Made by a program: the position numbers and the translations under genes
The notes under the pieces: model-generated
Told to the model about the DNA's origin: nothing
What the model saw: only the letters and a program-made list of their open reading frames with translations
The model's database searches: none
In this document: positions 1 through 33,841 of the stretch, piece by piece
Layout: every line of letters starts with the position of its first letter
How positions within the stretch are numbered: the stretch's first letter is position 1
IMG/VR virus record: IMGVR_UViG_3300048927_000217
Location: 1 to 33,841 of that record
Strand: one strand, 5' to 3'
Length of the DNA stretch: 33,841 nucleotides
Origin: a virus

Positions 1-235
1 CAGTCAGAAACGATGGTTCAACAGTAAGGTCGAGTATGAATGGGCGGCCTGAGCTGGCTTCCACTATTTTTGATAGTGGAACCTCTATGTTGGACTGCCG
101 CGGCCACATGCCTAGGGTAAATGTTGGGATGATCGAGTCTTTATGTTTTGGGCTTAGCTTCTGGTAGCCTAAGACTTCCGCTGGACGGCTTCTTAATGAA
201 GGGTAGTATTTGTACTGGTCAAATAAAATGCTCAC
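1..235 (-). CDS. Beta-family protein, N-terminal part (cut by window edge)
   Basis: This reading frame is open from a GTG at 235 to the left edge, giving 78 residues. An AGAGGA ribosome site lies inside the end of the preceding gene, whose stop (237-239) is one base upstream of the GTG, so the two are translationally coupled. The protein begins with a Tyr-rich segment (DQYKYYPSLRSR) followed by a KLSPKHKDSIIPTFTLG stretch. This resembles the opening of the phage beta protein family (PF14350), in which a short start leads into an I-x-P-hydrophobic strand. The family occurs in prophages and its function is unknown to me. As the third gene of the cI operon it would be expressed in the lysogen, so a role in lysogenic conversion or superinfection exclusion is possible. 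The family call is from memory of the pattern. The C-terminus is not in the window. Confidence 0.6.
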   Translation of the reverse strand, partial: MSILFDQYKYYPSLRSRPAEVLGYQKLSPKHKDSIIPTFTLGMWPRQSNIEVPLSKIVEASSGRPFILDLTVEPSFLT

Positions 236-236
236 G

Positions 237-716
237 CTATGCTTCCTCTGCTGACGTTTCATTTAGGCTTTCATTTGAGTCGAGTGCTATGTGGCGGTCT
301 ACCGCCTTGCGTTCTCGTTTCGTGGCTTGCTGTTTCACAGCTTTAGAAATTATGTATGCGTCTATCTCGATGATCTTTGCATTGGCATTTTCTAAGTCTA
401 TGATTTTGATCAGTAGGTCGGCATTCGCTGCGTGTGCTTCAGTAAGGCGGTTAATCAGCCGGAACAAGGGTATGGATAAAAATATACCGAGCAGTAATGC
501 TGCAAGCCAACCGGATATACCAAGCCATATAGACTTTTCGCCGCTAGTTAAAGTGTATATGGACAGCAATACACCTATAATACTTAGGGCAACTCCTATA
601 GCGCTGAGATAGAATCCTGTAGTTGATTCTCCGGTGAGCGGTTTTGAAATTTGCAATTTCTGCCTCCATGCATTTTGCTTTTTTCGCCTGCTTAGAAGTT
701 CATAGTTTTCGTGCAT
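237..716 (-). CDS. Two-TM membrane protein with cytoplasmic coiled coil, cI operon
   Basis: This is a 159-residue protein from the ATG at 716. An in-frame ATG at 740 would add eight residues but lies deep inside cI. Two hydrophobic segments occur at about residues 35-56 (FYLSAIGVALSIIGVLLSIY) and 63-84 (IWLGISGWLAALLLGIFLSIP). They are separated by a short polar loop and followed by a long charged helix with heptad-like spacing (RLINRLTEAHAANADLLIKI) and a basic-then-acidic tail. It overlaps the cI end by 17 bases and is followed at once by the beta-family gene, so it belongs to the repressor transcript. I recognise no named family. A membrane protein made in the lysogen fits superinfection exclusion or signalling to a partner, but this is inference. 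Base composition is more AT-rich than in the structural genes. Confidence 0.7.
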   Translation of the reverse strand: MHENYELLSRRKKQNAWRQKLQISKPLTGESTTGFYLSAIGVALSIIGVLLSIYTLTSGEKSIWLGISGWLAALLLGIFLSIPLFRLINRLTEAHAANADLLIKIIDLENANAKIIEIDAYIISKAVKQQATKRERKAVDRHIALDSNESLNETSAEEA

Positions 717-1587
717 TCCATACAAGCAATACTTTTGCATGTATAGTCAAATCGTCAGTGCGTGCCTGAAGATCTTTATTTTTTGGGTTGTCTGAAATTA
801 ACCACATATGATCTTCGTCTTTGCGCTGGAGCCGTTTAATCAATAAGTCTCCATGCCAAGAGAGTACATATACACCCTCGCCCTGATAATCGGTTACACC
901 GCGATCAACAATTACTGGATCTTTATCATTAATTGTGCCTTCCATGCTTTGCCCCCATCCAGTGATGATTGATAGGGCTTGGGCTGAGGTATACGTCACG
1001 CCTTTTTCGCGCAGCACATCTTCGCGGATGATCACGTTGCGGATGACTTCACTGTACTCCGCAGGCACCTGGCCATGACCCATAGCTGCCCGGATATCGT
1101 ACTGGGGAATAGAGATATCGCCATGTCCCGGCGCAACTTTGATCTGAGCCTGGCTGGGCGGTACTGCTTGAGTCGACGCATCGGAGAGGCTATCCGCAAC
1201 CGCTTTGGCAATTTTGTCCTGGGCTGTGGCATCCAGTGATTTGCCCCCATGTTTACGGAGCATCTCCAAGACTTTTTCGGCGGCAGTGCTCACGGTACTG
1301 CCACTGCTCTTAACCTGGACGGCCTGCATCTGGGCTAACTCAGCGGCAATTCGAGGACTAAATCGCTCTACAGGCTCTTGAAGCAGCCTGGATAACACGA
1401 CTGCGAATTTTGCATTCAAGGGGTTGGTGCCGTTCAGGTACATAGCCACGCCAGCCGGCGAGATATCAGCAGCCTCGGCCACTTTCGCTTGCGTCAGGCC
1501 GAGAGCGTTCTTTTTCTGCGTGAACAGCTTCTTGGCTGCCTCGCACTCGGCTTTCAGCTGGGGGGAGAGATCTTTCTTTTTCGTCAT
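700..1587 (-). CDS. cI: CI-type phage repressor (HTH plus S24 peptidase)
   Basis: The 295-residue repressor maintains lysogeny by binding the operators just upstream and is inactivated by RecA-stimulated self-cleavage. The N-terminal XRE helix-turn-helix lies at about residues 28-55 (LTQAKVAEAADISPAGVAMY). A linker follows, then a LexA/S24 domain from about residue 158. The catalytic serine is Ser214 in GWGQSMEG and the general-base lysine is Lys251 in LLIKRLQR. The likely cleavage area is around AAMGHG (167-172). The gene is transcribed leftward and heads an operon with the two-TM and beta-family genes. The ATG at 1587 has no recognisable Shine-Dalgarno, and the candidate P_RM start is only about 17 bases away. 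The message is therefore nearly leaderless, as for lambda cI made from P_RM. Operator layout and the cro gene opposite support the call. Confidence 0.93.
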   Translation of the reverse strand: MTKKKDLSPQLKAECEAAKKLFTQKKNALGLTQAKVAEAADISPAGVAMYLNGTNPLNAKFAVVLSRLLQEPVERFSPRIAAELAQMQAVQVKSSGSTVSTAAEKVLEMLRKHGGKSLDATAQDKIAKAVADSLSDASTQAVPPSQAQIKVAPGHGDISIPQYDIRAAMGHGQVPAEYSEVIRNVIIREDVLREKGVTYTSAQALSIITGWGQSMEGTINDKDPVIVDRGVTDYQGEGVYVLSWHGDLLIKRLQRKDEDHMWLISDNPKNKDLQARTDDLTIHAKVLLVWNARKL

Positions 1588-1596
1588 GGGCGAAAT

Positions 1597-1660
1597 TTAA
1601 CCGGAGGTTAATTTATCTGCCTCAACCGCCGGTGTTGAATAAATGCTAACCGGCGGTTAA
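1597..1660. promoter_or_regulatory. Three-site operator region between cI and cro
   Basis: Two near-identical 15-bp palindromes stand out: TTAACCGGAGGTTAA (1597-1611) and CTAACCGGCGGTTAA (1646-1660). Between them is a degenerate third site, TCAACCGCCGGTGTTGA (1622-1638). Centres are about 26 and 23 bp apart, close to the lambda OR1-OR3 spacing. The outer sites overlap the -10 elements of the two divergent promoters, so they are expected to bind CI and Cro. The palindromes are seen directly. The protein assignment follows from gene context. Confidence 0.85.
1611..1639 (-). promoter_or_regulatory. Candidate P_RM promoter for cI
   Basis: On the minus strand TTCAAC (1639-1634) and ATAAAT (1616-1611) are 17 bp apart and point towards cI. 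The first operator begins at the edge of this -10 box. Occupation of that site would shut off cI, which is the expected role of the Cro-preferred site. Confidence 0.55.
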
Positions 1661-1663
1661 CAT
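1635..1663 (+). promoter_or_regulatory. Candidate P_R promoter for cro and the early operon
   Basis: TTGAAT (1635-1640) and TAACAT (1658-1663) are separated by 17 bp and point towards cro. The operator at 1646-1660 covers the spacer and most of the -10 box, so repressor bound there would block the promoter. A GAGG ribosome site precedes the cro ATG at 1690. Confidence 0.65.
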
Positions 1664-1689
1664 TGGGTATTCATCACTGAGGCAATGCC

Positions 1690-1941
1690 ATGAATCGAAC
1701 ACTGCTACCTGAGCTGGTTGAGCGAATCGGTCAGACCGCTGTCGCCAAAGGGCTCGATGTGAGCGCCCCAGCCATTGTCAAAGCGGTCAAGACTGGGCGA
1801 GTCATTTTTGTAATCGAGAACGACGACGGGACGATGACAGGGGAGGAATTGCGGCCGTTTCCGAGTCGCCCCGGCCTGGTGCGTGGGACAAATTCTGCGT
1901 CATCCGGTCGTGCGCGGGTAGGTGATCAAAACACCTGCTGA
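1690..1941 (+). CDS. cro: Cro-like repressor
   Basis: This is an 83-residue protein divergent from cI across the operators. The segment LVERIGQTAVAKGLDVSAPA carries the Cro helix-turn-helix, with IVKAVKTGRVIFVI following. The next strand and the EELRPFPS tail match lambda Cro in order (AINKAIHAGRKIFL, then EEVKPFPS). Cro binds the same operators as CI, represses cI and commits the phage to lysis. The ATG at 1690 follows a TGAGGC ribosome site. The C-terminal 20 residues are longer than in lambda Cro and look disordered. No cII-like gene follows; the next gene is the replication initiator. Confidence 0.88.
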   Translation: MNRTLLPELVERIGQTAVAKGLDVSAPAIVKAVKTGRVIFVIENDDGTMTGEELRPFPSRPGLVRGTNSASSGRARVGDQNTC

Positions 1942-1969
1942 TCCATCCAGTACCTGAATCGCGGGCATA

Positions 1970-1998
1970 AAAAAACCGGGTGGCAGCCCGGCTTTCTC
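1970..1998 (+). terminator. Weak hairpin terminator after cro
   Basis: An A-tract is followed by CCGGG (1976-1980), a six-base loop and CCCGG (1987-1991), then CTTTCTC. The downstream T-run is interrupted, so termination would be partial. The position between cro and the O-like gene is that of lambda tR1. Confidence 0.55.
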
Positions 1999-2065
1999 AA
2001 CTTCTTAAATCGAGACCGATTATGCATCTCTCCAATGATGCGCGCAATGCTGCGCCTATCGCTCA

Positions 2066-2833
2066 ATGTCCGTCGCAATGGTGGCAAGCGTGAGCGTACA
2101 AGCTATGACCTGGGCACTCGCCATTCCCAAAGCTGCACTTGAGAATCCTGCAGCCCGTCATGTCCTGCTCTGCCTCGCCAACTACGCAGGCAGCGATGGA
2201 AGAGGGGCATTCCCTTCTGCCGGGACTCTCTCTGACGACACCGGCCTTTCTGAGCGAACAGTACGGCTGAAGCTAGATGAGCTCGCCCAGGCCGGTTGGA
2301 TCGCTGAGGGAAACCAGGCAATTGCTGCTGCCCATATCGATCGCCGCGACCGTCGCCCCGTCGTTTACGACCTGCTGATTAAGCGGGGTGCATCTGCTGC
2401 ACCTCGTCCTGAACGGGGTGCAGGAAACCGCACGGGGTGCAGCTCACAGCAGAACGGGGTGCAGCAAAACGCAGAACGGGGTGCAGCAGCTGCACCCAAT
2501 CCGTCATTGAACCAATCTACTCTCTCTCAGCGCGAGCCGTTCGCGATGTCCCTTGAATGGGAACCGAATCCGGAACTGCTGAAAGCCTACGCCCGCCGGG
2601 CAGGTCTGACCCTGGATCAGTTCAACGCGGTTGCCATATCCGGCTTTGTGCTCCACCACGATGCCAAGGGCGTGGCCCAAACCGAAAAGCAGTGGCTGGC
2701 CGCTCTGGTCAGCTGGGTGAAATCCGATCTCGCTCGCGCTGCGCGCTCTCCCGTTGCTCGCAGCAGCGGATCGCAGCGCTCCAACTTCGATGACGATGAC
2801 ACGTCGTGGATCGGGGAAGGGGGCGGCCAATGA
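2066..2833 (+). CDS. O-like replication initiator (winged HTH plus DnaT-type domain)
   Basis: The 255-residue protein joins an N-terminal winged-helix domain (about residues 18-105; GTLSDDTGLSERTVRLKLDE is the recognition region) to a C-terminal DnaT-like segment at about 164-230. The second segment contains LEWEPNPELLKAYARRAGL and ends with WLAALVSWVKSDLA, as in primosomal DnaT. Between them the gene carries direct repeats that look like iterons, as in lambda O. It probably binds the origin inside its own gene and recruits helicase loader and DnaB. Its stop overlaps the start of the P-like gene (ATGA). The start is uncertain: no good ribosome site precedes the ATG at 2066, and the homology-like region begins at MTWALAIPK (ATG 2105). 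Confidence 0.8.
   Translation: MSVAMVASVSVQAMTWALAIPKAALENPAARHVLLCLANYAGSDGRGAFPSAGTLSDDTGLSERTVRLKLDELAQAGWIAEGNQAIAAAHIDRRDRRPVVYDLLIKRGASAAPRPERGAGNRTGCSSQQNGVQQNAERGAAAAPNPSLNQSTLSQREPFAMSLEWEPNPELLKAYARRAGLTLDQFNAVAISGFVLHHDAKGVAQTEKQWLAALVSWVKSDLARAARSPVARSSGSQRSNFDDDDTSWIGEGGGQ
2384..2486 (+). repeat. Iteron array, probable replication origin
   Basis: ACGGGGTGCAG occurs at 2413-2423, 2432-2442, 2454-2464 and 2476-2486. A shortened copy, CGGGGTGCA, lies at 2384-2392. The last two intervals are 22 bp, two helical turns; the others are 19 and about 30. The copies lie in the initiator gene between its two domains, the location of the lambda origin within O. The repeats are direct and intragenic, and encode a low-complexity linker. 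Confidence 0.75.
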
Positions 2834-3513
2834 ATCAGGTTGCAACCGTGGCCCATGGCTTGTGGGCAAAGGTCCAGGCTGGCCAATACGTGCCCTCGGA
2901 TTACTCGCTGCCTGCCGATGTGAAGGCCGAGCTCAATCGCAAAACTGCGGCGGTGATCAACGATCTGTTCCGTGATCTGCGCACGATCTGCAGCGCCTGG
3001 CAGCGAGCGTGGCCGGACGAAGCAACGTACAAGGCTGCCAAGCAGCAATGGCTGACTGCGTTTCTCGAGGCCGGTATCAACACCCCGGAGCAACTGCAGT
3101 TCGGTTTGATGCGCTGCCGGCAATCCGGTCGCGAGTTCATCCCGGCGCCTGGGAAATTCATCGAGTGGTGCCAGCCTTCGCCGGAAATGCTAGGCCTTCC
3201 TCCGCTCGCTGCGGCCTTCCGTGAGGCTTGCCGCAACGCGCATCCCGCCATGGCGGGGAAGGGTAAGTGGACCCATGACGCGGTCTGGCACGCCGCCAAG
3301 GAAAGTGGTTTCGAGAACCTGAACAAGCTGGCTACCGATGTGAGCGCCAAGCTGTTCGAGCGCAACTACACGATTGCCGTTCGGCGCCTGGTCGCAGGTG
3401 AGCCGCTGCAGAGAATGCCGCTGGCTCTCCCTGCGGAGGTGCCAGGCCAGCGCACGCCAAAAGTGGGGAATGAAGCCCTGGCGGCGATCCGGTCCAGGAT
3501 GCTCGGCCGATGA
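2830..3513 (+). CDS. Replication protein P-like helicase loader
   Basis: The 227-residue protein starts at the ATG at 2830, which overlaps the previous stop (ATGA). Its order of motifs follows the lambda P family (PF06992): an early FRDLRTICSAWQRAW region, then KQQWLTAFLEAGINTPEQLQ, a REFIPAPGKFIEWC block, and a C-terminal helical part with VRRLVAGEPLQRMPL and an ALAAIRSRML end. The family loads the replicative helicase DnaB at the phage origin in partnership with O, which is encoded immediately upstream. The ORF could be read from 2806, but the overlap and the family start favour 2830. Confidence 0.85.
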   Translation: MNQVATVAHGLWAKVQAGQYVPSDYSLPADVKAELNRKTAAVINDLFRDLRTICSAWQRAWPDEATYKAAKQQWLTAFLEAGINTPEQLQFGLMRCRQSGREFIPAPGKFIEWCQPSPEMLGLPPLAAAFREACRNAHPAMAGKGKWTHDAVWHAAKESGFENLNKLATDVSAKLFERNYTIAVRRLVAGEPLQRMPLALPAEVPGQRTPKVGNEALAAIRSRMLGR

Positions 3514-3722
3514 TCGAGCTTCCCGCACCTGACCTCACTGAATACCGATACGCGCTGTACTGCCGCTCCGACCTGTTCGGACTCTCCAGTACCCCGCATC
3601 CACCCATTGCGCTCTATCGCGACGAAGCTGCGGCCGTCGCGCATGGCCAACTCATGTGGCCGAGTGCTTACACCGTCATCGACCTTCATGGAGAAGACAG
3701 CCCATGCGGCAATCGAAACTGA
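3510..3722 (+). CDS. Hypothetical 70-residue early protein
   Basis: The start overlaps the stop of the P-like gene (ATGA at 3510-3513) and its end overlaps the YbcO-like gene by 19 bases, so it is in the early operon. The protein has a Tyr/Cys-rich start (YRYALYCRSD), then an ALYRDEAAAVAHGQLMWPSA segment and a short hydrophilic end. It has no membrane segment. I do not recognise a family. The placement and compact size resemble the small nin-region genes of lambdoid phages. Confidence 0.7.
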   Translation: MIELPAPDLTEYRYALYCRSDLFGLSSTPHPPIALYRDEAAAVAHGQLMWPSAYTVIDLHGEDSPCGNRN

Positions 3723-4000
3723 CCAAGGCCGCACGCAGCCGGGAGTGCCAAGTGCGCATTCCCGGGGTGTGCAACGGCAATCCAGAAACTACCGTGCTTG
3801 CGCATTACCGCCTGGCGGGCACGTGCGGTGTTGGTATGAAACCCCACGACATGCAGGGCGCTTGGACGTGCAGCGCCTGCCATGACGCCTGTGATGGCCG
3901 TCGCCGCGATATCGACCGCGATACAGCGCGGCAGTACCACGCTGAGGGAGTGATGCGCACCCAAGCCGCCTTGCTCCATGAGGGGGTGCTGACCGCATGA
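3704..4000 (+). CDS. ybcO: YbcO/DUF1364-family nuclease-like protein
   Basis: The 98-residue protein is very similar in pattern to E. coli DLP12 YbcO (PF07102): an LTKAARSRECQVRIPGVCNG start, then a VLAHYRLAG segment, then an ACHDACDGR-type cysteine/histidine cluster, and an ALLHEGVLTA-like end. The paired cysteines (CQV...CNG; CSAC) and histidines suggest a zinc-bound HNH-type fold. It sits in the nin-like region beside replication genes, where such nucleases are thought to act in recombination. The ATG at 3704 matches the family start and has GGAG upstream. The longer reading from 3656 would be an out-of-register extension. Its 3' end overlaps the integrase-like gene (ATGA). Confidence 0.88.
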   Translation: MRQSKLTKAARSRECQVRIPGVCNGNPETTVLAHYRLAGTCGVGMKPHDMQGAWTCSACHDACDGRRRDIDRDTARQYHAEGVMRTQAALLHEGVLTA

Positions 4001-5295
4001 GTGCGACTCGGGAAGTGAAGTTCAGCGAGGCCGAAGTTCGCCGGCAGGCCGCCGACAAGGCCGTACGCGACCTGCGCGACCCTCGTCACCCAGGGCTGTA
4101 CCTGCGGTTCTGGATTACCCGCGAGCGCGGCACTTGGCACCTGGTGCGTGGCAAGAAGTGGGTGCCGGTCGCACGCTGGCCTGACCTGGGTGTTGCAGCG
4201 GTGATCGCCGAGCTGCCCGCGCTGCGTCGGCGACTGCTGCGCGATCCGGCCACCGCGCCCGTGGCGTCCGGCATGAGTACTGTGGGCCAGCTGCTGGACT
4301 GGTACGGCGATCGGATGACCCGCGACCGCTCGTTGTCGGTGAAGCGCAAGGCAGGTGCACGGTCTGCCATCGCTCAGCACCTAAAGCCACGCTTGGCGGA
4401 CCTGGCCCTGGCGGAAGTGAGTGCCGACTCTCTCGACAAGCAACTGATGTGGCCGGCTCAGGCCGATGTGTCGCTCTCTTACCTGCGGCAGATGTTCGCC
4501 CTGTTGCTGACCGCCTTCCGTCAAGCCCTGAAACTGGGCCTGATCGACGGAAACCCAATGGCTGGGATGCGTTTCAACGACTTCACCAAGGCCAAGATCC
4601 TGCCGAAGGCGGCGCGCCTGCGTGACGTGCAGCTGCCCGAGCTGATGCAGCAACTGGCTCACGCCTTTGATGCGAGCCCTGGTGACGCGATGCTTGCCCT
4701 GATGATGTTGGCCCACGGCACCCGAATCGGTGAAACCCGCATGGCGCGGTGGGCTGATGTCTCGTTGGCGGCGGCCGAGTGGTTCATCCCAGCGGCGAAT
4801 ACCAAGACTCGCACCGAGCACCGCTTACCTCTGACCGCCCAGCTGCAAGCACTGCTGACCCGCTACAGGGCAATTCAGCAGGCTCAGGGTTACCAGGGCG
4901 CCTACCTGTTCCCGAGTAGACGCGGGCTGCCGCTGAGCGAGACGCAGGCCAGTGCCGTCTTCACCCGATTGGGGCAGGGTGCCTGGACTAGTCACGACCT
5001 GCGCAAGGTGTCCCGCACCACTTGGACCGACCTCGGCATCGACGGCCATATAGGCGAGATGCTGCTGAATCACTCGCTGGGCAAGATCGCCAGCACCTAT
5101 ATCCACACCCAGGCCATGCAGCAGCGCCGGGCAGCCCTGGAGAAGTGGCACGCCTGGTTAGACGGCATTGGCTTTGGTGCCATTCACGGCCTTACAGAGG
5201 CCTTATCCGAGATTTCTCATAACGGCGCGCAGCCCGCTAATGGCGAGGCTTCGAGCGACCTTACTGAATTTGTTACTAGCGAGGATTCGAAATGA
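3997..5295 (+). CDS. Tyrosine recombinase embedded in the early operon
   Basis: This is a 432-residue site-specific recombinase with a full active site: Arg243 (HGTRIGE), Lys270 (TKTRTEHR), His333 and Arg336 (SHDLR), His359 (LLNHSLG) and nucleophile Tyr368 (ASTYIHT). The N-terminal 90 residues contain a GLYLRFW...HLVRGKKWVPVARWPDLG unit like the DUF4102-type arm-binding domain of P4-type integrases, followed by a SAM-like core-binding domain. It overlaps both neighbours by ATGA, so it is part of the early rightward transcript. It is not next to the att core, where a second, lambda-type integrase lies. Possible roles are multimer resolution, a second integration system, or a domesticated integrase. 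Confidence 0.88.
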   Translation: MSATREVKFSEAEVRRQAADKAVRDLRDPRHPGLYLRFWITRERGTWHLVRGKKWVPVARWPDLGVAAVIAELPALRRRLLRDPATAPVASGMSTVGQLLDWYGDRMTRDRSLSVKRKAGARSAIAQHLKPRLADLALAEVSADSLDKQLMWPAQADVSLSYLRQMFALLLTAFRQALKLGLIDGNPMAGMRFNDFTKAKILPKAARLRDVQLPELMQQLAHAFDASPGDAMLALMMLAHGTRIGETRMARWADVSLAAAEWFIPAANTKTRTEHRLPLTAQLQALLTRYRAIQQAQGYQGAYLFPSRRGLPLSETQASAVFTRLGQGAWTSHDLRKVSRTTWTDLGIDGHIGEMLLNHSLGKIASTYIHTQAMQQRRAALEKWHAWLDGIGFGAIHGLTEALSEISHNGAQPANGEASSDLTEFVTSEDSK

Positions 5296-5624
5296 CAGGG
5301 AGGCGCCATGGACCATCTCTCCGGCGAGAGCTCAAGTTCATCATCGAGTGCGCCACCTGCGGCGGAAGCGGACTCTTCATTGGTGTGTTCCATCAGATGG
5401 ATTGTCCGCACTGCTTGGGGGCTGGATGGCTTTGCGGACACTCACTCAAGCCTCTTGCGGCGAGCGACATCGTTCCGGTGCTCAACAGTCGTCTCAGGGA
5501 TGCTCTGGCCGAGATTGCAAAGGCCAGGCAACTGCTTGGTGCGGGCAGTTCGCAGGGGCCGGAGCGGCAGTATCACGAGAACAACCGCCGCGGCGCCGGC
5601 GGCACCAACTACACCGGGGATTGA
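5292..5624 (+). CDS. Small protein with twin CxxCxG zinc motifs
   Basis: The 110-residue protein starts at an ATG overlapping the recombinase stop (ATGA). Near the N-terminus are two CxxCxGxG units, CATCGGSG at about residues 20-27 and CPHCLGAG at 38-45. This is the pattern of half a DnaJ zinc-finger domain, able to hold one zinc. The remainder is a helix (LRDALAEIAKARQLLGAG) and a hydrophilic tail. No J domain is present. Early phage genes in this place often carry such single zinc ribbons. Binding of DNA or a partner protein is a guess. Confidence 0.7.
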   Translation: MTGRRHGPSLRRELKFIIECATCGGSGLFIGVFHQMDCPHCLGAGWLCGHSLKPLAASDIVPVLNSRLRDALAEIAKARQLLGAGSSQGPERQYHENNRRGAGGTNYTGD

Positions 5625-5635
5625 GGGGAAGGACA

Positions 5636-6310
5636 ATGAAAATTATCAGCGCTCGCCAAGCGTGGCACGATGCATTGCACGAAGATCGCCCATCGGCCCT
5701 GGCCGTTGCGGCAGAGGCCGCAGTTTTGGGCAAGAGGAGTGGGCCGGGAGACGTGAAGATCATGGTTATGCTGGAAAATCATGACGGAAAAGAGGTGGTC
5801 AAGGTCTACGACATTCGAAAGGAAGGCGTGCAAGAAACCCGCTCGGGCCGCCGCCTCACTGAAGCACGCTGCGCGCACATGCTTACAGCTGGCTTGATAC
5901 TGGTGGCAATCGACTCGTTATCGAAGTCGCTCCGTCATCTGGGAAACTTCCTGTACTCGCCCATTGCCAACGGCAACGACCTCAGCGTTGCTCATGGTCT
6001 CGTATGGCTTGGCAGCGGCCTGGAATCGCTTACTGAACGCAAGAAGCAGCGTGCTTACTGGATGGCCATGGCCGCTCTGCAGTCGCACAAGATGTTTGTT
6101 GCCGGCGCTGAAGGCATGGGGCCTGGCGCTGTCTGCATGTTTGTCGAGGATCGCACTGGCGAAAAGATGAACCCGCAGAACTGGGCCAGGGACTGGCAAG
6201 GCATTTGGGATGCTCTTTGCTCCCATGTCGACAAGCTTGATAAGCAAGCCTTAAAGCCCGTCGCAGCGGTCGTTCAACGGTTCCGTGAGCGGGACGAAAT
6301 GGCCGCTTGA
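5636..6310 (+). CDS. Probable late-gene regulator in the Q position
   Basis: The ATG at 5636 has a strong AGGGGAAGG ribosome site. It is preferred over the 380-residue open frame that starts at 5168 and runs antiparallel to nothing recognisable. The 224-residue protein has an N-terminal part with short strands (KIMVMLENHDGKEVVKVYDI). A helical domain then carries SLRHLGNFLYSPIANGNDLS, a KKQRAYWMAMAALQSHK segment and NPQNWARDWQGIWDALC. These helical motifs recall the DUF1133-type Q-like antiterminators, but the match is by eye. It is the last gene of the early operon and is followed directly by a promoter and a terminator, the lambda Q-pR'-tR' order. I infer a late antiterminator; it could be a different regulator. 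Confidence 0.55.
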   Translation: MKIISARQAWHDALHEDRPSALAVAAEAAVLGKRSGPGDVKIMVMLENHDGKEVVKVYDIRKEGVQETRSGRRLTEARCAHMLTAGLILVAIDSLSKSLRHLGNFLYSPIANGNDLSVAHGLVWLGSGLESLTERKKQRAYWMAMAALQSHKMFVAGAEGMGPGAVCMFVEDRTGEKMNPQNWARDWQGIWDALCSHVDKLDKQALKPVAAVVQRFRERDEMAA

Positions 6311-6336
6311 CGTTTTGAGGAGTGTTCTGGCATTAT
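6307..6336 (+). promoter_or_regulatory. Candidate late promoter (pR'-like)
   Basis: TTGACG (6307-6312) overlaps the stop of the Q-position gene. CATTAT (6331-6336) lies 18 bp further on. The transcript would begin about 6343, pass a hairpin at 6353-6369 and meet a strong terminator at 6381. The late genes would then need antitermination. Confidence 0.5.
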
Positions 6337-6352
6337 TTAGCCATCGTCATAA

Positions 6353-6369
6353 TTTCGCCTATGGCGAAA
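6353..6369. repeat. Inverted repeat in the late leader
   Basis: TTTCGCC and GGCGAAA flank a three-base loop, a perfect 7-bp stem between the candidate late promoter and the leader terminator. AT-rich sequence on both sides could extend it with bulged A residues. A role as a pause or antiterminator-loading element is possible but not shown by sequence alone. Confidence 0.55.
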
Positions 6370-6380
6370 AATTATACAGA

Positions 6381-6409
6381 AACCCGGCCGCCAAGCCGGG
6401 TTTTTTTGT
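6381..6409 (+). terminator. Strong intrinsic terminator before late genes
   Basis: AACCCGGC (6381-6388) pairs with GCCGGGTT (6395-6402) around a six-base loop, followed by a run of T. It lies just after the candidate late promoter and before the DUF2158-like gene, which is the tR' position. Confidence 0.85.
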
Positions 6410-6485
6410 CGCATTCGCTCGAGAGCATGCCTTGAAATCGCCATTTAAGCCCATACATTCAGTATGGGTGATAAGGAGGCTCAAG

Positions 6486-6944
6486 ATGAGCGAAGTGTTG
6501 AAGCTGGGCGATGTAGTGCGCTACAAGCTGGACGGACGACTGATGACTGTCGTCGATGCTGGGCCGGTTCCTGTTGGCGGTGCGTTTGGGGTGACGGGGC
6601 GGATGGTTTCGCAGCAGACCCTGAGCGATGCCCATGTGGAGTGTAAGTGGTTTGACAAGGCTGACTTGCATTCGAAAGTTATCAAAAAGACTGATATCGA
6701 GTATGTGAGGTCTACTGATCTCTACGTCTCGCAGGAAGGCGATGCGGTTCAGTTGTCTTCCGGAGGGCCTCGTATGTTGGTTGATCGCTGCGGCCCCAAA
6801 GACTTCAGTGTGGTTGTCGGTTTCGGTGGCAGCATGAGCCGAACCCCGTCGAACATTCGTCATGATCTGGTTGGCTGCAAGTGGATTAATGGGAAAAAAG
6901 AGGTGCAACGCGAGTTCGAAATTGGCTCGTTGGTCCCTCTGTAG
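6486..6944 (+). CDS. Tandem DUF2158-like (YodC-type) protein
   Basis: The 152-residue protein starts at an ATG with an AAGGAGG ribosome site (6473-6479). The longer frame from 6285 would read through the terminator. Two similar halves are visible. Residues 1-80 have LKLGDVVRYKLDGRLMTVVD and later VECKWFDK. Residues 85-152 have EGDAVQLSSGGPRMLVDRC and later VGCKWINGK. Each half follows the DUF2158 pattern, in which a GDxVxLxSGGPxMxV turn is followed by a CxWF strand. Single-domain members are about 60-80 residues, so this is a duplication. Function of the family is not established. The gene is flanked by two intrinsic terminators and has its own strong translation signal, which sets it apart as an independently controlled unit. 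Confidence 0.75.
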   Translation: MSEVLKLGDVVRYKLDGRLMTVVDAGPVPVGGAFGVTGRMVSQQTLSDAHVECKWFDKADLHSKVIKKTDIEYVRSTDLYVSQEGDAVQLSSGGPRMLVDRCGPKDFSVVVGFGGSMSRTPSNIRHDLVGCKWINGKKEVQREFEIGSLVPL

Positions 6945-6962
6945 AAAATCTGCTGTAAACAT

Positions 6963-6990
6963 AAGCCCTGGCAATTGCCGGGGCTTTTTT
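6963..6990 (+). terminator. Intrinsic terminator after the DUF2158-like gene
   Basis: AAGCCC-T-GGCAA pairs with TTGCC-G-GGGCTT with one mismatch and is followed by TTTTTT. It separates the DUF2158-like gene from the holin. Confidence 0.8.
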
Positions 6991-7021
6991 ATTTGCGCTC
7001 CCTGCAACGGGAGGAATCGAG

Positions 7022-7345
7022 ATGCCGAACATGCCTGAGAAGGATCCTGGCCTGTGGGCCGCTATGGTGGCGTGGTTGATTGCACATCAGCCGCAGCTGG
7101 CCACCGGCGGTATCGCCGCTGCCGTTGCCATGTGTCGTGTTGTCTACGGCGGCGGTCGTGGTCGTAAGGTGGTTCTTGAGGGCGCCATTTGCGGCCTCAT
7201 CGCAATCAGCTTGCTGCCCGTTCTGGAGTACTTTGCCCTCCCTCCCAACCTGTCTGTCTTTGCGGGCTGTATGGTCGGTTTCATGGGGGTTGAGAAGCTC
7301 CGTGAGTACTCCGACCGATTCATGGGTAAGAAAGTGGAGGGCTGA
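7022..7345 (+). CDS. Holin, lambda-type class (phage holin family 3-like)
   Basis: The 107-residue membrane protein has hydrophobic stretches at about residues 12-22, 27-42 (GGIAAAVAMCRVVYGG), 52-68 (LEGAICGLIAISLLPVLEYF) and 76-92 (NLSVFAGCMVGFMGV), and a charged C-terminus (DRFMGKKVEG). Size and layout match the holins placed before HNH and terminase genes in Pseudomonas and enterobacterial prophages (PF05106-like). It would form inner-membrane holes that start lysis. The ATG at 7022 follows a GGGAGGAA ribosome site. It is about 20 kb away from the lysozyme-like and spanin genes, so the lysis functions are split into two clusters. Confidence 0.8.
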   Translation: MPNMPEKDPGLWAAMVAWLIAHQPQLATGGIAAAVAMCRVVYGGGRGRKVVLEGAICGLIAISLLPVLEYFALPPNLSVFAGCMVGFMGVEKLREYSDRFMGKKVEG

Positions 7346-7347
7346 GT

Positions 7348-7728
7348 ATGCCGCCCAAGGCTAAACGTCCCTGTCGAGTGCCAATATGCTCCAGTAAAAC
7401 CAGTGATCGCCATGGTTACTGTAGTGCGCATGCCTCGCTCGCAATCGGTTGGAACAACCCGCGCCGTGGCACTGCTGAGCAGCGTGGCTATGACTGGGCA
7501 TGGCGCAAGCTTGCCAAGGCAGTACTCAAACGAGATCGCTATCTGTGCCAGTGCCATGACTGCAATGGTCGCCGACTGCCGGCAACAGAGGTTGACCATC
7601 GCATACCGAAGTTTGAAGGGGGAACGAATGACCCATCCAACCTGTTTGCCATCAATGAAAACTGCCACAAGTTCAAAACGGCGGCAGAGTCGGCACGGGC
7701 GCGGTCAGGCCGTCCGCCTGGCGCGTGA
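7348..7728 (+). CDS. HNH endonuclease
   Basis: The 126-residue protein has the HNH signature: EVDHRIPKFEGGTNDPSNLF followed by CHKFKT, giving the Asp-His pair, the central Asn and the final His. A CxxxxC...CSAH cluster near the N-terminus and a CQCHDC cluster before the active site could bind zinc. A GW-x-x-x-R segment (QRGYDWAWRKL) precedes the domain, as in HNH proteins beside phage terminases. In HK97-type phages such nucleases assist cos cleavage with the terminase, and this gene lies just upstream of both terminase genes. It starts two bases after the holin stop. Confidence 0.9.
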   Translation: MPPKAKRPCRVPICSSKTSDRHGYCSAHASLAIGWNNPRRGTAEQRGYDWAWRKLAKAVLKRDRYLCQCHDCNGRRLPATEVDHRIPKFEGGTNDPSNLFAINENCHKFKTAAESARARSGRPPGA

Positions 7729-7732
7729 GGCA

Positions 7733-8017
7733 ATGCGTTTGCGCGAAAGAGCGATCAAGCGCAGCCGAAGTACCGAGCTGATCTGCCATGGTGACTGGCA
7801 CCTGGATCGAGCGCTGTACTGCTGGAAAAACATTCATAAGCTTGGAATTCCAGAGCTGATTTCGCGTGTTCTACATGAGCTAGTGGCAGCAATTGACGCA
7901 TACATGCATGCCGCTGACGGAGTGCCAGAGCGTCCGTTCATGCATCTGGCTGCCTTAATCGATGGCGAGAATCTGCGGACAAAATTAGCGAAAAGTGGTC
8001 GAAATTTGGCCAAGTAA
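7733..8017 (+). CDS. Hypothetical 94-residue protein before the terminase
   Basis: The frame is open upstream into the HNH gene. I chose the ATG at 7733, just after the HNH stop, which has GAGG only two bases upstream. An alternative Met at 7628 would make a longer, overlapping product. The protein is helical with a basic start (MRLRERAIKRSR), a HGDWHLDRALYCWKNIHKLG segment, and a VLHELVAAIDAYMHAADG helix. It has no membrane segment or known motif. Residue composition looks coding. I do not recognise the family. Confidence 0.6.
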   Translation: MRLRERAIKRSRSTELICHGDWHLDRALYCWKNIHKLGIPELISRVLHELVAAIDAYMHAADGVPERPFMHLAALIDGENLRTKLAKSGRNLAK

Positions 8018-8132
8018 GGGGGCGGGGCAAAATCTCTACAGCTTTCGTCTCTCTCCACCGAGCGCCCAGCCTTTTTCACACACCCGCGAAATTAAAAAAA
8101 ATCGCATTCCAGAAAATCGGGAGGCCTGAACG
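8018..8132. other. Noncoding terminase leader, possible cos region
   Basis: About 115 bases without a gene separate the hypothetical protein from the small terminase. It opens with a G-rich stretch, then a pyrimidine-rich segment, then an AT-rich stretch with A7 before the GGGAGG ribosome site of the terminase gene. In HNH-P27 terminase phages the cohesive end site commonly lies in this interval. That placement is from general knowledge; no cut site can be read from the sequence. Confidence 0.35.
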
Positions 8133-8609
8133 ATGGGGCGACCCGCGAAACCTACCGCTCTCAAGCTGCTGCAGGGCAATCCCGGCAAGCGAAAACTCAA
8201 GAAGGACGGCCCTGCGCCGGCGCCGCTGGCGGAAACACCAGACGCCCCGGAGTGGCTGGGGGAATGGGCCGTTGAAATGTGGGGCGCCATTGCGCCGTGG
8301 TTGACCCAGGCCGGGATCATGACCCGCACCGACACGCACAACCTGGCGGTCTTTTGCGCCGCTTACGAGCGGTGGCGGTTGGCCGAGGAAGAAGTGGCCA
8401 GCAAGGGCATCACCGTCGTGGACGCCAAAGGTGTGCTCAAGAAGAACCCCGCCTGCACCGTGATCAACGAGGCGCTACGCCAGGTGGCCAGCTTCGGGGC
8501 AGCCCTCGGGCTGGACCCGGCCAGCCGTGCGCGCCTCATGGGCAGTGGCGGGCCGGAGAAACCAGAAAACCCGTTCATCGTGCTCAAAGGAGGGCGGGCC
8601 TCGAAGTGA
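8133..8609 (+). CDS. terS: Terminase small subunit, P27 family
   Basis: The 158-residue protein opens with MGRPAKPTALKLLQGNPGKR, the typical start of P27-family small terminases (PF05119). The middle contains EMWGAIAPWLTQAGIMTRTD and the end has FGAALGLDPASRARLMG. The small subunit recognises the packaging site and presents DNA to the large subunit encoded eight bases downstream. The ATG has GGGAGG nine bases upstream. Length is usual for the family. Confidence 0.95.
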   Translation: MGRPAKPTALKLLQGNPGKRKLKKDGPAPAPLAETPDAPEWLGEWAVEMWGAIAPWLTQAGIMTRTDTHNLAVFCAAYERWRLAEEEVASKGITVVDAKGVLKKNPACTVINEALRQVASFGAALGLDPASRARLMGSGGPEKPENPFIVLKGGRASK

Positions 8610-8617
8610 GTTAGGAC

Positions 8618-10354
8618 ATGGCCAGCTACCCGAACGTAAACGCGGCGAACAAGTACGCCCGCGACGTGGTGGCCGGCAAGATCCCGGCATGCAAGTACGT
8701 GCGTCGTGCCTGCCGGCTTCACCTGGATGACCTGGCCAAGTCGAAGAAGCGCGGCTTTCGCTGGGCCTTCGACCGCGACACGGCCGAGCAGGTGGCGGTG
8801 TTCATCCAGCTGCTGCCGCACGCCAAGGGCAAATGGGCGGCGCTGCGCGAGCTGATCAAGCTTGAGCCGTGGCAGCTGTTCATCTTCTGCAGCATCTTCG
8901 GTTGGGTCGACAAGAAGACCCGCCGCCGGCGGTACCGCGAGGTTTACATCGAGGTGCCGCGCAAGAACGGCAAGAGCGTGCTGGCCGCCGGCGTCGGCCT
9001 GTACATGCTGGTCATGGACGGAGAGTTCGGCGCTGAGGTGTATTGCGGTGCGACCACCGAGCGGCAGGCCTGGGAGGTGTTCAAGCCGGCGCGGCAGATG
9101 GTGCGACGCACCCCCGAGCTGGTCGAGGCCTTCGGCATCCAGGTCGCGGCGAAAAACCTGTCGGTGATCGGCGACGAAAGCAAGTTCGAACCCCTGATCG
9201 GCGACCCCGGCGACGGCCAGTCACCGAGCTGCGCCATCGTGGACGAGTTCCACGAACACACCTCGGCCGCGCTCTACGAAACCATGCTGACCGGCATGGG
9301 CGCCCGTGATCAGCCGATGATGTTCGCCATCACCACGGCGGGCTACAACATCGCCGGGCCGTGCTATCTGCAGCGCGCCCAGGTGATCGACAAGCTGGAA
9401 GGGACGGTACCGAACGACGAGTTGTTCGGGATCATCTACACGATTGACGAGGACGACGACTGGAAAGACCCGGCGGTCCTGCGCAAGGCTAACCCCAACT
9501 ACGGCGTCTCGGTCGGGGCTGAGTACCTGCTGAAACGCCAGGCCGACGCGACGCGTTACCCGTCACGGCAAAACGCGTTCAAGACCAAGCACCTCAACAT
9601 CTGGGTCAGCGCCAAAGAAGCCTGGCTGAACATGGCTGACTGGGAGGCGTGCGGCGACCCCACGCTGACCCTGGACCAGTTCCTGGGCCAGCGCTGTTGG
9701 ATCGGGATTGACCTGGCCAGTAAGTCGGATATCTGTGCGGTGTCGCTGGTGTTCCTGGACAAGGTGGAGCTGGTCCCGGGCAGCGGCAAGTGGGTCAACC
9801 GATGGACCATTTTCTGTAAGTCGTTCTTGCCCGAAGGCGCGATAGAGCGGGGCGGCCCCAACAAGGCCGCTTACGAGGCCTGGGCCAACGCTGGGTTGCT
9901 GGAGGTGTGCGACGGCGAGGAAATGGACTTCGACCTGGTGCGCGACATGGTGGGCGAATTCGCTGGCATGTTCGACGTGCAGGAAGTGGCCTACGACAAA
10001 TGGCGCGCCACCCAGCTGGCCCACCAGCTGCAGAAGGACGGCGCCGAGGTAGTCGAGATGGGCGGCGGCGTGGCCAGCATGAACCTGCCCATGCGCGAGC
10101 TGGAAGCGGCGCTGCTGTCCGGTCGCGTGCGCCACTGCAGCGACCCAGTATTGGCCTGGCAGGCCGGCAACGTCGTGGTGCGTCCGTTCAAGGGCTGCAT
10201 CACGCCGATGAAGGCCGACGAAGGCAAGACCGACATGCGCAAAATCGACGGCATTGTCGCCGCGCTGATGGCGATGAACCGCGCCATGGTCAGCGAATTT
10301 GAGCCGGAAGGGCTGTTGGCCAGCCTGACCGAAGACGACCTATTAGCTATGTGA
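8618..10354 (+). CDS. terL: Terminase large subunit
   Basis: The 578-residue packaging motor has an N-terminal ATPase with a Walker A-like loop at residues 113-120 (VPRKNGKS) and Walker B at 206-210 (AIVDE) followed by FHEH. The C-terminal nuclease begins near residue 360 with the metal-binding Asp365 in GIDLASKSD and continues through a YDKWRA segment to IDGIVAALMA near the end. This is the arrangement of the HK97/P27-type TerL_ATPase and nuclease pair. It cuts concatemeric DNA and pumps it into proheads through the portal encoded next. Full length, no break seen. Confidence 0.96.
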   Translation: MASYPNVNAANKYARDVVAGKIPACKYVRRACRLHLDDLAKSKKRGFRWAFDRDTAEQVAVFIQLLPHAKGKWAALRELIKLEPWQLFIFCSIFGWVDKKTRRRRYREVYIEVPRKNGKSVLAAGVGLYMLVMDGEFGAEVYCGATTERQAWEVFKPARQMVRRTPELVEAFGIQVAAKNLSVIGDESKFEPLIGDPGDGQSPSCAIVDEFHEHTSAALYETMLTGMGARDQPMMFAITTAGYNIAGPCYLQRAQVIDKLEGTVPNDELFGIIYTIDEDDDWKDPAVLRKANPNYGVSVGAEYLLKRQADATRYPSRQNAFKTKHLNIWVSAKEAWLNMADWEACGDPTLTLDQFLGQRCWIGIDLASKSDICAVSLVFLDKVELVPGSGKWVNRWTIFCKSFLPEGAIERGGPNKAAYEAWANAGLLEVCDGEEMDFDLVRDMVGEFAGMFDVQEVAYDKWRATQLAHQLQKDGAEVVEMGGGVASMNLPMRELEAALLSGRVRHCSDPVLAWQAGNVVVRPFKGCITPMKADEGKTDMRKIDGIVAALMAMNRAMVSEFEPEGLLASLTEDDLLAM

Positions 10355-10363
10355 GCCCCTACG

Positions 10364-10507
10364 ATGAAATGGCTTCCTGAATCTATCGGGACGGCAGGCT
10401 TTTGCCTGTTCGTCGCGGGCCTCTACGTCCAGTTTGGGGCGGGTGTGGCCCTGATGGTCGGTGGCGGGCTGATGGTGGCCGGCGCCGCCAAGGCGGTGTG
10501 GCGATGA
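10364..10507 (+). CDS. Small membrane protein between terminase and portal
   Basis: This is a 47-residue protein with an ATG at 10364 and a stop overlapping the portal start by ATGA. It begins MKWLPESIGTAGFCLFVAG. Two short hydrophobic stretches (about residues 9-22 and 26-42, rich in Gly, Ala and Val) could form a membrane hairpin. Genes of this size and type sit in the same slot in other HK97-type phages. Function is unknown. The tight overlap with the portal gene argues that it is real. Confidence 0.65.
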   Translation: MKWLPESIGTAGFCLFVAGLYVQFGAGVALMVGGGLMVAGAAKAVWR

Positions 10508-11730
10508 TCCTGGGCGCGATGTTCGAGCAGCGCAGCAGCCTGGAGGTGCCCAGCACGCCGATGAACAGCAAGGAACTGACCGAATACCTGTTCGAAGGGC
10601 AAGGCATCAGCGTCAGTCCAGCTTCGGCCATGCGCCTGACAGCGGTATATGCGTGCATCTACGTGCTGTCCAGCTCCATGGCGCAGTTGCCGCTGAGCGT
10701 GCTGCGCAAGGTCAACGGGCGGATCGAGGTAGCCACCGACCATCCGGCCCATTACCTGCTGCACGACGAGCCGAACACCTGGCAGACCTCCTACCGCTGG
10801 CGGGAAACCAAGCAAGCCCATGTGCTCGGCTGGGGCAACGGCTACACCCGGACGGTGCGCAGCCGGCGCGGTGAACTGCTGTCGCTGGAAATGCACGAGC
10901 CGCAACACACCGAGTTGGTGAAGAACGGCAATCGCTGGGTGTATTCGACCCAGGATGAAGACGGCGCGCCGCTGGCGGTATCGCCCGAAGACATGATTCA
11001 CCTGCGCGCCATCGGCTCGCACCGGCGCATGGGTATCAGCCCCATCCGGCAGAACGCCGACACCATCGGCCTGGGCATGGCCACGGTGCGCTACGGCAAG
11101 GAGTTTTTCGAGGGCGGCGGCCGGCCTACGGGCCTGGTCACCGTCAAGGACGGGAAGCTGGATAACACCAGCTGGGAGCGCCTGAAAACGGTCTGGCGCG
11201 CCGCCGTGGAACGGCTCAAACGTTCGGACAACAAGACGCTGCTGTTGCCCGCCGACCTCGATTACAAGGCGCTGACCATCGCCCCCGAGGATGCGCAATT
11301 TCTCGAGACTCGCAAGCTGACCCGCAGCGAGATTGCCAGCATCTTCAACGTGCCGGCGCACATGATCAACGACCTGGAAAAGGCCACGTTCTCGAACATC
11401 AGCGAGCAGGCCATCCAGTTCGTGCGCCACACGGTCATGCCGTGGGTGAAGAACTGGGAGGAAGAAGTAAACCGCCGGGTCTTCACCTGCGCCGAGCGCA
11501 TGGCCGGCTACTACGTCAAGTTCAACCTGGCCGGCCTGTTGCGCGGTACCCCGAAAGAGCGCGCCGAGTTCTACCGCATCGCCATTCAAGACGGCTGGAT
11601 GAGCCGCAACGAAGTGCGCGTGCTGGAAGACCTCAACCAGCTGGAAGGCCTCGACTCGATGTTGCTCAACGTCAACACGCAGTTGCTCGGCGCCGACGGC
11701 AAGCCGTTACCCGTAACGAAGCAGGAATAA
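10504..11730 (+). CDS. Portal protein, HK97 family
   Basis: The 408-residue protein forms the dodecameric ring at the capsid vertex through which DNA passes. Recognisable blocks are AVYACIYVLSSSMAQLPL near residue 48, a HPAHYLLHDEPN-like stretch, the DMIHLRAIG segment, and the C-terminal LTRSEIASIFNVPAHMINDL and ATFSNISEQAIQFVRHTV pair, all typical of PF04860. The start is taken at the ATG at 10504, which overlaps the previous stop. An upstream in-frame extension to 10402 is out of family. Confidence 0.95.
   Translation: MILGAMFEQRSSLEVPSTPMNSKELTEYLFEGQGISVSPASAMRLTAVYACIYVLSSSMAQLPLSVLRKVNGRIEVATDHPAHYLLHDEPNTWQTSYRWRETKQAHVLGWGNGYTRTVRSRRGELLSLEMHEPQHTELVKNGNRWVYSTQDEDGAPLAVSPEDMIHLRAIGSHRRMGISPIRQNADTIGLGMATVRYGKEFFEGGGRPTGLVTVKDGKLDNTSWERLKTVWRAAVERLKRSDNKTLLLPADLDYKALTIAPEDAQFLETRKLTRSEIASIFNVPAHMINDLEKATFSNISEQAIQFVRHTVMPWVKNWEEEVNRRVFTCAERMAGYYVKFNLAGLLRGTPKERAEFYRIAIQDGWMSRNEVRVLEDLNQLEGLDSMLLNVNTQLLGADGKPLPVTKQE
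11705..11718. repeat. CGTTAC-GTAACG palindrome, copy 1
   Basis: CGTTAC-CC-GTAACG inside the 3' end of the portal gene, just before the protease gene. Both half-sites are perfect. Further copies are listed below. Confidence 0.7.
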
Positions 11731-11733
11731 CCC

Positions 11734-12351
11734 ATGAGTGAATTCGAACAACGCATGCTGCAGGCGCAGCATTGCGAGCTTCGTGCTGTCCAGCCGGATG
11801 AGCAGGGCAGCGCGCCGAAGATCGCCGGCTATGCCGCTGTCTTCAACCAGCGTAGCGACCTGCTGGGCGGCACCTTCGTGGAGATCATCGCCCCGGGCGC
11901 GTTTGACGACGTGCTGAACCAGGACACCCGGGCGCTGTTCAACCATGACCCGACCTACCTGCTGGGCCGCACGGCCAGCGGCACGTTGCGCCTGACCGTA
12001 GATGAGCGCGGCCTGGCGTACGAAATCGACACGCCCAACACGCAGACCATCCGCGACTTGGTGGTCGAGCCGTTGCGCCGTGGCGACATGAGCGGCAGCA
12101 GCTTCGCCATGCGCGTGGCCAAGGGTGGCGACACCTGGCACGAAGAGAAAGACGGCCTGATCGTCCGCACCATCTTCAAGATCGCCGAGCTACGCGACGT
12201 AGGGCCGGTGGCGTTCCCGGCTTACCCCGACTCCAGCGCTGCCCAGCGCTCCCTGACTGCCTGGAAGCAGGCGCAAACCGAAGGCGACGAAGCCCGCGCA
12301 CATTTCGAGCGCGAGGCCCGCGAGCGCCTGCTTGACCTCAACGAACTGTGA
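11734..12351 (+). CDS. Prohead protease, HK97 family (S78)
   Basis: The 205-residue maturation protease cleaves the capsid delta domain and scaffold inside proheads. The catalytic His is probably His71 in LFNHDP and the Ser is in the MSGSSFAM motif at 119-126. The opening strand contains KIAGYAAVFNQ and the C-terminal side has AELRDVGPVAFPAYPDS, all standard in PF04586. It lies between portal and capsid, the invariant order in this head type. The last 40 residues are a charged helix. Confidence 0.95.
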   Translation: MSEFEQRMLQAQHCELRAVQPDEQGSAPKIAGYAAVFNQRSDLLGGTFVEIIAPGAFDDVLNQDTRALFNHDPTYLLGRTASGTLRLTVDERGLAYEIDTPNTQTIRDLVVEPLRRGDMSGSSFAMRVAKGGDTWHEEKDGLIVRTIFKIAELRDVGPVAFPAYPDSSAAQRSLTAWKQAQTEGDEARAHFEREARERLLDLNEL

Positions 12352-12366
12352 TCCCAAGGGGGAGCT

Positions 12367-13590
12367 ATGACCCTGCAACAACTGAAAGAAGCCTATAACA
12401 AGCTGTCGGCCGAAATGCGCTCGCTGCACGAAACCACCCCGGACGACGGCTGGACCGGTGAAGTCCGCAGCAAGTGGGAAGGCATGAAAGCCGACCTCAA
12501 GGCACTCAAAGACAAGATCGAGCGCGAAGAAGAACTGCGCGCCCAGGATCAAAGCTTTGTCGAAGGCCTGGACCGTGAACGCCCGAACAACGCGCCGCAG
12601 AACGAAGCCGACACCGAGCAGCGCAGCGCCTGGGATAACTGGGTGCGTCGCGGCCTGGAGTATCTGCCCCCCGAGCAGCGCTCCGTGGTTCTGGAAATGC
12701 GCGCTCAAGGCACCAACCCGAACGAGGCGGGCGGTTTCACCGTGCCGACCACCCTGCAGGCCAAAGTGATCGAATCGCTGGTGACCTACGGCGGTATTGC
12801 TTCGGTTTGCCAGCTGCTGCAGACCGACAACGGCGCGCCCATCGCCTGGGCCACCAGCAACGGCGGTGAGGAAGAGGGCGAGCTGATCGGCGAGAACAAG
12901 GCCGCCGGCGAAAAGGATGTCGAGTTCGGCATGGGCACCCTCGGGTCGCACACCATCAGTTCGCGAATCATCCGCGTTTCTGAACAGCTGCTGCAGGACT
13001 CGGGCATTGACATGGAAGGCTACCTGGCCGGCCGCATCGGCAAACGCGTGTCGCGTACCCGTAACCGCCTGATCGTCCAGGGCACCGGCGCCGGTGAAAC
13101 GGCCGATGCGCCGGCGCAGCCGAAGGGCCTGGAGTACTCGACCCCTCAAGGTGCGATGACGGCCAAGGCCACCGCCTTCACCTGGCAGGAGGTCAACAGC
13201 CTGATTCACTCCATTGACCCGGCGTATCGTGCGGCCGCCAAGTTCCGCTTGGCGTTCAACGACAAGACGCTGCAGGCGATGGAAGAAATGGTGGACGCCA
13301 ATAACCGCCCGCTGTGGCTGCCCGGCATCGACAGCGACCGTCCGGCCACCATCCTCAAGCATCAGTACGTGATCGATCAGGCCATCGCCGATATCGGCGC
13401 CGGCAAGAAATTCATGTATGCCGGCGACTTCAACGAACTGGTGCTGCGCGCGGTGCGTAGCTTGACCCTCAAGCGCCTGGTGGAGCGTTACGCCGAGTAC
13501 GGCCAGGTCGGCTTCCTGGCGTTCGTGCGCTTCGGCCTGGTGCTGCAGGACACCGCCGCCATCAAGCACCTGGTGGGCAAGACCGCCTGA
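12367..13590 (+). CDS. Major capsid protein, HK97 fold
   Basis: The 407-residue protein has an N-terminal coiled-coil delta domain (about residues 1-70, with KADLKALKDKIEREEELRAQ) that serves as internal scaffold and is removed by the protease. The mature part starts near residue 115, ahead of GTNPNEAGGFTVPTTLQAKV. It contains an E-loop-like region with ENKAAGEKDVEFGMGTL and an AKFRLAFNDKTLQAMEEMVD block, and ends with RLVERYAEYGQVGFLAFVRF. Together these match PF05065. A GGGGGAG ribosome site precedes the ATG. Confidence 0.95.
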   Translation: MTLQQLKEAYNKLSAEMRSLHETTPDDGWTGEVRSKWEGMKADLKALKDKIEREEELRAQDQSFVEGLDRERPNNAPQNEADTEQRSAWDNWVRRGLEYLPPEQRSVVLEMRAQGTNPNEAGGFTVPTTLQAKVIESLVTYGGIASVCQLLQTDNGAPIAWATSNGGEEEGELIGENKAAGEKDVEFGMGTLGSHTISSRIIRVSEQLLQDSGIDMEGYLAGRIGKRVSRTRNRLIVQGTGAGETADAPAQPKGLEYSTPQGAMTAKATAFTWQEVNSLIHSIDPAYRAAAKFRLAFNDKTLQAMEEMVDANNRPLWLPGIDSDRPATILKHQYVIDQAIADIGAGKKFMYAGDFNELVLRAVRSLTLKRLVERYAEYGQVGFLAFVRFGLVLQDTAAIKHLVGKTA

Positions 13591-13604
13591 CGGGAGGGTT
13601 GCCC

Positions 13605-13988
13605 ATGCTGACGCTTGAGCAGATCAAGAGCCATTGCAAGCTGGAGCTGGACGAAACCGAGGAAGACACGCTGTTGCAGGCCTACGCCCGCGCAGCGCGT
13701 CGCCAGGTCGAGAAGGACAGCGGCCGGCGGTTGTACTGGGTCACGCTGCCGGCAGACGCGCCGGCAGACGCGACCGGCGATGAAGCCTACCTGCGTGGGC
13801 TGCTGCCGATCGATGCGCCAGAAAACGCGTTTCCCGTAACGGATGACGTGGCGCTGGCCATGCTGCTGTTGGTCGCCCACTGGCACCGCAACCGCGAGCC
13901 GGTCACCGAATCGACCAGCAACGGCACCAAGGCGATGCCGCTGGCCTATGACGCCCTGGTGCAGCCTTATCGCTGGTTCACGCTGTGA
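13605..13988 (+). CDS. Head-tail connector, HK97 gp6-like
   Basis: The 127-residue protein begins MLTLEQIKSHCKLELDETEE, the standard opening of gp6-like adaptor proteins (PF05135), with a following TLLQAYARAARRQVEK helix and an ALAMLLLVAHWHRNREPV helix near the end. It forms the ring that extends the portal. I start it at the ATG at 13605, seven bases after GGGAGG. The frame could be extended two codons to a TTG at 13599. Confidence 0.85.
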   Translation: MLTLEQIKSHCKLELDETEEDTLLQAYARAARRQVEKDSGRRLYWVTLPADAPADATGDEAYLRGLLPIDAPENAFPVTDDVALAMLLLVAHWHRNREPVTESTSNGTKAMPLAYDALVQPYRWFTL

Positions 13989-14356
13989 GGGAGCCGGAAG
14001 CGGGCGAACTGCGCACCCGGGCGGTGGTGCGCATCCGCAACGACACGCCCAGCGGTCCCGGCCTGGACTCGCATTTTGAAGAAGTGGCCAAGCGCTGGTG
14101 CAAGATCGAGCCGTTAGGCACGGCCACCTACACCGGGTCGGTGCAGACCGGTACGACCATCACGCATCGGATCTACTGCCGGTTCGTGCGTGACCTGGAC
14201 ACCCGGCATGAGCTGGTCGCCGGTGGCCGGGTGTTCCGCGTCAAGCGGGCTACCGGGATGCGTGGGCGGCAAGTGTGGTCGCTGATCGAGGTCGAGGAAC
14301 TGCAGGCGGTGAATGTGCCGGCGGGAGGTGGTCGTGGCCAACTCCGTTTCGATTGA
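13985..14356 (+). CDS. Head closure / head-tail adaptor (SPP1 gp16-like)
   Basis: The 123-residue protein begins at a GTG overlapping the previous stop (GTGA). It is strand-rich: AGELRTRAVVRIRNDT, then VAKRWCKIEPLGTATYTG and HRIYCRFVRDLDTRHELV, followed by RVFRVKRATGM. This is the usual order of the PF05521 head-tail joining family, which closes the DNA exit and makes the tail attachment surface. Position after the gp6-like gene supports this. Confidence 0.85.
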   Translation: MREPEAGELRTRAVVRIRNDTPSGPGLDSHFEEVAKRWCKIEPLGTATYTGSVQTGTTITHRIYCRFVRDLDTRHELVAGGRVFRVKRATGMRGRQVWSLIEVEELQAVNVPAGGGRGQLRFD

Positions 14357-14768
14357 CGGCTATTTGCATGTCGAGGGCTTCGACCAGTTCGACCAAGAGG
14401 CCTTCAACAAGCGGAAGATCCGCGCCGGCATGCGCAAGGTTGGCCAGCTGATCGCCGGCCGAGCGCAGATGAATTTGGCGCTCGGCGGTGGCCAGGAGGG
14501 CTACCCCGTCAACCGGACCGGGGCCACCACCGAGTCGATCAACTTCAAGCTGTCCAGGTCGGGCTTTTTGGTGCGGGTTGCGCCCAACAAGACCGCGAGC
14601 ATGAAGGAGTATTACCCGGCTTACCTGCACTACGGCGTTCGCCGCAAGACGGGCGGCGGGTGGCGGATCAGGCCCCGCGACAACTACATGACCGATGCGC
14701 TGACCGACAGCCGCGCCGAGGTGCAACGCATCCTGCAGCAGGCCTTTGCCGCCGCGCTGCTCAAATGA
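14334..14768 (+). CDS. HK97 gp10-like neck/tail-completion protein
   Basis: The 144-residue protein starts at a GTG (14334) five bases after GGGAGG and overlaps the adaptor gene by 23 bases. It shows an early RAGMRKVGQLIAGRAQMNLA helix, a YPVNRTGATTESINFKLS segment, an AYLHYGVRRKTGGGWRI loop and RPRDNYMTDALTDSRAEVQR near the end. This is the layout of gp10-like neck proteins that join the head to the tail. A start at 14313 is possible but lacks a ribosome site. Confidence 0.8.
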   Translation: MANSVSIDGYLHVEGFDQFDQEAFNKRKIRAGMRKVGQLIAGRAQMNLALGGGQEGYPVNRTGATTESINFKLSRSGFLVRVAPNKTASMKEYYPAYLHYGVRRKTGGGWRIRPRDNYMTDALTDSRAEVQRILQQAFAAALLK

Positions 14769-14777
14769 GTACCTGAC

Positions 14778-15377
14778 ATGAAAATCACGCCTGTGATCGA
14801 GCAGCTGCGCGCCTATGCGCCTGGCTTCGAAGGGCGCGTGGCCGGCGGTCTGGATTGGGACCCGACCGCCGACAGCGCCAAGATGCCCCCGCCGGCGGCC
14901 TATGTGATCGCGGTTGGCGACTCGGCCGACGAGCCGCAAGCGCAGAACGTTTACACCCAGGCCGTGCGCGATGTCATCGACGTGTGTGTCGTGCTGCCGA
15001 CCGACGATGAGCGCGGGCAGTCTGTAGCCGACGTGCTGCACGACGTGCGCGCCCAGCTGTGGCGCGCCCTGGTGGGCTTCGAGCCGGACGAGGAATCGGG
15101 GCCGCTGCTGTACGACGGTGGTCAGCTGCTGCTGCTCGACCGCGACCGCATGGTCTACCGCTATCGGTTCTATGCCGATTTCCAGCTCGGCCGCTGGGAG
15201 CAAACCGGCGAGGGCAAACCGCAGACCTGGCAGGAATGGCAGCTGGCCGGCCTGCCGGCCCTGGAAGGCATCGACACCCGCTTGGACTTCCTCACCCCCC
15301 TGAAAGACCCCAACGTCACGGCCTCGGGGCCAGACGGCCGGGTCGAATTCATTACCCGCGAGGACTTGAACCCATGA
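14778..15377 (+). CDS. Tail terminator-like protein
   Basis: The 199-residue protein begins MKITPVIEQLRAYAPGFEGR and continues with APAAYVI-like strands (PPPAAYVIAVGDSADE), a DVCVVLPTDDERGQSVADVL segment and an ALVGFEPDEESGPLLYDGG loop. This pattern is common to phage tail terminator proteins of Mu-like and P2-like myoviruses, found between neck and sheath genes. They cap the finished tail so it can join the head. The last 45 residues, after an EWQLAGL segment, are an extra acidic tail. Confidence 0.8.
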   Translation: MKITPVIEQLRAYAPGFEGRVAGGLDWDPTADSAKMPPPAAYVIAVGDSADEPQAQNVYTQAVRDVIDVCVVLPTDDERGQSVADVLHDVRAQLWRALVGFEPDEESGPLLYDGGQLLLLDRDRMVYRYRFYADFQLGRWEQTGEGKPQTWQEWQLAGLPALEGIDTRLDFLTPLKDPNVTASGPDGRVEFITREDLNP

Positions 15378-15553
15378 CCACCATTCACCTCAAACCGGCC
15401 CCGGGGCGCGATTGCCCGATGCCAAGCCAGCCGGGCCAGTACCTGCCCGCCGAGGGCGCCGCGGTGCCCCGTGATGCCTATTGGGAACGCCGTATCATCG
15501 CCGGCGACGCCCTGGAACAGAAGACCACCACCCGGGGGAGCAAAGCGCGATGA
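15374..15553 (+). CDS. Mu gp38-like small protein (DUF2635)
   Basis: This is a 59-residue protein, overlapping by ATGA at both ends (tail terminator stop and sheath start). MTTIHLKPAPGRDCPMPSQP and a later AVPRDAYWERRIIAGD match the DUF2635 family, which sits directly before the sheath in Mu-like tails. Its role is unknown; dense coupling suggests it is needed for tail assembly. Confidence 0.85.
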   Translation: MTTIHLKPAPGRDCPMPSQPGQYLPAEGAAVPRDAYWERRIIAGDALEQKTTTRGSKAR

Positions 15554-17046
15554 GCATCAGTTTCAGCAACATCCCGAGCGACATTCGCGTGCCGCTGTTC
15601 TATGCCGAAGTCGACAACTCCATGGCCAACAGCGGCGGGTCCAGCCTGCGCCGGCTGATCGTCGGCCAGGTCAACGACGACGCCGAGAGCGACGAAATCG
15701 GCCGCCTGGTGCTGGTGTCGAAGACCAGCGACGCCAAGGACATCGGCGGTACCGGCTCGATGCTGGCCGCCATGCATGCACGCTGGCGGGGCATCGACGT
15801 GGCCGGCGAGGTCTGGTGCCTGCCGCTCAAGGTGGCCACCGGCGCGGCCGCGACCGCCACCGTTACGGTAACGGGCAGCGTGGCCACCGCCGGCCTAGTC
15901 AATCTGTACGTGGCTGGCCAGCGCGTGCGCGCCGATGCGGTGGTCGGCGCCTCGGCTGAGGCTGTGGCGGCCAGCCTGGCGAAGGCCATCAATGCCGCCA
16001 TTGACCTGCCGGTGACGGCCACGGCCGCCGCCGGTGTGGTCACCCTGCAGGCCAAGTTCAAGGGCGAGCTGGGCAACGATATCCAGGTGCAGCTGAACCG
16101 CCTGGGGCGGGCCAATGGCGAGACTACGCCGGCCGGCCTGACGCTGGTGGCCACGGCCATGACCAACGGTGCCGGCACCCCGGCTGTATCGGCGGCGTTG
16201 GCCGCGCTGGGCGACGAAGAATTCGAGTTCATCGCCCAGCCCTGGACCGATGCCGACACGCTGGGCGCCTGGAAAACCGCGATGGACGACAGCGCCGGCC
16301 GCTGGTCCTGGGCGAAGCAGCTCTATGGCCATGTGTACAGCGCGCAGCGCGGCACGTTGGGCCAGCTGGTTGCTGCCGGTCGCCTGCGCAATGACCCGCA
16401 CGTCTCCGTGCATGGCTTCGAGCGCGGTGTGCCGCAGCCGGCGTGGGAAGTCGCGGCGGCCTGGGCGGCGCGCACTGCTGTGTTCATCAGCGCCGACCCG
16501 GCGCGGCCGACGCAGACCGGCGCGCTGACCGGTATCGACCCGGCGCAGGCCAGCGACCGTTTTACCCTGACCGAGCGACAATCGCTGCTGACCAGTGGGG
16601 TGGCCACTGCCGTCTACAACGGCGGCAGCTACCGCATCGAACGGGCCGTTACGACCTACCAGCGTAACGCCTATGGCCAGCCGGATGACTCCTATCTGGA
16701 CAGCGAGACACTGCACCAGTCGGCCTATGTGATCCGCTACCTGCGCAGCATCATCACCAGCAAGTACGGCCGCCACAAGCTGGCCAACGACGGCACGCGC
16801 TTTGGCCCCGGCCAGGCCGTCGTCACGCCGAAGGTGATTCGCGGCGAGCTGATCGCCGCTTATGGCGCGCTTGAGCGTGAGGGCATTGTCGAGAACGCCG
16901 AGGCGTTCAATCAGTACCTGATCGTCGAGCGCGATCCGAAGAACCCGAACCGCCTGAGTGTGCTGTTCCCGCCGGACCTGGTGAACCAGCTGCGCGTGTT
17001 TGCGCTGCTGTACCAGTTCCGCCTGCAGTACCCGGATGCGGCGTAA
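15550..17046 (+). CDS. Tail sheath protein (Mu gpL-like)
   Basis: The 498-residue contractile sheath subunit begins MSISFSNIPSDIRVPLFYAE, the standard start in this family. The GTGSMLAAMHARWRG region follows, then a variable Ala/Val-rich insert (about 100-190). The conserved domain contains FEFIAQPWTDADTLGAWKTA, and the C-terminus has RYLRSIITSKYGRHKLANDG and IVERDPKNPNRLSVLFPPDL, as in PF04984-type Mu sheaths. The ATG overlaps the preceding stop. Sheath contraction drives the tube through the host envelope, so the virion is a myovirus. Confidence 0.95.
   Translation: MSISFSNIPSDIRVPLFYAEVDNSMANSGGSSLRRLIVGQVNDDAESDEIGRLVLVSKTSDAKDIGGTGSMLAAMHARWRGIDVAGEVWCLPLKVATGAAATATVTVTGSVATAGLVNLYVAGQRVRADAVVGASAEAVAASLAKAINAAIDLPVTATAAAGVVTLQAKFKGELGNDIQVQLNRLGRANGETTPAGLTLVATAMTNGAGTPAVSAALAALGDEEFEFIAQPWTDADTLGAWKTAMDDSAGRWSWAKQLYGHVYSAQRGTLGQLVAAGRLRNDPHVSVHGFERGVPQPAWEVAAAWAARTAVFISADPARPTQTGALTGIDPAQASDRFTLTERQSLLTSGVATAVYNGGSYRIERAVTTYQRNAYGQPDDSYLDSETLHQSAYVIRYLRSIITSKYGRHKLANDGTRFGPGQAVVTPKVIRGELIAAYGALEREGIVENAEAFNQYLIVERDPKNPNRLSVLFPPDLVNQLRVFALLYQFRLQYPDAA
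15861..15873. repeat. CGTTAC-GTAACG palindrome, copy 2
   Basis: CGTTAC-G-GTAACG inside the sheath gene. Both half-sites are perfect. Confidence 0.7.
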
Positions 17047-17064
17047 CCCTCATCGTTCAACCCC

Positions 17065-17088
17065 AGCCCGCCCAGTGCGGGCTTTTTT
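17065..17088 (+). terminator. Intrinsic terminator between sheath and tube genes
   Basis: AGCCCGC (17065-17071) pairs with GCGGGCT (17077-17083) around a five-base loop and is followed by five further T. It stands inside the late operon. It would lower tube and downstream expression unless antitermination is active. Confidence 0.8.
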
Positions 17089-17103
17089 ATGGGAGTGCCC
17101 TTT

Positions 17104-17451
17104 ATGGGTCAGAAAGTCGCGGGCACCTGTTTTATCAAGGTCGACGGCGATCAGCTGGTGATCACCGGCGGCGTGGAATGCCCCCTATCCACCGTGAAGC
17201 GCGAAACCATCACGCGGGGCTACTTCAAGGAAGAAGACCTGATCCCCTATGTGGTGGTCGACGCGGTGAAAACCGCCAACTTCCCTCGGGCCAAGCTGGC
17301 CGACGGGATCGGCATGACCATCACCGCCGAGCTGGCCGACGGCTCGGTGTACGTGCTGAGCGGCGCGTATCTGGTGGACGAAACCAAAGTGACCGGCGAT
17401 GACGCCAAGGTCTCGCTCAAATTCGAAGGCATCCAAGGAGACTGGCAGTAA
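17104..17451 (+). CDS. Tail tube protein (Mu gpM-like)
   Basis: The 115-residue inner-tube subunit begins MGQKVAGTCFIKVDGDQLVI and contains GGVECPLSTVKRETITRGYF and a DGIGMTITAELADGSVYVLS strand pair, matching the PF10618 Mu-type tube proteins. I start at the ATG at 17104, which has GGGAG eight bases upstream. An in-frame ATG at 17089 lies on the terminator T-run and lacks a site. The stop overlaps the chaperone start (TAATG). Confidence 0.9.
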   Translation: MGQKVAGTCFIKVDGDQLVITGGVECPLSTVKRETITRGYFKEEDLIPYVVVDAVKTANFPRAKLADGIGMTITAELADGSVYVLSGAYLVDETKVTGDDAKVSLKFEGIQGDWQ

Positions 17452-17750
17452 TGACTACCGTAACCCACACCCTGAAATCCCCTATCCAGGCCCACGGTGC
17501 AGAAGTCGCCGAACTGCAGCTGCGTCGCCCAACCGTGCAGGAGTGCCGAGCCATCAAGGCGCTGCCGTACACCGTGGGCGACAGCGGCTACCCGATCATG
17601 GAAGTGGAGGTGGTCGGCAAGTACATCGCCGTGTGCGCTGGGATTCCGGCCAGTTCGGTCAACCAGCTGGAGCTGCGCGACCTGAACGCGCTGGGCTGGC
17701 TGGTAATCGGTTTTTTCATGGACCGCGATTCGACTCAATCGGACAGCTGA
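17451..17750 (+). CDS. Tail assembly chaperone, short form (Mu gp41-like)
   Basis: The 99-residue protein starts at an ATG overlapping the tube stop. It has TLKSPIQAHGAEVAELQLRR, a TVQECRAIKALPYTV helix and a LNALGWLVIGFFMDRD end, the pattern of PF10109 (phage tail assembly chaperone E/gp41). It coats the tape measure protein during tail assembly. Near its end lies a slippery heptamer, T TTT TTC at 17711-17717, that allows a longer -1 product (separate entry). Confidence 0.88.
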   Translation: MTTVTHTLKSPIQAHGAEVAELQLRRPTVQECRAIKALPYTVGDSGYPIMEVEVVGKYIAVCAGIPASSVNQLELRDLNALGWLVIGFFMDRDSTQSDS

Positions 17751-17890
17751 CCGAGCTGGCCTATGACCTGGCCTGGTGGTGGAAAGCCACCCCGGGTGAG
17801 GTGCTGGGCTGGACCCTCGACACGTTGTTCGAGAGTGAGGAAAACGCGTGGCGCATCAACGCGCTAAATGGGGGAGGCGGTGGCGGATAA
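17451..17890 (+). CDS. Frameshifted tail assembly chaperone, long form
   Basis: A -1 slip on TTC (17715-17717) moves translation into a frame that stays open to the stop at 17888-17890. The product would be about 146 residues: 89 from the short form plus 57 new ones, which include GQLTELAYDLAWWWKATPGE and a SEENAWRINALNGG segment. This downstream part has the Trp-rich helical look of the T domain in lambda gpGT and the gp42 part of Mu-like phages. It overlaps the tape measure start. It has no start codon of its own in a suitable place, which supports expression only through the frameshift. Confidence 0.8.
17711..17717 (+). promoter_or_regulatory. -1 programmed frameshift heptamer
   Basis: The heptamer T TTT TTC fits the canonical X XXY YYZ rule in the reading frame of the short chaperone. 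Its position, ten codons before the short-form stop, is typical for tail-chaperone frameshifts. No stimulatory structure was evaluated. Confidence 0.8.
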
Positions 17891-20075
17891 ATTCCAACTC
17901 AAGGCGCTGATTACCGGCGTCGACAAGCTGTCACCGGTGCTTAATGGTGTTCGCAAAAACGCCGCGGTGCTGCGCAAGCAGTTGAACAGCTCAGGCCTGG
18001 GCAAGATCACCTTCGGCGAGGCCCTGCAGGGCGGGGCGATTGCCGCCCCGTTCGTCATAGGTGTGAAAGCGGCCATGGGCTTCGAAAGCGCCATGGCCGA
18101 TGTGGCCAAGGTGGTCAACTTCAAAACGCCCGAGCAGTTCAAGGCGATGAGCGACGATGTGTTGGGCCTGTCCGAGCGCTTGCCGATGGCGGCCGAGGGC
18201 ATCGCGCAGATTGTCGCCGCCGGTGGCCAGTCGGGCATTGCCCGGGAAGAGCTGAACCGCTTCGCAGAAGACGCGGTGAAAATGGGCGTCGCCTTCGACC
18301 AGACGGCCGAAGAATCGGGCTCGATGATGGCTAAGTGGCGCACGGCCTTCAAGATGAACCAGGATCAGGTGGTCACGCTCGCTGACCAGATCAACTACCT
18401 GGGCAACACCGGCGCGGCCAGCACCGGGCAGATCTCCAACATCCTGACCGCCATCGGCCCCCTGGGCGAGGTCGCGGGCGTCAGCGCGGCGCAGCTGGCG
18501 GCTATGGGCTCGACCCTGGCCGGGGTGGGCATTGCCCAGGATGTGGCCGCCACGGGCATCAAAAACTTCATGCTGACCCTGACCGCTGGCACGGCGGCCA
18601 CCAAGTCGCAGAAGGAGGCTTACAAGGCCTTGCGCCTGGATGCCAACGAGCTGGCCAAGGGCATGCAGACCGACAGTGAAGGGACGATTAACCGCGTTCT
18701 GGAGACGCTGGCCAAGGTCGAGAAAAGCAAGCAGGCGGCGGTACTGACCAACCTGTTTGGCAAGGAATCGGTGGGGGCTATCGCGCCGTTGCTGACCAGC
18801 CTGGGCACGCTGCAGAAGAACTTCAAATCGGTCGGCGACGAAAGTCAGTATGCCGGATCGATGAACAACGAGTACGCCGCACGGGCCGCGACTACGCAGA
18901 ACGCCATGCAGCTGCTGCAGAACCGGGTCACGCGCCTGGGCATTACGGTCGGCAGCATGCTGTTGCCGCCGCTCAACGACTTCATGGCGGCCGTTGGGCC
19001 GATCATCAGCAGCGTGGCCAGCTTGGCCGGGGCGCATCCCTGGCTGATCAAAGGGCTGCTGGGTGCGGCGGTGGGCTTCACCGTACTGCGCTTGGCCACG
19101 GCCGGGGCCTCGGCGGCGCTGGCCCTGATGAACGGGGTCGCGAGCATGAGCCCGGTGGGCATGATCGTCCGGGGTATCGCCATTGCCGCCGGTGTGCTGA
19201 TTGCCAACTGGTCGACCGTGGCGCCGTACTTCCAAGCGGTATGGGACAAGATCAAGGCCCCGGCGATGGCGGTGTGGGAGTGGATGAAAACCGCTTTCGC
19301 CTGGTCACCGCTGGGCCAGATCGTCGCCAACTGGGAGCCGCTGACGGCGTTCTTCGGCGCGCTGTGGGAGCTGGTCAAAGCCCTGTCGGTGCCGTTCTTC
19401 GACTTCCTCAAGTCGGTCTTTGACTGGTCGCCGCTGGGTTTGATCATCAAGCACTGGGAGCCCATCACCGGCTTTTTCAAGGGGATCTGGGACAAGCTGC
19501 GACCCATCATCGAGCCCATGATGAAATTCCTGGGCTTCGACAGTGAGTCGAGCGGCGACGGCGTGATCAGCGCGGCGACGGCCAAGGTCAACGACTGGGC
19601 CGAGCAGCAGAAGGCGCGCAACGCTGCCGGCGAGCCGGTACCGGGGGCGCTGGTCAAGCCGATGGCGCAGCCGGTGCAACTGATGCCAGAAGCCACCAGC
19701 GTGGCCAGCCTTATGCGTGCGCCGGATCAGCCGGGGCCATGGGCAGCGATGCCGCTGTCGGCCTCGCAGATGGCCGAGCATGCGCAGGAAAGCCTGGCCA
19801 AGGGGCTGACCCCTGGGGAGGCGATGAAACGCGCTGAAATGGGCCTGCCTGGGCAGAACAGCCTGGCAGCACCTGCAGCGGGTGCCCTGGCCGCGTCGCG
19901 GGGTTCCCTGGTGCAGCAGGCAGCCCAGGCCAGCAAAGCCCAGCTGGAAGGGCAAATGGTCGTGCGCTTCGACAACGCGCCGCCCGGCATGCGGGTGGAG
20001 CAGGCCGACACCAATCAACCCGGGCTGCAGGTCAGCCCACAAGTGGGCTACCGATCCTTGGGGAGGGCGTCATGA
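17868..20075 (+). CDS. Tail tape measure protein (TP901 family)
   Basis: The 735-residue protein sets tail length and probably helps DNA entry. The start DKFQLKALITGVDKLSPVLN leads into the TP901 core (about 75-270: AMADVAKVVNFKTPEQFKAM, then AAGGQSGIAREELNRFAEDA and GASTGQISNILTAIGPLGEV). Two hydrophobic segments follow at about 385-455. Then comes a repeated WSPLGQIVANWEPLTAFFGA-type unit, occurring twice at about 485-555. The C-terminal 190 residues are Ala/Gln-rich. The ATG at 17868 has no ribosome site; a GTG at 17880 follows GGGGAGG closely and may be the true start. It overlaps the frameshifted chaperone, the usual arrangement. Confidence 0.92.
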   Translation: MGEAVADKFQLKALITGVDKLSPVLNGVRKNAAVLRKQLNSSGLGKITFGEALQGGAIAAPFVIGVKAAMGFESAMADVAKVVNFKTPEQFKAMSDDVLGLSERLPMAAEGIAQIVAAGGQSGIAREELNRFAEDAVKMGVAFDQTAEESGSMMAKWRTAFKMNQDQVVTLADQINYLGNTGAASTGQISNILTAIGPLGEVAGVSAAQLAAMGSTLAGVGIAQDVAATGIKNFMLTLTAGTAATKSQKEAYKALRLDANELAKGMQTDSEGTINRVLETLAKVEKSKQAAVLTNLFGKESVGAIAPLLTSLGTLQKNFKSVGDESQYAGSMNNEYAARAATTQNAMQLLQNRVTRLGITVGSMLLPPLNDFMAAVGPIISSVASLAGAHPWLIKGLLGAAVGFTVLRLATAGASAALALMNGVASMSPVGMIVRGIAIAAGVLIANWSTVAPYFQAVWDKIKAPAMAVWEWMKTAFAWSPLGQIVANWEPLTAFFGALWELVKALSVPFFDFLKSVFDWSPLGLIIKHWEPITGFFKGIWDKLRPIIEPMMKFLGFDSESSGDGVISAATAKVNDWAEQQKARNAAGEPVPGALVKPMAQPVQLMPEATSVASLMRAPDQPGPWAAMPLSASQMAEHAQESLAKGLTPGEAMKRAEMGLPGQNSLAAPAAGALAASRGSLVQQAAQASKAQLEGQMVVRFDNAPPGMRVEQADTNQPGLQVSPQVGYRSLGRAS

Positions 20076-21421
20076 GTACCTGGCGGGATCAGTTGCATCC
20101 GGCGTCATTCCGGGGCGTGCCGTTCCACGTCGACAGCGACAGCATGCCGGCGGGACGGCGCACGCAAACGCACGAGTACCCGCAGCGGGACAAGCCGCTG
20201 GTGGAAGACCTGGGCCGCGTCACGCGGGAAATCAAGCTGGCCGCGTTCGTGATCGGGGAGGACTGCTATTTCCAGCGTGACAACCTGCTCAACGCCCTGG
20301 ACAAGCCCGGGGCGGGGGAGCTGGTCCACCCCTGGTATGGCCGGCTGACAGCCACCGCGACGGTCTGCAGCATCAGCCATGAGCGCCGCGAGGGCGGCAT
20401 GGTCCGCTTTGACCTGGTGTTTGTGGAGGACGGCGAGAAGCGCTTTCCCGCCGGGGTGCCGAACACGGCGCGGCAGTTGGAGGACTCATCGGAAAGCCTG
20501 CTGGAATCGGCGATTGCCCGGTACAAGGCCGCCATGGCTGTGGTCAACCGGGCGCGTCTGGCGGTGGTCGCGCTGCAGAATGGCATTGCCGGGGTGCAGA
20601 TGGCCATTGCCTCGGAGCTTCGCCAACTGACGGGCCTGGTCAGCTCGGTGGAGGCGCTGGCTGACATGCTGATCAACGCCCCGGGCAACTTCGCGGCGAT
20701 GATCCGGGGGCAGTTCGCCAGTGTTGGCGGCAGTTCGCGGTCGTCCGGCTATCGCTGGGGGCCGTCGAGCGGTGGCGAGTCGGCCAGCCTGGAGGTCGAC
20801 TCGGAGTTTGCCCGTACTGTCGCGGCGCTGCCCGAGGCGACGCCGGATTTTTCAACCTTCGCCGAGTCCGGCCGGGCCATCACCGGCCAGGTGGAGCAGG
20901 CCCGCCAGTTGGCCAACGCTCCGCCGCCGGCCGGTGGGACAGACACCGCCGCCGTGGTCACCGCTGCCCGCGAGTTGGTGCGCGACGCGCTGATCGTGTT
21001 GGCCGTACGCGAGGCGGTGGCCATGCCGGTGGTGCAGGCGCCCGAGCCGCTGACCGGCTTTGCCACCCTGGAGCAGCAGGTGGTGGCCCCGATCCAGCGC
21101 CCCGAGGTGCCGGTCACTGCCGATGTGGTCGCGCTGCGTGACGCCATCAGCGACGCCCTGTGGCTGGCCGCCCTGGCGTCTCCGGTCGAGCACGTCGAGC
21201 GGCTGGAGGTGGTGCGCAACCAGGTGCGGGCGCACCTGACCGAAGTGGCCCGCGCCGGCGTGCGGCTGGCCGAGGTCACCACGCGGGAAAGCCTGCCGGC
21301 GGTGGTGCTGGCGTATCAGCGCTACGGCGATGCCACCCGCGCCGAGGAAATCGTTACGCGTAACAAGGTGCAGCACCCGGGCTTCCTGCCCGTGGGCGCG
21401 CTGACCATCGCTCGAGAGTGA
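20072..21421 (+). CDS. DNA circularisation protein (Mu gpN-like)
   Basis: The 449-residue protein overlaps the tape measure stop by ATGA. The first 95 residues (WRDQLHPASFRGVPFHVDSD, then KPLVEDLGRVTREIKLAAFV) match the DNA circularisation N domain (PF07157) of Mu gpN-like proteins, which are tail components that may also hold DNA ends. The rest is helical and Ala-rich with an extended C-terminal region ending VQHPGFLPVGALTIARE. The name is historical, and in this tail type it is a baseplate/hub-associated protein. Confidence 0.88.
   Translation: MSTWRDQLHPASFRGVPFHVDSDSMPAGRRTQTHEYPQRDKPLVEDLGRVTREIKLAAFVIGEDCYFQRDNLLNALDKPGAGELVHPWYGRLTATATVCSISHERREGGMVRFDLVFVEDGEKRFPAGVPNTARQLEDSSESLLESAIARYKAAMAVVNRARLAVVALQNGIAGVQMAIASELRQLTGLVSSVEALADMLINAPGNFAAMIRGQFASVGGSSRSSGYRWGPSSGGESASLEVDSEFARTVAALPEATPDFSTFAESGRAITGQVEQARQLANAPPPAGGTDTAAVVTAARELVRDALIVLAVREAVAMPVVQAPEPLTGFATLEQQVVAPIQRPEVPVTADVVALRDAISDALWLAALASPVEHVERLEVVRNQVRAHLTEVARAGVRLAEVTTRESLPAVVLAYQRYGDATRAEEIVTRNKVQHPGFLPVGALTIARE
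21352..21365. repeat. CGTTAC-GTAAC(A) palindrome, copy 3
   Basis: CGTTAC-GC-GTAACA near the 3' end of the DNA circularisation gene. One half-site has a single end mismatch. Confidence 0.6.
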
Positions 21422-21425
21422 ATCC

Positions 21426-22538
21426 ATGGACAACCAAAATGCTGTCACGCTGAGCGTGAACGGCCTGGACTATCGCGGCTGGAAGAAAGTCAGCATCAGT
21501 GCCGGCATCGAACGCCAGGCCCGGGATTTTTGCCTGGGTGTGACGTGGAGCTGGCCGGGCCAGGTGCAGGAAATCCCGGTGCGCCAGGGCGACCGCTGCG
21601 AAGTGCGGATCGGTGCCGACCTGGTGCTGACGGGTTGGGTGTTCGGCACGCCGATTAGCTACGATGCCCGCAGCGTCGAACGGTCGGTCGCCGGCCGCTC
21701 GCTGACTGCCGACCTGGTGGACTGCTCGGCGGTGAACAAGCCCGGCCAATGGCGCGGGCAGAGTGTGCAGAAGATCGTGCAGGCGCTGGCCGAGCCCTAC
21801 GGGGTGCGGGTGCTGAGCGAGGTGGCGGAAACCACCAAGCTGGCCGACCACCAGATCGAGCCGGGCGAAACAGCCTTCGAGTCCGTCGACCGCCTGCTGA
21901 CGCTGTCGCGGCTGTTGTCGACCGATGACGCCCGGGGGCGGGTGGTGATCATCAAGCCGGGCAGCGCCGGCCGCGCCGTCGACCGCCTGGAACTGGGGCA
22001 GAACCTGCTGACCGGCAGTGCCGAGCTGGATTTCTCGGGGGTGTTTTCCGAGTACCGCGTCACTGGCCAGCGCTCGGGCACCGACACTGACTACGGCGCG
22101 GCGGCCAGCGAAGTGAAGGCCGGCGTCACCGATCCGCGCGCCACCCGGCGCCGGGTGCTGCTGATCCACGAAAGTGGCCAGATGACCCCGGAGCTGGCCC
22201 AGGCGCGGGCCAACTGGGAGCGCGGCAGCCGCATGGGCAAGGCGCTGACCCTGCGTTACAAGATCCAGGGATGGCGGCAGTCCACCGGCGCCCTGTGGGT
22301 ACCGAACATGATCGTGCGCGTGGTCGACCCGCTGATCGGCATCGACCGCGACATGCTCATCAGCGAAATCGAGTATGTGCTCGATGACGCCGGCACCGTG
22401 GCCAACATCGTGGTAGGCCCGCCGGATGGCTTCGACCCCGAGCCGAAAGACCCGCACAAGTCGCGCAAGCTCAAGAAGGGCGGCAAGGCCGACAACTTCG
22501 AATACCTGATCCCCGCTGACTGGAAGCCTGGCCAATGA
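21426..22538 (+). CDS. Baseplate hub protein (Mu gpP-like)
   Basis: The 370-residue protein opens with a strand-rich region (VTLSVNGLDYRGWKKVSISA and then WSWPGQVQEIPVRQGDRCEV). It continues with the AETAFESVDRLLTLSRLLST-like helix region and the MTPELAQARANWERGSRMGK helix before an LISEIEYVLDDAGT strand. This is the phage late control gene D / Mu gpP hub pattern. It forms the hub at the end of the tube and carries the spike. A lysine-rich C-terminal tail (about 335-360) follows. The stop overlaps the spike start (ATGA). Confidence 0.9.
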   Translation: MDNQNAVTLSVNGLDYRGWKKVSISAGIERQARDFCLGVTWSWPGQVQEIPVRQGDRCEVRIGADLVLTGWVFGTPISYDARSVERSVAGRSLTADLVDCSAVNKPGQWRGQSVQKIVQALAEPYGVRVLSEVAETTKLADHQIEPGETAFESVDRLLTLSRLLSTDDARGRVVIIKPGSAGRAVDRLELGQNLLTGSAELDFSGVFSEYRVTGQRSGTDTDYGAAASEVKAGVTDPRATRRRVLLIHESGQMTPELAQARANWERGSRMGKALTLRYKIQGWRQSTGALWVPNMIVRVVDPLIGIDRDMLISEIEYVLDDAGTVANIVVGPPDGFDPEPKDPHKSRKLKKGGKADNFEYLIPADWKPGQ

Positions 22539-23044
22539 GACCCATGAGAAATTTTCTCGCCCGGGGCGTGGTCGCCCTGGTCGATGCCGGCCGCAAGCTG
22601 CAGGGCCTGCAGATGCGCCTGACCGCCGACGAAGTGAAAGACGGTATGGAGCACTTCGAGCCCTACGGCTTTACGTCCAACCCGCTGCCCGGCGCCGAGG
22701 CCCTGGCAGCGTTCCTGGGCGGCGACCGCTCCCATGGGGTGGTCGTCTGCGTCGCCGACCGGCGCTTTCGCCTGCAGGCGCTCAAGAGCGGTGAGGTGGC
22801 GATTTACACCGACGAGGGCGACTGCCTGCACTTCAAGCGTGGCCGCTTGATCGAGATCCACACGCTGACGCTCAAGGTCAAGGCCGATACGGCCGTGGAG
22901 TTCGATACGCCGGTGATCCGCACCACGGGCCAGATCGTTTCCAAGGGCGACCAGATCGCCGCCGGCGTCAGCCAGGTCAACCACCCGCACGCCGGCGTGA
23001 CAGTGGGCACCCAGCAGAGCGGTAAGCCGGTGGTGACGGCATGA
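22535..23044 (+). CDS. Baseplate spike protein (Mu gp45 / gpV-like)
   Basis: The 169-residue spike subunit has an OB-fold region containing LQMRLTADEVKDGMEHFEPY and GFTSNPLPGAEALAAFLGGD. After it come repetitive beta-strands (KVKADTAVEFDTPVIRTTGQ) that would build a trimeric beta-helix. Near the tip are His150 and His152 in VNHPHAG; this HxH pattern binds an iron atom at the needle point in P2 and Mu-type spikes. It pierces the outer membrane. The start overlaps the hub stop and its own stop overlaps the GP46 gene. Confidence 0.92.
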   Translation: MRPMRNFLARGVVALVDAGRKLQGLQMRLTADEVKDGMEHFEPYGFTSNPLPGAEALAAFLGGDRSHGVVVCVADRRFRLQALKSGEVAIYTDEGDCLHFKRGRLIEIHTLTLKVKADTAVEFDTPVIRTTGQIVSKGDQIAAGVSQVNHPHAGVTVGTQQSGKPVVTA

Positions 23045-23439
23045 CGCTGCTCGATGCCGAGTCCGAACGCGCCTGGCAGCGCGCCGTGGTGATCAGCCTG
23101 TTGACCTGGCGACGCGCCGAGGGCGGCGACCTGCTGGACGACGACCAGCGTTACGGCTGGTGGGGGGACACGTTCCCGACGCTGGCCAATGACCGGATTG
23201 GGTCACGCCTGTGGCAGCTGCGCCGGCGCACGCTAACCGACGACACGGTGCGCACGGCCGAGGCGTTCGCCCGCGAGGCCCTGCAGTGGGCGGTGGATGA
23301 CGACCGGGTGAGCGCCGTTACGGTAACGGCGTCGCGCAGGGTCGACCGCCTCGACATGCAGGTGCGGGTCGGGCTGCGCGACGGCCCGGTGATCGATGTT
23401 CAACTAGACAACCTGTGGCAGGTGATCAATGCCGTTTGA
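23041..23439 (+). CDS. Baseplate wedge protein GP46 (Mu gp46-like)
   Basis: The 132-residue protein contains AVVISLLTWRRAEGGDLLDD, YGWWGDTFPTLANDRIGSRL and a VRTAEAFAREALQWAVDDDR helix, which is the pattern of PF07409 (phage GP46; W25-like wedge). It connects hub and baseplate arms. It overlaps the spike gene at the start (ATGA) and baseplate J by 11 bases at the end. Confidence 0.92.
   Translation: MTLLDAESERAWQRAVVISLLTWRRAEGGDLLDDDQRYGWWGDTFPTLANDRIGSRLWQLRRRTLTDDTVRTAEAFAREALQWAVDDDRVSAVTVTASRRVDRLDMQVRVGLRDGPVIDVQLDNLWQVINAV
23316..23328. repeat. CGTTAC-GTAACG palindrome, copy 4
   Basis: CGTTAC-G-GTAACG in the GP46 gene. The symmetry extends to GCCGTTAC-G-GTAACGGC, so this is the longest copy. 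A degenerate copy, CGTTAC-CC-GTCACG, lies at 9553-9566 in the large terminase gene. Confidence 0.7.
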
Positions 23440-24469
23440 AATCCCAACACTGCCCGCCCTGGTGGCCAGGGCACAGGCCGACCTGGCCGGCGGTAGCGCT
23501 CTGGTCCGTTCCGACGCTGAGGTGCTGGCCCGCGTGCTGGGCGCGGCGTCGTCCGGCCGCTACGGCCATCAGCGCTACATTGCGGACCAGATCCTGCCGG
23601 ACACGGCCGACGACGAAACCCTGCTGCGCATGGCCCAGGCGCGGCTTAAGCGCGGCCGCCTGGAGGCCGTGAAGGCGAGCGGGGCGGCCACCTTCACCGG
23701 CGCCGCCTCGGCGCTGCTCGATGCCGGCACGCTGCTGCAGCGCGATGACCAGGTGCTGTTCAGGGTGCGGGCTTCGGTCAAGCTGACCAGCACCGAAGGC
23801 GTCGCCCAGGTTGAAGCCCTGGAGCCGGGCGAGCTGGGTAACACGCCTGCCGGCACGCAGCTGCGTCTGGTGTCGCCAGTGCTGGGCGTCAATGACACGT
23901 TCGCCGTGGCAGCGCCGGGCCTGACCGGTGGCACCGAGCAAGAGAGTATCGAGGCGCTGCGCGCTCGGGTGATCCGTTCGTACCGGGTCATTGCCCACGG
24001 CGGCAGCAAGAGCGATTACGAGACGTGGGCGCTGGAGGTCGCCGGGGTGACCCGGGCCTGGGTGGTGCGGCGTTGGGTGGGGCCGGGCACGGTGGGGCTG
24101 TTCTTCGTGCGCGATGGTGATATCGACATCATCCCGAACGCCGAAGCCATCGCCGCCGTGGCCGCCTACATCGAGCAGGAGCGGCCCGTCACCGCCGAAG
24201 TCTACGTGCTGCCGCCGGCCGAGAAACCGGTGCAGTACCAGCTGTCAGTCACCCCGGACAGCAGTGCGGTACGCCGCGCCGTGGAAGCGGCCCTGATAGA
24301 CCTGCACAACCGTGAATCTGAACTGGGCGCCACGCTGCTGGCCACCCACATTGCCGAGGCCATCAGCGGCGCCACGGGCGAGCGTGATCATAAGGTCATC
24401 AGCCCCGCCGGCGACGTGCAGGCGGCCCCTAATGAGCTGCTGACTTATGGGGGTGTGCTGTGGTCGTGA
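23429..24469 (+). CDS. Baseplate protein J-like (Mu gp47-like)
   Basis: The 346-residue baseplate wedge component begins MPFEIPTLPALVARAQADLA, has an ADDETLLRMAQARLKRGRLE region, a GTLLQRDDQVLFRVRASVKL strand segment, and the conserved GGTEQESIEALRARVIRSYR motif followed by GGSKSDYETWALEVAGVTRA. These are standard for PF04865. It overlaps GP46 and GP48 genes. Confidence 0.94.
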   Translation: MPFEIPTLPALVARAQADLAGGSALVRSDAEVLARVLGAASSGRYGHQRYIADQILPDTADDETLLRMAQARLKRGRLEAVKASGAATFTGAASALLDAGTLLQRDDQVLFRVRASVKLTSTEGVAQVEALEPGELGNTPAGTQLRLVSPVLGVNDTFAVAAPGLTGGTEQESIEALRARVIRSYRVIAHGGSKSDYETWALEVAGVTRAWVVRRWVGPGTVGLFFVRDGDIDIIPNAEAIAAVAAYIEQERPVTAEVYVLPPAEKPVQYQLSVTPDSSAVRRAVEAALIDLHNRESELGATLLATHIAEAISGATGERDHKVISPAGDVQAAPNELLTYGGVLWS

Positions 24470-25056
24470 GGACGGTAGAGGACTACTACGCCCAGTTGTG
24501 CGCGCTGTTGCCGCCGGGTCCAGCCTGGGATCGTGAATTCAACCCAGGCGTTGACCAGGTACTGCAGGCGGCGGCCCAGGAATTGGCCACCGAGGACCGC
24601 CGCGCCGCCGACCTGCTGGCCGAAAGTGAACCCGCCACGGTGCGCGAGCTGGTCCCTGACTGGGAGCGGGTCATGCAGCTACCCGACCCCTGCATGGGCG
24701 ATTCGCCGGCATTTGCCGATCGGCAACTGGCCGTGCGCCGCCGGCTGCTGGAGGTGGGTGGGCAGACGCCGGCCTATTTCGTGGAGCTGGCTTTCTCGCT
24801 GGGCTACCGCAATGCCCGCGTGATCGAGCACCGGGCGCCGCGCTTCGGTAGGTCGCGCTTCGGCTCGGCCCGCTTCGGCACCTGGGGGGCACAGTTCATG
24901 TGGACCCTGGAGACGGGGCCGCGCCTGGCCCAGGGCAGCCGCTTCGGCTTTAGCCATTGGGGCCAGACCTTCGGTGGTGCCACCAATGGCGCCCTTGAGT
25001 GCCTGGTCAGCCGCGCCGCGCCCGCGCACACCCTTGAAACCATTACCTATGGATAA
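24460..25056 (+). CDS. Baseplate/tail protein GP48 (DUF2313)
   Basis: The 198-residue protein carries VEDYYAQLCALLPPGPAWDR and a TVRELVPDWERVMQLPDPCM region, the two clearest marks of PF10076 (Mu gp48-like). A C-terminal GRSRFGSARFGTWGAQFMWT loop and SRAAPAHTLETITYG end agree. The start is a GTG at 24460 (or the GTG at 24466). It joins the wedge to tail fibres and lies directly before the fibre gene. Confidence 0.9.
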   Translation: MVVRTVEDYYAQLCALLPPGPAWDREFNPGVDQVLQAAAQELATEDRRAADLLAESEPATVRELVPDWERVMQLPDPCMGDSPAFADRQLAVRRRLLEVGGQTPAYFVELAFSLGYRNARVIEHRAPRFGRSRFGSARFGTWGAQFMWTLETGPRLAQGSRFGFSHWGQTFGGATNGALECLVSRAAPAHTLETITYG

Positions 25057-25062
25057 CGCGAT

Positions 25063-26730
25063 ATGGACTACCCGAAACGCATTCCCAATGTTGGCCTGGT
25101 CGGCGGCAAGTTTGCAGATGAAAACGCCAGTACCGGCCAGCCCGGCTCGCTGATCCCGGCCGCCTGGGGCAACGCGGTCACTGATGAGCTGTTGGCCGTG
25201 ATCAAAGCCGCCGGCCTCGCGCCGAGCGAAGACAACAACGCCCAGCTGCTGCAGGCGATCCAAGGTCTTGCTGCCAGCGACATTAAACGCGCCGTGCGCG
25301 TGGCCACTACAGGGCCAATTGCTCTGTCCGGCCTGCAGACGATTGACGGCGTGGCCTTGGCCGATGGTGACCGGGTGCTGGTGAGAAACCAGGCCAACGC
25401 CGCACAGAACTGGATTTACACGGCATCCGCTAATGCCTGGGCGCGGGCGCTGGATGCGAACGAGAACGCGGAATGCACCCCGGGCCATCTAGTCATTGTG
25501 CAGGCCGGAACGGCCTACGCCGGTACCATGTGGCAGCTGACCAACACGCTGCCGCCGCAGGTTGGTACCACGCCGCTGACGTTTGCCATGCTCTATGGCA
25601 AAACAGGCGTAGCGGCGGGCGACTACCGAAAAGTCAGTGTCGATGCACTGGGCCGTGTGACGGCAGGGGCCAATCCGACCACGCTGGCCGGCTATGGCAT
25701 CACTGATGCTGCGCGCCTCGACAGCCCGGTCTTCACCGGTACGCCCTCCGGCCCGACGCTAGCCGTGGGCGTGAGTAATGACCAGTTCGCGACGACGAAG
25801 CACCTTCGCGACACGCTGACTGCGTATGGCCTGGGAGTAGCCAAGGTCCTAAAAGGGAACATTGATTCGGTAGGGGCGCCCAGTGGCTTCTATTCGTTCA
25901 GTGCCGGGGAAACGTCGTTTGCAGAGTATTCGTCGCTGATTAAGTTGCCGTATGTCGACGACCGCTACAGCGCTCAGATCGGCCTTGTACTCAGCGAGGC
26001 TGAGCCGAAACTGGCGTTTCGTACTTGTTATCAGCCCAACGTGTGGGGGCCTACTCGATACGCATGGCATGACGGCAACTTTAACCCGGCGACCAAGTCA
26101 GACCGGGCCACCACTTACAGCAAGTCGGAAGCGGACGCCGCCCTGCGGGCAACGTTAAACTCGTATGGTCTGGGCGCTACAAACACCGGCTCGGTGAACG
26201 CTGCTAACCAGTTGCCGACTCTGGCATCGGGGCATTACTACTACGCTGCCGACTTCTCGCCGTATGGGTCTTATGCGTTCGTGCAGCGTACAACTTACGC
26301 CGGCAACCGTGGGTTCGAAGTCGCGAACATTCCGTACACGGATCGTTTTATGGGGCGTAGCAGCAATGGCGATGGTTCATGGCGTGCGCCTGTTGAACTC
26401 GCGACATTACCGGCTTTGCAAGCCGGGGTTGAAGGCATTTTGGCCGGTCTGTCGATCAACAAAGCGCCTAATGGATACATCAAATTTCCGGCCTCGATGG
26501 GCGGGCTGATCTTGCAATGGGGCAACGTAGCGCCAGTCCCTGCCGCCGGCACTACGATCACATTCCCGATGGCATTCCCCACCACTGTGTTTGGGGTTTA
26601 CCCAAGCATCATTACCCCGACGACGGACGACTACGAAATCATGGTCTCGAATGTGGGCCTGCAGAACTTCGTGCTTCGCTCCCATGCGGTGCAAATCCCT
26701 AATGCCTATTGGTTTGCAATCGGTTGCTGA
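25063..26730 (+). CDS. Tail fibre protein
   Basis: The 555-residue receptor-binding fibre has a conserved N-terminal attachment part (KRIPNVGLVGGKFADENAST, then a WGNAVTDELLAVIKAAGL helix). It continues with a DGVALADGDRVLVRNQANAA domain and a TLAGYGITDAARLDSP fibre repeat. Two related modules follow, each opening with TLxxYGLG, at about residues 250 and 365. The C-terminal GYIKFPASMGGLILQWGNVA resembles gp53-like fibre tips with a beta-sandwich and probable receptor site. The 3' half is less GC-rich than the wedge genes, which suggests exchange of the tip. Each module has a PSGFYSFSA / ASGHYYYAA-like core. Confidence 0.9.
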   Translation: MDYPKRIPNVGLVGGKFADENASTGQPGSLIPAAWGNAVTDELLAVIKAAGLAPSEDNNAQLLQAIQGLAASDIKRAVRVATTGPIALSGLQTIDGVALADGDRVLVRNQANAAQNWIYTASANAWARALDANENAECTPGHLVIVQAGTAYAGTMWQLTNTLPPQVGTTPLTFAMLYGKTGVAAGDYRKVSVDALGRVTAGANPTTLAGYGITDAARLDSPVFTGTPSGPTLAVGVSNDQFATTKHLRDTLTAYGLGVAKVLKGNIDSVGAPSGFYSFSAGETSFAEYSSLIKLPYVDDRYSAQIGLVLSEAEPKLAFRTCYQPNVWGPTRYAWHDGNFNPATKSDRATTYSKSEADAALRATLNSYGLGATNTGSVNAANQLPTLASGHYYYAADFSPYGSYAFVQRTTYAGNRGFEVANIPYTDRFMGRSSNGDGSWRAPVELATLPALQAGVEGILAGLSINKAPNGYIKFPASMGGLILQWGNVAPVPAAGTTITFPMAFPTTVFGVYPSIITPTTDDYEIMVSNVGLQNFVLRSHAVQIPNAYWFAIGC

Positions 26731-26742
26731 TCAGGAGTTGAA

Positions 26743-27225
26743 ATGAAAAAGTTTTACAGCGCCGGCACCGGCGGCTTTTACGGTGAAGATGTGCACGGCC
26801 CGCGTCTGGTTGAGGGAGAAGGTGGCGAGCTGATTGCAAACCCTGATTGCGGCATCCCCGTGGATGCTGTCGAAATCAGCAGCGAGGAGCACACCGAGCT
26901 GTTGGCCGGGCAGAGCAGTGGCAAGCGGATCACGGCAGACAAGAATGGCTATCCCGTGCTGACTGATCCGCTCCCGCCCACGCAGGAAGAGACGGCCGCA
27001 ATGGAGCGGCAATGGCGTGACGGTGAGCTGCAGGCGGCTATCTGGCTGCGTGAGCGTCACCGCGACCAGCAGGAGATCGGTGCCGGCACATCGCTGACGG
27101 CGGATCAGTTCAAAGCGCTGCTGGTGTACATGCAGGCCCTGCGTGACTGGCCTCAATCAGCACAATTCCCCAAAATCGAGCACCGGCCAGTCGCGCCGCC
27201 CTGGATCACTGAACAAACTCAATGA
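26743..27225 (+). CDS. tfa: Tail fibre assembly chaperone
   Basis: The 160-residue protein starts MKKFYSAGTGGFYGEDVHGP and has an IPVDAVEISSEEHTELLAGQ segment, then a Pro-rich linker and a C-terminal TADQFKALLVYMQALRDWPQ helix. This is the usual order for phage tail fibre assembly proteins (PF02413/DUF4376-like), which help the fibre encoded just upstream to fold and trimerise. The stop lies in the stem of the following terminator. Confidence 0.88.
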   Translation: MKKFYSAGTGGFYGEDVHGPRLVEGEGGELIANPDCGIPVDAVEISSEEHTELLAGQSSGKRITADKNGYPVLTDPLPPTQEETAAMERQWRDGELQAAIWLRERHRDQQEIGAGTSLTADQFKALLVYMQALRDWPQSAQFPKIEHRPVAPPWITEQTQ

Positions 27226-27249
27226 AGCCCCGCACTGACGGGGCTTTTT
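27225..27249 (+). terminator. Intrinsic terminator after tail fibre assembly gene
   Basis: AAGCCCCG (27225-27232) pairs with CGGGGCTT (27239-27246) around a six-base loop, with three further T. It marks the end of the tail operon and shares bases with the tfa stop. The lysozyme-like gene begins 18 bases later. Confidence 0.8.
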
Positions 27250-27266
27250 CTTGCCTGGAGAAAACT

Positions 27267-27689
27267 ATGACTCAATTGATTCCCCGCGGCGTGCGCAATC
27301 ACAACCCGGGAAACATCGATTTCAACCCTGCCAACAATTGGATTGGCCAGGTCGGTAAAGAGCCCGGTGGCCGATTCTGCATTTTCGACACGCCGGAGAA
27401 TGGCATTCGTGCACTCGGCAAGCTGTTGCAGACCTACTACAACAAGCACGGCCTGCGCACTGTGGCAGCGATCATCAAACGCTGGGCACCGGAGGTAGAG
27501 AACGACACCGATTTCTACATTCGCACTGTAGCGCAGCGCTGTGGCCTTGCCCCGAGCGATCTGATTCAGGACATCAAGAGCCAGCACGTCCTGGGCGGCC
27601 TGGTGCACGCGATCATCAAGCACGAGAACGCGAACTACGAGTATTCGGAGGCGGTGTTCGCAGAGGGCTTGCGAAGGGCGCTGACATGA
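27267..27689 (+). CDS. Lysozyme-like protein, probable endolysin or virion lysin
   Basis: This is a 140-residue protein from an ATG with GGAG eight bases upstream. An in-frame ATG at 27222 lies in the terminator stem. It begins MTQLIPRGVRNHNPGNIDFN and contains a RFCIFDTPENGIRALGKLLQ segment followed by VAAIIKRWAPEVENDTDFYI. This is the pattern of the PRD1 P5-like / lysozyme-like structural family found in many Pseudomonas prophages, in which RNxNPGN and the Ala-Leu-rich helix are conserved. It sits where the endolysin is expected, just before the spanins. It has no signal peptide, so it would depend on the holin. Whether it acts as endolysin or is a virion-bound muramidase is not settled by sequence; no other endolysin candidate is visible. 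Confidence 0.65.
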   Translation: MTQLIPRGVRNHNPGNIDFNPANNWIGQVGKEPGGRFCIFDTPENGIRALGKLLQTYYNKHGLRTVAAIIKRWAPEVENDTDFYIRTVAQRCGLAPSDLIQDIKSQHVLGGLVHAIIKHENANYEYSEAVFAEGLRRALT

Positions 27690-28201
27690 ACACCTGGGGC
27701 GTGCGTGTGATTGCGCTGCTGGCTGTGGTCGGTTCGTACTGGCTCGTCTACCAGCACGGTCGCTCTGTGGAGCGCGTCGTCGCCGCTGCCGCATCTGCGC
27801 AGCGAGACGGCGGCGATCGGATGGCCGAGGTGCTGGGAGAGCGCAGAGAGCGGACAAAAGAACAGAGGCGCATAGATGCGCAAGAGGAGGTGCGAGCACA
27901 TGCTCAGGAACAACGAACGATCGCTGAAGTGGCTGCTGCTGGGGCAGATGCTGCTGGCCAGCGGCTGCACGACGAAGCCGGCAAACTCGCTGCCACCGTC
28001 GGTTGCCCCAGCCAGGATCCCGCCATTGCCGCTCGAGGCGAGGCAGCACGCCGCGCCGCCATGGTGCTCTCCGACCTGCTCGCACGGGCTGATGCTCGAG
28101 CGGGAGAACTGGCGGCAGCGTATGACCGTGCCAGAGTAGCGGGCCTGGCCTGTGAGGCGTCGTATGACCGCCTGCTGAATAGCGACCAAAGCGCGCAATA
28201 A
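27686..28201 (+). CDS. Inner-membrane spanin (Rz-like)
   Basis: The 171-residue protein overlaps the lysozyme-like gene by ATGA. It has one N-terminal membrane segment (about residues 6-23: VRVIALLAVVGSYWLVYQHG) and then a long charged and Ala-rich helix to the end, with an RAGELAAAYDRARVAGLACE region near the C-terminus as in DUF2514-type Rz proteins. It pairs with the outer-membrane spanin encoded inside its gene to fuse the membranes at lysis. Orientation and nested partner support the call. Confidence 0.88.
   Translation: MNTWGVRVIALLAVVGSYWLVYQHGRSVERVVAAAASAQRDGGDRMAEVLGERRERTKEQRRIDAQEEVRAHAQEQRTIAEVAAAGADAAGQRLHDEAGKLAATVGCPSQDPAIAARGEAARRAAMVLSDLLARADARAGELAAAYDRARVAGLACEASYDRLLNSDQSAQ
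27900..28139 (+). CDS. Outer-membrane spanin lipoprotein (Rz1-like), nested in Rz
   Basis: This is a 79-residue protein in a different frame inside the Rz-like gene. The ATG at 27900 follows a GAGGAGG ribosome site by nine bases; the longer reading from 27876 lacks one. The signal peptide is WLLLGQMLLASGC with Cys23 as the lipid-attached residue (lipobox LASGC). After it comes a Pro-rich mature segment (NSLPPSVAPARIPPLPLEAR) typical of Rz1. The mature protein would be about 57 residues, in the normal size range. It lies completely within the Rz-like gene, as in lambda Rz/Rz1. Confidence 0.87.
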   Translation: MLRNNERSLKWLLLGQMLLASGCTTKPANSLPPSVAPARIPPLPLEARQHAAPPWCSPTCSHGLMLERENWRQRMTVPE

Positions 28202-28277
28202 GAACGAACGCCACACAACCCGGTGTGTCACTACAAAAACAAGATACTACTGGCGCCATGCAAGTCCAGGAGATGGT

Positions 28278-28385
28278 ATGCGAAGGGATGAGCTGAAGAG
28301 GGAAGCCCAGGCTTGGGCCATGCTCGCGTTTTGGGTCAGCTCTATTGCGCTGGCTACTGTGGCCTGGCATCGCATGCTGATCTGA
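28278..28385 (+). CDS. Small single-TM protein after the spanins
   Basis: The 35-residue protein has a CCAGGAGATGGT ribosome site just upstream of the ATG. It starts MRRDELKREAQAWAMLAF and has one membrane segment at about residues 13-31 (WAMLAFWVSSIALATVAW). The charged amphipathic start and single helix fit a small lysis-associated or regulatory membrane peptide. It is too short for standard gene finders. No family is recognised. Confidence 0.5.
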   Translation: MRRDELKREAQAWAMLAFWVSSIALATVAWHRMLI

Positions 28386-28441
28386 TGCAGCATCGTCTCC
28401 GGGAGTGTTGCTCCTATAATGGCTTGGTCAAATCATGAGGG

Positions 28442-28657
28442 ATGCCCGTGAAGCGAACCATCGAAGGAATGATCGAGGCGGGTGAGCCTCTTATTCGTGA
28501 GGCCATTGAGGCTTTGCGCACCTGCCACAACGCTCAGGACACGGGAGCCCCAGCAGAAGAGGTCGAGCGCTTTCGGCTTATCGCAGAGTCCTCTTACCAG
28601 GCCGTGACCGAGTACCAGCTCTACACGCTTGGCCACCAGTCTTTAGTCCGGCACTAG
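28442..28657 (+). CDS. Hypothetical 71-residue helical protein
   Basis: The frame starts at the ATG at 28442 (or the GTG at 28448). A perfect TATAAT occurs at 28415-28420, but no good -35 lies at the right distance, so the promoter is uncertain; TGAGGG just before the ATG could serve as the ribosome site. The protein is helical and charged (KRTIEGMIEAGEPLIREAIE, then PAEEVERFRLIAESSYQAVT) with no membrane segment. It lies at the border between the conserved lysis cluster and the accessory region. Family not recognised. Confidence 0.6.
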   Translation: MPVKRTIEGMIEAGEPLIREAIEALRTCHNAQDTGAPAEEVERFRLIAESSYQAVTEYQLYTLGHQSLVRH

Positions 28658-28693
28658 CTGGTTCGATCAGAATTTAGGCTGCTGATTTCTTAA

Positions 28694-28873
28694 ATTCCCC
28701 ACGACAATGTCGACCGCCAGTTACTCGCGGCGGGCTGCAAACTGGATCGCCATGCTACTCTCGCCCCGCTTGCAATGGCTGATGCTCAAGCTCAGGCGCT
28801 GGCAGCAGCATTTGACCGTGTCAGAAAAGCTGGGCTAACGTGCGAGTTGACAAACAGCGAGGTGCAAAAATGA
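28694..28873 (+). pseudogene. Relic of a second Rz-like spanin C-terminus
   Basis: A 59-codon open frame without a start codon runs from just after a stop (28691-28693) to TGA at 28871-28873. Its end reads AQALAAAFDRVRKAGLTCEL, which is closely similar to AGELAAAYDRARVAGLACEA in the intact spanin. An upstream LLAAGCKLDRHATLAPLAMA segment also looks like Rz-type coding sequence. It is a 3' fragment of another phage's spanin gene, probably left by recombination when the accessory genes were acquired. The rest of the gap from 28658 to 29044 holds no gene and no convincing promoter. Confidence 0.7.
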
Positions 28874-29044
28874 GTGGGATAGCGCTGTGACCAAGCGAGA
28901 ATCTGAGAGGTGTTCTACAAACTCGGGATTTTCAGATGTCAGGCCCCACTTAGTCTGCTCTGAATAGGGCTAGCTCCGCAGGATAAGATTTTAGCCTGGA
29001 ATGGCTCGATATTAGTGAAAATTTAGCGATTGTAAGGATTTTTT

Positions 29045-30193
29045 ATGAGATTGGTTTCAGTTGAATTTTCCGAGAACGTTGGTCGAGATAGGGAGTGGGT
29101 TCTTCGTGAGCTTGCTCTTGGTCAGAAAAATCTAATAGTAGGTAAAAACTCTACAGGGAAAACAAGAACGCTTCATGTGTTGGCAAGTTTGGCTCGTGTA
29201 CTATCGACGTCGCAAAACGTTCCGCCTAGGTCAGGGAATTATATTTGTAAGTGGGAGGCTGAGGGAGGGGTTGAGAATAGGTATGAATATTCCGTGGAAG
29301 ACTCTATTATTCTCTCCGAGAACTTGATTGTCTCTGGTGTCAACTATATGACGAGAGATAAGGATGGGGTGGGAATGATTTTGTTTTCCGCAATGGGTGA
29401 TAATGGCTGCTCGATGCCATTTCAGACTCCTTTAAACGAGTTTGCCATTGTGAAGCGGCGAGATAAGCTGCAGCATCCTTTTATTGAGCCGCTATATGAA
29501 TGGGCTGCTGCGGTTAGACATTATTTCTTTGGGTCCAGCTTTGGTAAGGATCATTTTTTTGTATATAACCCAATGGGAAGTAAGATTGATGAGCGCGATG
29601 GTAATCAAGTTGTAGGTGTGTTTAGGCGTGCCAAAGAAGATTTTGGTAGTACCTATGTCGACGCGGTATTGAAGGATATGAGGAGCCTAGGATACGATCT
29701 TGAAGGTGTAGACGTAGCCTTTCCTCATAGTATGACTGGGCTCGGCTTCCCTACAGAGGCTAACTCTATAGTGGTGCTAGAAAAAGGAGTTAGGGGGTGG
29801 ATTGATCAGATTGTTATGTCTCAGGGGATGTTTAGGTCTCTAGCCTTAATGGCGCATGTCAATTATTTGATATTAAGGCGTGCTAGTACTTGTATAATTG
29901 TTGATGATATTGGTGAGGGTCTGGACTTTGAGCGTTCATGCCTGCTTATAAATCTTCTGCGAGCGAAGTGTGAAGGCTCTAGCTTGCAGGTGATAATGTC
30001 GACGAATGACAGATTTGTGATGGATGAAGTCCCGCTTAAAGAGTGGACCGTGCTGGAGCGTAAAGGGTGTGTAGTTTCTGTTCGTAATTATTCTAACTCT
30101 GCAGAAGCTTTCGATAGGTTCAGGTTTACAGGTCTAAGTAATTTTTCATTCTTTGAGATGGATTTTCTTAGTGAGGGTGATGCGGATGCGTAA
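29045..30193 (+). CDS. ABC/AAA-type ATPase of a two-gene defence-like module
   Basis: The 382-residue protein starts at an ATG with AAGGA upstream. Walker A is at residues 33-40 (GKNSTGKT), right after the N-terminal strand as in OLD-, Rec- and SMC-like ATPases. An ABC-signature-like SQGMFRS lies at 259-265, and Walker B CIIVDDIGEGLD at 283-294 with acidic residues Asp287, Asp288 and Glu291. A following LQVIMSTNDRFVMDE segment matches the switch strand and H-loop region of AAA_15/AAA_21 proteins. It overlaps a TOPRIM-like gene by eight bases. ATPase-TOPRIM pairs of this kind include PARIS, OLD-like and AbiL-like systems. Composition is strongly AT-rich compared with the tail genes, a sign of separate origin. 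I infer an anti-phage sensor; the exact family is not fixed. Confidence 0.8.
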   Translation: MRLVSVEFSENVGRDREWVLRELALGQKNLIVGKNSTGKTRTLHVLASLARVLSTSQNVPPRSGNYICKWEAEGGVENRYEYSVEDSIILSENLIVSGVNYMTRDKDGVGMILFSAMGDNGCSMPFQTPLNEFAIVKRRDKLQHPFIEPLYEWAAAVRHYFFGSSFGKDHFFVYNPMGSKIDERDGNQVVGVFRRAKEDFGSTYVDAVLKDMRSLGYDLEGVDVAFPHSMTGLGFPTEANSIVVLEKGVRGWIDQIVMSQGMFRSLALMAHVNYLILRRASTCIIVDDIGEGLDFERSCLLINLLRAKCEGSSLQVIMSTNDRFVMDEVPLKEWTVLERKGCVVSVRNYSNSAEAFDRFRFTGLSNFSFFEMDFLSEGDADA

Positions 30194-30899
30194 GATTGCA
30201 TTTTTCGTTGAAGGGACTTCGGAAATGCTTTTCTTAGAGCGCTTGATTGAGGAAGTAGCCAACGCGAAAGAAATTCTAATTGAGAAGATGAGGATTCGAG
30301 GGGGTGGGAAGAGCGGGAAGCACCCTAAAACTATATCTATTGTTGATGGAAAGGTAGCACTTGGGTCTGAGCAATTTTATGTGATGATAGTTGATTGTGG
30401 TGGCGATCACTTGGTTGGTCAGCGAATAAGGGAAGAGCATAAAAGACTAACCGATGATGGTTATGAACGAATAATTGGGGTGAGAGACATTCGCCCGAGT
30501 TTTACCCGTGAGGAAGCTCCTTTGTTGCTTCAGGGTATGGAGGGTGTTGTAGATAAGGCGCTCGCCCCTGTTATATTTGTACTTTCAATGATGGAGGTTG
30601 AAGCGTGGTTTTTGGCTGAGTATTCCCACTATGAAAGAATCCACCCGGAGCTTACTCCTCAAGTTATTTTGGAATCATTGGGCTTCGATCCGAGAATATT
30701 AATTCCTGGGGAGCGAGATTATCCATCGTCTGATTTGCAGCAATCTTATGCGCTTAGGGGGATTGTTTATGAAAAGTCCTCTGTTCAGAATACTATAGAT
30801 AGTTTGGATATGGCTTATGTTTACACTGAGCTGCCTGAGAAAGTCCCAGAGATTGCAGTTCTTGCTCAGGCTGTGGACGATTTCTTAGTTGTGAAGTAG
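30186..30899 (+). CDS. TOPRIM/DUF4276-like protein, partner of the ATPase
   Basis: The 237-residue protein is read from the ATG at 30186, with GAGGG eight bases upstream. An ATG at 30180 has its site too close. It starts RKIAFFVEGTSEMLFLERLI, the TOPRIM opening with conserved Glu9. The second acidic motif is VMIVDCGGDH with Asp70 and Asp74. A VLSMMEVEAWFLAE segment matches the E-x-EAW-x-LAE signature of DUF4276. TOPRIM proteins use these acidic residues to hold metal for nicking or cutting nucleic acid. Its start is inside the end of the ATPase gene, so the two are co-translated. The AT-rich bases are shared with the ATPase gene. Likely the effector of the pair (inference). Confidence 0.8.
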   Translation: MRKIAFFVEGTSEMLFLERLIEEVANAKEILIEKMRIRGGGKSGKHPKTISIVDGKVALGSEQFYVMIVDCGGDHLVGQRIREEHKRLTDDGYERIIGVRDIRPSFTREEAPLLLQGMEGVVDKALAPVIFVLSMMEVEAWFLAEYSHYERIHPELTPQVILESLGFDPRILIPGERDYPSSDLQQSYALRGIVYEKSSVQNTIDSLDMAYVYTELPEKVPEIAVLAQAVDDFLVVK

Positions 30900-30978
30900 G
30901 TCAGTGAAACCCGCTTTATTCTTAAGCTTCAGCATCGGGCTCATGGGTCTACAGGTTTTTGTGCGCTAATTTGGCAGG

Positions 30979-30994
30979 AAGCTTCGAGAAGCTT
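30979..30994. repeat. Palindrome downstream of the TOPRIM gene
   Basis: AAGCTTC and GAAGCTT flank a GA centre, a perfect 7-bp inverted repeat. The following sequence has only a short T4 stretch, so it could be a weak terminator or a protein site. Confidence 0.45.
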
Positions 30995-31204
30995 GCGATG
31001 CTTTTATCATTGCACCTTAAGGGCTCGTAAATAGGGAACTCTAAGGCTGCGAGATTGGTTTCATTTTGAATGGTTAGGGTGGCTGGCAGCTCAATGCGGA
31101 TTCATGTCAGATCGGGTTGCTCACGTATGTGCCTTCAGAACTTTGGGAGAGGTACGATCCAAGATGGATGGTCGTCGGCAAAACGCCTGGTAGTGGGCGG
31201 AAGC

Positions 31205-31280
31205 CAGTTCCAAAACGGAGATTGCGATCCTTGTAAAATGCGGTCTTCAGCAGAACATTTTTATTTTTGTTTTGGAACTG
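31205..31280. repeat. 12-bp inverted repeat pair beside the att core
   Basis: CAGTTCCAAAAC at 31205-31216 has an exact reverse complement, GTTTTGGAACTG, at 31269-31280. The 52-base gap is AT-rich at its right end. The pair is 40-115 bases from the att core, so it may be arm-type sites for the integrase or sites for its excision partner. The repeat is seen directly; the function is inference. Confidence 0.5.
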
Positions 31281-31320
31281 ATTGTGTTGTGCAGGCCGCA
31301 TTGGCGGGAGACTTATATAT

Positions 31321-31380
31321 CGGTCTTGAAAACCGTCGATGGGCAACTATCCTAGAGTTCGAATCTCTACGCTTCCGCCA
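31321..31380 (+). other. att core: 3' part of tRNA-Ser(UGA)
   Basis: The segment begins at the anticodon arm (CGGTCTTGAAAACCG, anticodon TGA), continues with the long variable arm of a class II tRNA and a T arm with a perfect TAGAG/CTCTA stem around TTCGAAT, and ends CGCTTCCGCCA. The D arm and the 5' acceptor strand (expected GGAAGCG) are absent upstream. This is what a phage attP, or a right-hand att junction, looks like when the integrase uses the 3' end of a host tRNA-Ser gene: integration rebuilds the tRNA. The lambda-type int gene points towards it from the right. It is not a functional tRNA gene in this arrangement. Confidence 0.8.
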
Positions 31381-31385
31381 CATTC

Positions 31386-31411
31386 AAAGCCCTGGTTTTT
31401 CAGGGCTTTTT
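31386..31411. terminator. Intrinsic terminator between att core and int
   Basis: AAAGCCCTG pairs with CAGGGCTTT, with a G-T-rich loop and T-run after it. It would serve the rebuilt tRNA after integration, and its reverse reading has AAA-flanked symmetry that could also stop int transcripts coming from the right. Confidence 0.75.
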
Positions 31412-31491
31412 GCGTTTTTGGGGCATAGTAAAACTACCCATGGGAACACCCTTGGGAATGGTTTGTTGTGGAAGCGCTTCCGAAACTTTCC

Positions 31492-32553
31492 CTATTTGGT
31501 GGGTTTCGCCAGGGCTCCAACTCGGCGATACACCCGCTCTGTGATGTCGCCCTTGGTATGGCCGAGCAGCAGACTGGCGTGGTCAACGTCGGTGATTTCC
31601 GAGGCTGCTTTCGGGCGAATGTCGCGGAACTGGAATTGGCTGATACGGCCGGCCAGCACCGGGTCACCTGCGGCGACCGCTTCCTTCACGGCTTCCTCCC
31701 GGGCATCGTCCCATCGGTGGCGAAGCATCGGTGCCGTGACACGTTTGCCGTTATCAGTCAGCAGCAGGTATGGCGAGCCATGCGGAGCATTGCGCTCCAG
31801 GATCTTTCTTATCAGCGCACCCAAGCTGCTTTCTACTCCGTCCACCTCAAGCATGATCCGTAGCTTCTTTTGGGTCTTCTTCTGCTTTACGCCGAGGGCT
31901 TTGTCCTCGATGTCGTCCCTCCTCATCACCAGCACGTCCGCCGGACGCTGGCCCGTCAAATACGCCAAATCCATGGCATCCTTCAGTTCGCCCACCGCTT
32001 TCGCGTAAACCGCGTTCCAGATCGCATCGTTAGCGTAGAAGTCTCGCGGCATCTCCTTGTTCTTGCGCACGCCCTGGCACGGATTCTCGTTGGTTGTGAG
32101 CCCCCATTCCCGGGCTATGTTGAAGATGTGCGATAGGGTGGCGATCTCGCGATTCGCCCTGACTGGGGCGGTTCTGGCATCGCGATACTTCGCCACATGC
32201 GCAGGGGTGATGCCGTCGATTGGGGCCTTCTCGAAGTAGTTTCGCAACTGGCGTATCTCGGCCAGGTTGTCCTTCTGTGTGCGCGGCGCCTTCTTCGGAA
32301 TGATGTCGCTCTCGTAGCGGTCGAAGATGGCACCCATGGTGACCAGGTCCTTGGGCTTCTCCTTCGCTTCAAGTTCTGCCCACTTCAGTCTGGCAAGGCT
32401 CAAGTCGGTGCCCAGCGTTACCTCTTTGCCCGACTTGTCCCGGTAGTAGTAGCTAATCCATTCCTTGTCGGGTTTTTTCTTGCTCTTACTGGTCCGCTTT
32501 CGTCGGTACACACCCGGAGGCAAGTCCCTGTTTTCGGTCTTCCTAGGACGCAT
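31492..32553 (-). CDS. int: Lambda-type phage integrase
   Basis: The 353-residue tyrosine recombinase has an N-terminal arm-binding domain like that of lambda Int (NRDLPPGVYRR, then WISYYYRDKSGKEVTLGTDL). A core-binding domain (about 72-165) and the catalytic domain follow: Arg203 (LTGQRPADV), a Lys-rich beta-hairpin at 223-230, box II FRDIR with Arg313 but Arg310 in place of the usual His, His332 (LLLGHT) and nucleophile Tyr342 (ERVYRRV). It is transcribed towards the att core 110 bases away, with the DUF4224 gene just upstream, so this is the integrase that uses the tRNA-Ser site. The second recombinase (3997-5295) belongs to a different subfamily. Confidence 0.93.
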   Translation of the reverse strand: MRPRKTENRDLPPGVYRRKRTSKSKKKPDKEWISYYYRDKSGKEVTLGTDLSLARLKWAELEAKEKPKDLVTMGAIFDRYESDIIPKKAPRTQKDNLAEIRQLRNYFEKAPIDGITPAHVAKYRDARTAPVRANREIATLSHIFNIAREWGLTTNENPCQGVRKNKEMPRDFYANDAIWNAVYAKAVGELKDAMDLAYLTGQRPADVLVMRRDDIEDKALGVKQKKTQKKLRIMLEVDGVESSLGALIRKILERNAPHGSPYLLLTDNGKRVTAPMLRHRWDDAREEAVKEAVAAGDPVLAGRISQFQFRDIRPKAASEITDVDHASLLLGHTKGDITERVYRRVGALAKPTK

Positions 32554-32554
32554 T

Positions 32555-32797
32555 TCACCTCACCTTCGAAATATCAGGTGTCCACGCAGGGACTACAGGT
32601 GGTGGTGACGCCGTTGGCATTACTCCAAGGCTCATGCCCAGTTTCATACGAACGTAATGGCGGCCAACCAGTGGGCGCCCGCTGCGGGTTTCAACGAATA
32701 CCCAGCCACGTTCCTCTAGCCAGCGACGCTGATATCCCCTGGCCTTATAGCCAGTCAGCTCGGCTAGCTCTTCGTCCGAAAGAATCTCGGTTTGCAT
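32555..32797 (-). CDS. DUF4224 protein, probable excisionase
   Basis: The 80-residue protein begins MQTEILSDEELAELTGYKAR and has GYQRRWLEERGWVFVETRSG, then GRPLVGRHYVRMKLG. This is the DUF4224 pattern (PF13986), found in phages directly upstream of int. Members have a helix-turn-helix-like start and are regarded as excisionase or directionality factors. The stop is one base before the int start region, so the two are co-transcribed. The Pro-rich C-terminus is probably disordered. Confidence 0.8.
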   Translation of the reverse strand: MQTEILSDEELAELTGYKARGYQRRWLEERGWVFVETRSGRPLVGRHYVRMKLGMSLGVMPTASPPPVVPAWTPDISKVR

Positions 32798-32834
32798 GTG
32801 ATGGTCTCCACGCCGCCGGTGGCGGCAGGTTGTG

Positions 32835-33212
32835 TCAGGCCGTAGCCTGGGCGATGGTCTGCTCGAAGCGCGACGCCAGTTCGGCGTTTACCTCGGCCTT
32901 GGCCAGGCTGTCGGTGGTGGCCTTGGCGCGGTGCAGGGTTTCGTACTTGCGCAGCTGGGCGGCCGCCTCAACCAAGTCGGCCAGGAGGTTCGGTGCCTGG
33001 GCGATCAGCCGGGCATTCGCTCTACGCACATCCAAGGCGAGCTCAACAAGCCCAACCTCGGTGAATGTCATTGCATCGCCACAGTCGGCGATCATCCAGC
33101 CGTCAGTTGGGAGTGCTTTCACGCCGTCGCCGCTGTCGGCACCCAGGCCGGTGAAAACCTCGGTCTCGTTCAGGGCTTCCCAGGGGCCTGGGGTGTGCTT
33201 GTGTTTCGTCAT
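32835..33212 (-). CDS. Conserved phage protein of unknown role
   Basis: The 125-residue protein starts at the ATG at 33212 with GGAGAG upstream; the longer frame to 33311 gives a Ser/Arg-rich out-of-family lead. It reads MTKHKHTPGPWEALNE, then a TDGWMIADCGDAM strand, and an ANARLIAQAPNLLADLVEAA helix. This HTPGPW...NARLIAxAPxLL combination is widespread in phage genomes without a known function. It lies 38 bases before the DUF4224 gene in the same direction, so it is part of the leftward operon. Confidence 0.8.
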   Translation of the reverse strand: MTKHKHTPGPWEALNETEVFTGLGADSGDGVKALPTDGWMIADCGDAMTFTEVGLVELALDVRRANARLIAQAPNLLADLVEAAAQLRKYETLHRAKATTDSLAKAEVNAELASRFEQTIAQATA

Positions 33213-33362
33213 GGCAATATCTCTCCATGCCCGCGGATATCGGCAGGCTTGAATTGTTGAGGGGGAGGGAGAAAAGCGCGATGCTTCGTTGTCAACATGG
33301 CGTAGTGCCACTCATCCTTGATGTGGTGGTCACTTTTTGCGTTACGCGTTTAGGGGCTAAAA

Positions 33363-33608
33363 ATGCCTAATTCAGATCAAAAATACCGTGCGTACCAGCT
33401 GCTACGACAGCTGGACACCGCAACATCTTCAATCATGAATCAAGTCGCTTACGGCCAGATCGGCGGCCCCCTGTGGGGGGAGGCCCTGCTGGTCCAGCAG
33501 AAGGCGTTTGACGACTGGGCAGATTATGCGAAGACGCTGGCCACGCTTGAGATTCTGGCATGCAGTGCTCCGCCATCCGGGGATCACAAATACCAAAGCG
33601 AGGCTTAA
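33363..33608 (+). CDS. Hypothetical 81-residue protein
   Basis: This is the only rightward candidate in the right-hand leftward operon. It begins MPNSDQKYRAYQLLRQLDTA and has an IGGPLWGEALLVQQKAFDDW stretch and a short polar end. It lacks a clear ribosome site. A minus-strand frame over the same bases (33429-33623) has a less protein-like composition. It is divergent from the 32835-33212 gene, with 150 bases between them. Family not recognised. Confidence 0.5.
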   Translation: MPNSDQKYRAYQLLRQLDTATSSIMNQVAYGQIGGPLWGEALLVQQKAFDDWADYAKTLATLEILACSAPPSGDHKYQSEA

Positions 33609-33650
33609 GCCATGCTTGGCCAAGTCGTTACCTCTGAATATCGGTGACCT

Positions 33651-33671
33651 AGGTGATGAGATGCATCACCT
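33651..33671. repeat. Inverted repeat between convergent genes
   Basis: AGGTGATG (33651-33658) and CATCACCT (33664-33671) flank a five-base loop, an 8-bp perfect stem. It sits between the ends of a rightward and a leftward gene. There is no T-run, so it is not a clear intrinsic terminator. Confidence 0.5.
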
Positions 33672-33841
33672 CTAGGGGGCTGCTGGACTGCTCCTAGCCA
33701 TGCAAATTTGGAGCTCATATCCATCATTCCAGAACGCGGAGCTTGCCGCTGCCTCGGGTTCGTTCGGGGCGAGCTGGCGCTCGTTGCCGGCCTGCAGCTG
33801 GCTGTCTGGGATGCAGCTGATGCCGATCTGTCTGCCGCTGG
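33672..33841 (-). CDS. C-terminal part of an unknown leftward protein (cut by window edge)
   Basis: An open frame enters from the right edge and stops at 33672-33674. Its last residues include IGISCIPDSQLQAGNERQLA and an EAAASSAFWNDGYELQICMA segment before the stop, with coding-like composition and no internal stop over about 55 codons. It continues the leftward direction of int, the DUF4224 gene and the 32835-33212 gene. No family recognised. The start lies beyond the window. Confidence 0.6.
   Translation of the reverse strand, partial: SGRQIGISCIPDSQLQAGNERQLAPNEPEAAASSAFWNDGYELQICMARSSPAAP

Follow-up and report, generated by a model that had tools for sequence, protein, structure and literature searches.

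The stretch of DNA analysed here, referred to as the window, is a complete IMG/VR record of 33,841 bp that is classed as linear and contains no duplicated module. Its features are listed in Table 1. Toward the right end, the 3' part of a tRNA-Ser(UGA) gene is followed by int, a DUF4224 excisionase gene and a phrog_1273 gene, all on the minus strand. The original prediction had described an att core formed by the 3' part of tRNA-Ser and followed by int, a xis-like gene and further leftward genes; this order was confirmed, and the true start of the core (31322) lies one base inside the coordinate first given. A cI operon leaving the left edge in the leftward direction had also been described, and the repressor gene, a gop-like ORF and a fragment of a Beta gene were indeed all found to read leftward and to run off the left end of the window. 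That end falls mid-gene, whereas many isolate prophage records are cut right after int. Two features had been missed: a second tyrosine recombinase gene and the gop-beta locus that is cut by the left edge.

Table 1 Features of the window relevant to its integration site, packaging and ends
Feature	Position	Strand	Basis
Beta gene of the gop-beta locus, N-terminal quarter, cut by the left end of the record	2..262	-	PF14350 profile 1-72 of 342; PADLOC beta 1.4e-29
gop-like gene	237..740	-	weak PADLOC gop match 4.6e-4; adjoins complete Beta genes in L069 and L071
cI-type repressor (HTH + S24 peptidase)	700..1587	-	PF00717 1.4e-19; phrog_4
Second tyrosine recombinase, 432 aa	3997..5295	+	PF00589 4.9e-21; away from any att site
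Packaging module: HNH endonuclease (7348-7728), TerS (8133-8609), TerL (8618-10354)	7348..10354	+	phrogs and Pfam
attP left arm, accessory-gene side	31206..31321	.	inverted AGTTCCAAAAC (31206-31216) and GTTTTGGAACT (31269-31279)
att core, 3' 60 bp of tRNA-Ser(UGA)	31322..31381	+	anticodon stem to one base past CCA
int, phage tyrosine-family integrase, 353 aa	31492..32553	-	PF00589 1.8e-9; phrog_1 1.1e-37
Excisionase (DUF4224)	32555..32797	-	PF13986 1.3e-16; phrog_4764 8.5e-31
Early-left gene, function unassigned (phrog_1273)	32835..33311	-	reads leftward

When aligned with complete Pseudomonas tRNA-Ser(UGA) genes, the core is identical at 60 of 60 positions. The homology stops sharply at GGTCTTGAAAACC, on the 5' side of the anticodon stem, and the upstream sequence diverges. 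No tRNA was detected in the window by ARAGORN, and the 5' half of tRNA-Ser is therefore absent. Such a match directly adjoining a lambda-type int excludes chance; identity of the core with a host tRNA 3' end, next to int, is the arrangement of a phage tyrosine integrase that uses a tRNA gene. The int product has a tyrosine recombinase domain with a conserved active site, in which R203, R313, H332 and Y342 are invariant in an eight-sequence alignment and R310 stands where many family members carry His. The two inverted elements in the left arm are candidate arm-type Int sites, and a GTTTTGGAA(T/C)CGATT-like motif is found at the corresponding position of the left arm in seven relatives. An exact search of IMG/VR with the window's junction of left arm and core returned no other contig, and no paper was found on this phage or this Pseudomonas site.

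Several variants of the core were also observed. In four loci (L015, L017, L019 and L023) the truncated cores share only about 23 bp (TTCGAATCTCTACGCTTCCGCCA) and lie beside relatives of the window int, which suggests a different type of element that targets this tRNA through a shorter core; these loci were left out of the count of same junctions. L045 has just the final part of the core. The attR of prophage 2897957997_000002 (L121, 17080-17262) agrees with the core over its first 46 bp alone; about 50 bp beyond it is a second, distinct tRNA-Ser(UGA)-like gene, and the cores of four further genomes have the same GTTCTTATC ending.

Comparison with relatives allowed the different forms of the site to be distinguished. 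Of the related loci, 19 extend to the site, and in these a complete tRNA lies about 115 bp past int; this is the normal attL, with the tRNA restored beside int in the lysogens. AUS531phi is an integrated form of this kind, with int and a complete tRNA-Ser beside host tus genes. The attR form, seen in several genomes with two cores, is a truncated core that has no int in the adjoining 3 kb. A normal attL was ruled out for the window, in which the tRNA is incomplete, and the argument that the missing 5' half excludes such a site is upheld by the 19 loci. The closest parallels in layout are the circular records of the Pseudomonas phages Fyn8, PA8 (Hollowayvirus) and VB_EV13, whose host is P. aeruginosa. 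In these free circular forms the attP is the same truncated tRNA-Ser(UGA) core, with int 3' of it on the opposite strand, a small gene next in the excisionase position, and the lysis and accessory genes on the other side. The matches, from a search with window positions 30000-33841, are limited to the att/int region, and the VB_EV13 int is about 58% identical in amino acids to that of the window. Judged by its gene order, the window arrangement is the attP form.

The contig therefore most likely shows the free, circular gene order of a phage, and this would be the reason that int lies just past a broken tRNA-Ser. The truncated tRNA-Ser(UGA) would be the phage's own attP core, and the free form, excised or replicating, would have its opening point in the early-left region. 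We infer that Int would recombine the core with the host tRNA gene within the anticodon-stem/loop region. The phage-borne 3' end would restore the host tRNA on integration, leaving a complete tRNA gene beside int (attL) and a truncated copy beyond the accessory genes (attR).

Whether the two sides of the junction belong to one phage was assessed from single prophages, which are integrated and carry int at one end. Prophage 2773857665_000006 matches the window at 95.4% DNA identity in int and 94.8% in the late genes, and P. peradeniyensis BW13M1 element B at 95.2% and 92.0%; both encode ints 98% identical in amino acids to that of the window. Prophage 2897957997_000002 has 94.1% identity in the late genes, and the end of its record is 99.2% identical to window positions 32835-33841 and runs on into the body of that prophage. 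Identity in the late genes, which were compared for ten elements fetched in full, is thus 92-95% over about 18 kb in these three. Overall their late, replication and int (or right-edge) modules are about 90-99% identical in DNA to those of the window; their accessory cargo and their immunity/early-left regions differ from it. Among 44 full-length int relatives, only 2773857665_000006 and BW13M1 element B exceed 87% DNA identity, the next best reaching 86.7%. Were the int side that of an unrelated neighbour, no more than about 2 of 44 draws should show this concordance.

The original prediction had offered either a circular map or two prophages in tandem at one tRNA-Ser gene. Both occur at this site, but since the body and the int side find their matches in the same single prophages, the attP of one phage is favoured over a tandem junction. 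The core was sought in 399 Pseudomonas genomes and was present in 92; among 14 truncated copies examined in 12 genomes, int follows four, in 3 of the 12. The best-resolved case is BW13M1, in which elements A, B and C are arrayed with truncated junction cores at 500.4 and 539.4 kb and a complete tRNA at 587.8 kb. Isolate record 2778261711_000004, with two ints, is likewise a tandem at tRNA-Ser, and further tandem junctions are present in G357 and G108. As in the window, int directly follows a truncated core in BW13M1 and 2778261711_000004, and these real junctions show how the body and accessory genes of one prophage could have been joined to the int-xis and right edge of a different neighbour at one tRNA-Ser(UGA). 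Such an origin is nevertheless unlikely for the window. In BW13M1 and 2778261711_000004, different phages flank the junctions, whereas the two sides agree in the window. In the BW13M1 array the neighbours' ints are 61% and 73% identical to the window int, compared with 98% for element B. The neighbours' bodies likewise differ from that of element B, and nothing similar to the window late genes is present in element C.

A double lysogen with two copies of the same phage head to tail, sampled across their junction, would be indistinguishable from attP in sequence and would show equal concordance of int and body. Superinfection immunity disfavours double lysogeny by the same phage, and no example was seen among the junctions examined, so that this origin is highly improbable. 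The junction could also have been created during assembly, if the core and a similar terminator at attR and attL of one prophage had been collapsed and the assembler had walked from attR into int. The identity between core copies spans at least 60 bp and their 3' flanks are alike, so that the repeat could exceed a short k-mer; most assemblers, however, rely on longer k-mers and read pairs. An artefact of this type is quite unlikely, and its product would still be the attP sequence of that phage.

The contig thus probably holds about 85% of a single temperate Pseudomonas phage genome in free gene order, opened within Beta and lacking about 5-6 kb. Points against this reading are the lack of end overlap and of a continuous Beta gene, the related tandem arrays with the same junction, and the divergence of the immunity region. 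The end-to-end overlap that had been proposed as a check for a circle was not found, there being no terminal overlap of at least 8 bp in the record. Direct joining of the record ends was also rejected, as no plausible uninterrupted Beta frame runs across the join; the missing sequence must therefore include some of Beta at least. Both ends of the window nevertheless fall within one element in three relatives. The single prophages 2773857665_000006, BW13M1 element B and 2897957997_000002, which join the ends, leave 5.3, 5.8 and 5.9 kb unaccounted for, and from this interval a full genome of about 39-40 kb is predicted. The distance between the two cores of BW13M1 element B, 39.0 kb, is close to this value. 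Host genes directly beyond position 33841 had been named as a finding that would speak against a phage map. Host DNA there is unsupported: in the nearest relative, phage early genes and a Beta gene come next.

Complete Beta copies are present in L069, L071 and L072, and Beta adjoins cI in 2897957997_000002, L069 and L071, which is where the left end of the window breaks off. Two of the three closest single prophages do not share the immunity region (1-1650), and the third shares only part of it. Because the early-left region differs most between relatives, the break in the contig may reflect strain variation there.

The packaging genes bear on the physical form of the DNA. TerS belongs to the Terminase_4/P27 type and TerL matches PF03354/PF20441. 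HK97 is a cos phage, and an HNH protein of such kind promotes cos cleavage (PMC9410871). The HNH-TerS-TerL module of the window resembles that of HK97, and a cos site would be expected between HNH and TerS, with virion DNA ends near 7.7-8.1 kb if packaging is cos-type. In that case a contig that runs through cos and opens in Beta would point to circular or concatemeric DNA, or to cohesive ends joined in the library. Given its likeness to HK97, the module gives no sign of headful permutation of the virion DNA. The description of the map as circularly permuted is accordingly best taken to refer only to the opening point of the assembly.

The second tyrosine recombinase gene follows a P-like helicase loader gene and lies upstream of the packaging module, a place between replication and packaging genes that is kept in Pseudomonas and Vibrio phages. 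Relatives occur in 205 phage records (Pseudomonas, Vibrio, Aeromonas and others), with R243, HxxR (H333, R336), H359 and Y368 conserved in five, and Solano encodes one besides a normal int. No att site was seen beside the gene. It is conceivable, though doubtful, that the product is a dedicated multimer or Holliday-junction resolvase separating concatemers or tandem units alongside Int. Beside attP, positions 29045-30899 hold a two-gene cargo, an AAA ATPase with AbiLi/AriA-like matches and a protein with weak HEC-01B matches; from these matches, an anti-phage defence pair is possible.

Most probably, then, the site is an ordinary attP, and the phage adds a new member to a known kind of temperate Pseudomonas phages. 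A free gene order opened at an arbitrary point is an ordinary situation and most likely the one seen here, prophages stacked at the same tRNA fitting the contig less well. Tandem arrays, common at this Pseudomonas tRNA-Ser with 3 of the 12 genomes examined, can also give rise to junctions of the attP type in viral contigs. For the present contig, the attP reading gives a likely reason for int standing on the "wrong" side: a phage in its free gene order, not an odd prophage.
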